Assembly (NCBI RefSeq): GCF_006442545.2 | Contig: NZ_CP083952.1 | Coordinates: 4,627,501 to 4,691,500, forward strand | DNA: 64,000 nucleotides | Source of the DNA: Mesorhizobium sp. B2-1-8 | GTDB taxonomy: Bacteria > Pseudomonadota > Alphaproteobacteria > Rhizobiales > Rhizobiaceae | Direction of reading: 5' to 3' | Shown here: positions 1 through 64,000 of the stretch, in pieces | Position numbering within the stretch: the first letter of the stretch is position 1 | Layout of the letters: each line of letters opens with the position of its first letter | Program-made: the position numbers and the translations under genes | The notes under the pieces: model-generated | Seen by the model: the letters and a program-made list of their open reading frames with translations, nothing else | Databases searched by the model: none | Told to the model about the DNA's origin: nothing

Positions 1-404
1 TAGTCGACTACCGCTTCGATATCCGCCTTTTGCTGGTCGAAACTGTAGGCGTAGCCGGCCGGCTTGTCCGACGCGCCAAAACCCATGTAGTCGAACGCGA
101 CGATGTTCTTGCCCGAGGCGGCCATGATCGGTGCGATGCCGTCGTATATATGCAGGTTGTCTGGAAAGCCGTGCAACATCACCAGTGTGGGGCCTTTGCC
201 GACATACTGGCGCGCATAGATCGTGTTGGCGCCCCGTGGAACCCGATGCTCCAGGAACTGCGGTGCCGCAGCGGGCTCAGCGACTGAGTGACGCCCGCTA
301 GCGGCCCAACCGAGCCCGGGGACAGCCGCGAATGCCGTCCCGCCCAACGCACCGATTAGAAAAGCACGCCTTGAACTCACGAATCGTTCGACTTGGATTT
401 CCAT
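1..404 (-). CDS. Tat-exported alpha/beta hydrolase (3' part beyond window)
   Basis: The first 134 residues of an alpha/beta-hydrolase-fold enzyme are visible; the rest lies left of the window. Residues 10-20 (SSRRAFLIGAL) form a twin-arginine signal with a hydrophobic core ending near AALA-type residues, so the protein is probably exported folded. Residues 78-83 (HGFPDN) are the oxyanion-hole turn, followed by the FDYMGFGASDKP strand-turn typical of haloalkane dehalogenase and epoxide hydrolase relatives. The nucleophile, acid and histidine would lie in the missing part, so the substrate cannot be named. The ATG at 404 is preceded by GGAG at a normal distance. It has no co-directional neighbour on its upstream side. 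Confidence 0.8.
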   Translation of the reverse strand, partial: MEIQVERFVSSRRAFLIGALGGTAFAAVPGLGWAASGRHSVAEPAAAPQFLEHRVPRGANTIYARQYVGKGPTLVMLHGFPDNLHIYDGIAPIMAASGKNIVAFDYMGFGASDKPAGYAYSFDQQKADIEAVVD

Positions 405-990
405 GGTCACAATCTCCGCTACGGTAAGACGAGGCAAGGAGCGGCAAAGAACGTCCCGGCCGTTTCCGGCCCTACGTTAAATACCTAAAACTCCGATTTC
501 TCGGACAAAGCGGCCATAATTGGGATATTCCAAGGGCAAATTCAACGGATCGAAGCACAGTCGGCCGAAGCCTCCATACGAAGGGAAGCACGCGAATGGT
601 CTTTGAATGAATCTTCCCCCCTAAGCAGCAAACGGGCGATCGGAACGAATGGCCGCTTTCGGGACGGCTCACTTTGCCGCATTGCCGCCGTTCAGCACGT
701 AGAACTGTAGAACTATAGGGAGGTTCATGCATACATTCACAACCAGGGAGGCACACGCGCCAAGAGGTCGATGCCTACTCAAATTTTTTCTAAACCGAAT
801 CTAATGTCCCAATTTGTCCCATAAGGCCACGCAATTCGGGGTGAGGCGCGACCCAGAAAGTTCGAAAAGCTTCCAGGTTCCCCAGCCAGATTCCATAGCA
901 CCAGTCACTCCGACCCTCGGTATTATTTGATGGCCGCGGGCGCGTTCCACTGGCTAAGCTCTGTGAGAATTTCCTGCATAAGGTCGCCTG
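405..990. other. intergenic region, 586 bp, no convincing gene
   Basis: No frame here has a ribosome binding site or a recognisable protein. The stretch 480-720 contains a perfect 10-bp inverted repeat (507-516 and 650-659) and CCGCTTTCGGG-type wording. From memory this resembles dispersed non-coding repeats of alphaproteobacteria. The left end holds the promoter of the hydrolase gene; the right end holds that of the two-repeat protein gene. Confidence 0.5.
507..659. repeat. 10-bp inverted repeat in non-coding DNA
   Basis: AAAGCGGCCA at 507-516 and its exact complement TGGCCGCTTT at 650-659 are separated by 133 bp. This may be a degenerate dispersed repeat; no transposase remnant is seen. 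Confidence 0.35.
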
Positions 991-1620
991 ATGGTCACTG
1001 ACACCGAGTTCATCCGCGAAAGCATCAGCCAAGGCTGCGTGATTCTTGCCGATGGCGAGTTCTTCATCGACAGGTTGGTGAAGTATATCGGCAACGGGAG
1101 GGTCCGATGGCACGTCGAATTTCGTGGACATCGAATCGACCTGACGACCGGCCAGCTCAAGAAGCAGCCTACGTTCCGAAGGAAGATGCTCGAACAGGCC
1201 GGCGTGCTGCCGCCGCAGCGTACCGGGGCCGGTTACAGGCGATGGGCCATCGATCTGAGGAAGAACGCCATCGAGCTTCCTTGGCGGGATAGACCGGTCG
1301 ATGCCGGTTTCGCCGTCGATAGGCTTGTCAGCCATGGGGGCGACCGGTGGATGGTTGAATACCAAGGCAAGGCAATCAAATTCACGACGACCAAACTGCG
1401 CAGGCAAACCAGTTTCCGCAAGAGGATGCTGCTCAAGGCTAAGGTGCTGCCGCCCCAACTGGACCCGGTTGCCTTTCGGAAGTGGGTGGACTGGCTGATT
1501 CAAAACGCCACGGAGGCCGCGCCGCAGGCCAGCGAAGCCTTGATGACCGAGAAAAGTTGGCTTGACGACCTGCCGGAGCTAGCCGGCTGGCAAAAAGAAG
1601 CGCCGTCCGAAAGCGACTAA
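991..1620 (+). CDS. uncharacterised protein made of two copies of one domain
   Basis: This 209-residue cytoplasmic protein is an internal duplication. Residues 24-94 and 107-173 align over their length: both begin F-x-x-DRLV, continue with a W-x-VE(F/Y)-x-G strand and (L/F)TT-x-x-L, then a basic helix FR(R/K)-x-ML followed by VLPP and a final (Y/F)R-x-W helix. The unit resembles a module (FR..ML...G..LPP......W) that I associate with phage and plasmid primase- or helicase-type proteins, which would make it a nucleic-acid-binding fold; that is recollection, not proof. No signal peptide or membrane segment is present. The ATG at 991 follows AAGG. Neighbours give no functional hint. Confidence 0.65.
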   Translation: MVTDTEFIRESISQGCVILADGEFFIDRLVKYIGNGRVRWHVEFRGHRIDLTTGQLKKQPTFRRKMLEQAGVLPPQRTGAGYRRWAIDLRKNAIELPWRDRPVDAGFAVDRLVSHGGDRWMVEYQGKAIKFTTTKLRRQTSFRKRMLLKAKVLPPQLDPVAFRKWVDWLIQNATEAAPQASEALMTEKSWLDDLPELAGWQKEAPSESD

Positions 1621-1659
1621 CAGGGCGTCGGCCACCCTCCCCGGGCAGCCAATTACCAT

Positions 1660-2052
1660 TCATGGAATGCTGAAGGGCACCGAGTCCGCAACCGTTCCGT
1701 CGATGGCCAAATCAACACGATAGGTGCCCGCCGGCCATCCCGCCGTGGGTTTGGTGAGTTGTGAATCAGCCTCGTTGTTCGCTCCGACGTCGAGGTCGAC
1801 CTTGTCGATAGTATAGTTTTCCGGTGCCGCACCGTGGGAATCGACCGAGACCCAGGAGAATGTGATTTTCGATGTGGGCGCGATATCCACCAAATCGGCC
1901 GACACATAAATCACCGGTGTGTCGGCAGGGAAATTGCTCTGAGACGTTTCCCCGTCCTTCGTCGCGGAAAGGACAATGTTATCGAAGCCGGCCGCCTGGG
2001 CCGGCAAGCTGAGGGCCGCCAAGGCGGCAATGGCAACTAGAACTGATTTCAA
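1660..2052 (-). CDS. secreted protein of unknown function
   Basis: A 130-residue protein with a clear signal peptide (hydrophobic residues 4-17, cleavage after AQA at 20-21). The mature part is acidic and beta-rich, with alternating hydrophobic stretches such as KITFSWVSVDSHG and GTYRVDLAIDG, suggesting an immunoglobulin-like beta sandwich in the periplasm. It has no cysteines and no recognisable catalytic motif. The start codon appears to be TTG at 2052, supported by a strong GAGGAG ribosome binding site about 8 bases upstream and by the signal peptide starting right there. It is a single-gene unit; the function is unknown. Confidence 0.75.
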   Translation of the reverse strand: MKSVLVAIAALAALSLPAQAAGFDNIVLSATKDGETSQSNFPADTPVIYVSADLVDIAPTSKITFSWVSVDSHGAAPENYTIDKVDLDVGANNEADSQLTKPTAGWPAGTYRVDLAIDGTVADSVPFSIP

Positions 2053-2122
2053 GACCTACTCCTCGGACTTGGTTAGTGGCCCCGCAAATCAGGGGGCGAA
2101 GCGGCGCTTTGGGCGGATGTCC

Positions 2123-2809
2123 TCAGCCCAGCCATTTGTCGTAGTCAGCCACCAGCAGGTGCAATGGCGGCGTATCTTCCTCGATATCCGCGAAACGGCC
2201 GATCGGCTCGCGGAAGACATTGTCGGTGCGATCGTCATTGACGGTCGACACCTCGCCGATCAGGACATCCTTGCCCTCGGCCCAGAAGGCGTGCCAGACG
2301 CCGGGCAAAAGCGTGACGCTCTGGCCGGGATCTAGCTTCAGTAGCCCGCCAGCCGGCAGCCGATGGATAGTTCCGTCGACGGGCACCGACACTTCGGCCC
2401 TGGGATCGATACCGCCGTCGCGATCATGCATGAACAGTTCAAGCACCAGCTTGCCGCCGCCGCGGTTGATGATGTCCTCGGCCTTGATGTTGTGACGGTG
2501 CATCGGCGACATCTGGTCCTTGCGCGAGATCATGATCTTTTCGGCATAGAGCATGCCCATGCCCTTCTTCATGTCCTCGTAGCGGCCGTTGCGAACGGTG
2601 AACAGGAACAGGCCGAGATCGTCGAACTTGCCCTGGCCGTAGTCGGTGATGTCCCAGCCGAGCCGTGAGGTGAAGATGGCCGAGGAATCGACCTGGCGCG
2701 CCTTCATCTCTTCCGGCGACCAGTAGGCGAAGGGCGGCATGATGTAGCCGAACGAGCGGATGAAAGCGTCGGCTTCGCGGATGATGTCGTTGATGGCGGA
2801 GCGTTTCAT
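2123..2809 (-). CDS. D-lyxose/D-mannose-family sugar isomerase
   Basis: A 228-residue cupin-fold enzyme of the D-lyxose ketol-isomerase family, which interconverts D-lyxose with D-xylulose and often D-mannose with D-fructose using Mn2+ or similar. The likely metal ligands are all present: His104 and His106 (PMHRHN), Glu111 and His173 (GVWHAFW). Length fits the family (about 225-230 residues). The ATG at 2809 was chosen because the protein then begins at MKRSAINDIIREAD, as in the family; upstream codons would run into the divergent promoter region. It is divergent from the PLP enzyme at 2996, with about 190 bp between. No sugar transporter or kinase is adjacent, so the true sugar substrate is open. 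Confidence 0.85.
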   Translation of the reverse strand: MKRSAINDIIREADAFIRSFGYIMPPFAYWSPEEMKARQVDSSAIFTSRLGWDITDYGQGKFDDLGLFLFTVRNGRYEDMKKGMGMLYAEKIMISRKDQMSPMHRHNIKAEDIINRGGGKLVLELFMHDRDGGIDPRAEVSVPVDGTIHRLPAGGLLKLDPGQSVTLLPGVWHAFWAEGKDVLIGEVSTVNDDRTDNVFREPIGRFADIEEDTPPLHLLVADYDKWLG

Positions 2810-2824
2810 GATCGGGACCCTTCG

Positions 2825-2841
2825 TGTCGATTTTTCCGACA
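2825..2841. promoter_or_regulatory. small inverted repeat in divergent promoter region
   Basis: TGTCG at 2825-2829 and CGACA at 2837-2841 form a 5-7-5 inverted repeat just upstream of the sugar isomerase start, between two divergent genes. It could be an operator, but it is short. Confidence 0.25.
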
Positions 2842-2995
2842 AATCGCATAGCCGAACGCCGGGGCGGTGTCGATCCATCTTGCCTGTTCGAGCCTTGCAC
2901 GCTCTCGCGCATGGCCCACCGATCCGGCCCGCTGGCCGCGTGACATCACGCGCTTTCGGGCTCATAACCCGCGCGAACTGCACGGGATATAGCCA

Positions 2996-4054
2996 ATGCC
3001 GACCATCCATGATCTCGATACGCCGTCGATCCTCATCGATGCCGCACGCGCCGAGGCCAACATCGCCCGCGCACAGGCCCATGCCGACAAGAACGGGCTG
3101 AAGCTCAGGCCGCACATCAAGACGCACAAGCTGCCTTACTGGGCGAAGAAGCAGATGGCGGCGGGTGCGGTGGGCATCACTTGTCAGAAGATCGGCGAGG
3201 CCGAGGTGATGGCCGACGCCGGGCTGACGGATATCTTTCTCCCCTACAACATTCTTGGCCGCGCCAAGCTCGAACGGCTGAAGGCCCTGCATGGCCGGGT
3301 GACGCTGTCGGTGACAGCCGACAGCGCGCAGACGCTGGAAGGGCTCGCCGCCACCTTCACCGATGCCGGGCACCCGCTATCGGTATTGGTCGAATGCGAC
3401 ACCGGCATGGGACGCTGCGGCGTGCAGACGGCCGATGAAGCGGTTGCGCTGGCGAGAGTGATCGACAAGGCAGGCGGGCTTACGTTTGGCGGGCTGATGA
3501 CCTATCCGGCCGCCGGCCGGGCAGTGGAGGCCGAAGCCTGGCTTGCCGACGCCAAACAGGCGCTGGCCGCTTCAGGGCTCGCCTGTGAGCGCATCTCCAG
3601 CGGCGGCACGCCTGACATGTGGCGTTCCCCCGATGCCTCCGTCGTCACCGAATATCGGCCCGGCACCTATATCTATCTCGACCGCTACCAGGTCGCCAAA
3701 GGCGTCGGCGGCCTCGACGATTGCGCGCTGACGGTGCTGGCAACCGTGGTCAGCCATCCGACAGCGACGCGCGCCATTCTCGATGCCGGCAGCAAGGCGC
3801 TGTCCAGCGATACGCTGGGGCTAAAGGATTTTGGCGAGTTGATGGGCGTCCCGGGAGCGCTGGTGACGGGCCTGAGCGAGGAGCACGGCACGGTCACGCT
3901 TGCCGGCGATGGCAAGGTAAGCATCGGCGAGCGCGTGCGTGTCGTGCCGGACCATTGCTGCGTCGTCACCAACCTGTTCAACGAGATCAATCTGATCGAT
4001 GGTGAGACGGTGCTGGAAACGCTGCCGGTGGCAGCGCGCGGACGGATGGGGTGA
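2996..4054 (+). CDS. D-threonine aldolase / D-serine dehydratase-like PLP enzyme
   Basis: A 352-residue fold-type III (alanine-racemase-like) enzyme. The PLP lysine is Lys42 in RPHIKTHK. The C-terminal metal pair His320/Cys322 (PDHCC) matches the His-x-Cys Zn site of D-serine dehydratases and related D-threonine or 3-hydroxyaspartate aldolases. The family cleaves or dehydrates D-beta-hydroxy amino acids in the cytoplasm; which of these reactions applies cannot be decided from sequence. Its stop is only 4 bp from that of convergent ccmC. It is divergent from the sugar isomerase, but no metabolic link is obvious. The ATG start gives the standard N-terminus (LDTPSILID). Confidence 0.85.
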   Translation: MPTIHDLDTPSILIDAARAEANIARAQAHADKNGLKLRPHIKTHKLPYWAKKQMAAGAVGITCQKIGEAEVMADAGLTDIFLPYNILGRAKLERLKALHGRVTLSVTADSAQTLEGLAATFTDAGHPLSVLVECDTGMGRCGVQTADEAVALARVIDKAGGLTFGGLMTYPAAGRAVEAEAWLADAKQALAASGLACERISSGGTPDMWRSPDASVVTEYRPGTYIYLDRYQVAKGVGGLDDCALTVLATVVSHPTATRAILDAGSKALSSDTLGLKDFGELMGVPGALVTGLSEEHGTVTLAGDGKVSIGERVRVVPDHCCVVTNLFNEINLIDGETVLETLPVAARGRMG

Positions 4055-4058
4055 ATTT

Positions 4059-4820
4059 TTAGGCCGGCCTCTCGGCCTGCCGTGCCGCTACCCTGCGCAT
4101 GGCAATAACTCGCCGGCGCCGGATTTCGGTGCGCATCGCCATCAGATGCAGCGTAAAGAACAGCACGGTAAAGCCGACGGCCATCACCAGCAGCGGCCAG
4201 AGTAGGCTGGGATCGATGGTCGGACCATCGAGCCTGAACACTGAAGCCGGCTGGTGCAGCGTGTTCCACCAGTCGACCGAGAATTTGATGATCGGAATGT
4301 TGATGAAGCCGACCAGCGTGATGATGGCGGCGGCCCAGGCGGCGCGGCTGGCATCGTCCAGCGCACGGGTCAGCGCGATGATGCCGAGATACATCAGGAA
4401 CAGCACGAAGACCGAGGTCAGCCTTGCATCCCAGACCCACCAGGTGCCCCACATCGGCTTGCCCCAGATCGAACCGGTGATCAGCGCCAGAGCGGTGAAG
4501 ACGGCACCGATGGGGGCGGCTGATTTGAGCGCGACATCGGCTAGCGGATGGCGCCAGACCAGCGTGCCGAGCGCAGAGAGCGCCATCAGCGTGTAGCACA
4601 TCATGGCGAGCCAGGCGAAAGGCACATGGATGTACATGATGCGCACCGTGATGCCTTGCTGGAAATCCTCGGGCGCGGTGAAGCTCATATAGAGGCCGAC
4701 CGCGAGGATGAGCGCGGCGAGCGCCGCCAGCCACGGCACAAGCCTGTCGGCCAGCCCGACGAACCGCGTCGGATTGGCGAGATCGGTCCAGCCGCTCAGG
4801 CGTGAGGTGGTGTCACTCAT
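4059..4820 (-). CDS. ccmC: cytochrome c maturation heme-handling protein CcmC
   Basis: A 253-residue integral membrane protein with about six hydrophobic segments. The periplasmic tryptophan-rich signature WGTWWVWD (124-131), which contacts heme before its transfer to CcmE, is intact, as is a conserved His65 in YIHVPFAW. CcmC acts in System I cytochrome c biogenesis in the inner membrane. In most relatives it sits in a ccmABCD(G) cluster; here ccmA, ccmB, ccmD and ccmE are not next to it. It lies 112 bp downstream of ndvA on the same strand, with an imperfect palindromic repeat between, so it probably has its own promoter or weak read-through. Confidence 0.93.
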   Translation of the reverse strand: MSDTTSRLSGWTDLANPTRFVGLADRLVPWLAALAALILAVGLYMSFTAPEDFQQGITVRIMYIHVPFAWLAMMCYTLMALSALGTLVWRHPLADVALKSAAPIGAVFTALALITGSIWGKPMWGTWWVWDARLTSVFVLFLMYLGIIALTRALDDASRAAWAAAIITLVGFINIPIIKFSVDWWNTLHQPASVFRLDGPTIDPSLLWPLLVMAVGFTVLFFTLHLMAMRTEIRRRRVIAMRRVAARQAERPA

Positions 4821-4890
4821 GCGACTTTACATAGACCGCCGACGCGTTTGGGGCAATCGAGCGGCGGTGTCGCAGGCGTAGAGGCGTCTT

Positions 4891-4922
4891 CCTTCCCCCT
4901 GTGGGTCCCCTGTGGGAGAAGG
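4891..4922. repeat. dispersed palindromic repeat, copy 1
   Basis: An imperfect palindrome between ndvA and ccmC; its outer arms CCTTC/GAAGG pair exactly. It shares the core CCCCCT-GTGGGTCCC with the sequence at 24255-24288, so the two look like members of one intergenic repeat family. Confidence 0.5.
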
Positions 4923-4932
4923 AAAAAACTGC

Positions 4933-6705
4933 TCAGGCTGCCTCGCCCTGCACCGAGCGGCTGAGGCGGCGGACTTCCTCGTCGTTGAGCAGGCCGCCGG
5001 CGCGCAGCAGGCTGGCGAAACGGCCGTTGCGCAGCGACAGCTCGGCGAAGCCACCCATCTCGACCACCTTGCCCTTGTCCATGAACACGACCAGATCGGC
5101 GTCGCGAACGGTGGTCAGGCGGTGGGCGATGATGAAGGTGGTGCGGTCGCGGCGCAATTCATCGATCGCTTCCTTGACGCGATCCTCGGTCTCGACGTCG
5201 AGCGCGCTGGTCGCCTCGTCGAGCACCAGGATCGGAGCATCCTTCAGCACGGCACGGGCAATGGCGATGCGCTGGCGCTCGCCGCCCGACAGCTGGCCGC
5301 CACGTTCGCCGACCACCGTGTCGTAGCCATTGCTCTTGGCCAGGATGAAATCCTGCGCCGCGGCCGCGGCGGCGGCGGCATGGATCTCGTCGTTGGTCGC
5401 GTCGGCACGGCCGACCCGGATGTTGTCCTCGATCGAGCGGTTGAGAAGCCCGGCATCCTGGAACACGGTGGCGATCGAATGGCGCAGCGACTTGCGGGTC
5501 ACGGTGCGGGTGTCGATGCCGTCGATCAGGATACGGCCGCTGGACGGCGAGAAGACGCGCTGCAGCAAATTGATGAGCGTGGTCTTGCCCGCACCCGTCG
5601 GCCCGACAATGGCGACGGTCTGGCCAGCCTGGACCTCAAAGGATACATCGCTGACGCCCTGCCCCGAATTGGGGAACTCGAAGCTGACATCCTCGAAACG
5701 GACATGACCGGTGACGTTGGCAAGGTCGCGCAGGCCGTCCGGCTCGGCGGTGTCGGCGGCCGAGTCCTCGAGGCGGTAGAAGTCCTCGAGCTTGGCGCGC
5801 GCCTCGGAAATCTGAGTGGTGAAGGCCGACATCTGGTCGAGACGGGCGATCAGCATTCCGGCAAAGCCGGTGAAGGCGACGACGTCGCCGACGCGGAGCT
5901 GGCCACGGGTCACGAGATAAGCGCCGATCGACAGCACGATCATCATCGAGATGGTCGAGGACAGGCGGTTCAGCGCATTGGCGATCGCCCACCAGTCGAG
6001 CACAGGATTCTGCGCGTCGAGCAGCCCCTTGACGTAGCGCTTCAACGCCGCGGTTTCATGGCCGATGCGGTTGTAGCTCTGCAGCACGGCGACATTGCTG
6101 ACGCTATCGGTCACATGGGCAAACACGGTATGATAGTGACGCTCGACGGCGGTCTGCCCCGACTTGGTGCGGCGCATGACGATACGGCCGATACCAACGT
6201 AAAGCACGCCGAGGCCAAGCAACACAATGGACATGCGGACATCCATCGCAAGCGCGGTCGGCACCAGCAGCACCAGCGCAATGGCCGTCGAAAGATGCAC
6301 GCGCATGAATTCGAGCCACAAGCTGAAAAGGGTTTCGACGGCGCGCAGCAGCGTGTGCAGCGAATTGGACGTGCCGCGTTGGTGATGCCAGGCGAGCGGC
6401 ATGGTGATTACGCGCTCGAAGGACTGGCACAATACCTCCGAACGACGGGCATGGGCGAAGCGGTCGGCGCCACGCGCCACCAGCACGAAGGCTATGACAT
6501 TGAAGAGACCGAGAGCTGCCCAGACCGCGAGCGTCGAAAACACCGGACCTTTTTCAGAAATAGCGCCGATCACCCGGCCTAAAAGGATCGGCTCGAGGAT
6601 GGCTATGGCTGCAAGCGCGACGTTGGCCGCACAGATCAGCGCGACGCGCTTCTTGTCGGCAGCCAGATACCCCAGCGCTCTCCAATAGATCTGCAGAAGT
6701 GACAC
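4933..6705 (-). CDS. ndvA: cyclic beta-(1,2)-glucan ABC exporter NdvA
   Basis: A 590-residue fused ABC exporter. An N-terminal half with about six membrane segments (to residue ~300) is followed by a nucleotide-binding domain with Walker A GPTGAGKTT near 370, signature LSGGERQR near 472 and Walker B ILVLDEATSALD near 493. Length and the N-terminus MSLLQIYWRALGYL match NdvA/ChvA of rhizobia and Agrobacterium, which move cyclic beta-1,2-glucan to the periplasm for osmoadaptation and host interaction. The start is GTG at 6705, with GGAG upstream. It lies downstream of ndvB on the same strand but is separated by 372 bp including a strong hairpin, so it is probably transcribed from its own promoter. 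Confidence 0.95.
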   Translation of the reverse strand: MSLLQIYWRALGYLAADKKRVALICAANVALAAIAILEPILLGRVIGAISEKGPVFSTLAVWAALGLFNVIAFVLVARGADRFAHARRSEVLCQSFERVITMPLAWHHQRGTSNSLHTLLRAVETLFSLWLEFMRVHLSTAIALVLLVPTALAMDVRMSIVLLGLGVLYVGIGRIVMRRTKSGQTAVERHYHTVFAHVTDSVSNVAVLQSYNRIGHETAALKRYVKGLLDAQNPVLDWWAIANALNRLSSTISMMIVLSIGAYLVTRGQLRVGDVVAFTGFAGMLIARLDQMSAFTTQISEARAKLEDFYRLEDSAADTAEPDGLRDLANVTGHVRFEDVSFEFPNSGQGVSDVSFEVQAGQTVAIVGPTGAGKTTLINLLQRVFSPSSGRILIDGIDTRTVTRKSLRHSIATVFQDAGLLNRSIEDNIRVGRADATNDEIHAAAAAAAAQDFILAKSNGYDTVVGERGGQLSGGERQRIAIARAVLKDAPILVLDEATSALDVETEDRVKEAIDELRRDRTTFIIAHRLTTVRDADLVVFMDKGKVVEMGGFAELSLRNGRFASLLRAGGLLNDEEVRRLSRSVQGEAA

Positions 6706-7077
6706 TTCAGCTACTCCGCCAACTTTCTATTGTGCCCAATACCAATATTGTGCACTGCACCATTTCCTGACACGTAACGGTTGATGCGTCGCAAAACAAT
6801 GCCCGTCTATCGCTTCCGTTCCCATTTAGCGAACAAAAGATAACGACGATACGAAATCTGACGTGATCACCTAACGGTTTGAGATAAAAGGTGAAATGTC
6901 AGCCTTGCGGCAAAATCATGGCAGCCGTCGAGCAGTGCCACATTTTTAATCACCGCGAGCTTGCACAGTTGGTTTCGGGCATGTTTGGCGGGGGGCCCAC
7001 AGATCGCGCGCAAGTAAACAGGGCGCGGCGGCGCGCGTCCCGGAGGACGCGCGCGCTTCTGACCTAAACTGCTGATT
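6706..7077. other. ndvB-ndvA intergenic region, 372 bp
   Basis: No gene is seen. Near the ndvA start there is a direct repeat TATTGTGC (6728-6735 and 6746-6753, 18-bp period) overlapping the palindrome CAATATTG (6743-6750), a possible operator or promoter element for ndvA. The middle is AT-richer than the flanks. A GC-rich hairpin follows the ndvB stop at 7031-7054. Confidence 0.5.
7031..7054 (-). terminator. perfect GC hairpin after ndvB
   Basis: Arms 7031-7040 (GCGCGCGTCC) and 7045-7054 pair perfectly around a CGGA loop, 23 bp beyond the ndvB stop. On the transcribed strand only a short U-poor stretch follows, so it may be a pause or mRNA-protecting hairpin rather than a full intrinsic terminator. 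Confidence 0.6.
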
Positions 7078-10000
7078 TTACGCTGGTATCTTGACCAGGA
7101 CCTCGGTCTGGCCGCCGGATTTGGGTTCAAAGGACGCCGATTTTGTCTTCGAACCATCGACTTCGAGCGAGATCGTCTTGGTCTTTTTGTCGCGAACGAC
7201 CTGGACCTTGATGTCGGCGCCCAGCATCTTGAGCGAAGCCTGATAGCCATCCCAGTGGCTGGGCAGCTTCGGCCGGAACGTGATCTGCTTGCCGCGCCGT
7301 TCGATGCCCAGGATGCCTTCGACCGCTGCCCGGTAAAGCCAGCCCGCCGAGCCGGTGTACCAGGTCCAACCGCCGCGCCCGGCCTTGTCGTCCCCGGCAT
7401 AGATATCGGCGGCCACCACATAGGGTTCAACGCGGTAGTGCTCGGTCGAGGCCTCGTCGAACGCATGGTTGACCGGGTTCAGCATGGAGAAGCAGCGATA
7501 GGCTTCATCGGTCTGCCCCATCTCGGCGAGCGCAATGACGAACCAGGTGGCTGCGTGGGTGTACTGGCCGCCATTCTCGCGAACGCCAGGCGGATAGCTC
7601 TTGATGTAGCCGGGATCCTTCTGCGTCTTCGAGAAGGGTGGCGTGAACAGTTTGACGATCTTGAGATGATCGTCGACGAGCAGCTTCGTCGCCTGCTGCA
7701 TCGCCGTGGTCGAACGCGCCGGGTCGCCCTCGCCAGATAGCACGCTCCAGGACTGGGCGATGGAGTCGATCTTGCACTCTTGCGATGTACGCGACCCCAA
7801 AGGCGTGCCGTCATCGAAACTGCCGCGCCGGTACCATTCGCCGTCCCATGCCGTGCTTTCAAGCGCCCGCTTCAGCGCGTCGGCATGCTTTGCCCAGGCC
7901 TGGGCGCGCTTGGTGTCGCCCTCGGTCCTGGCGACCGCGGCGAAGTCGCCCAGCGTCTTCAGCAGGAACCAGCCCAGCCACACGCTCTCGCCCTTGCCGT
8001 GCTCGCCGACACGGTTCATGCCGTCGTTCCAGTCGCCGCCAAGAATCAACGGCAGGCCGGCCGGACTGCTGCGCTTGATGGCAAGGTCGAGCGCACGCGC
8101 GCAGTGGTCGTAGAGCGAAACCGTCTTCTTCGAGATTTCCGGGGTGAAGAAGGCGTCGTGCTCGCCTTCGCCCAGCGCCTGTCCGTCGAGGAACGGCAGT
8201 TGCTCCTTCAGGATGGTGGCGTCGCCAGTCACCATGAGATAGCGGGCCGTGGCGTGGGCGAGCCATACCACGTCGTCGGAGATCAGGGTGCGCACGCCGG
8301 CGCCGGTGCGCGGCAACCACCAATGCTGCACGTCGCCTTCCGGGAACTGCCGCCGTGCGGCGTTGAGGATCTGGTCGCGCGCCAGCGACGGATCATGCGC
8401 CAGCAAGGCGAGCGTGTCCTGCAACTGGTCGCGGAAGCCGAAGGCGCCGCTTGCCTGATAGAAGGCCGAGCGGGCGCGGATGCGACAGGCAAGGCTCTGA
8501 TAAGGCAGCCAGTGATTGACCATGGCATCGAGCGCCTTGTCGGGCGTCTCGACCTGGATGGTGTCGAGGAAGGCGCGCCATTCGCGCTCATTGTCGGCCA
8601 GGCGCTGGTCGAAATCCTTGCCCCGGTGCTGCTGCACCAGCGCGCTCGCCTGCTCCGAGGACTCGGCATCGCCGAGCAGCCAGATGAGCGTGACGTCGCC
8701 GCCGGCCGGAATCTCGATGTCGCGGGCGATCGCCGCGCAAGGATCGTCTCCGGCCTCGACGCGGCCTGACAGGGCCGCGCCACTCAGCACCGCCTGCGGC
8801 AGCTCGCTGGACCCGTGCCGGCCGAGGAACTCGGCCCGGTCAGTCGTCACCGAGTGGACGCCGGTGTCGGCGGCGAGGAAGGCCACCCGCTCGCTGAAAT
8901 CAAGCCCGTAGGGATTCTGCGCCAGCAGCGCGCCGGTGGCACCGTCGCGGGACGGCACTATGGTTGCCGCGGTGCGCGACCGATGCCCGCCAAGCACCCA
9001 TTCGGCATAGGCATAGACGCGCAGCCGGGCCGGTACCGGGCCGGAATTCTGGATGCGCAGCCGCGTGATCTTCACCGGATCGATGGGATCGACGACATGG
9101 GTCAGGTCCATCGACAACGGTCCGCGCTTCGAGCGGAAGGTCGAGAAGCCCTGGCCATGCCAGGCCTCGTAGGTCATCGAGGGATCGCGCACCACCGCGG
9201 CGATCGGCGAGAATGCCTTGCCGCTGGCCTGGTCGTAAATATAGACGCCCTCGCCCGGCCGATTGGACACCGGGTCGTTCGACCATGGCGTCAACTGGTA
9301 GTCGCGGCTGTTGCGGCTCCAGGTGAAGGCAGCACCCTCGGCCGAGGTGTGGAAGCCGAACGAGGCGTTGGAGACGACGTTGATCCAGGGTTGCGGCGTG
9401 GTGCGCCAGCCAGCCAGACGCACCACATAGTGCCGCCCGTCGCCGTCGAAGCCGCCGAAACCGTTCCACTGGTTGAGGCCGGAGCCATCGGCGCTGACGT
9501 CGGCCTGCGAGGCAAATGCATGCATTTGCGGTGCGGGCGCCGGAATTTCGCGCGGGCCCAGAAATCCTGCCGGCTGCACGCCGTCGCGTGCCTGCAGTGC
9601 GGCCGCCTCGGCCCGTTCTATCTGATCGAAGATGGTGCCGTTGCGCGTATGCAGCACAACCCGGGCGACCGCGAGCAGCGTCTTGTAGGTGGTTTCCTCC
9701 ATCAGGTCGCGGCGTACCGCGAAAATGTGCTGGCGGGGTCCGAGTTCCTTGCCGCGCAAGCGGCTGTTTTCGCAAAGCGTCTCGACCGCGCGCTGCAGAT
9801 CCTGGACATAGGAGGAAGCCTGCTCGTTGACGACGACGAAGTCGATCATCATGCCGCGGGTGCGCATATATTCCTGGAAGCGCAACGCCTGGGCAACGAT
9901 CTCCAGATCGGCAACGTCGCCGATCCTGACCAGGAAGATCGGGTAATCGCCCGAAATGCTGGTCGGCCACAGGCTCGACTGCTTGCCCAGCCCGGAAGCG

Positions 10001-13000
10001 ATGGACTCGGCCGGCAGCCGCAGGAACGGATCGGGATAGATCAGATAGCGCGCCAGCTTCTGCACATTGGCGGCATCGGTCAGGCTGAGGCCCATATGAC
10101 GGGTCTGCACCTGGCTGCGCGTCCAGGCAAGCATGGCCTGGCGGGCAAAGCTCTCCTGATGGTCGAGCCGGTTTATCGCCTCCTCCAGCTCGGCACGGTC
10201 GGCCCCGACAACGGTCCAGAAGGTCAGTGATATCTTCTTGTTGGCCGGCACGCGCACCTGACGGCGCAGCGAGGCGATGGGATCGAGCGTGAAGCCGGAA
10301 TGGCCGCCCAGCCGGGCGCCTGGATCGAAGGCGGCGGCATCGACGATGGTGCGGCCACGGCCGATGAAGGCGCGCCTGTCGGTCTCGGCCTCGGCATCAC
10401 GCGCCGGTCCCGACGGATCGGTGACGAAATGCACCAGGGTGACATCGGGCTCGTTGGTTTCGCGCTTGCGGCGCGTGGCGAAGATCGCGCCATTGTTGGG
10501 AGCGATTTCCGTTTCCACGAACATCTTCGAGAAGGCCGGATGCGCATTGTCGGAAGCCTCCGAACCCAGCACCAGTTCGGCAAAGGACGTCACTTCGATG
10601 TGACGATCGGATGTGCTCTCATTGTAGAGCGTGATCCGGCGGCCCTCGCCATTGCCCTCGGAAATGACGATGCATTCCACCTCGGAGCGCAGCGTGCCGG
10701 CGGTTTTGACAAAGCTCGCCTTGTCATCGGAAAACAGGGTCTGCGCCGTTTCCTCGGTCGCGCGCCTGGGCTCCGATGTCGCCGACCACCAGTCGCCGGT
10801 GCTGACATCACGCAGGAAGATGTAGGAGCCAAGCCGATCCTCGACCGGATCGGGCTGCCAGCGGGTGACGGAAAGATCGCCCCAGCGGCTGTAGCCGGAG
10901 CCGGTCGCCGTCACCATCACCGAATAGCGGCCGTTCGACATCACATTGGTCGAACGCAGCGCCCGCACGGGATCGAGCACGATGCGGGTGTCGGGGCTCT
11001 CGATTTCGGTCTCGTCCTTGGAGCGCTCGTCGGCCTCGGTGCGGACGGTCGCGGTCGGAATATCGCGCGGCGCCCTCTCCTGCAGCAGCAGTTCGGCCGA
11101 TTCAATGACCGGATCGCTGTGGAAGCGATCGCGCAGGCGACCTTCGAAGATGGCGTCGGCAACGGCGGCGATCGACATGCCCGAATGGTGGGCATAGTAG
11201 TTCAGCACGACCGCATGGTTGGTGCCTTCCGGCACCCGCTGCGGCGTGAAGTCGACCGCATCATAATAGCCATGACGGCCAAGCGCGCCGATCTCGCGCA
11301 GCCGGGCCAGATTGTGCACTGCTTCGCGCGGGTTGAACTGCGCCGCCATGATGGTCGCATAGGGCGCAATTACCGTGTTCTGGCCAAGGCCACGCTTGAG
11401 CCCCAGCCCCGGCACGCCGAAATTGGTGTACTGGTAGGTCAGTTCCCGGTCGCGGGCATTGTAGGCGGCTTCCGAGATGCCCCACGGCACGTTCTTCTGG
11501 CGGCCGTACTGCATCTGGCGCTTGATGATCAGTTTGCTGGTCTGGTTGAGAATCGAGCCTTGCGGTTCCTTCATCACCAGTGGCGGCATCAGATACTCGA
11601 ACATCGAGCCGGACCACGACATCAGCGCGCCCTGGAATCCGATCTCGACGATCGGGCGGCCGAGCCTGAACCAGTGTTCGGTCGGCAGATCGCCCTTGGC
11701 GATGGCGAACAGGCTGGTCAGCCGCGCCTCGGAGGCCAGAAGGTCGTAGCAGCTTTCGTCGAGTTGATGTTCCTCGACCCGGTAGCCGATCGACAAAAGC
11801 TTGCGCTCCGGCCTCATCAGGAAGGCGAATTCCATCTCGAAGGCGAAACGACGGGTGCGCTCGCGCAAGGTGAGCAGCTTGGCACGCAGAGCCTCGACGG
11901 CGTTTTCGTCGCTGTGGGCGTCGTGGACGTGCGCCTCGCAGGTGGCTTCGAGCCTTGCCGCCCAGTCGACGATGACGTCACTCTGCGGCGATGCCGCCTC
12001 GGTGTGAATGGCGGTGGCGAGCTTGCGGATCTCGCCGGCCAGCACCGCCAGGTTGATGGTGCGGATCGAGGCCATTTCCGGCTGCGCCTTGATCGTGTCG
12101 ACGGCACGCCGCATGCCGTCGAGGCGATCGACAAGGCGTTGGCGCAACGGGCGCAACTGACGGCGGTCGTCGGGCAATTCGTCGAGGCTTTCGCTCAGGA
12201 TGGTCACGGTGTCGAGAATGCCCTCGAAATCGCCCTGGAGGTGAACGGAAGGCGCTTCCGCCCATTCGGCGCAGGCCGCCGCCACCGCCACAAGGTGACC
12301 GGCGAGATTGCCGCTGTCGACAGCCGAGATATAGAGTGGATAGAGCGGCTTGAGCGTCGTGGTGTCGTACCAGTTGAAGAGATGGCCGCGGCTGCGCGGC
12401 ATGCTCTCGATGGTCGTCATGGTGGCATCGATGCGGGTGATGGCATCGGACAGGCTGATCCAGCCGAAATCGCGCGCCGAAACGACCGAGAGCAGGTAGA
12501 CGCCGATATTGGTCGGCGAGGTGCGCGGCGCCACGACGGGCGCGGGGCTCTCCTGGAAATTGTCCGGCGGCAGATTGTGATGTTCTGCCGTCACGAAGGT
12601 TTCGAAATAATGCCAGGTGCGCCGCGCCACGGTGCGCAGCGTGTGGATATCGGCCGGCGATATGCGCAACCGGTCCTCGGTTTCGGCGGAACGGCTGATC
12701 CAGCTGGCGATCGCCGGCGAGCCGATCCAGAACAAGGCAAAGAAGAAGGCGACGAAGGCACCGGTGGAATCGGCCAGCACCGGAATGGCGAGGCCGACAA
12801 AGCCGATGATCACGGCGCCATACATCATGCCGTAATAGGAGCCGACATCGTTGTCGCCGGCCTTGTGCGCCTGCGAGGCGGTGCGCCATTCCAGGAGATT
12901 CTGCCGGCTGACGAACAGCCGGTACAGAGTGCGCACAATGGCATCGCCCATCATCCAGGCATTGTGCGCCATCAGCAGGATCTTCAGCGCCACCATGGCG

Positions 13001-15660
13001 GTGCCGAAGGCGACGTCGCGCGCCAGCGCCAAGAAATGGCCACGCGGCGTCTGGTCGCCGCTCTTGGGCAGGATGGCGTTGACCACGTCGAAGGTCGGCG
13101 CCATGAACAGGCTGAGGATCAGCAGTGCCTGCCACTGCGCGGCCTGCGTGAAGGGCAGCAAGGTCCAGCCGGCGATCGCCGCCATCACCCAGAAGATCGG
13201 CGTCAGCGAGCGGCGCAGATTGTCGACCATCTTCCAGCGCGACAAGGCCGGAACGCCTGAGCGGGGATTGAAGATGTAGCCCAAAAGCTGCCAGTCGCCG
13301 CGCGCCCAGCGATGGTGGCGCGAGGCGTCGACCGAGTAGCGGGTCGGGTAATCCTCGACCAACTCGACGTCGGTGACCAGTGCGGCGCGCGCCAGGGCGC
13401 CTTCGAGCAGATCGTGGCTGAGGATGGTGTTTTCCTCGATGCGGCCCTGCAAGGCGGCCTCGAAGGCATCGACATGATAGAGGCCCTTGCCGGTGAAGGA
13501 CCCGTCGCTGAAGACGTCCTGATAGAGGTCCGAAACAGCGAAGACATAGGGATCAAGGCCGCGATTGGCCGAGAACACGCGCTGGAAGAACGAGGCTTCG
13601 TCGCCGCTGGTGAGCGAAGCTGTGATGCGCGGCTGCAGGATGGTGTAACCGGCGGTGACGACGCGCCTAGTGGCGTCGAAATGCGGACGGTTGAGCGGAT
13701 GGCAAAGCTTGCCGACAAGGCTCGATACCGCATCGCGGGTGGTGCGGGTATCTGCGTCGAGCGTCATCACATGGACGACTTTTTCCGGCAGCGGGACGTC
13801 GAGGGGCAGGAAGGTGGTATCGCTGTCGCCGCGCAGCAACAGGTCGAGCTCGTGCAGCTTGCCGCGCTTGCGCTCCCAGCCCATCCAGGCGCCCTGCGCC
13901 GCATTGTAGAGCCGGCGGCGGTGCAGGATGTAGAAGCGCGGCGCGCCTTCGGAGGGATAGCGCGCGTTGAGGCGAGCGATTTCGGCGCGGGCGAAGTCGA
14001 GGATCTCGGTGTCCGCCGCATCGATCTCGATCTTGCTGTCGGGCCAATCCGACAACAGCGCGAAATGAATCTCGTCCGCCAGATTGGCAAGGTAGTGCAC
14101 TTCGATGTTGCGAATGTTCTCCTCGACATCGTCACGCGAGCCGATCAGCGACGGCACGACCACCAGGGTGCGCGCCTCGGGCGGCACGCCGTGCCTGTAG
14201 TCGTAACCGATCAGACGTGTCGGCTTGAGGAACAGCGAGACCACGGTGTTGAAGAAAGCGAGCGCGCCTTCGCTGGCCGGCACGGCAAACAGAGCCAGCA
14301 TCAGCACGATCGACGGCACCGACAGGCCGAGATTGGAAAGGGCGTTGCCGGACAGGACGAGCAGCAGCACGGTCAGCGCGAAGACGGGCAGGACGATGCC
14401 CAGCCAGCCTGTCTTGGCGAAGGTCCGCTTGACCGTCTGGCTGATCGTGGGCCGATAACCGATCGCCTTTTCCAGCTCGAGCCGACGCGGGCCAACGACA
14501 TAGAAACCGACATCGGTATGAGCGGATGCGGCCTGGGCGTCCACGCCTTCACCGCTCTCCGGGATGGTTTCACCGACGGCATGGCCGGCCAGCTCAATGG
14601 CTTTTTCGGCAACACGGTACTCCGACAGGTTCGAGCGGCGCGCCAGTTCCTCGATCGCGGTGCGGTATTGATCGCGCGAGAAGAAGTCGAGCGCGGCGAA
14701 ATCGGTACGATCGCGCAGCACGGTATCGATGCGGCTGACGCCTTCGAACCAGACTGTCCAGTCGACATCGTTGATGAGGCGCAGGCCGCGGACGATGTTT
14801 CCGGTGGTCACATTGCCGCTGGACAGCGTCTGGTGCTCGGAAATGATGATTTCCTCGGCATCCGAGCCGGTCTTCTCGAGTTCGCCTTCCAGCCATTCCA
14901 GCGCCCTGCCGGCGTTCTGCGATCCGTCACGCAGGCGATAGAGAAGCTGAGTGGCGAAGGTGGTGTCGTGCGCATGGACGCTGAACTTGGCGAGGATTGC
15001 CTGCCGGTCCGGATTGTCGTCGGTCGCCAGCACCTTGTCGGCCACGTCGTTGGCGATCTGGCGCATCTGGCGGGTGCGGTTGACCCTGACGGCCAGGCGG
15101 CGGAGGTTCTCGATCAGCACGAAGCGCAGAAGGGACGGCAGTGCCCAGAGTTCGCCGATCTTCAACGGTTCGACCGACTGAAAACCCTGGACGATGGACT
15201 TGAACATGGTCGCCGAGACGGAACTGTCGGAATGCGCGACATAGGTCCAAGCCAGCGCCAATGCGCGCGGCACGGTGCCGCCATCGGGCAGTTTCAACGT
15301 CGGCAATTGCCGATAGAAGCGGCGCGGCAGGTCGCGTTTGACCTGGAAAATCGTTTCCTCGATCAGATAGTTATTGTCGAGCAGCCATTGCGCGGCCGGC
15401 GTGATGGTTTCGCCCCTCGCCTGCGCGGCATTGGTTGACCGGTAGACTTCGAGGATCTTCTTGGCGCTGTCACGGATACGGGCCTGGAAGTCGAACGGGA
15501 TCAGACCGAACAGATCCGTCAGATCGCCCTTGGCCAGGCTTTCGCCGAGCAGCCGGAGCCGTTCCTCCGGCAGGTATGTCGATCTTATCGGCTCTTCCGT
15601 AATGGCTGGGAAGCTCGCGCTTGTCTTCTCGATCTGGGCTGGATTCGTCTGAATATTCAT
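7078..15660 (-). CDS. ndvB: cyclic beta-(1,2)-glucan synthase NdvB
   Basis: A 2860-residue inner-membrane enzyme that uses UDP-glucose to prime, elongate and cyclise beta-1,2-glucan; family members run about 2800-2870 residues. The order is: soluble N-terminus; membrane segments near 420-475; GT84 glycosyltransferase domain with DAD (TLDADTRTT) near 633 and the RHHRWARGDWQ motif near 783; more membrane segments between 820 and 990; a long middle region; and a C-terminal GH94-like phosphorylase domain containing DWNDGMNRVGEHGKG near 2543 that controls chain length. All key motifs are intact with no frameshift. ATG at 15660 follows a weak GGA. Long open frames on the opposite strand are codon-bias shadows. 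It is co-directional with ndvA. Confidence 0.97.
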   Translation of the reverse strand: MNIQTNPAQIEKTSASFPAITEEPIRSTYLPEERLRLLGESLAKGDLTDLFGLIPFDFQARIRDSAKKILEVYRSTNAAQARGETITPAAQWLLDNNYLIEETIFQVKRDLPRRFYRQLPTLKLPDGGTVPRALALAWTYVAHSDSSVSATMFKSIVQGFQSVEPLKIGELWALPSLLRFVLIENLRRLAVRVNRTRQMRQIANDVADKVLATDDNPDRQAILAKFSVHAHDTTFATQLLYRLRDGSQNAGRALEWLEGELEKTGSDAEEIIISEHQTLSSGNVTTGNIVRGLRLINDVDWTVWFEGVSRIDTVLRDRTDFAALDFFSRDQYRTAIEELARRSNLSEYRVAEKAIELAGHAVGETIPESGEGVDAQAASAHTDVGFYVVGPRRLELEKAIGYRPTISQTVKRTFAKTGWLGIVLPVFALTVLLLVLSGNALSNLGLSVPSIVLMLALFAVPASEGALAFFNTVVSLFLKPTRLIGYDYRHGVPPEARTLVVVPSLIGSRDDVEENIRNIEVHYLANLADEIHFALLSDWPDSKIEIDAADTEILDFARAEIARLNARYPSEGAPRFYILHRRRLYNAAQGAWMGWERKRGKLHELDLLLRGDSDTTFLPLDVPLPEKVVHVMTLDADTRTTRDAVSSLVGKLCHPLNRPHFDATRRVVTAGYTILQPRITASLTSGDEASFFQRVFSANRGLDPYVFAVSDLYQDVFSDGSFTGKGLYHVDAFEAALQGRIEENTILSHDLLEGALARAALVTDVELVEDYPTRYSVDASRHHRWARGDWQLLGYIFNPRSGVPALSRWKMVDNLRRSLTPIFWVMAAIAGWTLLPFTQAAQWQALLILSLFMAPTFDVVNAILPKSGDQTPRGHFLALARDVAFGTAMVALKILLMAHNAWMMGDAIVRTLYRLFVSRQNLLEWRTASQAHKAGDNDVGSYYGMMYGAVIIGFVGLAIPVLADSTGAFVAFFFALFWIGSPAIASWISRSAETEDRLRISPADIHTLRTVARRTWHYFETFVTAEHHNLPPDNFQESPAPVVAPRTSPTNIGVYLLSVVSARDFGWISLSDAITRIDATMTTIESMPRSRGHLFNWYDTTTLKPLYPLYISAVDSGNLAGHLVAVAAACAEWAEAPSVHLQGDFEGILDTVTILSESLDELPDDRRQLRPLRQRLVDRLDGMRRAVDTIKAQPEMASIRTINLAVLAGEIRKLATAIHTEAASPQSDVIVDWAARLEATCEAHVHDAHSDENAVEALRAKLLTLRERTRRFAFEMEFAFLMRPERKLLSIGYRVEEHQLDESCYDLLASEARLTSLFAIAKGDLPTEHWFRLGRPIVEIGFQGALMSWSGSMFEYLMPPLVMKEPQGSILNQTSKLIIKRQMQYGRQKNVPWGISEAAYNARDRELTYQYTNFGVPGLGLKRGLGQNTVIAPYATIMAAQFNPREAVHNLARLREIGALGRHGYYDAVDFTPQRVPEGTNHAVVLNYYAHHSGMSIAAVADAIFEGRLRDRFHSDPVIESAELLLQERAPRDIPTATVRTEADERSKDETEIESPDTRIVLDPVRALRSTNVMSNGRYSVMVTATGSGYSRWGDLSVTRWQPDPVEDRLGSYIFLRDVSTGDWWSATSEPRRATEETAQTLFSDDKASFVKTAGTLRSEVECIVISEGNGEGRRITLYNESTSDRHIEVTSFAELVLGSEASDNAHPAFSKMFVETEIAPNNGAIFATRRKRETNEPDVTLVHFVTDPSGPARDAEAETDRRAFIGRGRTIVDAAAFDPGARLGGHSGFTLDPIASLRRQVRVPANKKISLTFWTVVGADRAELEEAINRLDHQESFARQAMLAWTRSQVQTRHMGLSLTDAANVQKLARYLIYPDPFLRLPAESIASGLGKQSSLWPTSISGDYPIFLVRIGDVADLEIVAQALRFQEYMRTRGMMIDFVVVNEQASSYVQDLQRAVETLCENSRLRGKELGPRQHIFAVRRDLMEETTYKTLLAVARVVLHTRNGTIFDQIERAEAAALQARDGVQPAGFLGPREIPAPAPQMHAFASQADVSADGSGLNQWNGFGGFDGDGRHYVVRLAGWRTTPQPWINVVSNASFGFHTSAEGAAFTWSRNSRDYQLTPWSNDPVSNRPGEGVYIYDQASGKAFSPIAAVVRDPSMTYEAWHGQGFSTFRSKRGPLSMDLTHVVDPIDPVKITRLRIQNSGPVPARLRVYAYAEWVLGGHRSRTAATIVPSRDGATGALLAQNPYGLDFSERVAFLAADTGVHSVTTDRAEFLGRHGSSELPQAVLSGAALSGRVEAGDDPCAAIARDIEIPAGGDVTLIWLLGDAESSEQASALVQQHRGKDFDQRLADNEREWRAFLDTIQVETPDKALDAMVNHWLPYQSLACRIRARSAFYQASGAFGFRDQLQDTLALLAHDPSLARDQILNAARRQFPEGDVQHWWLPRTGAGVRTLISDDVVWLAHATARYLMVTGDATILKEQLPFLDGQALGEGEHDAFFTPEISKKTVSLYDHCARALDLAIKRSSPAGLPLILGGDWNDGMNRVGEHGKGESVWLGWFLLKTLGDFAAVARTEGDTKRAQAWAKHADALKRALESTAWDGEWYRRGSFDDGTPLGSRTSQECKIDSIAQSWSVLSGEGDPARSTTAMQQATKLLVDDHLKIVKLFTPPFSKTQKDPGYIKSYPPGVRENGGQYTHAATWFVIALAEMGQTDEAYRCFSMLNPVNHAFDEASTEHYRVEPYVVAADIYAGDDKAGRGGWTWYTGSAGWLYRAAVEGILGIERRGKQITFRPKLPSHWDGYQASLKMLGADIKVQVVRDKKTKTISLEVDGSKTKSASFEPKSGGQTEVLVKIPA

Positions 15661-15727
15661 TGAAAATTCCGTAAGCGGGCACTCAGCGGCGTCACCGCCA
15701 CGGCAATGGCCCTAAAACCGGTTCAAA

Positions 15728-15741
15728 TGCAATTGGTTGCA
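15728..15741. promoter_or_regulatory. inverted repeat upstream of ndvB
   Basis: TGCAA-TTGG-TTGCA lies 68 bp upstream of the ndvB start within its 289-bp upstream region, which holds no gene. It is a possible operator only. Confidence 0.25.
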
Positions 15742-15949
15742 TCAACCCCTATGCCGAAAGTTTGTTTCCGCACCACGACAGGGCGCCATCTTTCGAGCAA
15801 ACTCAAAGACGAGCGCCCCTCGCTCCCGTCAGGACCGATCGACGGGGAGGATTCGGGCTTTTTCGTGATGCCGGTGCCAGCTTACGCTATATTTCGCCGG
15901 CGTCGCGATCATGTTTGGAAACAGGCGGTAACCGTTGGCCCGAAACGCG

Positions 15950-16528
15950 TCAGGCCGCCCCGACTATCCGGATTACGAAAAGGGTCGCATCCGGGGCGGG
16001 CTGAACCCGCAAGACAGAGGCATCCGGCCCGAGCAGCAGGGTGTCGAGCGGCCCGAGACGAATGGGCGCGGCGCCGGGGAATATGGCATGGCCTCTGTGG
16101 CAAAGGATGACGGTGGAACCGGCCTCGGTCGGGATTTCCACAGGCGTCGAAATCGCCAAACGCTCGACCGAATGCAGCATCCGGCCGCGCCGGGTCATGA
16201 CGTTGAGATCGGTGATCGGGCCGGCGATCAGCGCGGCACTGGTCGGCTGGTCGGCTGGAAAGGAAAATGGCTGGGAAGCCACTGTAATCCGCTCCGGCGG
16301 ACGGCCCGCGACATCAAGCACGATCCCCTCGCCTTCCAGCACCCACAGGGTGCGGTCGATGCCGGCAAAGCTAGAGAACGACCCGCTGCCTTCGACCCGG
16401 GCCATCGAGACACGCCAGTCGAAATCGTCGAGCCCGGCACCATCGGGCGAGACGGCGATCTCGGTCGTCGCCCCGCCACCGTTCTTCCACGGCATGACGC
16501 GGTAATCGGTGGCATGAAGGAGGCGCAC
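15950..16528 (-). CDS. hutD: HutD family protein
   Basis: A protein of about 192 residues of the HutD family, a cupin-like bicupin of the histidine utilisation locus. In Pseudomonas, HutD is thought to limit hut activity, possibly by binding urocanate or formylglutamate. Family landmarks are present: MPWKNGGGATTEIAV, WRVSMARVEGSGSFS and GIDRTLWVLEG. No ATG exists near the start, so GTG at 16528 is proposed, giving MRLLHATDYRVMPWKNGG and a 12-bp gap after the hutU stop; the next in-frame ATG would cut into the conserved block. It is the last gene of hutI-H-G-U-D. Confidence 0.85.
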   Translation of the reverse strand: MRLLHATDYRVMPWKNGGGATTEIAVSPDGAGLDDFDWRVSMARVEGSGSFSSFAGIDRTLWVLEGEGIVLDVAGRPPERITVASQPFSFPADQPTSAALIAGPITDLNVMTRRGRMLHSVERLAISTPVEIPTEAGSTVILCHRGHAIFPGAAPIRLGPLDTLLLGPDASVLRVQPAPDATLFVIRIVGAA

Positions 16529-16539
16529 GACGTCGGCCG

Positions 16540-18210
16540 TTACCCGAGAATGCCCGGCAGGTTGAGCTGGTGCTCCTTGGCGCATTCGATCGCGATGCCA
16601 TAGCCGGCGTCGGCATGGCGCATGACGCCGGTCGCCGGGTCGTTCCACAGAACGCGCTCCAGCCGCCTTGCAGCATCCGCCGTGCCGTCGGCAACGATGA
16701 CCATGCCGGCATGCTGGGAGAAGCCCATGCCGACGCCGCCGCCATGGTGCAGCGACACCCAAGTGGCGCCCGACGCGGTGTTGAGCAGCGCATTGAGCAG
16801 CGGCCAGTCGGAGACCGCATCCGAGCCGTCCTTCATCGCTTCCGTCTCGCGGTTCGGCGAAGCGACCGAACCCGAATCGAGGTGATCGCGGCCGATGACG
16901 ACCGGCGCGTTCAGCTCGCCCTTGGCCACCATTTCGTTGAAAGCGAGGCCCAGCCGGTGGCGATCGCCAAGACCGACCCAGCAGATGCGCGCCGGCAACC
17001 CTTGGAAGGAAATCCGCTCGCGCGCCATGTCCAGCCAATTGTGCAGATGGGTGTTGCCGGGGGTGAGTTCGCGCACCTTGGCGTCGGTCTTGTAGATATC
17101 CTCCGGATCGCCGGATAGGGCTGCCCAGCGGAACGGGCCAATGCCGCGGCAGAAGAGCGGGCGGATATAGGCCGGCACGAAGCCAGGGAAGGCGAAGGCG
17201 TTCTCGAAACCTTCGTCCTTGGCGACCTGACGGATGTTGTTGCCATAGTCGAGCGTCGGCACCCCGGCGTTCCAGAACGCCACCATCGCCTCGACATGCT
17301 CGCGCATGGAGGCGCGGGCCGCCTTCTCGACCGCCCTGGGGTCGCTGACACGCTTCTCGCGCCACTCGGCCATAGTCCAGCCCTTCGGGAGATAGCCATT
17401 GATGGGGTCGTGCGCCGAGGTCTGGTCGGTGACCATATCGGGGCGGATGCCGCGCCGAAACATCTCGGGCACGATCTCAGCCGCATTGCCGAGCAGGCCG
17501 ACGGACTTCGCCTCGCCGGCCTTGGTCCAGCGCTCGATCATTTCCATGGCCTCGTCCAGCGTCTCGGCCTTCTCGTCGACATAGCGGGTGCGCAGGCGAA
17601 AATCGATCGAATCCGGATTGCATTCGATCGCGAGGCAGCAGGCGCCGGCCATGACGGCGGCCAATGGCTGGGCGCCGCCCATGCCGCCGAGGCCGCCGGT
17701 CAGGATCCACTTATCCCTGAGATTGCCGCCATAGTGCTGGCGACCGGCCTCGACGAAGGTCTCGTAGGTGCCCTGCACAATGCCTTGCGTTCCGATGTAG
17801 ATCCAGGAGCCGGCCGTCATCTGGCCGTACATCATGAGGCCCTTCTTATCGAGCTCGTTGAATTTCTCCCAGGTCGCCCAGTGCGGCACCAGGTTGGAGT
17901 TGGCGATCAGCACGCGCGGTGCATCCGGGTGGGTGCGGAACACGCCGACCGGCTTGCCGGACTGCACCAGCAGCGTCTCGTCCTCGCCAAGCGTCTTCAG
18001 CGAAGCAACGATCTGGTCGAAATCGTTCCAGGTGCGCGCCGCCCGGCCGATGCCGCCATAGACGACCAGCTCATTGGGATTCTCGGCGACATCAGGGTCG
18101 AGGTTGTTCATCAGCATGCGCAGCGGCGCTTCGGTCGTCCAATACCGGGCGTTGAGCTTGTCGCCGCGAGGGCTGCGCACTTCGCGGATGTTGTGGCGAG
18201 GGTCGGTCAT
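16540..18210 (-). CDS. hutU: urocanate hydratase HutU
   Basis: Urocanate hydratase, 556 residues (family about 557), adds water to urocanate to give imidazolonepropionate with tightly bound NAD+ as electrophile. The glycine-rich NAD loop [13 protein letters not shown] is near residues 171-183, and the family block [17 protein letters not shown] is intact. The start is [13 protein letters not shown] at 18210; another ATG directly upstream at 18213 is equally in frame, but AGGGA is better spaced to the second. It lies 28 bp after hutG and 12 bp before hutD in the leftward hut unit. Confidence 0.97.
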
Positions 18211-18238
18211 CATTGTCCCTTTCGGATGAGGCGGCGCG

Positions 18239-19057
18239 TCAGCGCCCGGCCCAGTCAATGGCGGTTTGGAGAATCTGCGTCAGCGTGGCGCGGATCGGCG
18301 CGGCATAGCTCGCGTCATAAGGCACCGGCCAGTTCTCCGGCGTGCCCTTCTCGGCCGGCTCGCGCATATAGCCGCGATTGGAAAGCTCCATCTGCAGCGC
18401 GTGGACGCCGTTCTGGGGCTGTCCGAAGCTGCGGGTGATCCAGCCGCCCTTGAAGCGGCCGTTGACCACCCAGGTCTCGCCGGTCGCGGCGAGGACCGCA
18501 GCCACTTTCTCCTGCAGCGACGGATCGGTGCTCTTGCCGTCATTGGTGCCGAGGTTGAAGACCGGCAGCGTGCCTTCGAAGAGACGCGGCAGCACCGAGC
18601 GGATCGAATGGCAGTCGTAGAGAACGATGTTCTCGTGCATGCCGCGCAGTCGGTCGATCTCGGCCTGCAGGGCAGCGTGGTAAGGCTTGAAGTAGGTTTC
18701 GCGGCGCTTATCGATTTCGGCCGGCGTCGGCTCGTCCCCCATGCGATAGAGCGGATCGCCGTCGAAGGTTTCGGTCGGGCATAGGCTGGTGGTTGCCTGG
18801 CCGGGATAGAGCGAGGCGCCGGATGGATCGCGGTTGACATCGATAACGGTGCGCGAGATCGCGGTGTGCACGACCGTGGCGCCGAGACCAGCGGCGAAAT
18901 CATAGAGATTGTCGATCCACCAGTCGCAATCGCGGCGACCGAGCCAGGGCGAGATAAGCCGGTTTTCGAGGCCAGCGAGGTCGATGCCGGTGTGCGGGAT
19001 GGAGACCAGGAGAGGCGCGGTGCCTTGGGTGATGGTGAGCCAGGAAGGCGAGGTCAT
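18239..19057 (-). CDS. hutG: N-formylglutamate deformylase HutG
   Basis: A 272-residue N-formylglutamate amidohydrolase, the last step of the five-step histidine pathway, releasing formate and glutamate. The expected metal-binding regions are present: SIPHTGIDL near the N-terminus, [13 protein letters not shown], and LYDCHSIRS in the middle. It pairs functionally with HutF at 22141, which makes formylglutamate from formiminoglutamate. The ATG at 19057 is followed by a typical N-terminus. It is separated from upstream hutH by 220 bp filled with a large palindromic element, which may weaken or stabilise the downstream part of the hut message. Confidence 0.93.
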
Positions 19058-19086
19058 GAGAGACCTCCGTAAGTTGGAGCTCTACG

Positions 19087-19246
19087 GCGCCCCCCTCTGC
19101 CCTGCCGGGCATCTCCCCCTCTTGGGGGGAGATTGGCTGTCACGCGGGCTTTCGCCAATCGCCGGCGTTGGAGGAAGAGCGGCGCCAAAGAATCTGCTAA
19201 TCTCCCCCCTTGAGAGGGAGATGTCCGGCAGGACAGAGGGGGGCGC
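19087..19246. repeat. RIME-like long inverted repeat in the hutH-hutG gap
   Basis: Two 48-bp arms (19087-19134 and 19199-19246) are reverse complements with five mismatches, separated by 64 bp. Each arm also contains a smaller palindrome around TCTCCCCCTC-TTGGGGGGAGA. This matches in style the rhizobium-specific intergenic mosaic elements known from rhizobial genomes. In RNA it would fold into a very strong structure. Confidence 0.85.
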
Positions 19247-19277
19247 GACAGAACGCGACCTGTGGCGATTGGCGTTC

Positions 19278-20813
19278 TCACGATGCAATCCCCGGCAGCG
19301 CCACCGCGCTCGCGGCCTTCACGGTCGCACCGCTGCGCACCATGGCAATCGCCTTTTCCATGTCGGGGTGAAAATGCCGGTCATTGTCGAGATGCGGCAC
19401 CTCGGCGCGAACCAGCTTGCGCACGGCTTCCAGCGCCGCACTCGAGGCCAGCGGCTGATGGAAATCGCAGCCTTGCGCGGCCGCCAGCAATTCGATGCCG
19501 ATCACGGCCGTCGCATTCTCGACCATGCCGATCAGGCGACGCGCGCCATGCGCGGCCATCGAGACATGGTCTTCCTGGTTGGCCGATGTCGGGATGGAAT
19601 CGACGCTGGCCGGATAGGCTTTCTGCTTGTTTTCCGAAACGAGTGCCGCCGCCGTTACCTGCGGGATCATGAAGCCGGAATTCAGACCGGGCTTGGGCGT
19701 CAGGAAGGCGGGCATGCCCGACAATGCAGGATCGACCAGCATGGCGATGCGGCGTTCCGACAGCGAGCCGATCTCACAGACGGCAAGCGCGATCATGTCG
19801 GCGGCGAAGGCCACCGGCTCGGCGTGGAAATTGCCGCCCGAAAGTGCCGTATCGTCCTCGGCGAAGATCAGCGGATTGTCGGTGACGCCATTGGCTTCGG
19901 TCTCGAGCGTGTCGGCGGCCTTGCGCAGGACATCGAGCGCGGCGCCCATGACTTGCGGCTGGCAACGCAGGCAATAGGGATCCTGCACCCGCTCGTCGCC
20001 GACCCGGTGCGACTCGCGGATGGCGCTGCCGGCCATCAAATTGCGCAATGCATCCGCGGTCTCGATCTGGCCACGGTGTTTTCTCAACAGATGGATGCGC
20101 GGATCGAAGGGGGCGTCGGAACCCTTTGCCGCATCGGTCGACAGCGCGCCGGCGACAAGCGCCGACTGGTAGAGCACCTCGGCATCGAACAGTGCGGCCA
20201 GCGCATAGGCGGTGGAAAACTGCGTGCCATTGAGCAGTGCCAGGCCTTCCTTGGCGCCCAATGTCACGGGCTCCAGCCCATGCGAGACGAACGCGACCTT
20301 GGCCGGGAAGCGGCCATGCGGGGTAAAGCATTCGCCGACGCCGATCATCACCGCCGTCATGTGCGACAGCGGGGCAAGGTCGCCGGAGGCGCCGACCGAG
20401 CCTTGCGCCGGCACCACAGGGATGACGTCATTGGCCAGCATCGCTTCGAGCAACTCGATGGTTTGCGGGCGCACGCCGGAGGCGCCCTGCGCAAGGCTCG
20501 CAAGTTTCAGCGCCATCATCAGCCGGGCAACGGCGACAGGCATCGGCTCGCCGACGCCTGCGGCATGCGAAAGCACGATGTTGCGCTGCAGGGTCTCGAG
20601 ATCCTCGGCGGGGATGCGCACGCTGGCCAGCTTGCCGAAACCGGTGTTGATGCCATAGACCGGCTCACCCTTGGCAACGATGCGCGCGACAGCTTCGGCG
20701 CTCGCCTTGATTTTTGAGCGGCAGGCATCGTCCAGTTTCGGCACGGCGCCACGATAGATGGCACGCCAGTCGGACAGCGTAGCATTGCCGGGCTTCAGGG
20801 TCAGTTCAGTCAT
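19278..20813 (-). CDS. hutH: histidine ammonia-lyase HutH
   Basis: A 511-residue histidase, converting L-histidine to urocanate and ammonia. The MIO electrophile precursor Ala-Ser-Gly lies at about 142-144 in [14 protein letters not shown]. Other family blocks ([45 protein letters not shown]) are intact. The start ATG at 20813 overlaps the hutI stop as ATGA and is preceded by AGAGGA, pointing to translational coupling with hutI. It is the second gene of the leftward hut unit. Confidence 0.97.
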
Positions 20814-22045
20814 TGTCCTCTCCAGATACGGGCATGCAGCGGGTTGAAGCCCATGCGGTAGACGAGTTCGGCGGGGCGCTCGATGTCCCAGATCGCCAGG
20901 TCGGCGAATTTGCCCGGCACCAGCGTGCCGGTCTCGTCGAGCAAGCCCAGCGCACGCGCAGCTTCGCGGGTAACGCCGGCAAGACATTCATCGACCGTCA
21001 TACCGAACAGGGTCGCCGCCATGTTCATGGTCAGAAGCAGCGAGGTCAGCGGCGAAGTGCCGGGATTGTTGTCGGTGGCCACAGCCATCCTGACGCCATG
21101 CTGGCGGAACAGGCCGATCGGCGGCTTCTTGGTCTCGCGTATGAAGTAGTAGGCGCCGGGCAGGATCGTCGCCACGGTTCCCGCCTCGGCCATCGCCATG
21201 GCGCCCGCCTCGTCGGTGTATTCGAGATGATCAGCCGACAATGCGCCATAGTGGGCGGCAAGTTCAGCGCCGTGCAGGTTGGACAGCTGGTCGGCGTGGA
21301 GTTTTACGGGCAAGCCGAGCGCCCTGGCCTTGTCGAAGACGCGAGACATATGCCCGGTCGAAAAGGCGATGCCTTCACAGAACCCGTCGACGGCATCGGC
21401 CAAGCCTTCGGCGGCGACGCCGGGAAGGATCGTTTTGGCGACGAGATCGATGAAAGCATCCTTGTCGCCCTTGGCTTCGGGCGGCAGCGCGTGGGCTGCG
21501 AGGCATGTGGTGCGGATCGTCACCGGGCGTTCATTGCCCAGCTGTCGCGCGGCGCGCAGCGATTTCTTCTCGTTTTCGAGATCGAGCCCATAGCCCGACT
21601 TTACTTCAACGGTGGTGACGCCTTCCGCCATCAGCGCATCGAGGCGCGGCAGCGTCTGGGCGACCAGATCGTCCTCGCTGGCGGCACGCAAGGATTTGAC
21701 CGACGAGACGATACCGCCGCCTGCCCTGGCGACCTCTTCATAGGTGGCGCCGGCCAGCCGCATCTCGAACTCGTTGGCGCGGTTGCCGGCATGGACGAGG
21801 TGGGTGTGGCAGTCGATCAGGCCGGGCGTGATCCAGCGGCCCTCGCAATCGATTATCTCGCCTTGGGCAAACGCCGAGGGCATCCCGGATTCCGGACCGG
21901 CATAGACAATGCGGCCATCACGCGCGGCGAGCGCACCATGCTCGACGATACCCAGATCGGCAGAATTTTCAGCCATGGTCGCCAGACGCGCATTGCGCCA
22001 CAGGCGAAGCCCCCCTGCCCGGTTTTTGCTCTCTACGGCCATCAT
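20810..22045 (-). CDS. hutI: imidazolonepropionase HutI
   Basis: A 411-residue metal-dependent amidohydrolase that opens imidazolone-5-propionate to N-formimino-L-glutamate. Metal-site motifs are intact: [10 protein letters not shown] (about 79-88), the KSGYGL loop, KLHADQLS and [10 protein letters not shown]. The start is either of two adjacent ATGs (22045 or 22042); the second is better spaced from GGAAAA. It is the first gene of the leftward hut operon; its start is 26 bp from the TATGTATATACATA palindrome, so HutC binding should block it directly. Its stop overlaps hutH. Confidence 0.96.
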
Positions 22046-22070
22046 CTTTTCCGTTTCAATCGGCGTCGAT

Positions 22071-22084
22071 TATGTATATACATA
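22071..22084. promoter_or_regulatory. HutC operator between hutI and hutF
   Basis: TATGTATATACATA is a perfect 14-bp palindrome in the 95-bp divergent gap. Its core TGTATATACA (22073-22082) matches the TGTA-N2-TACA-type site recognised by HutC repressors. Being alone and central, it can control both the hutIHGUD and hutFC directions. Confidence 0.85.
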
Positions 22085-22140
22085 TTGAAACGCACTGCAA
22101 GTGCCATCATCGCATACGAGACCGGGAAGCGGAGAGAAAA

Positions 22141-23496
22141 GTGACCGAAATCTTTGCGGAACAGGCGCTTCTTCCCAATGGCTGGCACGACAATGTGCGG
22201 ATCACTTTCGCCAGTGGGCGCATTGCAGCGGTAGAGCCTGAATCAGCCGCATCGCCCGGTGATGAACGCCATGCCATTCTCCTGCCAGGCATGCCCAATC
22301 TGCACAGCCACGCCTTCCAGCGCGGCATGGCCGGGCTCGCCGAGTTGCGCGGCCCTTCCGCCGACAGTTTCTGGAGCTGGCGCGAGGTGATGTACCGTTT
22401 CGCGCTGTCGATGACTCCCGACCAGGTCGAGGCAGTGGCGGCGCACCTCTATGTCGAAATGCTGGAGGCCGGTTTTTCCCGCGTCGGCGAATTTCATTAT
22501 CTGCACCATGACCGCGACGGAAAACCCTATGCCAACTTAGCCGAAATGGCCGAGCGCATCGCTGCCGCCGCCGGTGAAACGGGGATCGGCCTGACACTGC
22601 TGCCGGTGTTTTACGCGCACTCCTCTTTCGGCGGCGCGCCTCCTAACGAAAGCCAAAGGCGATTCATCAACGATGTGAATCGGTTCGCCCGGCTTGTTGA
22701 GCAAAGCCGGGAAACTGTTCGCTCTTTGAATCGAGCTGTCGTCGGCGTCGCGCCGCACAGTTTACGGGCCGCGACGCCGGAGGAACTCACGGCAGTTGCG
22801 GCCATGGCGCCAAGCGCGCCGATCCACATCCATGTCGCCGAGCAGGTGAAAGAAGTCGAAGACTGCCTTGCCTGGTCCGGCGGGCGCCCGGTCGAATTTC
22901 TGCTTGGGGCTGCCGATGTCGACCAGCGCTGGTGCCTGATCCACGCCACCCATATGACCGACGCCGAAACGGTTGGCATGGCCAGGAGCGGCGCCATCGC
23001 CGGCCTTTGCCCGATCACGGAAGCCAATCTCGGCGACGGCACCTTTGCCGCGCCACTGTTCAGGGAGCATGGCGGGCGCTTCGGCGTCGGCTCCGATTCC
23101 AACGTGCTGATCGGCCTGCCCGACGAATTGCGCCAGCTCGAATATTCGCAGCGCATCGCGCACCGCGCCCGCAATGTGCTTGCGGTAGCCGGCGGCTCGA
23201 CCGGCCGCGCCCTGTTCGACGCGGCGCTCGATGGCGGTAGCGTCGCGCTTGGCGCAGGCGCATCGCAAATCGCGCTTGGTGCACCGGCCGATTTCGTCTC
23301 GCTCGACGCCGGCAATCCCTCGCTGGCGGGCAAGACCGGCGATGCGATCCTCGACGCCTGGATCTTCGCCAATGGCAGCAAGGTCGATTGTGTCTGGGTC
23401 CATGGCAGGAAACAGGTCAGCGGCGGCAGGCACGCCAGGCGCGAGCCTATCGCCGAACGGTTTCGCAGCGTGATGACCGCGCTTTCGCAGGGTTGA
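22141..23496 (+). CDS. hutF: formiminoglutamate deiminase HutF
   Basis: A 451-residue amidohydrolase-superfamily enzyme that deiminates N-formimino-L-glutamate to N-formyl-L-glutamate and ammonia. The metal motif LHSHAF is near residues 54-58; downstream blocks IHIHVAEQ, HATHMT and GSDSN carry the remaining ligands. GTG at 22141, preceded by GGAGAG, gives a family-length protein starting MTEIFAEQALLPNGW; upstream codons fall into the HutC operator. It is divergent from hutI and 6 bp upstream of hutC. With HutG it defines the pathway variant that keeps formyl as formate rather than formamide. Confidence 0.95.
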   Translation: MTEIFAEQALLPNGWHDNVRITFASGRIAAVEPESAASPGDERHAILLPGMPNLHSHAFQRGMAGLAELRGPSADSFWSWREVMYRFALSMTPDQVEAVAAHLYVEMLEAGFSRVGEFHYLHHDRDGKPYANLAEMAERIAAAAGETGIGLTLLPVFYAHSSFGGAPPNESQRRFINDVNRFARLVEQSRETVRSLNRAVVGVAPHSLRAATPEELTAVAAMAPSAPIHIHVAEQVKEVEDCLAWSGGRPVEFLLGAADVDQRWCLIHATHMTDAETVGMARSGAIAGLCPITEANLGDGTFAAPLFREHGGRFGVGSDSNVLIGLPDELRQLEYSQRIAHRARNVLAVAGGSTGRALFDAALDGGSVALGAGASQIALGAPADFVSLDAGNPSLAGKTGDAILDAWIFANGSKVDCVWVHGRKQVSGGRHARREPIAERFRSVMTALSQG

Positions 23497-23502
23497 CTCT
23501 AG

Positions 23503-24249
23503 ATGAGCATGGCCGAACCGGCGGAGACAGACGACAGCGAGACAGTCTCGCTGCATCAGCGCATCCTTTCCGACATCCGCGAAAAAATCCTGTCCGGCAC
23601 CTGGGCGCCCGGGCACCGTATCCCGTTCGAACATGAACTGACCGCCGAATACAAATGCTCACGCATGACGGTGAACAAGGCCCTGTCTCAGTTGGCCAAG
23701 GCAGGTTTGATCGAGCGCCGCCGCCGGTCGGGCAGTTTTGTCCGCCAGCCGCAATCGCAGGCAGCCGTGCTGGAACTTCACGACATCAGGATCGAAGTCG
23801 AGGCGCTCGGCCTGACTTACCGCTACGAGCGGCTGGAACGCCTGAAGCGGCGCAGCAATGTGGAAGACAGGGCGTTGCTCGGACTGTCTTCCGCAGGTTC
23901 GGTGTTATGGATCGAGGGCCTTCATTTTGCCGGCGAACGGCCATTCGCGCTCGAACAACGCCTGATCAATCTTTCGGCGGTTTCGGAAGCCGGGGACGAA
24001 GAGTTTCTGGAAATCGCCGCCGGGCCCTGGCTGATCGGCCGCGTGCCGTGGAGCGAGGCCGAGCATCGGATACGCGCCATGAGCGCTGATGATACCATTG
24101 CCGACGCGCTCGACATCGATCCCGGCGCGCCTTGCCTGGTGGTCGAACGCCGCACCTGGAGCGCCGAGCACCCGGTCACCCATGTGCGCTTCATCTATCC
24201 GGCGGAAAGCCACACGCTGGTGGCAAGGTTTACGCCGTCGCAGGGGTGA
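23503..24249 (+). CDS. hutC: histidine utilisation repressor HutC (GntR/HutC family)
   Basis: A 248-residue GntR-family repressor: N-terminal winged helix (about 17-85, with LHQRILSDIREKILSGTW and SRMTVNKALSQLAKAGLIERRRRSG) and C-terminal UTRA ligand domain (about 100-245), ending in the family block TWSAEHPVTHVRFIYPAESH. Urocanate is the usual inducer. It is the second gene of hutFC, so it is expected to repress its own synthesis through the palindrome at 22071-22084. It ends 48 bp from the convergent RidA gene, with a palindromic repeat between. Confidence 0.95.
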   Translation: MSMAEPAETDDSETVSLHQRILSDIREKILSGTWAPGHRIPFEHELTAEYKCSRMTVNKALSQLAKAGLIERRRRSGSFVRQPQSQAAVLELHDIRIEVEALGLTYRYERLERLKRRSNVEDRALLGLSSAGSVLWIEGLHFAGERPFALEQRLINLSAVSEAGDEEFLEIAAGPWLIGRVPWSEAEHRIRAMSADDTIADALDIDPGAPCLVVERRTWSAEHPVTHVRFIYPAESHTLVARFTPSQG

Positions 24250-24254
24250 TTTTC

Positions 24255-24288
24255 ACCCTCCCCCTCGTGGGTCCCACAAGGGGAAGGT
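24255..24288. repeat. dispersed palindromic repeat, copy 2, likely bidirectional terminator
   Basis: An imperfect hairpin (ACCCTCCCCC...GGGGAAGGT) lies between the convergent stops of hutC and the RidA gene. Its core CCCTCGTGGGTCCC parallels the copy at 4891-4922. Confidence 0.55.
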
Positions 24289-24297
24289 AGAAACGCC

Positions 24298-24642
24298 TCA
24301 AATCGCAGCCGTAATAATAATCTCGACCAGATATTCAGGGCCGGCGAGCTTTGCTTCGCCGGTGGCGCGGGCGGGCGTGTGGCCCTGCGGCACCCACTTG
24401 TCCCATTCGGAATTCATCTCGGCGAAGGTGCCCATGTCGGCCAGCCAGATGATCGCCTGGACGATCTTGGTCTTGTCGGTGCCGGCCTTGGCCAGCAATT
24501 CGTCGATGGTGGCCAGAATATCACGGGTCTGCGAGGCGACGTTGCCGCCGGGTTCGCCGACCTGGCCGGCCAGATAGAGGGTGTTGCCGTGGATGACGAT
24601 CTGGCTCATGCGCGGGCCAACATCGATGCGACGAATGCTCAT
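24298..24642 (-). CDS. RidA family protein
   Basis: A 114-residue YjgF/YER057c/UK114-family protein, normally a homotrimer that hydrolyses reactive enamine/imine intermediates released by PLP enzymes or acts in a dedicated catabolic step. The fold landmarks are present: NTLYLAGQVG, ASQTRDILATIDELLAKAG, the GHTPARATGEAKLA loop and LVEIIITAAI. The arginine of PARATGE is the usual carboxylate-binding residue. ATG at 24642 follows GGAAGGA. It is convergent with hutC; whether it serves histidine breakdown is unknown. Confidence 0.88.
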   Translation of the reverse strand: MSIRRIDVGPRMSQIVIHGNTLYLAGQVGEPGGNVASQTRDILATIDELLAKAGTDKTKIVQAIIWLADMGTFAEMNSEWDKWVPQGHTPARATGEAKLAGPEYLVEIIITAAI

Positions 24643-24808
24643 TGCGAGGTTCCTTCCGTTGTGGTCGCGCCTCTTTAGAGTCGCCATCCGCTTCGGGCAA
24701 GGCTGCCTGAACCGAAACCGCTTGAGCCAATCGCTCCATCCAGGGCCAGGCACGTACAGGGCGAGTTGACCACCGTGTCGCAATTCCGCCGGATTGACTT
24801 GTTGACTA

Positions 24809-24820
24809 ATGTAATAACAT
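24809..24820. promoter_or_regulatory. candidate Zur box upstream of zinc transporter
   Basis: ATGT-AATA-ACAT, within TAATGTAATAACATCAC, lies about 52 bp upstream of the transporter ATPase gene in AT-rich DNA that contrasts with the GC-rich surroundings. It resembles the ATGTNATNACAT-type Zur sites of alphaproteobacteria. Confidence 0.65.
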
Positions 24821-24871
24821 CACATATCCAAGCGGCCGCACCTAGCCGCATTTGGCTTCCCACGGAACGAT

Positions 24872-25693
24872 ATGACCCAGACCTGCCTGACATTCCGTGA
24901 CCTGACGCTCGGCTACAACAGCCATCCAGCGATCCATCACCTCGATGGCGCGATCCGCAAGGGCTCGCTCACGGCCGTGGTTGGGGCCAACGGGTCCGGC
25001 AAGTCGACGCTGATGAAGGGTATTGTCGGGGTGCTGAAGCCGATGGCCGGCGAGGTCATTCGCGCGCCGGGCGTGCGGGCGGCTTACCTGCCGCAGCAAT
25101 CGGAACTCGATCGCTCCTTTCCCGCCCGCGTCGTCGATCTGGTATCGCTCGGCCTGTGGCCGAAGCGCGGCATGCTTGGCCGCTACACCAGGGAAGATCG
25201 CGACGCCGTCAGCCAGGCTTTGATGGCCGTCGGCCTCGGCGGCTTCGAGAAGCGGCCTATCGACACCCTCTCCGGTGGCCAGTTGCAGCGCACTCTGTTT
25301 GCCCGCGTGCTGCTGCAGGATGCCGAACTGATCCTGCTCGACGAGCCGTTCAACGCGGTCGACGCCAAGACGGTCGGCGACCTCATTGCCCTGATCAAAC
25401 GCTGGCACGGCGAGGAACGCACCATCATGGTGGTCGTCCATGATCTCGATCTGGTGCGCCAGAATTTTCCCGAAACACTGTTGCTTGCCCGCCAGCCGGT
25501 TGCCTGGGGCGAGACCCGGGAGACACTGAAGCCGGAGAACCTGCTGCGCGCGCGCCGCTTCCACGAAGCCTGGGAAGAGAACGCGCCCTGGTGCGAGCCT
25601 GACGAGCACGCTCATGGCCAAGACCATGATCATCATGGCCACGACCATCATGGCCACGATCATCACCACGGCGCCGGACCGAGGGCCGCCTGA
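24872..25693 (+). CDS. aztA: zinc ABC transporter ATPase (AztA/ZnuC type)
   Basis: A 273-residue ABC ATPase of the metal-uptake (cluster 9) family: Walker A GANGSGKST at 38-46, LPQQSELDRSFPA Q-loop, signature LSGGQLQR near 132 and Walker B LILLDEPFNAVD. The C-terminus carries an extra histidine-rich tail (about 248-271, repeated DHHGHDHHG units), which suggests zinc binding on the cytoplasmic side. It heads a three-gene importer with the permease (1-bp TGATG overlap) and the binding protein. A Zur-like palindrome upstream supports zinc. Manganese is a less likely alternative. Confidence 0.88.
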   Translation: MTQTCLTFRDLTLGYNSHPAIHHLDGAIRKGSLTAVVGANGSGKSTLMKGIVGVLKPMAGEVIRAPGVRAAYLPQQSELDRSFPARVVDLVSLGLWPKRGMLGRYTREDRDAVSQALMAVGLGGFEKRPIDTLSGGQLQRTLFARVLLQDAELILLDEPFNAVDAKTVGDLIALIKRWHGEERTIMVVVHDLDLVRQNFPETLLLARQPVAWGETRETLKPENLLRARRFHEAWEENAPWCEPDEHAHGQDHDHHGHDHHGHDHHHGAGPRAA

Positions 25694-26568
25694 TGGACGC
25701 GCTCTACGGACTCTTCATCGCCCCCTTCGCCGATTTCGGTTTCATGCAGCGGGCGCTGTTCGGCTCGCTGATGCTGTCGCTCGGCGCCTGCCCTATCGGC
25801 GTCTTCCTGATGCTGCGGCGCATGAGCCTGTCGGGCGACGCCATGGCGCACGCCATCTTGCCGGGTGCGGCCGCCGGTTTCCTGTTCTACGGGCTGGAGA
25901 TCCTGCCGATGACCGTAGGCGGGCTGATCGCCGGCATCATCGTGGCGCTCGGCGCCGGTGCCGTCTCGCGTTTCACCATCCAGCGCGAGGACGCGTCGAT
26001 GGCGGCCTTCTACCTGATTTCGCTCGCCATCGGCGTGCTGATGGTGTCGATCCGCGGCTCCAGCGTCGATCTCATGCATGTGCTGTTCGGCACGGTGCTG
26101 GCGCTCAACAACGAGGCTTTGACGCTGATCGGCGGCATCGTCGCGGTGACGCTGGTCAGCCTTGCCATCTTCTGGCGGGCGCTGGTGGCGGAATGCCTCG
26201 ACCCGCTGTTCCTGCGTTCGGTCAGCCGCATGGGCAGCCCGGTGCATTTCATCTTCCTCGGCCTCGTCGTTCTCAATCTGGTTGGTGGCTTCCAGGCGCT
26301 CGGAACTTTGCTTTCCGTCGGACTGATGATGCTGCCGGCGGCAGCCGCGCGCTTCTGGACGGCGCGCGTCGAGCCGATGTGCGTGCTGGCCGTGCTGATC
26401 GGTTTTGCCTCCTGCATCGCCGGACTGCTCCTGTCCTACCACGCCTCGCTGCCGTCCGGTCCAGCCATCATCCTGTCGGCCGGCGTCGTCTATTTCGCCT
26501 CGATCCTGTTCGGCACGCGCGGCATTCTGCGCGCCCGCATCATCCATCACCGTCACAGAACGGCCTGA
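25693..26568 (+). CDS. aztB: zinc ABC transporter permease (AztB/ZnuB type)
   Basis: A 291-residue polytopic inner-membrane protein with about eight hydrophobic segments. It has the family features RRMSLSGDAMAHAILPGAA (ABC-3 permease, EAA-like contact loop) and GTLLSVGLMMLPAAAARFW near the C-terminal side. It forms the channel of the zinc importer with AztA and AztC. The start ATG overlaps the stop of the ATPase gene by one base, so the two are translationally coupled; the binding-protein gene follows after 28 bp. Confidence 0.9.
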   Translation: MDALYGLFIAPFADFGFMQRALFGSLMLSLGACPIGVFLMLRRMSLSGDAMAHAILPGAAAGFLFYGLEILPMTVGGLIAGIIVALGAGAVSRFTIQREDASMAAFYLISLAIGVLMVSIRGSSVDLMHVLFGTVLALNNEALTLIGGIVAVTLVSLAIFWRALVAECLDPLFLRSVSRMGSPVHFIFLGLVVLNLVGGFQALGTLLSVGLMMLPAAAARFWTARVEPMCVLAVLIGFASCIAGLLLSYHASLPSGPAIILSAGVVYFASILFGTRGILRARIIHHRHRTA

Positions 26569-26596
26569 TCCCCCGCCCCTAAAAGGAGACCCGCTT

Positions 26597-27538
26597 ATGC
26601 TGAAATCGATCCGTGCCGCCCTGGCGATGAGCGTTATAACATTAACCGCCTTTGGGGCGTCATCGGCCTTCGCGGCGCCGCTGAAAGTGGTCGCCAGCTT
26701 CACCGTCATCGCGGATTTCGCCAAAAACGTCGGCGGCGACCGTGTCGACATCACCACCATCGTTGGCCCCGATGGCGACGCCCATGTCTACGAGCCGAGC
26801 CCTGCCGACGCGGTCGCCATGGCCAAGGCCGACATCGTTCTGGTCAACGGCCTGCACTTCGAAGGTTTCCTGCAGCGGCTGGTCGATGCCAGCGCCACCA
26901 AGGCCTCGATCATCACCTTGACCAAGGGCGTGACGCCGATCGATTTCAAGCCTGAATTCGCCGACGCCGACGCGGCCGAGGGTGCCGGCACCGGCGGCGG
27001 CAAGACGGTCACCGACCCGCACGCCTTCCAGTCGATCGCCAACGCCAGGATCTATGTGAAGAACATCGCCGAGGCCTTCTGCGCGGCCGACAGCGACGGC
27101 TGCGTCTCCTATCAGACCAATGCCGCCGCCTACACCAAGAAGCTCGACGCGCTGGAAGGCGAAGTGAAGGCGGCGATCCAGTCGATCCCCGAGGCGAAGC
27201 GCGTCGTCATCACCTCGCATGATGCCTTCGGCTATTTCGAACACGAATACGGCCTGACCTTCCTCGCTCCGCAAGGCATCTCGACCGATTCCGAACCGTC
27301 GGCCGCCGACGTCGCCAAGCTGGTCGAGCAGGTGAAGCAGGACAAGGCCGCGGCCATCTTCGTCGAGAACATCACCAACCCGCGCCTGATCGAGCAGATC
27401 GCCAGCGAGACCGGCATCAAGATCGGCGGCACGCTCTATTCGGACGCGCTGTCGCAGCCGGACGGCCCGGGATCGACCTATATCAACCTGATGCACAACA
27501 ACATCCGTCAGATCAAAGGCGCCATTCTCGGCAGCTGA
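26597..27538 (+). CDS. aztC: zinc ABC transporter substrate-binding protein (AztC type)
   Basis: A 313-residue periplasmic cluster A-I metal-binding protein with a signal peptide (about 1-26, FGASSAFA-A). Likely zinc ligands are His63 (GDAHVYEPSP), His142 (TDPHAF), His208 (TSHDAFGYF) and Asp283 (LYSDAL), the three-His-one-Asp set of AztC. The loop where ZnuA has a His-rich stretch is instead Asp/Ala/Gly-rich (about 120-135), as in AztC, which takes zinc from a partner chaperone (AztD) in Paracoccus; no aztD is present here. ATG at 26597 follows AAAAGGAGA. A strong intrinsic terminator follows. Confidence 0.92.
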   Translation: MLKSIRAALAMSVITLTAFGASSAFAAPLKVVASFTVIADFAKNVGGDRVDITTIVGPDGDAHVYEPSPADAVAMAKADIVLVNGLHFEGFLQRLVDASATKASIITLTKGVTPIDFKPEFADADAAEGAGTGGGKTVTDPHAFQSIANARIYVKNIAEAFCAADSDGCVSYQTNAAAYTKKLDALEGEVKAAIQSIPEAKRVVITSHDAFGYFEHEYGLTFLAPQGISTDSEPSAADVAKLVEQVKQDKAAAIFVENITNPRLIEQIASETGIKIGGTLYSDALSQPDGPGSTYINLMHNNIRQIKGAILGS

Positions 27539-27552
27539 ATCTGATCTGCCGT

Positions 27553-27583
27553 CCAGCCGGGCCATATGGCCCGGTTGGATTTT
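27553..27583 (+). terminator. intrinsic terminator after aztC
   Basis: An 11-bp stem with one G-U pair (CCAGCCGGGCC / GGCCCGGTTGG) and ATAT loop at 27553-27578, followed by ATTTT, 14 bp beyond the aztC stop. Confidence 0.85.
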
Positions 27584-27689
27584 CCGGCGCGCGATGTCTA
27601 TTTGGCAGAGAATTCCGTCGAAGCGGATTGCCGCCCCTCTCCCGGAGTGGCAAGACTTTCCACCAAACCAGATTGCGAGGATGCGAGCC

Positions 27690-28028
27690 ATGGAATATCG
27701 CCAGATCAGCGAAGACTATTCGGTCTCGGGCCAAATCCAGCCCGAAGATGTCGCCGCCATCAAGGAAGCCGGCTTCAAGAGCGTGATCTGCAACCGGCCG
27801 GACGATGAACAGCCCGGCCAGCCTTCGGCGGACACGCTCAAGGCAACGATCGAAGCCGCCGGTCTCGGCTTCCGCTACATCCCGGTGATCAGTGGCCAGA
27901 TCACGCGAGAGAATGTCGACGACCAAGCCGAGGCGTTGGATGAGCTCGAGGGTCCAGTCTTCGCCTATTGCCGCTCCGGTGCGCGCTGCACAAACCTGTA
28001 TGGGCTAATCCAGCAGTCGAAAGGCTAG
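27690..28028 (+). CDS. TIGR01244 family rhodanese/phosphatase-like protein
   Basis: A 112-residue protein of the TIGR01244 family (phosphatase/rhodanese-like fold also found fused to beta-lactamase-hydrolase-like enzymes). The N-terminus MEYRQISEDYSVSGQI is diagnostic, and Cys94-x4-Arg99 (CRSGAR) forms the active-site loop. The family is annotated as sulfur transferase or phosphatase, but the physiological substrate is unknown. ATG at 27690 has GAGG 8 bases upstream; an ATG at 27681 is too close to it. Its stop overlaps that of the convergent Lrp regulator. Confidence 0.85.
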   Translation: MEYRQISEDYSVSGQIQPEDVAAIKEAGFKSVICNRPDDEQPGQPSADTLKATIEAAGLGFRYIPVISGQITRENVDDQAEALDELEGPVFAYCRSGARCTNLYGLIQQSKG

Positions 28029-28492
28029 ATCGGTAGCGCCCCGGTTTCCTTCAGCGTTTCGAGCACGATCGCGGTCTTCACATGCTGTACCGATTCGTGC
28101 GGCAGGAGCACGCCGTTGACGAACTCGGACAACGATTTGAGATCGGGCGTCACCACCTTCAGGATATAGTCCATCTCGCCGGTCAGCGCGTGCGCCTCCT
28201 GCACTTCCGGCAGCCGCGCCACCAGCTCGCCGAAGCGCCGCGCATTGTCTCGGTTGTGGGTGGCCAGCGTCACCGAGATGACGTTGACCAGCGAAAAGCC
28301 GAGCCTGTCGCGGTCGAGCACGGCGCGATAGCCCTTGATGTAGCCGTCCTCCTCCAGCCGCTGGCGGCGGCGCGAGCATTGCGATGCCGAGAGGTTCACC
28401 CGTTCGGAAAGATCGTTGTTGGTGAGCCGCGCATCGCCCTGCAAGAGCGCCATTATCTTGCGGTCAAACTGGTCGATGCGCGCATCATCCAT
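28025..28492 (-). CDS. Lrp/AsnC family transcriptional regulator
   Basis: A 155-residue regulator: N-terminal helix-turn-helix (about 4-60, LDRKIMALLQGDARLTN, NLSASQCSRRRQRLEEDGYI) and C-terminal RAM ligand domain with GEMDYILKVVTPDLKSL. It is divergent from hppD with 137 bp between that hold two inverted repeats. By position it probably controls 4-hydroxyphenylpyruvate dioxygenase in response to an aromatic amino acid, as Lrp-type regulators next to hpd genes usually do. Confidence 0.93.
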   Translation of the reverse strand: MDDARIDQFDRKIMALLQGDARLTNNDLSERVNLSASQCSRRRQRLEEDGYIKGYRAVLDRDRLGFSLVNVISVTLATHNRDNARRFGELVARLPEVQEAHALTGEMDYILKVVTPDLKSLSEFVNGVLLPHESVQHVKTAIVLETLKETGALPI

Positions 28493-28506
28493 GGTTTTTT
28501 CTCATT

Positions 28507-28550
28507 TCATGCATGCTTCACGCATGACATCATCATTTCAAGCGTTTGAA
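28507..28550. promoter_or_regulatory. inverted repeats between lrp-type gene and hppD
   Basis: TCATGC (28507-28512) pairs with GCATGA (28522-28527), overlapping CATGC-N5-GCATG; TTCAA-GCGT-TTGAA lies at 28537-28550. They are AT-rich relative to the flanks and well placed for an Lrp-family dimer. Confidence 0.45.
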
Positions 28551-28629
28551 TGCAAGCACCATGCACGGGCTTCGCGCTATGATGGCGTCGGATGGCCTTT
28601 TCAGGCCAAGCAGCTTCCGGAGGAATACC

Positions 28630-29742
28630 ATGGGTCCCTTCCCGCACGATGCCCCGCCCGCCACGATCAGCAAGGACAATCCTGCCGGCACTGACGGTTT
28701 CGAGTTCGTCGAGTTCGCGCATCCAGAGCCCAAGAAGCTGGCCGAGCTGTTCACCCGCATGGGTTATGTGGCGGTGGCCAGGCATCGCACCAAGGACATC
28801 ACCGTCTGGCGCCAGGGCGACATCAATTATGTCGTCAATGCCGAGCCCGGCTCGCACGCGATGAAGTTCGCCGACAAACACGGCCCTTGCGCCGCCTCGA
28901 TGGCCTGGCGGGTGGTCGATGCCAAACATGCCTTCGAGCATGCCGTCTCGAAGGGTTCCACGCCTTATGCAGGCAACGACAAGGCACTCGACGTGCCGGC
29001 CATTGTGGGCATCGGCGGCTCGCTGCTCTATTTCATCGATGCCTACGGCAAGAAGGGCTCGGCCTATGACGCCGAGTTCGAGTGGCTGGGCGAACGCGAC
29101 CCGCGGCCGCAAGGCGTCGGCTTCTATTACCTCGACCACCTGACCCACAATGTCTATCGCGGCCAGATGGACAAGTGGTGGGACTTTTATCGCAATCTGT
29201 TCGGCTTCAAGCAGATCCATTTCTTCGACATCGACGGCAAGATCACTGGCCTGGTCAGCCGCGCCATCACCTCGCCCTGCGGCAAGATCCGCATTCCGCT
29301 CAACGAATCCAAGGACGAGACCAGCCAGATCGCCGAATACCTGAAGAACTACAATGGCGAAGGCATCCAGCACATCGCGGTGGGCACCGACGAGATCTAC
29401 GCCGCCACCGACAAGCTCGCCGAGAACGGGCTGAAATTCATGCCCGGCCCGCCCGATACCTATTACGACATGTCTTATGACCGCGTGAACGGCCATGACG
29501 AACCTGTCGAGCGCATGAAGAAGCACGGCATCCTGATCGACGGCGAAGGCGTGGTCGACGGCGGCATGACCAAGATCCTGCTGCAGATCTTTTCGAAGAC
29601 CGTTATCGGGCCGATCTTCTTCGAGTTCATCCAGCGCAAGGGCGATGAAGGCTTTGGCGAAGGCAATTTCCGCGCGCTGTTCGAATCGATCGAGCAAGAC
29701 CAGATCAAGCGCGGCGTGATCAAGGTTCAGGCTGCGGAATAG
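28630..29742 (+). CDS. hppD: 4-hydroxyphenylpyruvate dioxygenase
   Basis: A 370-residue Fe(II) dioxygenase of the VOC superfamily converting 4-hydroxyphenylpyruvate to homogentisate. Metal ligands are a His in LDHLTHNV (about 170), a His in GIQHIAVGT (about 248) and Glu332 in FFEFIQRKGDEGFGEGNF; the last is also the family C-terminal signature. ATG at 28630, with GGAGGAA upstream, starts the standard N-terminus MGPFPHDAPPA. It feeds homogentisate to HmgA about 3.5 kb to the right. Confidence 0.96.
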   Translation: MGPFPHDAPPATISKDNPAGTDGFEFVEFAHPEPKKLAELFTRMGYVAVARHRTKDITVWRQGDINYVVNAEPGSHAMKFADKHGPCAASMAWRVVDAKHAFEHAVSKGSTPYAGNDKALDVPAIVGIGGSLLYFIDAYGKKGSAYDAEFEWLGERDPRPQGVGFYYLDHLTHNVYRGQMDKWWDFYRNLFGFKQIHFFDIDGKITGLVSRAITSPCGKIRIPLNESKDETSQIAEYLKNYNGEGIQHIAVGTDEIYAATDKLAENGLKFMPGPPDTYYDMSYDRVNGHDEPVERMKKHGILIDGEGVVDGGMTKILLQIFSKTVIGPIFFEFIQRKGDEGFGEGNFRALFESIEQDQIKRGVIKVQAAE

Positions 29743-29770
29743 ACCGGAGTTCTTGCGGCTCGATCAATTA

Positions 29771-29788
29771 TGACCTAAATTCTGGTCA
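29771..29788. promoter_or_regulatory. inverted repeat before toxin-antitoxin pair
   Basis: TGACC-N8-GGTCA is a perfect inverted repeat ending 13 bp before the antitoxin ATG, the position expected for autoregulation by an antitoxin-toxin complex. Confidence 0.55.
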
Positions 29789-29801
29789 AAGGGTCGAGCA
29801 C

Positions 29802-30026
29802 ATGAACGTTTCTATCGCCGAAGCCAAAGCCAAATTGTCCGAACTCGTCAGCCGCGCGGAAGCAGGCGAGGAGATCGTTCTTACGCGCCACGGCAAGGTG
29901 GCGGCGCGCATTGTGCCTCCGGCGGTGGCCGAACCTCTGCCGCGTATCGGCGCATTGAAGGGGAAAATCTGGATTGCGGACGATTTTGACGAACTCGGCC
30001 CCGAATGGGACGAGTACGTGAAATGA
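29802..30026 (+). CDS. Phd/YefM-VapB type antitoxin
   Basis: A 74-residue antitoxin. The N-terminal DNA-binding part NVSIAEAKAKLSELVSRAEAGEEIVLTR (split here as seen at residues 2-29), with HGKVAARIVP, is the Phd/YefM signature. The C-terminal tail is acidic (ADDFDELGPEWDEY) and should wrap the toxin. It overlaps the PIN toxin gene by ATGA, the normal arrangement for a co-translated pair. The inverted repeat just upstream is the likely autoregulatory site. Confidence 0.9.
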   Translation: MNVSIAEAKAKLSELVSRAEAGEEIVLTRHGKVAARIVPPAVAEPLPRIGALKGKIWIADDFDELGPEWDEYVK

Positions 30027-30400
30027 CGGTCGGCCCCTTTCTCGCCGACACACATATCATCTTCTGGTCGATTTCGGACGATCGACGTCTCAGCGAGCAC
30101 CACCGCGCCATCTTGGCTTCGGAAGCGGTGGTGTTTGCGAGCGCGGCAAGCGTTTGGGAAATTGCCATCAAACGATCGATCGGAAAACTCAATGCGCCGG
30201 ACGATCTGCCGACGCTGCTTCCAAAGATGCGATTTCAGCCGCTCGTTGTGACGCTACAGCATGCGAATGCCATCAGCGGTCTACCCCACCACCATGGCGA
30301 TCCGTTCGACAGATTGCTGATCGCGCAGGCGCAAGTGGAAAACCTGACCATCCTTACTTCCGACCCGCATTTCGCCCGTTATGATGTCGCTGTAGCGTGA
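30023..30400 (+). CDS. PIN-domain toxin (VapC type)
   Basis: A 125-residue PIN-domain ribonuclease toxin. Acidic metal-binding residues are visible in FLADTHIIFW (Asp9), SVWEIAIK (Glu near 45), GDPFDRLLIAQAQ (Asp near 93-97) and TSDPHF. Such toxins cleave tRNA or rRNA when freed from antitoxin. ATG at 30023 overlaps the antitoxin stop. The pair sits between hppD and the homogentisate operon without disrupting either, suggesting a small cassette gained in this interval. Confidence 0.9.
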   Translation: MTVGPFLADTHIIFWSISDDRRLSEHHRAILASEAVVFASAASVWEIAIKRSIGKLNAPDDLPTLLPKMRFQPLVVTLQHANAISGLPHHHGDPFDRLLIAQAQVENLTILTSDPHFARYDVAVA

Positions 30401-30418
30401 TTAGCTAGGCGGTTTGTC

Positions 30419-30955
30419 TCATAGCCGAAGCCTCTCAACCTCCTCCTGCCTAACCTTGACGTCATAATCGAGCAGGAACTCGTCCAACTGCGGCGGCGCG
30501 ACCGAAGTGCCGGACAGCATCGCATGCACCTGGCCGCGATGATGGATGTCGTGCAGGAAGACGTGCGCCAGGATATCGCCGATCTTTTCCGGGATCATGC
30601 CGTCCTCGCGCCGGTCCGTGATGACGCGGCGATCGAGATCGGTCTCCGACAGGCCATCGCAGAAGGCGATCAGCCGCCGGTCCGCCGCAAGCTGGGCGAT
30701 GTAAAGCTTCGGCGCGGCATCGAAAGGCACGAAATCATCATGGGAAGCGGCACCGACGCCGCCCTCTTCGAGAAAATCGAGATAGAGATGATCGACCGCG
30801 AGGACATGATTGAGCGTTGCCTTGATCGACGGGAAAAAGCTGGTGCGCTCAGCCTCGAACTCACCAGGCTTGAGCGCAAGCACGGCACGATAGAGCCGGT
30901 CGTTCGACCAGAGATTATTGCCGGCCATGCGGCGCAGATGATCCAGAAGATTCAT
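30419..30955 (-). CDS. DinB family protein
   Basis: A 178-residue four-helix-bundle protein of the DinB/YfiT family. The metal-binding histidines appear as His in LNHVLAVDHLY (helix 2) and HDIHHRGQVH in helix 4, the usual three-His site. Members act as thiol-dependent S-transferases (bacillithiol, mycothiol, glutathione or maleylpyruvate isomerases). Its place directly after fumarylacetoacetate hydrolase (22-bp gap, same strand) raises the possibility that it supplies the isomerase step of homogentisate degradation, for which no GST-type maleylacetoacetate isomerase is seen; this is inference. Confidence 0.85.
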   Translation of the reverse strand: MNLLDHLRRMAGNNLWSNDRLYRAVLALKPGEFEAERTSFFPSIKATLNHVLAVDHLYLDFLEEGGVGAASHDDFVPFDAAPKLYIAQLAADRRLIAFCDGLSETDLDRRVITDRREDGMIPEKIGDILAHVFLHDIHHRGQVHAMLSGTSVAPPQLDEFLLDYDVKVRQEEVERLRL

Positions 30956-30977
30956 CGCCGAAAATCTGTCTTAGCCT

Positions 30978-31991
30978 CTATCTCTCGTATTTCTCGACCT
31001 TCTGCTCGATGGCGCCGAAGATCGAATGGCCGGCCTTGTCTTTCATCTCGATGCGTACCGTGTCGCCGAAGCGCAGGAACGGCGTCTTTGTTTCGCCTGA
31101 CACAATCGTCTCGATCATGCGCAGCTCGGCGATGCAGGAATAGCCGGCGCCCCCCGCTGAGACCGGCTTGCCCGGGCCGCCGTCGAGCTTGTTGGACACC
31201 GTACCCGAGCCGATGATGGTGCCCGATACCAGCGGCCTTGTGCGGGCGGCGTGAGCGATCAGGGCCGGGAAATCGAAGGTCATGTCGATACCGGCATTGG
31301 CGCGGCCGAACGGCTTGCCGTTGATGTCGGCGAGCAGCGGCAGGCTGACCTTGCCGCCATCCCAGGCGTCGCCCAGTTCATCCGGCGTTACCGCGACCGG
31401 AGAGAAGGCCGAGGACGGTTTCGACTGGAAGAAGCCGAACCCCTTGGCCAACTCCGACCCCGTGAGCGCGCGTAGCGTGACATCGTTGACCAGCATGACC
31501 AGCCGGATCGCGGCGCGCGCTTCATCGAGGCTGGACCCCATCGGCACATCGTCGACGATGACGGCGATTTCGGCCTCCATGTCGATGCCGAAGGCTTCAT
31601 CCGCCATCCGGATCGGATCGCGCGGCGCAACGAAGGAGTCCGAGCCGCCCTGGTAGATCAGCGGGTCGGTCCAGAAGCTCGCCGGCATCTCGACGCCGCG
31701 CGCTTTTCGCACCAGTTCGACATGGTTCACATAGGCCGATCCGTCGGCCCATTGATAGGCGCGCGGCAGCGGCGAATGCGCGTCGTGCTCGTGGAAGCGA
31801 GCCGCCGGCATCGCTTTGTTCTCCAGCGATTCCGCGATCGTCGCGAGATGCGGCGAGATCCTGCGCCAGTCGTCGAGTGCCGCCTGCAGCGTGCGCGCCA
31901 GGAACGATGCGTCGGTGTACTGCGTCAGGTCGCGCGAAACGACGACGAGTTTTCCGTCGCGCGTTCCGTCCTTCAGCGTGGCAAGCTTCAT
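30978..31991 (-). CDS. fumarylacetoacetate hydrolase family protein
   Basis: A 337-residue FAH-family hydrolase, expected to split fumarylacetoacetate into fumarate and acetoacetate, the last step of tyrosine degradation. The metal-site acidic cluster is visible in FGIDMEAEIAVIVDDVP (Glu/Glu/Asp), and the family block GTIIGSGTVSN is present. ATG at 31991 follows GGGAGG. It lies in the leftward unit hmgA - metallo-hydrolase - small protein - this gene, 15 bp after the small gene, which supports the assignment to homogentisate breakdown over other FAH activities. Confidence 0.9.
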   Translation of the reverse strand: MKLATLKDGTRDGKLVVVSRDLTQYTDASFLARTLQAALDDWRRISPHLATIAESLENKAMPAARFHEHDAHSPLPRAYQWADGSAYVNHVELVRKARGVEMPASFWTDPLIYQGGSDSFVAPRDPIRMADEAFGIDMEAEIAVIVDDVPMGSSLDEARAAIRLVMLVNDVTLRALTGSELAKGFGFFQSKPSSAFSPVAVTPDELGDAWDGGKVSLPLLADINGKPFGRANAGIDMTFDFPALIAHAARTRPLVSGTIIGSGTVSNKLDGGPGKPVSAGGAGYSCIAELRMIETIVSGETKTPFLRFGDTVRIEMKDKAGHSIFGAIEQKVEKYER

Positions 31992-32006
31992 ACATCCTCC
32001 CATTCA

Positions 32007-32348
32007 TTATTCATAATATTTGCCGGCATAGAGAATTCTTGCTGTGGCTTTCCAAGGATTCTCATCGGTCAAAAAAGCCGGATCGGCCCGCCTATTGTCT
32101 TTGACCCAAGCAACAGCCGATTCGAGAAAAGTGCCAATCGAGCCGTTTTCCCATCCGTTCCAGCCGAGATCAGTCCCTGCAGGTCTCATTGACTGTTTGC
32201 GATCGGTATCCTCACGATCATTCGACAGTGCGTCGACGAACCGAATGAAAGACGGCAGGTCCTCCACCGTATTGAGGAGCAATTGGAGTCGCGCTGCGGA
32301 ATCCTCCCCAGACTGCCGTACCTCTTCCCAAAGCTCGTCGTCGGTCAC
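32007..32348 (-). CDS. small acidic protein, probably DUF7660
   Basis: A 113-residue soluble protein. The pattern LPSFIRFVDALSND near 30-45, then GTFLESAVAWVKD and a C-terminal W-x(3)-ARILYAGKYYE, resembles the DUF7660 group, often immunity-like or orphan proteins of unknown role; this match is from memory. It starts with GTG at 32348, overlapping the stop of the metallo-hydrolase as GTGA, so it is translationally coupled inside the homogentisate operon. No enzymatic motif is visible. Confidence 0.65.
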   Translation of the reverse strand: MTDDELWEEVRQSGEDSAARLQLLLNTVEDLPSFIRFVDALSNDREDTDRKQSMRPAGTDLGWNGWENGSIGTFLESAVAWVKDNRRADPAFLTDENPWKATARILYAGKYYE

Positions 32349-33208
32349 GTCTCACTCCCAAACGTTACAACAAGGCCGTCACGGGCGATCGTCAAGTCGC
32401 CGGCCCATGTTTTCCTGACGGCGGCGATCCAGTCCGCCTCGCCGATCTCGGCATCGTCGGCTGGAATGAGGTGGTTGAGCACCAGTCTTTTGACCCCGGC
32501 TTCGCTGGCGATGCGCCCGGCGTCCTCGGCAAAGCTGTGGCTGGCGAGCAGATGTTCCCTGAGCCGCGCGCCATTGCCGGTCCTGGCAACCAGCCGCTCG
32601 ATGCCTTCCTCCAGCATGGCTTCATGGACGAGGATATCGGCATCTTCGGCGAAATCGGCGAGCGGTGGGAAAAAGGCAGTGTCGGCCGAGAACACCAGGC
32701 TTTTTGCGCCATGCTCGAAGCGCAGGGCAAAGCAATCGGTCACCGGGGGGTGGTCGACGCGGAGCGCCGTCACCTTCAGGCCGCGCTGCTTGACCACATG
32801 GCCTTCGCCGAATTCGTCGATCGAAATCAACTCGCGAATATCGGGCCGGCCCTCATCGACGATGCGGATCTCGATGTCGAATTCCATCGCCTGACAAAAG
32901 CGCCGCCAGTAGTGGCCGACCCCAGGCGGGCCGAACACGGTGACCGGCGTCGCCAGGCCAGCTGTCCAGGCGGTGTGGATCAACGGTCCAAGCTCCAGCA
33001 CATGGTCGGAATGGAGGTGCGTGATGAAGATCAGATCGAGCGCCTTCAGCCTGACGCCGGCATCGACCAGACCGCGCGTCACGCCAAGCCCGCAGTCGAC
33101 GACTATCGCTCGCCCGCCGATCTCGAGCAGCGACGAACTCGGCCACGGTCCGCCCGGCCGCAGCGCCGGACCGCCTTTCGAGCCCAGCAGCACCAGCCGA
33201 TCCGGCAT
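32345..33208 (-). CDS. metallo-beta-lactamase fold hydrolase
   Basis: A 287-residue MBL-fold hydrolase with the dinuclear metal motif HLHSDH at 64-69 and further ligands in VFSADTAFF (Asp) and VLNHLIPAD (His). The layout (SSSLLEIGGRAIVVDCG, LDLIFITHLHSDHV) is of the RNase Z/arylsulfatase-like branch, often acting on small esters or lactones. It lies 11 bp after hmgA and is coupled to the next gene, so it belongs to the homogentisate operon, where no established step needs it; a repair or side-product hydrolase is plausible. ATG at 33208 has only a weak binding site. Confidence 0.85.
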   Translation of the reverse strand: MPDRLVLLGSKGGPALRPGGPWPSSSLLEIGGRAIVVDCGLGVTRGLVDAGVRLKALDLIFITHLHSDHVLELGPLIHTAWTAGLATPVTVFGPPGVGHYWRRFCQAMEFDIEIRIVDEGRPDIRELISIDEFGEGHVVKQRGLKVTALRVDHPPVTDCFALRFEHGAKSLVFSADTAFFPPLADFAEDADILVHEAMLEEGIERLVARTGNGARLREHLLASHSFAEDAGRIASEAGVKRLVLNHLIPADDAEIGEADWIAAVRKTWAGDLTIARDGLVVTFGSET

Positions 33209-33219
33209 TGGCTTGCCGC

Positions 33220-34533
33220 TCAAGACCAGTCGCCCTCGGGCGTGCCATTGAAGCGTTTCTTCAGGCCGGCCCAGCAATCGATGTAATTGTCCTGCCGGGT
33301 CTCGAGTTCGGCGCCGTAACGGGTCAGCATCTGCGGAAAGCGGGTCTCGAACATGAAGGCCATGGTGTTGTCGAGCTTGACCGGTTTCAGGTCCGCGCGC
33401 GAGGCCTTTTCGAAGCCAGGCGCATCCGGCCCATGGGCCAGCATCAAATTGTGCAGGCTGATGCCGCCGGGCACGAAGCCTTCTTCCTTGGCGTCGTACT
33501 GGCCATGGATCAGCCCCATGAACTCGCTCATGATGTTGCGGTGGTACCAAGGCGGCCGAAACGTATCTTGGGCCACCAGCCAGCGCGGCGGGAAGATGAC
33601 GAAGTCGATATTGGCCGTGCCCTCCTCGCCGCTCGGCGCTGTCAGCACGGTGAAGATCGACGGATCCGGATGGTCGAACAGCAGCGCGCCGACCGGCGAA
33701 AAGGTCGCCAGATCATATTTGTAAGGCGCGTAGTTGCCGTGCCACGCCACCACGTCGAGCGGCGAATGCTCGATCTCGGTGACATGGAAATTGCCGCACC
33801 ATTTCACGATCAGCCGGCAGGGCGTTTCCTTCTCCTCGAACCAGGCGCAGGGCGTCTTGAAGTCGCGCGGATTGGCCAGGCAATTGGCGCCTATCGGGCC
33901 GCGGTCAGGTAGCGTCAGCTTGGCGCCATAATTCTCGCAGACATAGCCGCGCACTTCCTTGTCGACCAGTTCGACCTTGAAGACGAGGCCGCGCGGTAGA
34001 ACGGCGATTTCACCGGGCCGAAGCTCGATGACGCCCATCTCGGTGACCAAGCGCAAAGCGCCGACCTGCGGTACAACAAGCAATTCACCGTCGGCGTTGA
34101 AGAAATGATCGTCGACCATCGATGTGTTGGCGATATAGACATGGGCTGCCATGCCGGTCTGCCCAAGCACGTCGCCGGCTGTGGTGATGGTGCGCATACC
34201 CTGGATGAAATCGGTCGGCTCCTTCGGCATCGGCACCGGATTCCAGCGGTACTGGCCAAGCGCCAGCTCGTGATCGCCGACATTGGGCGCGGACTTCCAC
34301 AGGGGGTAGCTCGCGGCCTTGAACCGGCCCGTGTGCTTGACGCTTGGCCGGATGCGATAGAGCCAAGAGCGCTCATTGGTGCCGCGCGGCGCGGTGAAAG
34401 GCGAACCGGAAAGCTGTTCGGCATAGAGGCCGTAGGCCGGCCGCTGTGGCGAGTTGCGCCCCTGCGGCAGCGAGCCAGGCAATGTCTCGGTCTCAAAATC
34501 GTTGCCGAAGCCCGGCATGTAGGAAAAGGTCAT
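33220..34533 (-). CDS. hmgA: homogentisate 1,2-dioxygenase
   Basis: A 437-residue Fe(II) dioxygenase opening the homogentisate ring to maleylacetoacetate. The iron-ligand region [18 protein letters not shown] (about 330-348) and the later ligand in [12 protein letters not shown] are intact; N-terminus [16 protein letters not shown] is standard. ATG at 34533 has a near-perfect GGGAGGA site. It is the first gene of the homogentisate operon, divergent from a MarR regulator with TGTAACYATC direct repeats between them. Confidence 0.97.
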
Positions 34534-34567
34534 CGCTTCCTCCCGGAATAGAGCCAATTGACCAAAC

Positions 34568-34602
34568 TGGTTTCATTTGTAACCATCGAAAATGTAACTA
34601 TC
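34568..34602. promoter_or_regulatory. direct and inverted repeats between hmgA and marR-type gene
   Basis: TGTAACCATC (34578-34587) and TGTAACTATC (34593-34602) are direct repeats with 15-bp period; TGGTT (34568-34572) pairs with AACCA (34581-34585). This is a good candidate operator for the divergent MarR regulator. Confidence 0.6.
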
Positions 34603-34630
34603 AATCTTCCGTTTTTGCCGGATGCGGACA

Positions 34631-35068
34631 ATGGACATTCTCGAACTCGAAAGCTTCCTGCCCTACCGGCTCTACCGTCTCGCCGATGCCGTCAGCCGCG
34701 AATTCTCGAAGGTCTATAAGGACCGCCATGGCCTGACCCGGCCCGAATGGCGCACGTTATCGGGATTGGGACAGCGCGGCACGATGACCGCCACGGAACT
34801 CGGCGAACAGTCGGCCATGCACAAGACCAAAGTTTCGCGGGCGGTGGCCGAGTTGGAACGGCGGCGCTGGCTGGTGCGAACGGCCGACGAGAACGACCGT
34901 CGCGTCGAGCACCTGGCCCTGACCAAGGCAGGGCTTGCGGCCTATCGCGAGATGGTGCCGCTGGCGAAGGCGTTTGAGCGGGAATTGCTGGCGAGATTGA
35001 GTGTGGAGGAACGTGCAGCGATTGTGAGTGGGGTGGCGGCGCTGGAGATGGCTCTAAGCCAAGGCTAA
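34631..35068 (+). CDS. MarR family regulator of the homogentisate operon
   Basis: A 145-residue MarR-family winged-helix protein: MTATELGEQSAMHKTKVSRA recognition region and wing RRRWLVRTADENDRRVEH. It is divergent from hmgA, so it is the likely repressor responding to homogentisate or a related ring acid. The ATG at 34631 begins MDILELESFLPYRLYRLA, typical for this group; an in-frame ATG at 34622 adds three residues and cannot be excluded. It ends 4 bp inside the convergent small gene at 35065. Confidence 0.9.
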   Translation: MDILELESFLPYRLYRLADAVSREFSKVYKDRHGLTRPEWRTLSGLGQRGTMTATELGEQSAMHKTKVSRAVAELERRRWLVRTADENDRRVEHLALTKAGLAAYREMVPLAKAFERELLARLSVEERAAIVSGVAALEMALSQG

Positions 35069-35412
35069 AGTTCCGAACCGTCTGGGAACAGAACTATAGA
35101 TGTGTTGCCGTGGCCGATGTGCAGCCGACCGCTCGAATGATTAAATCTCAGGTGGCTTAAGAACGGCGCGTGCAGCCCGCTTGGCAGTGCTGCAGTCCTC
35201 ACCATCATGTCTATTTCCACGATGGTCTTGTGAAGTATCTTCTCAACTTCGGACGTTCGGCGGCTTCGCTCCGAAAACAGCGACCGCTGCAGCAGATCAG
35301 GTCTGCGCCTAGCTACCTCGGCAAATATCTGCCTCAACTCGCCATGCGGCCGCCCATCCAACCTCTCCAAGGCTATTACGAGCGACTCAAGCAGGCGATG
35401 TCGATTGTCCAC
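35065..35412 (-). CDS. hypothetical protein
   Basis: A possible 115-residue soluble protein, rich in Arg and Leu in its first half (helical) with a short beta-like tail. No family is recognised. It starts at GTG 35412, 12 bp after the tdh stop, with GAGG somewhat far upstream, and its stop overlaps the stop of the convergent MarR gene by 3 bp. The local DNA is less GC-rich than the neighbours. It may be the last member of kbl-tdh or an acquired orphan; it could also be non-coding. Confidence 0.5.
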   Translation of the reverse strand: MDNRHRLLESLVIALERLDGRPHGELRQIFAEVARRRPDLLQRSLFSERSRRTSEVEKILHKTIVEIDMMVRTAALPSGLHAPFLSHLRFNHSSGRLHIGHGNTSIVLFPDGSEL

Positions 35413-35424
35413 GCTGGCAAGGCC

Positions 35425-36459
35425 TCACCAGTCCATCACCACCTTGCCCGAACTGCCGCTCCTCATCGCATCGAAGCCCGCCTGGAAATCGTCGATGCCG
35501 ATACGATGCGTGATCAGGCCGGTCACATCGAGCGGGCCCTGCACCAAGGCGATCATCTTGTACCAAGTCTCGAACATTTCGCGGCCATAGATGCCCTTCA
35601 GATGCAGCATCTTGAAGATGACCTTGTTCCAGTCGATCTCGAAACCGGTCGGCGCGATGCCGAGGATGGCGATCTTGCCGCCATTGTTCATGGTGTCGAT
35701 CATGTCGCGGAAGGCGGGGGCGGCGCCCGACATTTCCAGCCCGACGTCAAACCCCTCGGTCATGCCGAGCGCCGGCATGACGTCGCGCAGCTTTTCCTTC
35801 GAGGCATCGACGACATGCTGGACGCCGAGCTTTTTCGCCAGCGCCAGCCGCACCGGGTTGATGTCGGTGATGACCACTTTTCGCGCGCCGACGCACTGCG
35901 CCACCAGCGCACCCATGATGCCGATCGGTCCGGCGCCGGTGACCAGCACATCCTCGCCAACCAGATCGAAGGACAACGCTGTGTGGACGGCATTGCCAAG
36001 GGGATCGAAGATCGCCGCGATCTCGTCCGGCACGTCGTCGGGGATCGGCACGACATTGTGCTGCGGGATCGCCAGATATTCGCCGAAGGCGCCGGGACGG
36101 TTGACGCCGACGCCGAGCGTGTTGCGGCACAGATGCCCTCGCCCAGCGCGGCAGTTGCGGCAGTGACCGCAGACGATGTGACCCTCGCCCGACACGCGCT
36201 GGCCGACCTTGTATTCGGTGACCGCGGCACCAAAGTCGGCGACCGTGCCGACGAATTCATGGCCGGTGACCATCGGCACCGGCACCGTCTTCTGCGCCCA
36301 CTGGTCCCAATTGTAGATATGGACGTCGGTGCCGCAGATCGCCGTCTTCTTGACCTTGATCAGCACGTCGTTGGGGCCGATCTCCGGCACCGGCACCTCT
36401 TCCATCCAGATGCCCGGCTCGGCCTTGGCCTTCACCAACGCCTTCATCATGTTCGACAT
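35425..36459 (-). CDS. tdh: L-threonine 3-dehydrogenase
   Basis: A 344-residue Zn-dependent medium-chain dehydrogenase oxidising threonine to 2-amino-3-oxobutyrate with NAD+. Catalytic zinc residues are in CGTDVH and GHEFVG; structural zinc cysteines are in [15 protein letters not shown]; the Rossmann loop is [11 protein letters not shown]. Length and the [16 protein letters not shown] block are typical of Tdh. It follows kbl by 45 bp, and the pair turns threonine into glycine and acetyl-CoA. Confidence 0.96.
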
Positions 36460-36504
36460 TCTTTTGTCCCTTGAATCTCTTGATCCGGAATCGCTTTTCG
36501 ACGT

Positions 36505-37692
36505 TCAGGAGATCACGCCCAATTCCCTGCCGACCGCACCGAATGCCTCCACCGCGCGGTCGATATCGGCGCTGGAATGCGCCGCCGACATCTGGGTGCG
36601 GATGCGCGCCTGGCCTTTCGGCACGACCGGGAATGAAAAGCCGATGACATAGATGCCGCGCTTCAGCATGCGCGCGGCCATCTCCTGCGCCAGCGTCGCA
36701 TCACCGAGCATCACCGGTATGATCGGATGATCCGCACCTGCCAGGGTGAAGCCAAGCTTGCCCATCTGGGACCTGAACCGCGCCGCATTGGCATATAGGC
36801 GCTCGCGCAAGGCATCGCCATTGCGGATCAGCTCGAACACCTTGATCGAGGCGCCGGCGATCGCCGGCATCAGCGTGTTGGAAAAGAGATAGGGCCGCGA
36901 GCGCTGGCGCAGCCAGTCGACGACCTGACTTTTGCCAGAGGTGTAACCGCCGGAAGCGCCGCCGAGCGCCTTGCCGAGCGTGCCGGTGATGATGTCCACC
37001 CTGCCCTCGACGCCGCAATGCTCGGCCGAACCGCGGCCGTTTGCGCCGACGAACCCGACCGCATGGCTGTCGTCGACCATGACCATGGCATCGTATTTCT
37101 CGGCCAGATCACAGACACCTCGGAGATTGGCGATGATGCCGTCCATCGAAAACACGCCATCGGTGGCGATCAGCCGGAAGCGGCAATCCTTCGCTTCCTT
37201 CAATCGCGCCTCGAGATCGGCCATGTCGTTGTTGGCGTAGCGGAAGCGTTTGGCCTTCGACAGCCTGACACCATCGATGATCGAGGCGTGGTTCAGCGCA
37301 TCCGAGATAACAGCGTCTTCCTCACCAAGCAGCGTCTCGAACAGGCCGCCATTGGCGTCGAAGCAGGAGCCGTAGAGGATAGTGTCCTCGAGGCCGAGGA
37401 AAGATGAAATCGTCGCCTCGAGCTGCTTGTGCTCTTCCTGTGTGCCGCAGATGAAGCGCACCGAGGCCATGCCGTAGCCGTAGCGGTCGAGCGCCTGCGT
37501 GGCCGCGGTGCGCAAGTCCGCGCTATCGGCGAGGCCGAGATAGTTGTTGGCGCAGAAATTCAATACCTTCTCGCCGCCGACCTCGATTTCGGCCGACTGC
37601 ATTGAGGAAATTACCCGCTCGGACTTGTAGAGGCCGGCGGATTTCAGCCCTGCAAGCTCGCTGTCGATATGGGAGAGAAATGCTGCGGTCAT
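36505..37692 (-). CDS. kbl: glycine C-acetyltransferase (2-amino-3-ketobutyrate CoA ligase)
   Basis: A 395-residue fold-I PLP enzyme of the alpha-oxoamine synthase family, cleaving 2-amino-3-ketobutyrate with CoA to glycine and acetyl-CoA. PLP lysine is near 242 in [26 protein letters not shown] supplies the Asp/His pair that contacts the cofactor. It is the first gene of kbl-tdh. The start ATG at 37692 is preceded by GAGG. Confidence 0.96.
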
Positions 37693-37995
37693 GGTCAGGC
37701 CTCGTTTGACGTGTGCAGACTGTCGTCCGGCCCGCGCAAAAAATCCATCGCAAAAGCGACCGGATCGGGTGGCCGGGCAGCATCAACCGAGACGCCATGG
37801 ACATTGCCCAGGTCACCCGGGAACGCATGGACTGACGAATGCTCAAATGCGGGCTTGCCGCGAAAGAACCCGATAACCATTTCGCGACCTTTCCGCGCCT
37901 CCCCCTTGCCGGCCGGCCGTCGACTTCCGGTCCCGTTAACGTTTGCAGTTCAATGGTGCTACAGAAATCCGTTGGCGAGAGGACCGCCCCCGAAC
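37693..37995. other. intergenic region between kbl and GGDEF-EAL gene
   Basis: A 303-bp divergent promoter region. On the minus strand, 37695-37880 holds a 61-codon open frame with ATG, AAAGG upstream and a stop 2 bp before kbl; no family is recognised, so it is not called as a gene. No other structure is obvious. Confidence 0.5.
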
Positions 37996-40068
37996 ATGTC
38001 TCAGCAGCCGGTGCAAACCGTTTCAGGCAAACTTATACTGCTGATCAAGGCTGGCTACTGGCTGGCGCTGCTGATCATTGCCGCCATGGTGGCGGCCTCC
38101 TTCGTGCTGCTGCAGCAGACGATGGCCACCCAGCAGCACAACAACAAGCTGCTCGACATCGTCGGTACGCAGAAGACCTTGTCGCAGCGCATCGTTTTCC
38201 TTGCCAGCGCAACGGGCGCCGCCTCGCGCGACAAGCAGCCGGCGCTGGTCAGCGCGCTGAAGCAGGCCACGGCTGAGTTCGAGACAAGTTATGATCAGCT
38301 GCTCAAGCAGACAGGCGCGGATCCGCAATCGCCTGCCAAGCTCGATCCGAAGTCGATCGAGAGCGTGCTTTTCGCCAAGCCCTTCCATCTCGACTATTTC
38401 TCGGTTGGCCTGATCGCCAATGGTGACCGGCTGGTCTCGGCCTTTGAATCGCAACTCAACCAGCTCGACAATGGCGGCTACAAGGGCGGCGCGGAACGAG
38501 TCAACCTCGATGCCTCGGTGGCCAATGCCGCGCTGTCGGGCTATGCAGCGCTCGGCCAGCGGATCAGCGCCGATGCCGACGAGCGCTCCGAAAAGCTTCT
38601 CACCCTCCACCGCACGCTGTTCTACGCCACCCTCGGCGTCATCCTGCTGGTGGCGCTGTTCATTTTCAGGCCGATGTCCAACGCGATCCTGCGCAAGACC
38701 CGTGAACTGGTCGACGCTCGCAATTCGATGGCGTTCATCGCAGTGCATGACGGTCTGACCGGCCTGCACAACCGCACCTTCCTGACCGACCATTTCGAGA
38801 CGCTGATCAAGGGCGCGCACCGCCGGCGCGAGCGCCTGGCCGTTGTCCAGCTCGACCTCGACCGCTTCAAGCAGATCAACGATACGCTGGGCCACGCCGC
38901 CGGCGACTATGTCCTGGTCGTGACCGCACAGCGCATGCGCGATTCCTGTCGGGCGTCGGATCTATGCGCGCGGCTCGGTGGCGACGAATTCGTGATGATC
39001 CTCAACGGCGCCGGCAGCACCGAGGACATCAACATGCTGGCGCGGCGCATCCTGGTGCACATCAACGAGCCCATCGTGTTCCAGGGCACCACCATTCTTC
39101 CGGGCGCCAGCGGCGGCATCGCGGTCTATCCGATCGATGCCGACAATGCGCAAGACCTGCTGGTCCATGCCGATCTGGCGCTTTACTCCGCCAAGAAAAT
39201 GGGGGGCGGCAACTTCTCGTTCTTCTCGGAGGAACTGCGCCGCGAACTCGACTACCGCAAGCAGCTCGAACATGACATTAAGGTCGCCATTTCCGAAAAG
39301 GCGTTCCAGGCCTATTTCCAGCCGCAGGTCTCCCTGACCCATGGCACCATCAGCGGCATCGAAGCGCTGGTGCGATGGAACCACCCCGAGCGCGGCATGA
39401 TCTCTCCGGGCGAGTTCATTCCGGTCGCCGAGAACTGCGGCTTCATGCCTGAGATCGGCCGCATCGTGATCAGCAAGGCGATCAACGAGGCTGCGGAATG
39501 GAACCGTGCCGGGATTGCCTTCGGACGGCTTGCCGTCAATGTCTCGGGCACGGAGCTGCGCGAGCATGATTTCGATGCGTTTCTGTTCGAGACGCTGGAG
39601 AAGGCCGGACTGCCGCCGCAGAAGCTGTCATTGGAAATCGTCGAATCCGTCATTCTCGACGACGAGAAGACAGGCATCGCAGCCAAGCTGCGGCACATAA
39701 GGGCGTCCGGCGTCCATCTGGAACTCGATGATTTCGGCACCGGCTATGCTTCGCTCAGCCACGTCAATCCCAACGAGATCGACCGACTCAAGATCGACCG
39801 TCGCTTCGTCCAGAACATCCACGAGAATGGCGACAATTCCAAGATCGTGCGCGCCATCACCGAACTTGCCCGGGGGCTGGGCATCTCCATCGTCGCCGAG
39901 GGCGCCGAAACCGAGGCGGAACTCGACTCGCTCATGGCGATCGGCTGCGATCAGGTGCAAGGCTATTCCATCGCCTTCCCGATGCCGCATGACAAGGCGT
40001 TGGAATGGCTGACCGCCCGCATGCCGAGGAAAGCCAGGCTGACAGTATTGCAGGGAAGTCTGGCGTAG
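37996..40068 (+). CDS. membrane GGDEF-EAL protein (cyclic di-GMP turnover)
   Basis: A 690-residue protein: transmembrane segment about 14-36, a periplasmic or outer sensor part of about 170 residues, a second membrane segment about 207-226, then a GGDEF domain (GGDEF at 328-332, with the RxxD inhibitory site at 319-322) and an EAL domain (EAL at 456-458, with DDFGTGYASL and PNEIDRLKIDR further on). Both signature motifs are intact, so it could make or degrade c-di-GMP. The sensor part resembles type IV pili-like or four-helix sensors (LVSALKQATAEF), ligand unknown. ATG at 37996 was chosen to begin directly before the first membrane segment. Confidence 0.92.
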   Translation: MSQQPVQTVSGKLILLIKAGYWLALLIIAAMVAASFVLLQQTMATQQHNNKLLDIVGTQKTLSQRIVFLASATGAASRDKQPALVSALKQATAEFETSYDQLLKQTGADPQSPAKLDPKSIESVLFAKPFHLDYFSVGLIANGDRLVSAFESQLNQLDNGGYKGGAERVNLDASVANAALSGYAALGQRISADADERSEKLLTLHRTLFYATLGVILLVALFIFRPMSNAILRKTRELVDARNSMAFIAVHDGLTGLHNRTFLTDHFETLIKGAHRRRERLAVVQLDLDRFKQINDTLGHAAGDYVLVVTAQRMRDSCRASDLCARLGGDEFVMILNGAGSTEDINMLARRILVHINEPIVFQGTTILPGASGGIAVYPIDADNAQDLLVHADLALYSAKKMGGGNFSFFSEELRRELDYRKQLEHDIKVAISEKAFQAYFQPQVSLTHGTISGIEALVRWNHPERGMISPGEFIPVAENCGFMPEIGRIVISKAINEAAEWNRAGIAFGRLAVNVSGTELREHDFDAFLFETLEKAGLPPQKLSLEIVESVILDDEKTGIAAKLRHIRASGVHLELDDFGTGYASLSHVNPNEIDRLKIDRRFVQNIHENGDNSKIVRAITELARGLGISIVAEGAETEAELDSLMAIGCDQVQGYSIAFPMPHDKALEWLTARMPRKARLTVLQGSLA

Positions 40069-40142
40069 GTAGAGCCCGGCCTGGCTTGACAAGCAGCCGC
40101 GGAAATGGCGGCCCGCCTTGATCGCAAGGGGATAGCGGCCCC

Positions 40143-40883
40143 ATGACATTCCTTCGGTTTGCCCTGGCGGCCATGTTGATGTCGGCGTTGCCAGCCCATG
40201 GCCCGGATCGCACCATCTACCTCACCTTCGACGATGGCCCGCTGAACGGTACAAGCAACATCCTCGACGTGCTGGAGGCAGCGCAGGTTCCGGCAACGCT
40301 GTTCATGGTCGGCATGCACGCCGAGGCCAGTGCGTCCAACAAGGCGTTGGTACGGCGCGCCGAGGCGATGCCGCTCGTGACGATCGGCAACCATAGCTAC
40401 AGCCACGCTTACAATCACTACCGGCATTTCTATGGCGATACGGACGGCGTGGTTGCCGACATGCTGATGGCCAATACGGTGCTCGGCCTGAAGCCAGCGG
40501 TGCACGCCCGCCTGCCAGGGCGCGACGTGTTCCGGCTGCCTTCGATGTCGAAGAACCACAATTCGCTTGGGCAAGCGCAGGCCGGTCGTGAGGATCCCGA
40601 CTATGAGTTCGTCGCGGCGTCCGGCTTTTATCTCTATGGCTGGGACCATGAGTGGGTGCACAAAGACAGCGGCGAGCCGGTGCAGAGCGTCGACCATCTG
40701 GTCAGCGAGATCGATCATTTGTTCGGCTACGGTCACTTTGCCAAGCCCGGCAAGCTGATCCTTCTGATGCATGACCAGATGTTCCAGGACGGCTTTGACG
40801 GCAAGACGAAACTGACCAGCCTGATCACCGCGCTGAAGCTGCGCCGCTATGCGTTTGGAACCATCCCGAGCTATGACAACTGA
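40143..40883 (+). CDS. NodB-type polysaccharide deacetylase family protein
   Basis: A 246-residue protein with a short signal-like N-terminus (LRFALAAMLMSALPAHG) and a NodB-homology domain: TFDDGP at 28-33 supplies the catalytic and metal Asp, and H84-x3-H88 (HSYSH) the metal histidines. RLPGRDVFRLP near 120 and LMHDQMF near the C-terminus match later family motifs. The family removes N- or O-acetyl groups from chitin-like or peptidoglycan sugars; the substrate here is unknown. It lies 74 bp after the GGDEF-EAL gene, which suggests but does not prove c-di-GMP-linked envelope function. Confidence 0.88.
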   Translation: MTFLRFALAAMLMSALPAHGPDRTIYLTFDDGPLNGTSNILDVLEAAQVPATLFMVGMHAEASASNKALVRRAEAMPLVTIGNHSYSHAYNHYRHFYGDTDGVVADMLMANTVLGLKPAVHARLPGRDVFRLPSMSKNHNSLGQAQAGREDPDYEFVAASGFYLYGWDHEWVHKDSGEPVQSVDHLVSEIDHLFGYGHFAKPGKLILLMHDQMFQDGFDGKTKLTSLITALKLRRYAFGTIPSYDN

Positions 40884-40901
40884 GCCAATCCTGCGATTCT
40901 C

Positions 40902-41330
40902 CTAGCTCCCCACATTGTTCCGCAACGCCGCAAGCACCTGGGCAAACTCCGCCAGACGCTCGTCGGACAATCCGGTGCGAAGCCGCTTGTCGAAGACAAG
41001 TGCTGCTTGCCGCAACGTCTCGAACAGCGCTTCTCCCGCCTCCGTCAATTCGACCATGTGAACCCGTCGGTTGACGGGGTCGCGCCGCCGCGTCAGCAGG
41101 CCCTGCGCCTCCATCGCATTGAGATGATGGGTCAGCGTCGCGCCCTGGATGCCGATCATGCCGGCGAGTGCGCGTTGATTGGCAAGCTCGCTCGACTTGA
41201 CCGACAGCAGCGTGAGCCAGACCGGCAAGGTGCCGCCTGCTTCAACCAAAGCAGCGTCGAAGGCCTGGGCAACAAGCTTGGCGGTGCGGCCGAGATTCAT
41301 GCCGACCGGCGGGCGTTCAAACGGTGTCAT
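40902..41330 (-). CDS. MarR family transcriptional regulator
   Basis: A 142-residue MarR protein with RALAGMIGIQGATLTHHLNAM as recognition region and RRRDPVNRRVHMVELT as wing. ATG at 41330 is preferred; a TTG at 41348 would add six residues. It is divergent from a small membrane protein gene. Three ATCTAAC/GTTAGAT sites in the gap at 41384-41405 look like its operator, implying autoregulation and control of the neighbour. Confidence 0.92.
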   Translation of the reverse strand: MTPFERPPVGMNLGRTAKLVAQAFDAALVEAGGTLPVWLTLLSVKSSELANQRALAGMIGIQGATLTHHLNAMEAQGLLTRRRDPVNRRVHMVELTEAGEALFETLRQAALVFDKRLRTGLSDERLAEFAQVLAALRNNVGS

Positions 41331-41383
41331 GATCTGACAGTAGAGCAAGCAGTGGCAACGTGAAACTCGGCTTCATGATTGAC

Positions 41384-41405
41384 ATCTAACCGTTAGATAT
41401 CTAAC
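41384..41405. promoter_or_regulatory. MarR operator candidate, three half-sites
   Basis: ATCTAAC-C-GTTAGAT (41384-41398) is a perfect inverted repeat, immediately followed by another ATCTAAC (41399-41405). It lies 54 bp from the regulator ATG and 71 bp from the membrane-protein ATG. Confidence 0.75.
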
Positions 41406-41475
41406 TTTGTCTTATTGATGGCATCGCGACATGGTTGCGGCGCGCAGGCGGCGGGCGAATGAGAGGAATGCGATC

Positions 41476-41883
41476 ATGCAATATGTCTATATCGTCGTCA
41501 TCGGCCTGCACGTCATGGCCGGCGTCTTCTGGGCTGGCACGACCATCGCGGTTGCCCGCGATCCGGACATCCGGGCGGAGCGGTTCTTCCGGCCACAAAT
41601 GGGCGCGGCCGTTTTGGCTTTCCTGACCGGTTTGCTGCTCTGGTATTTTTTCCATGAAGGCGCTTTCGGCCCGATGGAGAAGGTACTGGCGCTCGGCATT
41701 TTGACGGCGCTGATCGCCGCCGGCGTGCAAGGCGCGCTTGTGGGCTCCGCCAGCAGGCAGCTTGCCGACGCCGATGCCGCGACCCAAACGGAGCTGCGCG
41801 CGAAAATGACCCGGGGCGAACGCATCGCCGGCGGGCTGCTGGTCATCACCGTGCTTTGCATGGCGACCGCCAAGATGTTTTAG
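41476..41883 (+). CDS. small integral membrane protein
   Basis: A 135-residue protein with about four membrane segments (about 3-21, 45-64, 71-93, 114-133). The first has IGLHVMAGVFWAGTTIAV, reminiscent of CopD- or DUF2269-like membrane proteins with a His and Trp near the outer face; no firm family. ATG at 41476 follows GAGAGGA. It is controlled, by position, by the divergent MarR regulator, so it may respond to a toxic or oxidising compound. Confidence 0.78.
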   Translation: MQYVYIVVIGLHVMAGVFWAGTTIAVARDPDIRAERFFRPQMGAAVLAFLTGLLLWYFFHEGAFGPMEKVLALGILTALIAAGVQGALVGSASRQLADADAATQTELRAKMTRGERIAGGLLVITVLCMATAKMF

Positions 41884-41915
41884 AATCGCACGGCCGGTGA
41901 AAGCCGATCATGCGC

Positions 41916-41971
41916 GGCGCGCAACGGGCCGGAGCGGCAGGTGGCTCTCCTTGCAAAGGCCGTTGCGCGCC
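41916..41971. terminator. bidirectional stem-loop between convergent genes
   Basis: GGCGCGCAACGGGCC (41916-41930) pairs with GGCCGTTGCGCGCC (41958-41971) with one bulge, between the convergent stops at 41883 and 41984. Confidence 0.65.
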
Positions 41972-41983
41972 ACCTGATCGTGA

Positions 41984-44029
41984 TCAAATCCTGATCCCGA
42001 ACCTGATCCCATCATAGATGGCGGCGTGGATGTTGCGGGAGGCGACCGCATCGCCGATGCGGAACAACACGAAGCCGCCTTCGGGGTTGCGTGGTGGAAA
42101 AATGTCGCCTCCATTGACCAGACGTTCGTAGTCGACCGCGCCACCGTTCTTCGACAGCGGCTTCAGCGTCAGATAGAGGTCGTCGAGCGGCGCGGTGCCG
42201 TGCTCGACCACCACCTGGTCGACGCGCCGCTCCCCGCGCCAGCCATCGGCGAAGTCCGAAGCGAGTTCCGCGATCAGTTGATTGCCCTCGCGCCGCACCG
42301 AGCGCAGGCGCGTGTTGATGGTGACGGTGACGCCTTTTTCGTGGAAAGCCCTGACATAGGGTACGTGGTTCATGCCGCCCATTTCGGGGGCGAAGAACCG
42401 CTCCGGCGACACCAGTTCCAGCTTCGAGCCGCTGTTGGCGATCAGTTCGGCCGCGCCCATGCCTTGATGGCCGCCATTGTCGTCATAGAGCAGCACGTTT
42501 TCGGCCGGCTTGACGCTGCCGGCCATGATGTCCCAGCTCGAGGTGACGAGATTGTCGCCGGAGGCCAGCGGCGGGTTCTGCGGCAGGCCGCCGGTGGCGA
42601 TCACCACGACATCGGGCGCCAGCGCCAGGACGTCGTCCTGCTCGGCCCAGGTATCGTAGCGGATCTCGACGCCGAGCCGGTCGAGTTCGGCCAGACGCCA
42701 GTCGATGATGCCGATCAACTCCTTGCGGCGTGGGTTCTGGGTCGCCAGACGGACCTGGCCGCCGGCTTGTGATGAGGCTTCCAGGATCGTCACCTGATGG
42801 CCGCGCTCGGCCGCGACGCGCGCCGCCTCCAGTCCGCCGGCGCCGGCGCCGACGACGACGACTTTCCGTCTAGGCCCTTCCGTCTTGACGATGATATGCG
42901 GAATATCGGCCTCGCGGCCGGTCGCCGCATTGTGGACGCACAGTGCCTCGCCGCCCTCGTAGATGCGGTCGAGACAATAGGTTGCGCCGACGCAGGGGCG
43001 GATTTCGTGCTCGCGGCCCTCCATCACTTTCTTGATGATGTGCGGATCGGCGATGTGGGCGCGCGTCATGCCGACCATGTCGAGCTTGCCGGTGGCGATC
43101 GCATGGCGTGCGGTGGCGACGTCGGAAATGCGCGCCGCGTGGAAGGTCGGGAATTTCGTCGCCGCCCTCACCTCGCCCACGAAATCGAGATGCGGCGAGG
43201 ACCGCATGCCGGTCACCGGGATGACCTTGGTCAGTGCCGCGTCGGTCTCGATCGAGCCACGGATGATGTTGAGGAAGTCGACCTTGCCGGAGTTTGCGAG
43301 CCGCCTGGCGATCTCAATGCCCTCCTCCTTCGACAGGCCTTTTTCGAAATCCTCGTCGGCGACCATGCGGATGCCGACGACGAATTTCTCACCGACCGCC
43401 GCCCTCACCGCATCGAGCACCATATTGGTGAAGCGCAACCGATTGTCGAGCGAACCGCCATACTCGTCGTCGCGATAATTGGTGGCAGGCGACCAGAAGC
43501 CATCCATCAGATGACCGTAGGATTCGAACTCGATGCCATCTAGGCCAGCTGCCTGGCAGCGCTGCGCGGCCGATGCATAGTCGGCGACGATGCGCTCGAT
43601 ATCCCACTCCTCTATGGTCTTGGGGAAAGCACGATGCGCCGGCTCGCGCACCGGCGAGGCTGACAGCACCGGCAGCCAGTCGGCCTTGTTCCAGCCGGTG
43701 CGGCGGCCAAGATGGGTGATCTGGATCATCACCTTGCAGTCATGCTCGTGGCAGGCGTCAGTGAGTTCGGCCAGCCATGGAACGATGCGGTCGTCATAGA
43801 CATGCAGATTGCCGAAGGCGGCCGGGCTGTCGCGCGAAACGATGGCCGAGCCCGCGGTCATGGTCAGCGCCATGCCGCCCTTGGCCTTTTCGGCATGGTA
43901 GAGCCGATAGCGCTGCTTCGGCATGCCGTCCTCCGAGTAGGCAGGCTCGTGGCTGGTCGACATCACCCGGTTCTTCAGCGTCAAATGCTTGAGCTGGTAG
44001 GGTTGGAGAAGCGGGTCGTTGCTGATCAT
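41984..44029 (-). CDS. FMN/FAD iron-sulfur oxidoreductase, N-methyl amine demethylase type
   Basis: A 681-residue two-domain flavoprotein: N-terminal Old-Yellow-Enzyme barrel (to about 340), a short cysteine region, and a C-terminal NAD(P)/FAD-binding half ([17 protein letters not shown] near 390). It belongs to the trimethylamine dehydrogenase / dienoyl-CoA reductase group. The motif [19 protein letters not shown] and [16 protein letters not shown] resemble dimethylglycine and N-methylproline demethylases. The iron-sulfur region has Cys346, Cys352 and Cys364, but Ala349 where most relatives have the second cysteine. It is convergent with a small membrane protein and divergent from queF; its partner electron carrier is unknown. 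Confidence 0.85.
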
Positions 44030-44086
44030 CGTCTTCCTGCCGTTTTAATTTGTGTTAATGAGCGGCAAATCCAAGGAAAACCGCTT

Positions 44087-44548
44087 ATGATCGATACCAA
44101 AGCCCTCACCCAGCTCGGCACCCACGTCGAGACGCCACAGAGCCCCGAAGCTGCGGTCCTGGAAACCGTGCCGTTTTCGCGCGGCGACGGACCGCCGGCG
44201 ATCGTGCGTTTCACCGTCCCGGAATTCACCTCGCTCTGTCCGGTGACCGGACAGCCGGATTTCGCCCATATCGTCATCGACTACGCCCCCGATGCTGCCC
44301 TCGTGGAATCGAAGTCGCTCAAGTTGTTCATGACCTCGTTTCGCAACCATGGCGCTTTCCATGAAGACTGCACGGTGATGATCGGACGGCGCATCGTGGC
44401 CGCGACCAAGCCGCTTTGGTTGCGCATAGGCGGCTATTGGTATCCGCGCGGCGGCATTCCGATCGACGTGTTCTGGCAGACCGGCGCTCCGCCCGAAGGC
44501 GCCTGGCTGCCGGACACCGGCGTTGCGCCCTATCGCGGGCGCGGCTAG
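44087..44548 (+). CDS. queF: 7-cyano-7-deazaguanine (preQ0) reductase QueF
   Basis: A 153-residue unimodular QueF that reduces the nitrile of preQ0 to preQ1 with NADPH in queuosine biosynthesis. The nucleophile Cys51 ([13 protein letters not shown]) forms the thioimide; Glu74 in VESKSLKLF and His92/Asp94 in FHEDC complete the site. Length matches the short QueF class. ATG at 44087, with AAGGAAA upstream, begins [11 protein letters not shown]. No other queuosine gene is adjacent. Confidence 0.95.
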
Positions 44549-44556
44549 TTCGGTCG

Positions 44557-45165
44557 TCATTCGCACTGATACTGGCTGAGCGCCCATTCGCCGGTCACCG
44601 ACAAAAGGTCCGATATCTTCCATTCGCCGCCGACCTTCTTGAACTTCCATTCGAGGCGGTGCGGGTTGCCGGCGACGACGAAGGCGACGATGACCTTGGC
44701 CTGATCGCCGTTGATCGCCTCGAGCGTCTTCAGGCTCTTGTCGATCTCGGCCTTGTCGTAGTCGGCATTGTCGAGCGCCATGTTGGGGTCCAGGCATTCG
44801 CCCTGCCCGGATTTGCGCAAGGCGTCGCTCTTGTCGAGCACGGTTTTGGCCGGGTCGATGAAATGGCCGCGCTGGGCCGGATCGACCTCCAGGCCGACCT
44901 GATCGTAAAACGGCCGCACGACCGCTGTCGGCGATCCCGGCTGGATGGGGGCGGCAGGCCCGCTGGGCGGCGATGCGACGGGTGGCGTCGCCGGCTCCGC
45001 GGCTCCGCCAGGCGCGGTCGCCGGCGGCGTCCCGCTGTCATCGGGCGCGGTCCCGGCCGGAGCATTTGCCGGCGGGGCGCCCAACAGGCCCTGAGCGGCT
45101 GAGCCGTTCAAGCCAGCCGCCAGCAGGCACATGGCCGACAATAGCAGGAACGCGCGGCCGGCCAT
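44557..45165 (-). CDS. secreted protein, paralogue of next gene
   Basis: A 202-residue protein with a signal peptide (about 1-24), a proline/alanine/glycine-rich linker (about 28-80) and a folded C-terminal half beginning VVRPFYDQVGLEV. That half is clearly related to the protein encoded at 45170: both end with LE-W-x-FKKVGGEWKISD and W-x-LSQ-x-x-C. The domain resembles DUF3828-type periplasmic proteins (NTF2-like). It is encoded 4 bp after the paralogue. Conserved cysteines (one mid-domain, one C-terminal) suggest a disulfide. Function unknown. Confidence 0.8.
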   Translation of the reverse strand: MAGRAFLLLSAMCLLAAGLNGSAAQGLLGAPPANAPAGTAPDDSGTPPATAPGGAAEPATPPVASPPSGPAAPIQPGSPTAVVRPFYDQVGLEVDPAQRGHFIDPAKTVLDKSDALRKSGQGECLDPNMALDNADYDKAEIDKSLKTLEAINGDQAKVIVAFVVAGNPHRLEWKFKKVGGEWKISDLLSVTGEWALSQYQCE

Positions 45166-45169
45166 TGCT

Positions 45170-45649
45170 TCACTCCGGATCTTGGCCCGCCATGCATTCG
45201 AGTTGGCTCAGCGTCCAGTCGCTGGTCTTCGATGCAATGTCCGATATCTTCCACTTGCCGTCGACCTTCTTCAGCGACCAGTGCATTTCGCGCTGCGAAT
45301 CGTCTCCTCCTTCCGGAAAAAGGCTGAAGTTCGCCACCACTTGCGCCGTGTCGCCATCCACCGTCTCGGACAGCTTCAGAGTCTTGGAAAGGGTCTTCTG
45401 GTCGAAATCCTGCGCGTCGAGACCGGGGTCGAAGTCGATACAGGCGACCTGGTCCGGATTCTTCTTGGTCGCCTGGTCGTTGAGGTCGAACAGTTTCGTC
45501 ACCGGCGCGGTGAAGCGATCGCGATAATGCGCATCCGCCTCGAACTTGACCTGCGGAACATAGAAGAACTTCACGGCATCGGACGCCGGACCGGCCAGGG
45601 CGGCGGCTGGTGCGGCAATCGACAGGATGGCAGCGAGCAGCAGTTTCAT
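45170..45649 (-). CDS. secreted protein, DUF3828-like
   Basis: A 159-residue periplasmic protein with signal peptide (about 1-20, AALAG). The mature part (AVKFFYVPQVKFEADAHYRD, CIDFDPGLDAQDFD, KKVDGKWKISDIAS) matches the C-terminal half of its downstream neighbour, so the two arose by tandem duplication, the neighbour later gaining a Pro-rich linker. ATG at 45649 opens the signal peptide. The two genes form one unit; the region upstream (45650-45773) holds their promoter. Role unknown. Confidence 0.8.
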   Translation of the reverse strand: MKLLLAAILSIAAPAAALAGPASDAVKFFYVPQVKFEADAHYRDRFTAPVTKLFDLNDQATKKNPDQVACIDFDPGLDAQDFDQKTLSKTLKLSETVDGDTAQVVANFSLFPEGGDDSQREMHWSLKKVDGKWKISDIASKTSDWTLSQLECMAGQDPE

Positions 45650-45773
45650 GGATTTCCCCGAATGTTTGGCTGCGGAAAGCAATCAATACCACGCATCGTG
45701 CATATCGGCTTTTTTGCGGCTCATGAAGCCTTCGAGTGGCTCGTCTACTTGCATAGATCACATCCAACGATCC

Positions 45774-46883
45774 TTAGTCTCCGAAAATGGCAATCGGCGC
45801 GTTGAGTTGGGAGCGTTCAGGCTTGACACCGAGCCCTGGGATCTGCGGGATGCGTATATGCCCGTTCTCGATCACGATCGGGTTTACGGGATCCGTATGC
45901 CCTTCGATGTACTCCTGCGCGATCCAGGCTCCCTCAAAACGTCTCGGCTCGACTGTGGCGGCGAGGTGGACGCATGCCGCGGCGATGACGTCTCCGCCCC
46001 AGGCGTCGTCGCAGCTGTGCGGGAGAGATCGTATCGCACACAGGTCGCGGACCGTGGCCATCTTGGTAAGGCCGCCAAGGCGGGTGACCTTCAATCCAAA
46101 TCCGTCCGCGATACCTGACGAAACCGCCCGCAGCACCGCATTCAAATCCTCGGTATTCTCATCGAGATAGATCGGATGGGTAACGCGTCCCTTGAGACCA
46201 GCGACTTCCTCCATGGTGTTGCAAGGCTGTTCGAACACGAACGGGATTGCCTGGCAAAGCCGATCGATGTGCAGTGCCGCGGCAGCGGTCAGGCCGCGAT
46301 TGGCGTCGACGGCTATCCGGGCCTTGAAGCCAACCGCCTCCCATACTTTGTGCACAGTGGCGACGTCTTGTTCGAGATCCCGCCCGCCGATCTTGATCTG
46401 AAGCCGTGGATATCCGGCATTGACCTTGTCGGCGGCAATACGCGCGGTCTCGTCCGGAGCACCGACGATGGTCGAGTAGTAGGACGGCACGCGATCGGTG
46501 AGCGCACCGCCGAGAAGTGTTGAAACAGGGACGCCCAGCCGCTGGCCGGCGAGGTCTAGGAGGGCTATATCCAAGGCTGCCTTGGCATAGTTGTGACCGT
46601 TCAGCCGTTCGTCCATTTTTTTGGCGAGGCGGCGCATGGACGCCGTGTCCTCGCCGACGAGTCCAGGCGCTATTTCAGCAATTGCCGCTCTTGCGCCAAG
46701 AGCATGCTGGGGCTGGTAAACAGGGCCGATCGGGCAAGTCTCGCCCCAGCCTGATAGTCCATCCTCGGTGGTCACTTCAACCAGCGTGCTGTCCAAGTTC
46801 TGCACGGTATCGCTGGCCATCCGGTAGGCACCGCCTTTGACAGGCAGAAGCACCTTATAGACTTTGATTGACTTGATACGCAT
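45774..46883 (-). CDS. hpbD: proline-betaine / 4-hydroxyproline-betaine epimerase (HpbD-like)
   Basis: A 369-residue enolase-superfamily enzyme of the muconate-lactonising subgroup. It closely follows the HpbD pattern of Pelagibaca: WGETCPIGP near 46-54, GHNYAKAALDIA, catalytic Lys164 (LQIKIGG) and Lys265 (GLKVTRLGG), metal ligands Asp193 (VDANRG), Glu218 (FEQPCNT) and Asp241 (YLDENTED), and the PHSCDDAWGGD block. HpbD epimerises or racemises proline-derived betaines at C2. Last gene of the leftward betaine unit, 52 bp after the demethylase. Other dipeptide-epimerase functions are less likely because of the PHSCDDAWGGD motif. Confidence 0.85.
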   Translation of the reverse strand: MRIKSIKVYKVLLPVKGGAYRMASDTVQNLDSTLVEVTTEDGLSGWGETCPIGPVYQPQHALGARAAIAEIAPGLVGEDTASMRRLAKKMDERLNGHNYAKAALDIALLDLAGQRLGVPVSTLLGGALTDRVPSYYSTIVGAPDETARIAADKVNAGYPRLQIKIGGRDLEQDVATVHKVWEAVGFKARIAVDANRGLTAAAALHIDRLCQAIPFVFEQPCNTMEEVAGLKGRVTHPIYLDENTEDLNAVLRAVSSGIADGFGLKVTRLGGLTKMATVRDLCAIRSLPHSCDDAWGGDVIAAACVHLAATVEPRRFEGAWIAQEYIEGHTDPVNPIVIENGHIRIPQIPGLGVKPERSQLNAPIAIFGD

Positions 46884-46935
46884 TCAGACATTAGCCCCGT
46901 TCATGCCTTGCCCGGTCTGGCGCCTTTCGCAATCG

Positions 46936-48918
46936 TCAAAGATCAAGCGCCACCTTGCGCCCGTCATGGATGGCAAATGCCGCCTGTCTGGAGGCGGTAC
47001 AGTCGCCGATGGAGGTATGCATAATTCCGCGCCTTTCGAGCTCGATGGACAGGCTGTCCTGGGCCATGCTGGTGGCGGCGAAGACCAGCGCATCGGCTTC
47101 GATCTCCTGCTCGGTTCCGTCGAGCAGCGAAGCGATCCTGGCCGCCTTGCCATCCCAATGAACGACGGCGCTCTCGGTCACAAACCGCACGCGCAGTTTG
47201 GCGAGCGCCCGGCGCAGCGGCGCGTCGACGGCCATTCGCTGAAGCTCTTTGCCAACCAGGGCGTCCGGTGTCACGAGCGTCACATTGTGACCGTCCTCGG
47301 CGAGTTTCCAGGCGGTGCCGCACCCTTTCCAATTCCCGCCATCGTCCAGCAACAGAACATTTTTTCCCGGCCTCGCCTCACGGGCCATCACCGCCTCGGC
47401 CGACAGCACCGGCCCGCCGCCCGGAATGCTGCCCCAGTGCGGCAAGGCCCGCTGGAAAGCGCCGTCCGGCGGCATCGAGCCGGTCGCGACGATGACATGA
47501 TCCGCGCCTTCGCGCTCGACATCGTCGGCTTCGACATACTGCCCGTAGCGGATGTCGACCTGAAGCTGGCCGAGCTGGCGCTCGTACCAGTCGATCAGGT
47601 CCAGAATCTGGGCACGGCGCGGCTGCAGTCCGGCAAGACGGAACTGCCCGCCGAGGCGGTCGGATGCTTCGGCCAGTGTCACGCGATGACCGCGCTCGGC
47701 CGCGGCGCGCGCCGCTTCGAGACCGGCCGGCCCGCCGCCGACGACCAGCACGCGCTTCGGCTGTGCGGCCAGAGCGAAGCGATCACCGCCCCACTCCCAT
47801 TCCCGCCCCGCGGAAGGATTGATGACGCAGCTGATCCAATAGTCGCGGCTGCGCCGGCCCCAGCACATCTGGTTGCAGGACAGGCAGCCGCGAATGTCTT
47901 GCGGCCGGCCGGCGGCAGCCTTTGCGGCCAGATGCGGATCGGCGATCTGCCCGCGCACGATGGAAACGAGGTCGGCGCGACCTTCGCTCAACACGCTCTC
48001 GGCGTTTTCGGGCGTGCGGATATGGCTCTCGGCGGTGATCAACGCATGACGCACGGTGGATTTGAGCACGGACGCCAGGTCGGCACCAAGCTTCTCCGGA
48101 TAAACAAAGGTCGGCATGATCTTGTAGAAGTCGAAGTAGGAGCCCGTTCCGCAAGTCACATAGTCCATCAAGGCGTCGCGGTCGTGGAGGTCGATTATCT
48201 CGGCCAGCGCTTCGCGCTTCAGCGCCACTTCGACTTCGGGCTCATCGTTGATCGCAAGACCGATGATGAAATCATCGCCGCATTCCCGGCGAATCCTGGT
48301 CATCACCTCACGGCTCATCCGAGTGCGGTTTTCAAGGCTGCCGCCCCATCGGTCGTCCCGGCGGTTCGACCAGGGTGTCCAGAACTGGTCCAGCATCGAA
48401 TGGTACGCCGCCCAGACCTCGACGCCGTCGAAACCGGCCTCGCGGCAACGGCGCGCCGCCTGGACAAAGCCGTCGATCGTCTCTTCAATCTCGGCTTCGA
48501 ACATCCGATGCGAACCGTCAGAATCGTGGTAGCTCGGCAGGCCCGAAGGCGACCAACCGGCATGAAACGAGTTGTCCGCGTCAGCGTGCTGACCGACATG
48601 GTAGAGCTGCTGGATGGCGATGGCGCCGTTGCCGCGGATTGCGTCAGTTACTTTGCGAAAATGTGGAACCACGCGGTCATCGGAAGGGCTGAAATTGCCG
48701 CGGGTAAGCACGGCGGCCTGGTGCACGGGCATCGGCTCGACCACGATCATGCCGGCGCCGCCGATGGCGCGTTCCGCGTAGTAGCCGACATGCCGCGCGG
48801 TCGGCAGCCCCTCTACCGCCATATTGGCGGTATGGGCTCCGAACACGATCCTGTTGCGTAACGTCTTGCCGCGCAACATTGCCGGCTCGAACAGACGCTT
48901 GAAGACCCGTTCAGACAT
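46936..48918 (-). CDS. FMN/FAD iron-sulfur N-demethylase (betaine-type)
   Basis: A 660-residue flavoprotein of the same family as the gene at 41984: Old-Yellow-Enzyme barrel (about 1-340), complete iron-sulfur site CLSCNQMC (about 341-348) with the fourth cysteine near 360 (WISCVINP), then an NAD(P)/FAD domain with VVGGGPAGLEAARAAAERG near 385. It is placed between a betaine epimerase and an ABC binding protein, so removal of an N-methyl group from an N-methylproline-like intermediate is the likely job. The ATG at 48918 is preceded by AAAGGAGAGAGGG. The message upstream contains a strong stem-loop. Confidence 0.86.
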   Translation of the reverse strand: MSERVFKRLFEPAMLRGKTLRNRIVFGAHTANMAVEGLPTARHVGYYAERAIGGAGMIVVEPMPVHQAAVLTRGNFSPSDDRVVPHFRKVTDAIRGNGAIAIQQLYHVGQHADADNSFHAGWSPSGLPSYHDSDGSHRMFEAEIEETIDGFVQAARRCREAGFDGVEVWAAYHSMLDQFWTPWSNRRDDRWGGSLENRTRMSREVMTRIRRECGDDFIIGLAINDEPEVEVALKREALAEIIDLHDRDALMDYVTCGTGSYFDFYKIMPTFVYPEKLGADLASVLKSTVRHALITAESHIRTPENAESVLSEGRADLVSIVRGQIADPHLAAKAAAGRPQDIRGCLSCNQMCWGRRSRDYWISCVINPSAGREWEWGGDRFALAAQPKRVLVVGGGPAGLEAARAAAERGHRVTLAEASDRLGGQFRLAGLQPRRAQILDLIDWYERQLGQLQVDIRYGQYVEADDVEREGADHVIVATGSMPPDGAFQRALPHWGSIPGGGPVLSAEAVMAREARPGKNVLLLDDGGNWKGCGTAWKLAEDGHNVTLVTPDALVGKELQRMAVDAPLRRALAKLRVRFVTESAVVHWDGKAARIASLLDGTEQEIEADALVFAATSMAQDSLSIELERRGIMHTSIGDCTASRQAAFAIHDGRKVALDL

Positions 48919-48938
48919 GCACCCTCTCTCCTTTAACG

Positions 48939-48971
48939 TGCGACCGGCACCTCAGAGAGGTGCCGGTCGCA
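48939..48971 (-). other. perfect stem-loop between binding-protein and demethylase genes
   Basis: A 14-bp perfect stem (48940-48953 with 48957-48970), extended by one A-T pair, with AGA loop. The T-tract (48974-48978) lies on the plus strand, so it is not an intrinsic terminator for the leftward message; such a structure after a binding-protein gene usually protects the upstream mRNA and lowers downstream expression. Confidence 0.75.
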
Positions 48972-48993
48972 GCTTTTTGGCGGTCTTGGGGAG

Positions 48994-50643
48994 TTAGGCA
49001 TCCAGCCAGACGTTCTGGAGATCTATTTCATAGGTCTGGTGCATGCCGTAGTTCTTCACCTTCTTGTTCATGTGGCAGTAGAGCTTCTGCCAGAACGGCT
49101 GGATGATGACGCCGGAGTCCTGCAGGATCTGCTCGACATCCTTCATGACCTCCTTGCGCTTGGCGACATCACTCAGGGCCAGCGCCTGCTTGAGCTTGGC
49201 ATCGAATTCCGGATTGGAATAGGCCGTCTCATTCCAGGCCTCGCCCGTACGATAGCCGAGCGCCAGCACCTGCACGCCGAGCGGGCGCATGTACCAGATC
49301 GTCATGGAATAGGGATATTTCGTCCAGTCGTTCCAGAAGGTCGAGCCAGGCAGAACGGTACGCTTCACCTTTATACCGGCTTCACGCAACTGGCCGGCGA
49401 TCGCGTCGCCGGTGTTCTTCTGCCATTCGTCCTCGACGGTGATCAGTTCATGCTCGAAGTTGGCCTGTCCAGCGTCGGCCATCAGCTTCTTGGCGCCCGC
49501 CACGTCCCGCGTCTTCTTGGGCAACGGATAGTATTCCGGATGGATCGGGCTGACATGGTGGTTTTCGCCCACCGTACCGCGGCCATTATAGCCGAGTTGC
49601 AGGACGGCGTTGTTGTCGACAGCCATCTGCAGGGCGTTACGGACCCGCTGATCGTCGTAGGGCTTGTGCGTGATGTTGGTGCGGGCAACCAGCGTGGTCG
49701 CCGTCGCGACTTCCGATTTCACGAGGTTCATCTTGTCGAGGATGTCGATGAAATCGGCCGGCGTTTCGAAATCGACGTCGATCTCGCCTGAGTCGAAAGC
49801 GCTCACCGTGGCGTTGAAATCGGTGCCGTAGTCGATGAATTCGGCACCGTCGAGCGGCGCCTCGCCACCCCACCACTTGCCGTTCTCGCGGCGCTTGACG
49901 ACCGCCTTTGTCCCGACAGCGTAGGACACCAGTTCGAAAGCTCCGGTACCGACCGGCTTCTTGATCGGGTCGGCGCCGTCCTTGTCGAAGTCGCGATGCA
50001 CGACGAGCGCCGGATAGTCGGTGAAATTCGGGATGATCGAGATGTCGGGTTCGGAAAGCTTCAGCTTCACTGTGTGGTCGTCGACCTTGGTGATGGCGCC
50101 GTCCTTCGCCTTGCCGGTCTTGGCGTCGATCAGCGCGCCGACACGCGCGGCCATGGAATTACCGGAGGCACCCTTCTCGCACCAGCGGTTCAGATTGACG
50201 ATCACGTCGTCGGCGTTGAAAGCATCGCCATTGTTCCAGGTGACGCCCTTGCGCAGGTGCAGTGTATATTCGGTGGCGTCGTCGTTGATGTCCCAGCTTT
50301 CCAGCAGCACCGGCTCGAAAGTGAACTGGCGGGTATAGCGAACGAGCGGCTCCAGCCAAGCGCGGGTGACGTTTGCCATCTCTGTCCAGTCATAGGTGCG
50401 CGGATCCTTCTGCGCCTTGACCGACATCGCGACATGCAGCGTTCCGCCCTTCTTCGGCTCATCGGCAAGAGCCTTTGTCGGAACCGCGAGCCCGATCATG
50501 CCATAGGCAACAGCCGTTGAAGCGCCGAAGGCGCTCGCCAGCGCCAGGAACTCGCGCCGGTCCATGCGGCCAGCGCGGGCCTCTTCGGCCATCGCCTCGA
50601 TGGCGGCCGGGACGCGATCGCCGTTGCTTCTAAAAATCGTCAT
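48994..50643 (-). CDS. ABC transporter substrate-binding protein, peptide/DppA family
   Basis: A 549-residue family 5 extracellular solute-binding protein. After about 25 charged residues comes a twin-arginine-like export signal ([16 protein letters not shown], about 31-46) and cleavage near ALADEP. The mature part begins [11 protein letters not shown] and carries the family block [21 protein letters not shown] (split as written at most family sites). Relatives bind peptides, betaine-like compounds or opines. No permease or ATPase gene is in the unit, so it must share one encoded elsewhere. ATG at 50643 follows GGAGAAAG. It lies between MttB-like and demethylase genes. Confidence 0.88.
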
Positions 50644-50688
50644 TTTTCTTTCTCCCATTGGTTCCGTCGGGTCTTCGCCCGTTTTCTT

Positions 50689-52239
50689 TCAACTAACGCT
50701 GTCGGGCAATTTTTCCTCGCGCCGCGCGATCAAATCCTTGAGACCGTCGGCGATACCCTCGTCGAGTTTCGGCTCTTCATAATCGGCGAGCATGTTGCGC
50801 GCCTTCTCGCGGCCGCGCGTGTCGTGGTCCTTCGCCCCCTCCGCCTTCCATTGTTCGTAGGAGTTGAAGTCCATGATGCTCGGCATGAAGAAAGCCTTCT
50901 CGAAATGCTCGAGCGTGTGCTGGGTGCCGAGGAAATGGCCCTGCGGCCCGACTTCGCGGATCGCCGCCATCGCGTCCTTGAAATCGTCGAAAGGCAGGCC
51001 GCCCGCGTATTTGTACCAGCCGACGAGCTGTTCGCAGTCGGTGGCGAATTTCGAGTAACCGCAAGTGAGACCCGCTTCCAGCCAGCCGGCCGAATGCCAG
51101 ATGTAGTTGGCGCCGGCAAGAATGGCTGCATGCATCAGCATGTTCGCCTCATAGCCGGCCTGGGCATCGTTGAGTTTCGAGCCGACATGGAAGCCCGAGG
51201 TGCGCCACGGCAGTTTGTATTTCCGCGCCAATGCGCCCATCAGATACATCATCTGCGCGGCCTCCGGCGTGCCGCCCATCGGCGCGCCGGTCTTCATGTC
51301 GACCGTCACCATGAACTGACCGTAGATTTGCGGCGAGCCGGGGCGAATGAGCTGGGTCAGCGCCACGCCCGCAAGCGCCTCGGCGTTGACCTGCGCCACC
51401 GCGCCGACGGCGGAAGCCGAGGTGGAGGCGCCGCACAGCGCGAAAGGCGCCAGGATCAGTGGCTGATTGTGGCTCGCATAGACCCGCATGGCGTCGATCA
51501 TGGTGGCGTCCCACACCAGCGGCGAATTGCAGTTGGTGATCGCCACCAGCACAGGGTTGTCGCGCACGAATTCCTCGCCGAAGACGATGCCAGCCATCGC
51601 CATCGTGTCCTCGGCGCGCTCCTTCGACGTCACGATGCCCATGAACGGCTTGTCGGAATGTTTCAGCGCCGAGTGGATGATGTGCAGATGCCGCTTCGGC
51701 ACCGGTATCTCCATCGGCTCGCAGATGATCGAGCTCGACGAGTGCAGCGCGGGCGCCATATAGGCGAGCTTGTGGAAATTGTTGAGGTCGGCGAGCGTGC
51801 CGTAGCGCCTGTTGTTGTCGAGGTCGCGGACATAGGGCGCGCCATACATCGGCACGAAGATCGAGTTCTTGCCGCCGACGCGAACCGTGCGCTCGGGATT
51901 GCGCGCATTGAGCGTGAATTCCGGCGGAACCTTCGAGACCAGTTCCATCAGGAGCGCGCGATCGATGCGGACCCGCGTTTCCCTGACGTCGGCACCGGCG
52001 GCCTTCCACAAGGCAATGGCCTCGTCGTCGCGGAACTCGCAGCCGACCTCTTCCAGGATCGACAGCGATTCCTCGTGGATCAGTTCCACCGCCTCGTCCG
52101 GAACCATCTGGTACACCGGAATCTGACGGACCAGGGTTGGGAACGACGCGATCGGTGCCCCACGAAGCGCCTTGCGCCCGAGACGGCCACCGCCACGGCG
52201 ATGGGTTTGCTCGGTCAATTCAGCGGCCGGTGCGTTCAT
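50689..52239 (-). CDS. MttB-family (trimethylamine methyltransferase-like) protein
   Basis: A 516-residue protein of the trimethylamine:corrinoid methyltransferase superfamily (COG5598). The TIM-barrel blocks are evident: IHEESLSILEEVGCEF, GAPYVRDLDNNRRYGT, NCNSPLVWDATMIDAM, and the C-terminal GPQGHFLGTQHTLEHFEKAFF. There is no in-frame amber codon, so it is a non-pyrrolysine member; characterised ones demethylate glycine betaine, proline betaine, carnitine and similar quaternary amines onto a corrinoid protein. First gene of the leftward betaine unit, divergent from a LysR regulator. No corrinoid protein gene is nearby. ATG at 52239 follows GGAGGC-type bases. Confidence 0.88.
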   Translation of the reverse strand: MNAPAAELTEQTHRRGGGRLGRKALRGAPIASFPTLVRQIPVYQMVPDEAVELIHEESLSILEEVGCEFRDDEAIALWKAAGADVRETRVRIDRALLMELVSKVPPEFTLNARNPERTVRVGGKNSIFVPMYGAPYVRDLDNNRRYGTLADLNNFHKLAYMAPALHSSSSIICEPMEIPVPKRHLHIIHSALKHSDKPFMGIVTSKERAEDTMAMAGIVFGEEFVRDNPVLVAITNCNSPLVWDATMIDAMRVYASHNQPLILAPFALCGASTSASAVGAVAQVNAEALAGVALTQLIRPGSPQIYGQFMVTVDMKTGAPMGGTPEAAQMMYLMGALARKYKLPWRTSGFHVGSKLNDAQAGYEANMLMHAAILAGANYIWHSAGWLEAGLTCGYSKFATDCEQLVGWYKYAGGLPFDDFKDAMAAIREVGPQGHFLGTQHTLEHFEKAFFMPSIMDFNSYEQWKAEGAKDHDTRGREKARNMLADYEEPKLDEGIADGLKDLIARREEKLPDSVS

Positions 52240-52318
52240 GGAGCCTCCATCCCTTCGATCCAGGTCAACTTAGCGAGGTGAAATACAGCTGTGACGCTGG
52301 AAAATCCTGATCTCTTGT

Positions 52319-52333
52319 ATAAGCTGTGCTTAT
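52319..52333. promoter_or_regulatory. LysR-type box T-N11-A
   Basis: ATAAGC-TGT-GCTTAT is a perfect inverted repeat with the T-N11-A spacing of LysR-type regulators. It overlaps the start codon of the LysR gene itself and lies 80 bp from the MttB-like gene. Confidence 0.65.
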
Positions 52334-53234
52334 GCGAAACCTGCGCCATCTCCTGCCCTCCGCCGGCAGCCTGATCGTCTTCGAGGCGGCGGGCCGGCTG
52401 TCGAGCTTCACCGCCGCCGGGCGCGAGCTCGGCATGACCCAGGCTGCCGTTTCCTATGCGGTGCGCGGCCTGGAGGAGCAGCTCGGCGCCCAGCTGTTCC
52501 AGCGCCGCCATCGCCAGGTCAGCCTGACCGAGGCCGGCGAGCGCTTCCATGCCGACGTCTCGCTCGGCCTTTCCCACATCCGCAAGTCGGCGGAGGATCT
52601 GCGCCTGCAGGCGACCGGCGGCCATGTGACGCTCGCCGCCTCGACGGCCTTCGGTTCGTTCTGGATGATGCCGCGCCTGCAGCGGTTCCGCGACGAGCTG
52701 CCGGGCATTGACCTGCGCATCCAGACCGGCGACCGCGATCTCGACATTATCGCCGAAGGCATTCCGCTCGCCGTGCGCGGAGGCGTGCCACGCGACTGGC
52801 CGGACTACCATTCGTTATCACTCTCCGACGAAGAGATTTTTCCGGTCGCGGGTCCCAGCTATCTGACGAAATTCGGCCGGCCTGAGACCGTGGAGCAACT
52901 GGCGACACACCGCCTCATTCATCTGGAGGAGCCCTATCGCGAGGCCCCGAACTGGGACGAATGGTTCCAGTCGGCCGGCGCCAGCCTCCGCAATGCGGAG
53001 CGTGGCTTGCGCATCAATGACTATGCGATCGTGATCCAGGCGGTCATGGAAGGGCAAGGAATCGCGCTCGGCTGGCGCCACCTTGTCGAGCGGCTGCTGT
53101 CGACCGGGCTGCTGGTACCGGTAACGGACCACGTCATGAAGACGGGCACCGCGTTCTACGTCATCTGGCCGAAGAACCGTGAGCTCTCGGACAATGCCCG
53201 CAAGGTAAGAGACTGGCTGGTCGCGCAGGCGTAA
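52332..53234 (+). CDS. LysR family transcriptional regulator (GcvA type)
   Basis: A 300-residue LysR regulator with N-terminal helix-turn-helix (about 6-65: IVFEAAGRLSSFTAAGRELG, TQAAVSYAVRGLEEQLG) and a C-terminal effector domain. Its group (GcvA-like) is typical for LysR genes beside catabolic units. It is divergent from the MttB-like gene, so it is the likely activator of the betaine unit, with the T-N11-A palindrome at its own start codon suggesting autorepression. ATG at 52332 gives MRNLRHLLPSAG; a GTG at 52326 is possible. Confidence 0.92.
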   Translation: MRNLRHLLPSAGSLIVFEAAGRLSSFTAAGRELGMTQAAVSYAVRGLEEQLGAQLFQRRHRQVSLTEAGERFHADVSLGLSHIRKSAEDLRLQATGGHVTLAASTAFGSFWMMPRLQRFRDELPGIDLRIQTGDRDLDIIAEGIPLAVRGGVPRDWPDYHSLSLSDEEIFPVAGPSYLTKFGRPETVEQLATHRLIHLEEPYREAPNWDEWFQSAGASLRNAERGLRINDYAIVIQAVMEGQGIALGWRHLVERLLSTGLLVPVTDHVMKTGTAFYVIWPKNRELSDNARKVRDWLVAQA

Positions 53235-53277
53235 AGTGGCCTCGAACGCACCGACCGAATCCGTGTAAGATCAGATC

Positions 53278-55167
53278 ATGCCCATTCGACAGCTTTCCGA
53301 AACGATGATCAACCAGATCGCCGCCGGCGAAGTCATCGAACGTCCGGCGAGCGTGGTCAAGGAACTGGTCGAGAACGCGCTCGATGCCGGTGCGAGCAAG
53401 GTAGAGGTAGTCACGTCGGGCGGCGGGCTGAGCCTGATCCGCGTCACCGATGACGGCTCCGGCATCCCGGAGCAGGAGCTGGCGCTGGCGATCGCGCGTC
53501 ACTGCACGTCCAAGCTCGCCGAGGACATCCACGACATCCGCTCGCTTGGCTTTCGCGGCGAGGCGTTGCCGTCGATCGGCTCGGTGTCGCGGCTGTCGAT
53601 CCGCTCGCGCACGGCTTCGGGCGACAGCGCCGCGGAGATCGGCATCGAGGGCGGCCGCGTCCAGCCCGTCAAGCCGGCAGCCGCCAATCGCGGCACCACG
53701 GTCGAGGTGCGCGACCTGTTCTTCGCCACGCCGGCACGGTTGAAGTTCATGAAAGGCGAACGCGCCGAAAGCTCGGCCATCAGCGACATCGTCAAGCGCA
53801 TCGCCATCGCCTTCCCCACGGTGCGTTTCACGCTGGCCGGTTCCGACCGCACGACGCTGGAACTGCCGGCGACCGAGGACAGCGCGAACGGCAGCCTGCG
53901 CCGCGTCGCGCAGGTAATGGGCGCCGACTTTCCCGACAATTCCATTGCCATCGACGCGATGCGCGAAGGCGTGCATCTGACCGGCCATGTGTCGATCCCG
54001 TCCTTCACCCGCGCCAACGCGCTGCAGCAATACGCCTATGTCAATGGCAGGCCGGTGCGCGACAAGCTGATCGCCGGCGCCATCCGCGGCGCCTTCGCCG
54101 ATGTCCTGCCGCGCGACCGCCACGCCGTGACGGTGCTGTTCCTGACGCTCGATCCAGCGATCGTCGACGTCAACGTCCATCCGGCCAAGGCAGATGTCCG
54201 CTTCCGCGATCCGGGCCTCGTGCGCGGTCTGATCGTCGGCGCCATCCGGCAAGCGCTGGCCGATGCCGGCATCCGCTCCGCCACCACGGGTGCCGCAGGC
54301 ATGATGGCTGCGTTCCGGCCGGGCGCCACACCCTATGATCACGGCGGTCCGACAAACGGCCATCGCAGCTACGAAGCAGCTTTCCGTGCCTCCGGCCCCA
54401 CGGGTTTCGACCCTTCGCGCTCGCCGCAGCGGCCGCTCGACATGCAATTCGCAGGTGCCGGCTTTGAACGCGGCAATGCAAGAACCGCCGGCTTCGGCGA
54501 GGGCGACCAGGCGGCGTTCGATGCCGGCCCGCTCGCCAGCGCCGATGCGCGCGCCGGGCAGAATGAGGCAACCGAGACGCTGCTTGGCGCGGTGCTGGGG
54601 GCTGCGCGCGCCCAGGTGCACGAGAACTACATCGTCGCCCAGACCAGGGATTCGCTCGTCATCGTCGACCAGCACGCGGCGCATGAGCGGCTTGTCTACG
54701 AGGCGCTGAAGAACGCCCTGCACTCGCAGCCGGTGCCCTCGCAGATGCTGCTCCTGCCAGAGATCATCGACCTGCCGGAAGAGGACGCCGAGCGGCTCGC
54801 CATGCATTCCGAAACGCTCGCCCGCTTCGGCCTCGGCATCGAGCGTTTCGGCCCGGGCGCGGTCGCCGTGCGCGAGACACCGTCGATGCTGGGCGAGACC
54901 AATGTCGGGCAATTGGTGCGCGACCTCGCCGACGAGATCGCCGACAACGACACGGTCGAAACGCTGAAAGAACGGTTGGACAAGATCGCGGCGACCATGG
55001 CCTGCCACGGCTCGGTGCGCTCCGGCCGGCTGCTCAAGGCCGAGGAGATGAACGCGCTGCTGCGCCAGATGGAGGCGACGCCGGGCTCGGGCACCTGCAA
55101 CCACGGACGCCCGACCTATATCGAACTCAAGTTGGCCGACATCGAGCGGTTGTTCGGGCGGCGGTGA
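53278..55167 (+). CDS. mutL: DNA mismatch repair protein MutL
   Basis: A 629-residue MutL. The N-terminal GHKL ATPase is intact: Glu32 in [18 protein letters not shown] near 60 and [13 protein letters not shown] near 95. A linker (about 330-440, low complexity) leads to the C-terminal dimerisation domain containing [12 protein letters not shown] at 464-475, which fits the DQHA-x2-E-x4-E metal-dependent endonuclease motif, plus ACHGSVRSG and [11 protein letters not shown]. It should therefore nick DNA itself, unlike E. coli MutL. It is a single gene unit with ATG at 53278. Confidence 0.97.
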
Positions 55168-55204
55168 ACCGACTGCTAAACAGGCCGGCACAAGGCGCTT
55201 TGAT

Positions 55205-56098
55205 TTACCTCTTCAAATTCACCACGATGACGCCACCCATCGCCAATGCACCGCCGAGAATGCCGAGCAGCGTCGGCATCTCGCCCAGCCAGAAGAAGCC
55301 GATAAGGGCCGACATAGGCGAGACCAGGTACAAGAAGTTCGAGGCACGCGCCGCCGGCAGACGCGACAGCGCGGTCGCCCAGGCCGCATAGGCGATCAGG
55401 CTCGGCACGATGCCGAGATAGATCACGGCGCCAAGGCCGGCGGTGTTGGCGACGGCGGCCTGCTGCAGAGCGGCGGGCAGGAAGGGCGCAAGGCAGAGCG
55501 CGCCGAGCACCATGTTGGACGCCGCGATGGTCAGCGGATGGTGGCGGGCAAACAGCGGCTTCTGGACGATGGTGTTGACGGCCGAGCAGAGTGCCGAGCC
55601 AAGCACCAGCAGCGCGCCGGCATTGAAATGCAGGCCATGCCCGTCGGCGACGGCTATGATGCCGATGCCGGCGAAGGAAATGACGGTGCCGATCCAGGCC
55701 AGGCCTGAGAAGCGCTCGCCAAGCAGCGCCATCGCCATGATGGCGGTGAAGATGGGACTGACATTGATGATGAAGCCGGCTGCTCCGGCCGAGACGGTCT
55801 GCTCGCCGAAATTGAGCATCGCCGTGTAGAGCGCGACGAAGATGGCGCCGCCGAAGGCGAGGCGCCACAAGTCGCCGATCCTGGGCAGCGCCGGGCGCTT
55901 GACGGCAAGGTAGATGGCAGCCGGCACGGCGGCGATGGCAAAGCGCAGGGCGCCAAGCTCCAGCGGCTGGAAGGCGGCGAGCCCGGCCCGGATCGCCGGG
56001 AAGGCGGAGGCCCAGCCGATCACCGTCAGCGCCACGGCGATGGCGGCCGTGGTGTCCATCCGCTGTGTCGAATTCAACGCGCCTGTCGTTGCGCTCAT
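55205..56098 (-). CDS. DMT (EamA) family transporter
   Basis: A 297-residue integral membrane protein with ten predicted membrane segments in two EamA repeats (first around GWASAFPAIRAGLAAFQPLE; second around SALCSAVNTIVQKPLFA). The family exports small metabolites, commonly amino acids or their analogues. The ATG at 56098 gives a short cytoplasmic lead before the first segment. It is divergent from a LysR regulator with a palindrome between them, the usual layout of a regulator with its exporter. Substrate unknown. Confidence 0.9.
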   Translation of the reverse strand: MSATTGALNSTQRMDTTAAIAVALTVIGWASAFPAIRAGLAAFQPLELGALRFAIAAVPAAIYLAVKRPALPRIGDLWRLAFGGAIFVALYTAMLNFGEQTVSAGAAGFIINVSPIFTAIMAMALLGERFSGLAWIGTVISFAGIGIIAVADGHGLHFNAGALLVLGSALCSAVNTIVQKPLFARHHPLTIAASNMVLGALCLAPFLPAALQQAAVANTAGLGAVIYLGIVPSLIAYAAWATALSRLPAARASNFLYLVSPMSALIGFFWLGEMPTLLGILGGALAMGGVIVVNLKR

Positions 56099-56149
56099 CT
56101 CATTGCCCTCGGATTCTTCAGGTCTCGGAAGCAGAAAACGCCTTTCCAG

Positions 56150-56159
56150 GTCAATTGAC
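56150..56159. promoter_or_regulatory. palindrome between DMT transporter and LysR gene
   Basis: GTCAATTGAC is a perfect 10-bp palindrome centrally placed in the 91-bp divergent gap; likely regulator site. Confidence 0.5.
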
Positions 56160-56189
56160 AAACGACCAAATCGAGAGTCACCTGTGAGC

Positions 56190-57116
56190 ATGGATCACAG
56201 CTCGAACAGTATGCTGCCGCTGGAGACATTGCGCGCCTTCGACGCGGCGGCGCGCACGGGGAGCTTTTCGGCCGCCGCTGAAAAGCTCAATCTTACCCAT
56301 GGCGCGGTCAGCCGGCAGATCGCCAAGCTCGAGGACTGGCTTGGCCTGAAGGTTTTCGAACGCGGCGCGCGCGGCGTGTCGCTGACCAACGAAGGCAACC
56401 GCCTGCATCTCAGGACCACCGAAGCCTTCGCGCTGATCTCGGTCAATTCGGACCGGTGGGTGGAGCCGCGCGGCACCGCGGTGGTTCGGCTGGCCTCGAT
56501 CCCCTCGGTGAGCGGCCTGTGGCTTATGCCGCGCATGGCGGCGCTGGAGAACGAGCCTACCCGCCTGCGCATCGTGCTCGACGTTGACAACCGTCAGGCC
56601 GATCTCGCCGATGAAGGCATCGATCTGTCGGTCCGCTGCGGTCGCGGCCGCATCCCGGGCCGAGTCTCGGTGCAACTGTTCGAGGAACATCTCTTCCCGA
56701 TCGCCTCGCCGGGCCTCGCACGAGAGATCGGCGGTGGCGACCCGGCCCGATTGCTCAAATTCCCGCTGATCAACGATTCCGACGCTTCGGGCTGGCGCGC
56801 CTGGTTCGCCGCGCAGGACATGGACTACCGGCCGCGCCCGCAAGACCGCCGCTTCGAGGACTATAATGTGGTGCTCGATGCCGCAGCCCATGGGCTCGGC
56901 ATCGCGCTGGCACGGCCGCCGCTCACCGAACACCAGATAGAATCGGGGCGCCTCGTCGCCGTCGACGATCGCACCGCGCTCAATCCGGTTTCCTACTGGC
57001 TGGATCGTCCGGTCGGGCGGCCGCGCGCGGCCGCAGCCGATCTCGCCAGGCGCATCGCCGAACAGGCCGGGCTTGCTTCGGCAAGGCTGGAAGCTTTCCT
57101 GCAGGATGGCGATTAG
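56190..57116 (+). CDS. LysR family transcriptional regulator (GcvA type)
   Basis: A 308-residue LysR regulator. The helix-turn-helix is about residues 9-68 (LRAFDAAARTGSFSAAAEKL, THGAVSRQIAKLEDWLG), followed by an effector domain of the GcvA group with WLMPRMAALENE and GLGIALARPPL. ATG at 56190 begins MDHSSNSMLPLETLRAFDAA; a GTG at 56184 is possible. It is divergent from the DMT transporter, which it probably controls. Confidence 0.92.
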   Translation: MDHSSNSMLPLETLRAFDAAARTGSFSAAAEKLNLTHGAVSRQIAKLEDWLGLKVFERGARGVSLTNEGNRLHLRTTEAFALISVNSDRWVEPRGTAVVRLASIPSVSGLWLMPRMAALENEPTRLRIVLDVDNRQADLADEGIDLSVRCGRGRIPGRVSVQLFEEHLFPIASPGLAREIGGGDPARLLKFPLINDSDASGWRAWFAAQDMDYRPRPQDRRFEDYNVVLDAAAHGLGIALARPPLTEHQIESGRLVAVDDRTALNPVSYWLDRPVGRPRAAAADLARRIAEQAGLASARLEAFLQDGD

Positions 57117-57161
57117 GCTCGAAGGCGTGACGGTCGCGGTCGGAAATCGCGTGATACCTGC

Positions 57162-57764
57162 TCAACGAAACAGAAAAAGCACGATCATGGTGGTCGCTGC
57201 CGAGACGATGGCCGTCACGATCGATATCGTCGACAGCGACGGCGGAACTGGCTCGGATCGTGGAGCATGGCCCGCCGGACGGCGGGAGGCGCCGCGCGGT
57301 TGCGGCGCGTTGGCGTTGGCCGCGACCAGCACCACGGCGGAAGCGACGGACGGCGAGAATGTGGACTGGGCCGAGGCCGGCGCCAGTTTGGGGGTGCTGT
57401 CAGTGGCCGTCATCTGCTTCGGGGCGAAGCCGCGCGAAGCCTGATCGGTGTCCGCCCCTGCCCCGCCCGTCGAGGCTCGTGGCGGTTCATGGTGGCTGGG
57501 GGCGTCGGGCTCCATGACGGCCCGGTAGGCATCCTCGATCTCGGTGGACGACAGGCGTTGCGAGGTTTGAGCGGCCGGTCGCGGCAGCGAGCTTTGCAAC
57601 GCCTGGGTGGCGAACTGCGCCGATTGCACCATCACGGGCGCCGGCGGCTGGACGAGCGCCTTGACCAGCGCCGCGGTCGCCGGGTCGGCCGTGGGCGAAG
57701 GCAGCGGCTGGGGCGTGAGTGCTTCTTTCAGCAAAGACGGCATGCTTGCATTGGCGATGTCCAT
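57162..57764 (-). CDS. hypothetical tail-anchored protein
   Basis: A 200-residue protein of low-complexity, Pro/Ala/Ser/Thr-rich sequence with a single hydrophobic segment at the very C-terminus (SIVTAIVSAATTMIVLFLFR), so it is probably tail-anchored with the bulk in the cytoplasm. A possible short helical motif (LSSTEIEDAYRAVMEP) lies near 75. No family is recognised. ATG at 57764 has CAGGAAG 7 bases upstream and is preferred over the ATG at 57791. It is convergent with the LysR gene and divergent from DUF2093. Confidence 0.65.
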   Translation of the reverse strand: MDIANASMPSLLKEALTPQPLPSPTADPATAALVKALVQPPAPVMVQSAQFATQALQSSLPRPAAQTSQRLSSTEIEDAYRAVMEPDAPSHHEPPRASTGGAGADTDQASRGFAPKQMTATDSTPKLAPASAQSTFSPSVASAVVLVAANANAPQPRGASRRPAGHAPRSEPVPPSLSTISIVTAIVSAATTMIVLFLFR

Positions 57765-57878
57765 GGCGCTTCCTGACAACCATTGTGCCATGGAGCAATA
57801 TTAGATGAGCATTGCGCCAAGCTTGACCTTGCCCACGATTTATGGCGATTGAATCCCGATGAACTCAAGTGCCATTGC

Positions 57879-58112
57879 ATGATGAACCGTTTCGAAGGCC
57901 CCGGCGGCAAGGAAGCCCGCATCCGCTATCTCGATGGCGATTTCCAGGTCACCAGCCCCGGCTCGTTCGTGCGCTGCGCGGTGACGGGCGAAAACATCCC
58001 GTTGGACGAGCTGAAATACTGGAGCGTCGGCAGGCAGGAGCCTTATGTGAACGCCACCGCTTCGCTGCGCCGCGAAATCGAGGTGCATCCGGAACTGCGC
58101 AAACGGGGTTAG
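57879..58112 (+). CDS. DUF2093 protein
   Basis: A 77-residue protein of the alphaproteobacterial DUF2093 family: NRFEGPGGKEARIRYLDGDF, SPGSFVRCAVTGE-IPLDELKYW and a C-terminal YVNATASLRREIE are the family body. A cysteine in FVRCAVTG is conserved. Two tandem ATGs (57879, 57882) are possible starts. It is convergent with lpxK, overlapping its stop, as in other Rhizobiales. Function unknown, but the constant link with lpxK suggests an envelope role. Confidence 0.85.
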   Translation: MMNRFEGPGGKEARIRYLDGDFQVTSPGSFVRCAVTGENIPLDELKYWSVGRQEPYVNATASLRREIEVHPELRKRG

Positions 58113-59134
58113 CCTCTCAGCTTGCGCTGCCGCCAGGCATCGAGCGTCTCCTCGATGATGCGTTCGGGAACATGGTCGAGCTCGAACGCCGTATCGATTT
58201 TCAGCACGTCGAGACAATCGAGAAAATCCTGCGGGGCGCCGTGGCGCAACCGGGCGGCGTCCTTGGCGGTGGTGATCAGGCCAAGGCTTTCGGCATGCGC
58301 CGTCGCGGCCAGTTCGGCCAGCTCGTCCTCGGCGTAGAAGTGATGGTCCGGAAAGGGCCTGGACAGGACCACTTCGCCGCCGGCGTCGCGCACCGTGTCG
58401 AAGAACTTTTCGGGATGACCGATGCCGGCAAAGGCCAGAAACCGCTTTCCGGCAAGCCCTGCCTTGCTGCTCGGCTCCGTGTGCGCCTCGAAGATCGGCC
58501 GGCCGGCACGCGCCGCCAGACGGACCACGGCATCGGCAGCGTTGCCCTCGCCCATCTTCAGCAATCCGCTGGTGAAGACCAGTTGGTCGACGATTTTGGC
58601 CCTGAGCGGACCGCCCGGGATGACGCGGCCATTGCCGATCCCGTAGCGGGCGTCGACGACCACCAGCGCATAATCGATGTGGATGCGCGCGCTCTGGAAG
58701 CCGTCGTCCATGATCAGGAAATCGCAACCGTGTTTTTCCAGCAGCAGCCGGGCGCCGGCGGCACGATTGGGCGTCACCGCGACCGGAGCATGTTCGGCCA
58801 GCAGCAGCGGTTCGTCGCCGACGTGCTTGGCGCTGTCATGACTGATATCGACGACGTGCGGCTCGGCGAAGGAACCGCCATGGCCGCGCGACAGAAACCC
58901 AGGCTTCAGATGCATGCGCTTGGCCTGTAGGGCGAGCGCGATCGCCACCGGTGTCTTGCCGGTGCCGCCTACGGTGAAATTGCCGACGCACAGAACCGGC
59001 GCCTGGATCTTCTCGCGCCGGGCCCTGCGCATGCCGCGACCGGCGACCAGCGCGTAGACGGCCGACAGCGGCGACAGCGCCAGGACTTTCCAGTCCGGCT
59101 CTTCCCACCAGAATGGTGGTGCTTCGGTGGCCAC
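58109..59134 (-). CDS. lpxK: tetraacyldisaccharide 4'-kinase LpxK
   Basis: A 341-residue inner-membrane-associated P-loop kinase that phosphorylates the 4' position of tetraacyldisaccharide-1-phosphate in lipid A synthesis. Walker A GNFTVGGTGKTP is near 52-63; IMDDGFQSARIHIDYALVV carries the Walker B-like Asp; a hydrophobic N-terminal helix (FWWEEPDWKVLALSPLSAVYALVAG) anchors it. The start is GTG at 59134, one base after the waaA stop, so it is translationally linked to waaA. It is convergent with DUF2093. Confidence 0.95.
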   Translation of the reverse strand: MATEAPPFWWEEPDWKVLALSPLSAVYALVAGRGMRRARREKIQAPVLCVGNFTVGGTGKTPVAIALALQAKRMHLKPGFLSRGHGGSFAEPHVVDISHDSAKHVGDEPLLLAEHAPVAVTPNRAAGARLLLEKHGCDFLIMDDGFQSARIHIDYALVVVDARYGIGNGRVIPGGPLRAKIVDQLVFTSGLLKMGEGNAADAVVRLAARAGRPIFEAHTEPSSKAGLAGKRFLAFAGIGHPEKFFDTVRDAGGEVVLSRPFPDHHFYAEDELAELAATAHAESLGLITTAKDAARLRHGAPQDFLDCLDVLKIDTAFELDHVPERIIEETLDAWRQRKLRG

Positions 59135-59135
59135 G

Positions 59136-60452
59136 TTAACGCCCGTTCGCGCCCTTCAGGCGCGCCTTGACCACCAGCGGCTGGATATAGGGTTCGAGCG
59201 ATTTGAGCGTGCGTGCCAACGCGCCGCGCATCTCATCGACAGTCGCGATCCCCGCCGCCATCATCTCGTGGCGCGCTACTTCGTTGGTCAGGAGGAAATT
59301 GACGGCGCCAGCCAGCATGTCGCGGTCGCGCACCAGCTTGGCGCCGCCGCTGTCGAGCAGGCGCTGATAGGCCTCGCGAAAATTCTGCACGTTGCGCCCG
59401 GCGAGAACGGCGGTGTCGAGCATGGCCGGCTCGAGCGGGTTCTGGCCGCCTTCGGAGGTCAGCGAGCGGCCTACGAAAGCGATTTCGGTCAAGCGGAGGT
59501 ACAAGCCCATTTCGCCGATCGTATCGCCAAGCAGGACATCGGTGTCGGGCCCGATACGGTCGCCCTTGCTGCGCCGCGCAACCTTCAGGCCCATGCCGGA
59601 AATCTCCGCGGCAAGGGCTTCGGCCCGATCGGGATGGCGCGGAACGACGATGGTCAAAAGGCCGTGGTGACGCTTGTGCAACATCGCGTGGACTTCCGCC
59701 GCGACCACTTCCTCACCATCATGGGTCGAGATCGCCGCCCAGGTCGGGCGATCGCCGATCTGTCGCTGCAAAGTGCCAAGCGCACGGTCGTCGACCGGCG
59801 GCGGGTTCGTGTCGACCTTGAGATTGCCCGACACCGTGACCGGCCGGGCGCCGAGCGCGCGAAAACGCTCGCCGTCGACGTCGGACTGGGCAACGACATG
59901 GGCCAGATTCTCGAACAGCGCCTCGGCGAGGTTGGCCCGCTTCTTCCACGATGTGTAGGAGCGATCGGAGAGCCTGCCATTGACCAGCACCTGCGGCACG
60001 TGGCGGGCACCGAGTTCGAGGATGGTCATCGGCCAGATCTCGGATTCGGCGATGATCGCCAGATCGGGTTTCCAGTGATCGAGGAAGCGGCTGACCGCCG
60101 GCTTCAGATCGAGCGGCACATATTGGTGGATGATGCGGTCGCCGAGCCGCTCGCCGACGACCTGGGCGGAGGTCACCGTGCCGGTTGTCAGAACGATGTT
60201 GACGCCGTAGTCGAGGATGCTTTCGACCAACGGCACGACGGCCAAGGTCTCGCCGACGCTCGCCGCATGGATCCAGATCACCGGTCCCTCTGGGCGCGGC
60301 CGGCCGGCGACGCCATAGCGCTCGCGGCGGCGGTTGCGGTCTTCCTTGCCGCGCGAGGTGCGCCAGGCGACGTAGGGCCCGACCAGGGGATAGGCGGCGG
60401 CGCCGGCAAAACGATATGCCGACAACATGGTACGCGCCCAGCGGCCGCTCAC
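59136..60452 (-). CDS. waaA: Kdo transferase WaaA
   Basis: A 438-residue GT30 glycosyltransferase adding Kdo to lipid A precursor. It has an N-terminal anchor (LSAYRFAGAAAYPLVGPYVAW), the catalytic ASVGET loop with Glu, SEIWPMTI and the C-terminal SLTSEGGQNPLEPAMLD acceptor/donor block. Two starts are possible: GTG at 60452, which overlaps the stop of the acyltransferase gene as GTGA (preferred, giving MSGRWARTMLSAYRF) or ATG at 60428. It precedes lpxK with one base between. Confidence 0.94.
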   Translation of the reverse strand: MSGRWARTMLSAYRFAGAAAYPLVGPYVAWRTSRGKEDRNRRRERYGVAGRPRPEGPVIWIHAASVGETLAVVPLVESILDYGVNIVLTTGTVTSAQVVGERLGDRIIHQYVPLDLKPAVSRFLDHWKPDLAIIAESEIWPMTILELGARHVPQVLVNGRLSDRSYTSWKKRANLAEALFENLAHVVAQSDVDGERFRALGARPVTVSGNLKVDTNPPPVDDRALGTLQRQIGDRPTWAAISTHDGEEVVAAEVHAMLHKRHHGLLTIVVPRHPDRAEALAAEISGMGLKVARRSKGDRIGPDTDVLLGDTIGEMGLYLRLTEIAFVGRSLTSEGGQNPLEPAMLDTAVLAGRNVQNFREAYQRLLDSGGAKLVRDRDMLAGAVNFLLTNEVARHEMMAAGIATVDEMRGALARTLKSLEPYIQPLVVKARLKGANGR

Positions 60453-61240
60453 CGCGAACCATCCACGAGACGGTAGGCCTCGGCGGTCGCGGCATTGAGA
60501 GCAACCGTCACTTCCTGGCGCTTGCGCTCCATTTCGGCATCGTCGGCATCCGCCGCCACAAAGATCGGCGTGCCGATGGTCACGGCGGAGCGGCCGAAGG
60601 GCAGGTTGATGGTGGTCTTGTCCCAGCTCTTTTCCAGCACCTTGCGGCGGCTGGTGGCGATGGCGACGGGCAGCAGAGGCCGGCCGGAGAGGCGAGCCAA
60701 AAGAACGATACCGAGCCCTGCATCGCGCGGGGTACCGTGGGGTATGTCTGCGATCATGGCGACGTTCTTGCCTGCGGTGAGCGACTTTTTGAGGGCGATG
60801 AGGGCCTTGGCCCCGCCCTTGTCGAGATGCCTGGCATTGTCGCGCCCGCCCGAACCGCGCACCGCCTCGATGCCGAACTTCTCCAGCATCAGAGCGTTGA
60901 GTTCGGCATCGGCGCTGCGCGACACCATGGCGACCAATGGCTTGCGCTTGGGGTAATAGGCCGGCGTCAAAAGATGCTGGCCATGCCACAGAGCGATGAT
61001 CCCCGGCTCGAACTCGGCATAGGCGCCGCCCGAAAAACGCGCCGATCCGGCGACCAGGGGGCTGGTCAGGCGAACCAGCCGCACGAACTGCGCGAGCAGG
61101 CTGGCAATGGCGTTCTTGACGAACCGGGACTGCGCGAGCGGCTGGCGAATCCTGCGCCAGAAGGCCTTGGTCGTGCGACTGCCGCCCCTGCCCGTGGGCG
61201 CGGCCTCGCTGGCTGGCTCTTTCGCCAGATCACGCTCCAT
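60449..61240 (-). CDS. DUF374 lysophospholipid acyltransferase family protein
   Basis: A 263-residue membrane-associated acyltransferase of the DUF374 group. The motif LWHGQHLLTPAYY (His) and the ADIPHGTPRD block near 150, with conserved RSADAELNALMLEKFG, match the family. An N-terminal hydrophobic segment (IASLLAQFVRLVRLTSPLVAG) anchors it. It is embedded in the lipid A/Kdo block, so acylation of a lipid A precursor or phospholipid is likely. ATG at 61240 has a weak ribosome site; a TTG at 61249 would overlap DUF4170. Confidence 0.88.
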   Translation of the reverse strand: MERDLAKEPASEAAPTGRGGSRTTKAFWRRIRQPLAQSRFVKNAIASLLAQFVRLVRLTSPLVAGSARFSGGAYAEFEPGIIALWHGQHLLTPAYYPKRKPLVAMVSRSADAELNALMLEKFGIEAVRGSGGRDNARHLDKGGAKALIALKKSLTAGKNVAMIADIPHGTPRDAGLGIVLLARLSGRPLLPVAIATSRRKVLEKSWDKTTINLPFGRSAVTIGTPIFVAADADDAEMERKRQEVTVALNAATAEAYRLVDGSR

Positions 61241-61245
61241 CGAAG

Positions 61246-61491
61246 TCAACCGACGGCCTTGCTATCGGGATCCAGCAGACGGTGCAGATGAACGACGAAA
61301 TAACGCATATGGGCATTGTCCACGCTGGCTTGCGCCTTGGCCTTCCACGCGGTGTGCGCGGATTGATAATCGGGAAAGACGCCGACGATGTCGAGCGCGT
61401 CGAGATCCCGGAACTCCGTGCCGCCAAGCTTCTTGAGTTCGCCGCCGAACACCAGATGCAAAAGCTGTTTCTTTCCGTCTTCCGCGGCCAT
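61246..61491 (-). CDS. DUF4170 protein
   Basis: An 81-residue soluble protein of the alphaproteobacterial DUF4170 family: LLHLVFGGELKKLGGTEFRD, VGVFPDYQSAHTAWKAKAQ and MRYFVVHLHRLLDPD are the conserved blocks. It is a small two-domain-like beta/alpha fold of unknown role, always next to the lipid A/Kdo genes. The ATG at 61491 is preceded by a weak site. It lies 5 bp upstream of the acyltransferase ATG. Confidence 0.88.
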   Translation of the reverse strand: MAAEDGKKQLLHLVFGGELKKLGGTEFRDLDALDIVGVFPDYQSAHTAWKAKAQASVDNAHMRYFVVHLHRLLDPDSKAVG

Positions 61492-61567
61492 GTCGGTCCT
61501 TCACATATCGTGAGTTTGTGACAGGTCTAGACCAAAGCCGCAGACTTTGGAACCGTCGAAAACGCTT

Positions 61568-62371
61568 TCAGCCATCCAGCCCGGCGATGACATCGACAAG
61601 CACCGCCAACAGGTCCCCGCTGCCGGCGGCGAGCGCGCCGTGGCGGATCACCTCGCCGGCATAGAGCGGCGCGCGGCCATTCGGGTCGAGCAGATGTCCG
61701 CCCGCCTCGCGCAGGATGAGATCGGCGGCGGCGATGTCCCAGTCATGCGCGTTCGGCTTGACGAACGTTGCGTCGAGCGTCCCATTGGCGATCATCGCCA
61801 GGCGGTAGGCGAGCGAGGGGATGTAGGGTGCCCGCTGCAGCCGCTTCTGCCAGTCGGCAGGCACCATGTCGATCAACTGCTTCAATCCTGAAATTTCAGC
61901 CTTGTCCCCAGGCTTGCGCACCGCGATGCGCTTGCCGTTACGGAAGGCGCCCTGGCCGGGCAGCGCCCAGTAGGTCTCCTCCATCGCCGGGCATTCGAGT
62001 ACGCCGGCGAGCGAGCGGCCACTCTCGACGACGGCAACGCTGACGCACCAGGTCCGCTGGCCTTCGAGGAAGCCGCGCGTGCCGTCGATCGGGTCGACAA
62101 CGAAGGTGCGGCGCGCCGAAAGCCGCGCCGAATCGTCGGCCGTCTCTTCCGACAGCCAGCCATAGTCCGGCCGCGCCGCAAGCAGTGTCTGGCGCAGATA
62201 CGCATCGGCGGCATGATCAGCTTCGCTGACCGGCGAGGTGCCGCCCTTCATCCAGACCTGCGGATTGTTGCCGAAGTAGCGCATGGCGATAAGACCGGCC
62301 TCGCGGGCAGCGTCGCGCAGTAGCGGCAGGTCCAGATCGGCGCTGGCAGTGGTCAGGTCATGCTCCGGCAA
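61568..62371 (-). CDS. cysQ: 3'(2'),5'-bisphosphate nucleotidase CysQ-like
   Basis: A 267-residue inositol-monophosphatase-superfamily phosphatase. Metal ligands are in LSEETADD (Glu75/76), DPIDGTRGF (Asp93, Asp96) and HDWDIAAADLI (Asp near 217), with the substrate loop VSEADHAAD. The CysQ group removes 3'-phosphate from PAP/PAPS, but closely related members hydrolyse other phosphates. The start is TTG at 62371 with GAAGG upstream, overlapping the pmbA coding sequence by 14 bp, so the two are translationally linked. Confidence 0.9.
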   Translation of the reverse strand: MPEHDLTTASADLDLPLLRDAAREAGLIAMRYFGNNPQVWMKGGTSPVSEADHAADAYLRQTLLAARPDYGWLSEETADDSARLSARRTFVVDPIDGTRGFLEGQRTWCVSVAVVESGRSLAGVLECPAMEETYWALPGQGAFRNGKRIAVRKPGDKAEISGLKQLIDMVPADWQKRLQRAPYIPSLAYRLAMIANGTLDATFVKPNAHDWDIAAADLILREAGGHLLDPNGRAPLYAGEVIRHGALAAGSGDLLAVLVDVIAGLDG

Positions 62372-63701
62372 GGGTCATGCCTTCGATCAGGAGGGTCGGG
62401 GCGGCGGTGCCGAAATTACGGTCGAGGTCATTCGCCGGCACCATGTTGAGGAACATCGTCTTCAGGTTCGAGGCGATGGTGACTTCGGCTACCGGATAGG
62501 CAAGCGCGCCATTTTCGATCCAGAAGCCCGAGGCGCCGCGGCTGTATTCGCCGGTGAGCATGTCGACGCCCTGGCCAAACACTTCGGTGACGTAGAAGCC
62601 GGTCTTGAGCGAGCCGATCAAATCCTCCGGCGAGCGCTCGCCCGCCTCTATGGCGAGGTTCGTCGACGACGGCGAGACGGAGGAGCCGCCGCGCGCGCCG
62701 CGACCGTTGGTGACAAGACCGAGTTCCCGGGCCGCCGATGTCGACAGGAACCAGTGGTTGAGGACACCCTTGTCAATCATCAGGAGCTTCTCGCCCTCGA
62801 CGCCTTCGCCATCGAATGGGCGCGAGGCCTGGCCACGACGCCGCAGCGGGTCGTCGGTGACGGTGATGGCGGCAGCGGCCACCTGCTTGCCCATCATGTC
62901 GCGCAGGAACGAGGTCTTGCGCGCGACGGAAGCGCCGTTGATGGCGCCGGCGATATGGCCGGCAATGCCGCGCGCGACGCGCGGGTCGAACACCACGTCG
63001 ACCGGTCCGGTCGCCGCCTTGCGCGCGCCAAGGCGGCGCACCGCCCGTTCACCGGCCTTGCGGCCGATATCCTCGGGCGCGTCGAGATCGGCAAAATGCT
63101 GGCGCGAGGAGAATTCATAGTCGCGCTCCATGCCGGTGCCCTCGCCGGCGATCACGCTGGCCGAGCGCGCAAAGCGCGAGGCGACATAGTGGCCGAGAAA
63201 ACCGTGCGAGGTGGCCAGAACCAACCCGCCAAGCCCGGCGCTGGCATTGCTGCCGGACGAATTGGTCACGCCCTTGACGGCGAGAGCCGCCGCCTCGGCC
63301 GCAAGGGCGGCTTCCTTCAACTGATCGGCCGACACTTCCGTCGCGTCGAACAGGTCCAGATCGCGCGTCTGCCCGGCGAGCAGCGCGGGGTCGGCAAGAC
63401 CCTGGTAGGGGTCCTCGGGAGACACCTTGGCCATGGCGACGGCCCGCTCGGCAAGCGCCTTCGGATCGGAGGCGGCGGTGGCCGATACGCTGGCCACACG
63501 CTGGCCGACGAAGACCCGCAGCGAAACATCGTCGCCCTCGGACGCTTCGGTGTTTTCGACCTTGCCAAGCCGCACCGAAACGCCGGTCGAGCGGCCACGC
63601 ACCGCGACGGCGTCCGCGGCATCGGCGCCGGCGCGTTTGGCGGCCTCGACCAGGGCCGCGACGCGGTCCGTCAATTTCGCGGCGTCGAGCTTGTCGGTCA
63701 T
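62358..63701 (-). CDS. pmbA: TldD/PmbA-family protein (PmbA/TldE)
   Basis: A 447-residue PmbA/TldE-type protein, the partner subunit of the TldD metallopeptidase in E. coli that matures peptide antibiotics and degrades the CcdA antitoxin. The central block [20 protein letters not shown] and the C-terminal [22 protein letters not shown] and [20 protein letters not shown] are conserved. It lacks the HExxxH motif of the TldD subunit, as expected; no tldD is present in the window. ATG at 63701. It is the first gene of the leftward block leading to cysQ and lipid A genes. Confidence 0.93.
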
Positions 63702-63864
63702 GCACTTGATCCTGTTTCTTCAGCCTGTCCGGAAGGCAGGTGCTGCCGCACCATCTATTGTTCCAATGCCGCTTGTGCAATGGCAGAAGGGCAATCAGGA
63801 TGTCGCGATCAAATCGCCCGCAAAGAGCGGACATCGCGGTTTTTGCCTATCTGGAGCCCTCGCC

Positions 63865-64000
63865 GTGACGCCTTTCCATCTTGCCTTTCCGGTTCGTGAT
63901 CTCGATGAAACCCGAACTTTCTATGGTGAGGTGCTGGGCTGCGCGATCGGCCGCTCGTCGGCGACGTGGGTCGATTTCGACCTTTACGGCCACCAGATGT
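63865..64000 (+). CDS. VOC family protein (5' part; runs past window)
   Basis: The first 45 residues of a vicinal-oxygen-chelate (glyoxalase) fold protein: [23 protein letters not shown] is the first beta-alpha-beta unit, with His4 a likely metal ligand, followed by [15 protein letters not shown]. Start GTG at 63865 with GGAG upstream. It is divergent from pmbA. The specific function cannot be told from this part. Confidence 0.85.

Follow-up and report, generated by a model that had tools for sequence, protein, structure and literature searches.

Around and within roots, rhizobia encounter proline betaines, which are compounds of plants and legumes, and the stc stachydrine genes of Sinorhizobium exemplify the rhizobial use of plant proline betaine. 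In the HpbD/HpbA/Rieske pathway for (hydroxy)proline betaine of Paracoccus and Pelagibaca, the first demethylation is performed by a Rieske pair. Demethylation onto a corrinoid protein is described for the anaerobic acetogen Eubacterium limosum, whose MtpB is a proline betaine methyltransferase of the MttB superfamily that uses a shared corrinoid protein (available parts of PMC8604678 and PMC12478193). In the aerobic alphaproteobacterium Ruegeria pomeroyi, the MtgB-MtgC-MtgD(-MtgE) system joins a PF06253 enzyme to a stand-alone MtgC, pterin-binding and MetF-type proteins, DUF1638 and an activase, with several PF06253 paralogues for one MtgC, and the substrate tested was glycine betaine (PMC12478193, available part).

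The locus analysed here lies within a 64 kb stretch of the Mesorhizobium sp. B2-1-8 genome (hereafter the window) and resembles each of these systems in part. With Paracoccus and Pelagibaca it shares an HpbD-like epimerase (58% over full length to the gene annotated hpbD in Paracoccus pantotrophus), an HpbA-like flavoprotein (61%) and, in fuller relatives of the locus, a P5C reductase, but an MttB-type enzyme (MttBw) stands at the locus instead of the Rieske pair; the Hpb gene names are those of annotated plasmid records. With R. pomeroyi the genome around it shares the kind of corrinoid gene set, whereas the methyltransferase of the locus belongs to a separate MttB clade linked to HpbA-like and sometimes to HpbD genes. 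The likeness to stc is found in M. waimense, where a Stc2-type Rieske and an HpbA-like flavoprotein adjoin MttBw; in contrast, the best Stc2-type match of the window genome reaches 56% and is unlinked.

Layout of the locus

Behind the divergent LysR regulator, all four leftward genes reported by the first-pass annotation are present and uninterrupted, are matched to their families by Pfam, and are separated by gaps of 45, 75 and 52 bases. The features are as follows.

41984-44029, minus strand: OYE1, HpbA-like flavoprotein (61% to annotated HpbA)
45774-46883, minus strand: HpbD-like epimerase (4-hydroxyproline betaine 2-epimerase / proline betaine racemase), from family and PDB matches
46936-48918, minus strand: OYE2, accessory FMN/Fe-S flavoprotein of the old-yellow-enzyme family (Oxidored_FMN and Pyr_redox_2)
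48994-50643, minus strand: SBP, family-5 ABC solute-binding protein (SBP_bac_5, 233 bits); start picked by codon usage, the ORF listing placing this end of the frame at 50658
50689-52239, minus strand: MttBw, MttB-superfamily (PF06253) methyltransferase (669 bits), proposed first N-demethylase methylating a corrinoid protein
52240-52331, no strand: divergent intergenic region between LysR and MttBw (computed gap, 92 bases), from its layout probably a control region
52332-53234, plus strand: divergent LysR-family regulator (HTH_1 and LysR_substrate); start 52326 in the ORF listing, 52332 adopted

OYE1 lies just beyond 45774..52239 in a transcription unit separate from the MttBw operon, with two small same-strand genes and an opposite-strand QueF-like gene in between (44087-44548). 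Locally, the earlier observation of a locus devoid of Rieske enzyme, corrinoid protein and permease holds: tblastn of the 64 kb window recovered no corrinoid protein, P5C reductase or Stc2/HpbB-type Rieske remnants (best E 0.47) and no match to a Stc2-type oxygenase (best E 1.3), and no ABC permease or ATPase was present among the genes scanned or inspected within 38-60 kb. The SBP has paralogues in the genome (64%, C1:3035687; 56%, C1:892431), the closer of which has downstream of it two BPD_transp_1 permeases, an ABC_tran ATPase, an MttB and a DAO/GCV_T protein.

The methyltransferase, the epimerase and the flavoproteins

The PF06253 match of MttBw spans model positions 1-500, and full-length matches were obtained to the solved members 4yyc (528 bits), 9yce and 2qne (glycine betaine methyltransferase / putative methyltransferase; 359 bits each) and 7xcm, while its score against the pyrrolysine trimethylamine equivalog (286 bits) falls below the 525-bit cut-off. 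Judged by these family and structure matches, MttBw is a non-pyrrolysine member of the MttB superfamily. It is one of seven MttB paralogues in the genome, with 48% identity to the genome's own MtgB and 53% to a second, HpbD-adjacent MttB clade (clade b); the MttB tree is usable in unrooted form only, as the intended outgroup sits on a huge branch and long branches were flagged as meeting.

The epimerase matches MR_MLE_C (139 bits) and MR_MLE_N (75 bits), and among solved structures it is closest to 4e8g/4izg/4j1o (473 bits), followed by 2pmq and 4h2h (402 bits each). Its Lys, Asp/Glu and Trp blocks align with those of 4e8g/4izg/4j1o, and we take them to be the active-site residues of HpbD; by close homology and by these blocks, the protein is HpbD-like. 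The genome holds 12 other epimerase-family matches, none within 10 kb of any of the seven MttB genes, which, with the recurrence of the MttB-HpbD pair described below, speaks against a merely accidental pairing.

The first-pass annotation had singled out OYE2 (Oxidored_FMN, 194 bits) as the demethylase of the locus, a role for which it is probably not the main enzyme. OYE1 shows 61% over 676 residues to the annotated HpbA (N-methyl-L-proline N-demethylase) of P. pantotrophus and has the same cysteine pattern (C-x5-C-x11-C), as opposed to only 31% and a differing pattern (C-x2-C-x3-C-x11-C) in OYE2, which we rejected as N-methylproline demethylase. As the true HpbA proteins of M. waimense and M. 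prunaredense are closer to the annotated HpbA (72-73%), OYE1 is placed in a sister group of HpbA; of the two flavoproteins it appears, on homology, the likelier candidate enzyme of the second demethylation (N-methylproline-type).

Corrinoid partner and recurrent gene neighbourhoods

The absence of a corrinoid protein does not extend to the whole genome: a single corrinoid protein gene (MtgC) is found about 1.2 Mb from the locus, together with MtgD-like, MTHFR-family (MetF-like), DUF1638, activase and homocysteine-methyltransferase (MtgE-like) genes, so that the partners overlooked at first exist elsewhere and one genome holds the MtgBCD-type set (MtgC, pterin-binding protein, MetF-type protein and activase). 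No MetH was found in the genome. By its scores (211 bits against the 370-bit cut-off of MtgC_2; 172 against 215 for pyl_corrinoid), this MtgC is a relative, and not a filed member, of the curated models. Some MttBw operons contain an MtgC of their own, 97.8-99.1% identical to that of the window genome where measured fully (L027, L037 and L073), and these copies point to the housekeeping MtgC as the probable cognate corrinoid protein of MttBw; the genome of a further locus (L028) has a second MtgC match and no operon copy. MtgC is present in 14 of 14 HpbD genomes, including those lacking MttB at HpbD, and its presence fails as a discriminator.

The survey of MttB-HpbD neighbourhoods, which had been suggested as a check, confirmed that the pairing recurs: 22 of the 34 HpbD loci examined have an MttB within 10 kb, 3 have a betaine-type Rieske, none has both and 9 have neither (MttB at >=60% to either reference, Rieske at >=50%, centre-to-centre distance <=10 kb). 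Among the loci so counted, the MttB-only Alisedimentitalea locus L161 holds in addition a Rieske gene of VanA type (26% to the HpbB-type enzyme across 87 residues), L138, which was counted as neither, contains a 38% Rieske piece, and L141 a sequence matching the Rieske reductase at 54%. The class-wide sample proved too broad (HpbD in 2 of 385 genomes, the window genome among them), and we turned to a family-level sample (13 of 394, again with the window genome), along with 20 of 40 HpbD plasmid records (those left out being 6 Cereibacter, 5 Leisingera, 3 Shinella, 2 P. pantotrophus, 2 P. yeei, 1 Rhizobium and 1 Rhodobacteraceae). Two MttB clades pair with HpbD. Clade b (16 loci, 9 of them within 0.1 kb of HpbD) is the neighbour of HpbD throughout Alphaproteobacteria, frequently in the company of genes resembling those of hydroxyproline degradation, and plasmid pB of Cereibacter sphaeroides 2.4.1 carries an MttB-HpbD pair. 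In the MttBw clade, two Aminobacter plasmids, counted separately although near-copies, have the order LysR-MttBw-SBP-MtgC-HpbD-OYE2-P5C reductase, and a genome of another genus (G464, locus L165) bears MtgC-SBP-OYE1-MttBw on one strand and OYE2-P5C reductase-HpbD on the opposite one. OYE1 directly adjoins MttBw in L165, as it does in L097, L099 and L101. Among the papers searched, none was found on MttB together with HpbD, and we know of no link between MtpB and HpbD.

Alternative readings and the proposed pathway

The corrinoid methyl transfer by MttBw might instead start from a different quaternary amine, be it glycine betaine or some other plant betaine, with HpbD and OYE2 as recent accessories serving a separate pathway in a few strains, a reading that we regard as less likely than not, albeit the most serious of those competing. 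It is favoured by the best 80 of 170 confirmed MttBw loci, which come almost exclusively from Mesorhizobium and 10 of which have a truncated flank: in 73 of the 80, MttBw and SBP occur without HpbD. HpbD (7/80) is ruled out as an obligatory partner and is here, like OYE2 (10/80), accessory to MttBw, whose function is not tied to it. This reading also fits the family-5 SBP, which is unlike the ProXVW-type betaine transporters adjoining another MttB clade. Against it, HpbD, OYE2, P5C reductase, OYE1 and MtgC reassemble around MttBw in different orders in Aminobacter and G464, the commonest neighbour (OYE1, 64/80) is HpbA-like, and the genome has a separate MtgB. That MttBw is no active corrinoid methyltransferase at all (decayed or of changed chemistry, in an operon without its own corrinoid protein) would agree with the lack of MtgC and P5C reductase at the locus as compared to Aminobacter, but is scarcely credible given an intact frame, 92-98% identity across Mesorhizobium loci (89-91% in the five most distant, among the same best 80 of 170) and the precedent of MtqC, one corrinoid protein that serves several MttB-type enzymes in E. 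limosum (PMC8604678, available part).

The genome-wide search proposed at the outset, besides MtgC and the activase, returned three PF00848 proteins, one of them a betaine-type Rieske (C1:391489-392679) with a 51% reductase beside it, so that the earlier statement of no Rieske stands for the locus and not for the genome. This enzyme (55-56% to HpbB/Stc2-type; 519 bits against the 670-bit cut-off of GbcA) could act on betaines, and it might carry out the first demethylation of proline-type betaines and leave to MttBw a low-oxygen or minor alternative. Its 537-bit match to PDB 3vca would fit such a role, as would M. waimense, whose MttBw-SBP-MtgC module has HpbA and a Rieske pair of the Stc2 type as neighbours. 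Both M. waimense and M. prunaredense carry MttBw beside Rieske-pair genes, in stretches that lack HpbD, so one strain can possess both routes, and G628 combines MttB beside HpbD with a 74% Stc2-type Rieske elsewhere. We nevertheless find a main role of the C1 Rieske unlikely, as the gene is unlinked to HpbD or OYE1, its 3vca score does not exceed the 543 bits obtained with 3n0q (against 809 bits to 3vca for the M. waimense Rieske of Stc2 type), and 4 of 10 sampled genomes with MttB and HpbD within 10 kb have no match to the Stc2-type query at E<=1e-60.

We favour, at a probability of roughly 0.52, a proline-type betaine route in which the first demethylation is corrinoid-dependent (MttB-MtgC) and linked to the metabolism of folate and methionine. 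The locus would encode the entry steps of proline betaine and hydroxyproline betaine catabolism, the first N-methyl group being removed by corrinoid methyl transfer with no Rieske oxygenase. SBP would supply the betaine, probably via a permease encoded elsewhere, HpbD would interconvert its epimers, and MttBw would move one methyl group to the Co(I) of the housekeeping MtgC, from which the MtgD-like protein would hand it to tetrahydrofolate and the MetF-like protein would feed the C1 pool. The N-methylproline-type product may then be demethylated oxidatively by OYE1, and perhaps by OYE2 too; the chemistry would follow that of known systems. The original proposal that an MttB-type enzyme replaces the Rieske one is partly supported, by the recurrent MttB-HpbD pairing, the Aminobacter MtgC between SBP and HpbD and the sampled genomes with no Stc2-type match at E<=1e-60. 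Gene content, homology and recurring neighbourhoods are what the analysis shows, whereas the substrate, the methyl flow, transport, regulation and the replacement itself are what we infer.

More tentatively, and at somewhat less than even odds, corrinoid MttB-MtgC may have replaced the Rieske enzyme as the first (hydroxy)proline betaine step in Alphaproteobacteria, in at least two MttB clades, with plant betaine methyl groups passing to folate and, through MtgC, which would also form the methionine-synthase core in genomes lacking MetH, to methionine, in a manner that is oxygen-free at that step. The B12 protein MtgC is probably also needed for methionine synthesis. If true, a substrate and a pathway could be assigned to two PF06253 clades that are uncharacterised so far in aerobic bacteria, a possibility that the Ruegeria study raises no more than generally (PMC12478193). 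Furthermore, the first demethylation may run at the low oxygen of the nodule, would need B12, and would draw on the corrinoid protein that also serves the synthesis of methionine.

The operon and two candidate demethylases

In the genome of Mesorhizobium sp. B2-1-8 (6.87 Mb in two contigs, the window being C1:4627501-4691500), the four leftward genes that the first-pass annotation had placed behind a LysR gene are present and intact (spacings of 45, 75 and 52 bases), with the LysR gene divergent from them. Compared with the fuller versions in Aminobacter and in a genome of another genus (G464), MtgC and P5C reductase are absent at the window locus.

Genes of the window locus
50689-52239, leftward: MttBw, MttB-family, intact
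48994-50643, leftward: SBP, family-5 binding protein, intact
46936-48918, leftward: OYE2, OYE/Fe-S flavoprotein, intact
45774-46883, leftward: HpbD-like epimerase, intact
52332-53234, divergent from the four leftward genes: LysR gene
Downstream of the HpbD-like gene, same strand: two small genes, one DUF3828
44087-44548, opposite strand, past the two small genes: QueF-like gene
41984-44029, (-), beyond the QueF-like gene: OYE1, flavoprotein

At another locus (L024 14129-16613), the two small genes that follow the MttB operon have between them a tandem pair of predicted genes with near-identical openings.

The gene initially taken for the demethylase (OYE2) proved a poorer fit than OYE1: against a P. 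pantotrophus gene annotated hpbA (N-methyl-L-proline N-demethylase) it reaches 31% identity, versus 61% over 676 residues for OYE1, and its cysteine pattern (C-x2-C-x3-C-x11-C) differs from the C-x5-C-x11-C common to OYE1 and HpbA. As the Fe-S region thus holds three cysteines in OYE1 (41984-44029) and HpbA (L132 428-2464) and four in OYE2, the HpbA group may have a different cluster or different cluster ligands. Given also that OYE1 directly adjoins MttBw in L097, L099, L101 and the G464 locus, OYE1, which lies outside the interval first delimited, is the stronger of the two candidates for the second demethylation step. Since genes of M. waimense and M. prunaredense are 72-73% identical to HpbA, OYE1 is a sister group of HpbA and not HpbA itself.

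Recurrence of MttB beside HpbD

HpbD was detected in 13/394 family genomes (E<=1e-95) and 2/385 class genomes (E<=1e-100), the window's own included in both, as well as in 40 plasmid records; 34 loci were examined (that of the window, 13 in genomes other than its own, and half, 20, of the plasmid records). The proposed MttB-HpbD pairing recurs in 22 of these 34 loci and involves two MttB clades: MttB is found no more than 10 kb from HpbD in 10/14 genome loci and 12/20 plasmid records, a betaine-type Rieske oxygenase in 0/14 and 3/20, and neither in 4/14 and 5/20, while by our identity and 10-kb criteria (some rows being borderline) both occur together in 0/34. Among the 22 pairs, six are MttBw and sixteen belong to a second clade (clade b, 53% identical to MttBw), known from Cereibacter, Leisingera, Neorhizobium galegae, Alisedimentitalea and Mesorhizobium, among others, in which MttB lies <=0.1 kb from HpbD in 9/16 loci and <=1 kb in 12/16. 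DAO- and ALDH-family genes are found near 9/16 clade-b loci, eight of the nine also with a DHDPS-family gene, a set known from hydroxyproline degradation. As a control, the window genome's 12 further epimerase-family matches were compared with its seven MttB genes, and none comes within 10 kb of any of them. In Phyllobacterium zundukense (L153, scored as 'neither') HpbD accompanies DHDPS-, ALDH- and DAO-family genes, with MttB ~18 kb off on the same plasmid.

Fuller versions of the operon are carried by two Aminobacter plasmids, in the order LysR-MttBw (89%)-SBP (80%)-MtgC-HpbD (70%)-OYE2 (84%)-P5C reductase (MtgC of Aminobacter sp. SR38 being 95% identical to that of the window genome), and by G464, where MtgC-SBP-OYE1-MttBw and OYE2-P5C reductase-HpbD occupy opposite strands.

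Viewed from MttBw, the suggested tie to HpbD loosens: in the top 80 of 170 loci (ten of these stretches stopping short of the full flank; nearly all named relatives Mesorhizobium), only 7/80 carry HpbD, as compared to SBP adjoining in 80/80, OYE1 in 64/80, OYE2 in 10/80, HpbA in 2/80 and an MtgC copy in 7/80 (two, L046 and L059, ending at a contig edge). These operon copies of MtgC, where measured in full (L027, L037, L073), show 97.8-99.1% identity with the MtgC of the window genome; one internal stop was counted in each of L027, L049 and L052, and in L027 a stop-free 227-residue frame spans the domain. Where the operon copy is uncut (five genomes), two or three MtgC matches occur per genome; the other queried genomes mostly have one (that of L028 has two, without an operon copy). 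In M. waimense, MttBw-SBP-MtgC adjoins both HpbA and a Rieske pair; the oxygenase of this pair reaches 809 bits against PDB 3vca, which is Stc2. M. onobrychidis plasmid pOM4 (L159) carries, beside type IV secretion genes, an SBP (78% to the window's) and an MtgC (95% to Aminobacter's), with no MttBw match in that stretch.

Rieske enzymes and corrinoid partners genome-wide

The claimed lack of a Rieske enzyme stands for the locus but not for the genome, in which a profile search recovered three PF00848 proteins. One of them, a putative betaine-type oxygenase with an adjoining reductase, shares 55-56% identity with queries of the HpbB/Stc2 type and reaches 519 bits where the curated cut-off for glycine betaine monooxygenase is 670. 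Across the 14 HpbD genomes (several of them drafts, three at 83-94% completeness), the Stc2-type query found a 74% match in one, 56-58% in five, <=37% in two and none (E<=1e-60) in six; for the ten in which an MttB gene lies at most 10 kb from HpbD, the figures were one at 74%, five at 56-58% and four none (E<=1e-60).

The corrinoid protein reported missing is indeed absent from the window locus, and one was found elsewhere in the genome. Profile searches of the genome gave seven MttB-type genes (PF06253, MttBw included) and four B12-binding genes (PF02310), namely one MtgC-type (PF02310 + PF02607, motif DIHDIG), one methylmalonyl-CoA mutase and two radical-SAM proteins; no MetH came up in the latter search. 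Near MtgC lie an MtgB-type gene (C1:3484720), DUF1638, MTHFR-family and Pterin_bind (MtgD-like) genes and the only RACo_C_ter activase found in the genome, with a homocysteine S-methyltransferase (MtgE-like) ~9 kb away; this region (C1:3475057-3493300; L012, L016) seems to be a split methionine synthase/betaine methyltransferase group in a genome that seems to lack MetH. A similar group occurs in Paracoccus methylovorus. The group in the window genome resembles the Ruegeria system, whose MtgC and MtgD work in glycine betaine demethylation as well as in methionine synthesis. The Ruegeria paper already proposes that other methylated compounds are demethylated via MtgC by the several PF06253 paralogues found in such bacteria, with proline betaine named in the case of Eubacterium (PMC12478193). 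The presence of MtgC fits a corrinoid reading but lacks discriminating power, since 14/14 HpbD genomes carry it.

Paralogous MttB genes adjoin a DAO/GCV_T (DMGDH-like) protein in L017 (C1:3495901-3512000) and L018 (C1:3034000-3053900), and an OYE-type flavoprotein in L019 (C2:279000-298900), together forming a repeated 'MttB plus second demethylase' layout; L018 and L019 also hold ABC transporter genes (those of L019 named by eye).

Phylogenetic placement and probable function

Read unrooted only (one very long branch makes the rooted drawing untrustworthy), the MttB tree splits MttBw, clade b and a ProXVW-adjacent clade from MtgB and the other paralogues (support 98/99), leaving the branching order among the three unsettled. 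This third clade (54-56% to MttBw) comes from plasmids of M. amorphae and Mesorhizobium sp. NZP2077 (L162, L163), where MttB comes directly after glycine betaine/proline ABC transporter genes and has an Xaa-Pro peptidase gene nearby, with no HpbD at either locus.

No earlier report of the MttB-HpbD arrangement was found in one open-licence library (which does not include the primary HpbD and MtpB papers), and it looks like a combination of known enzyme kinds in an apparently unreported arrangement. Taken together, we consider MttBw a likely corrinoid methyltransferase for a quaternary amine, for which HpbD is clearly optional; that its substrate is a proline-type betaine is supported, though not proven, by its HpbA-like, HpbD and P5C-reductase neighbours.
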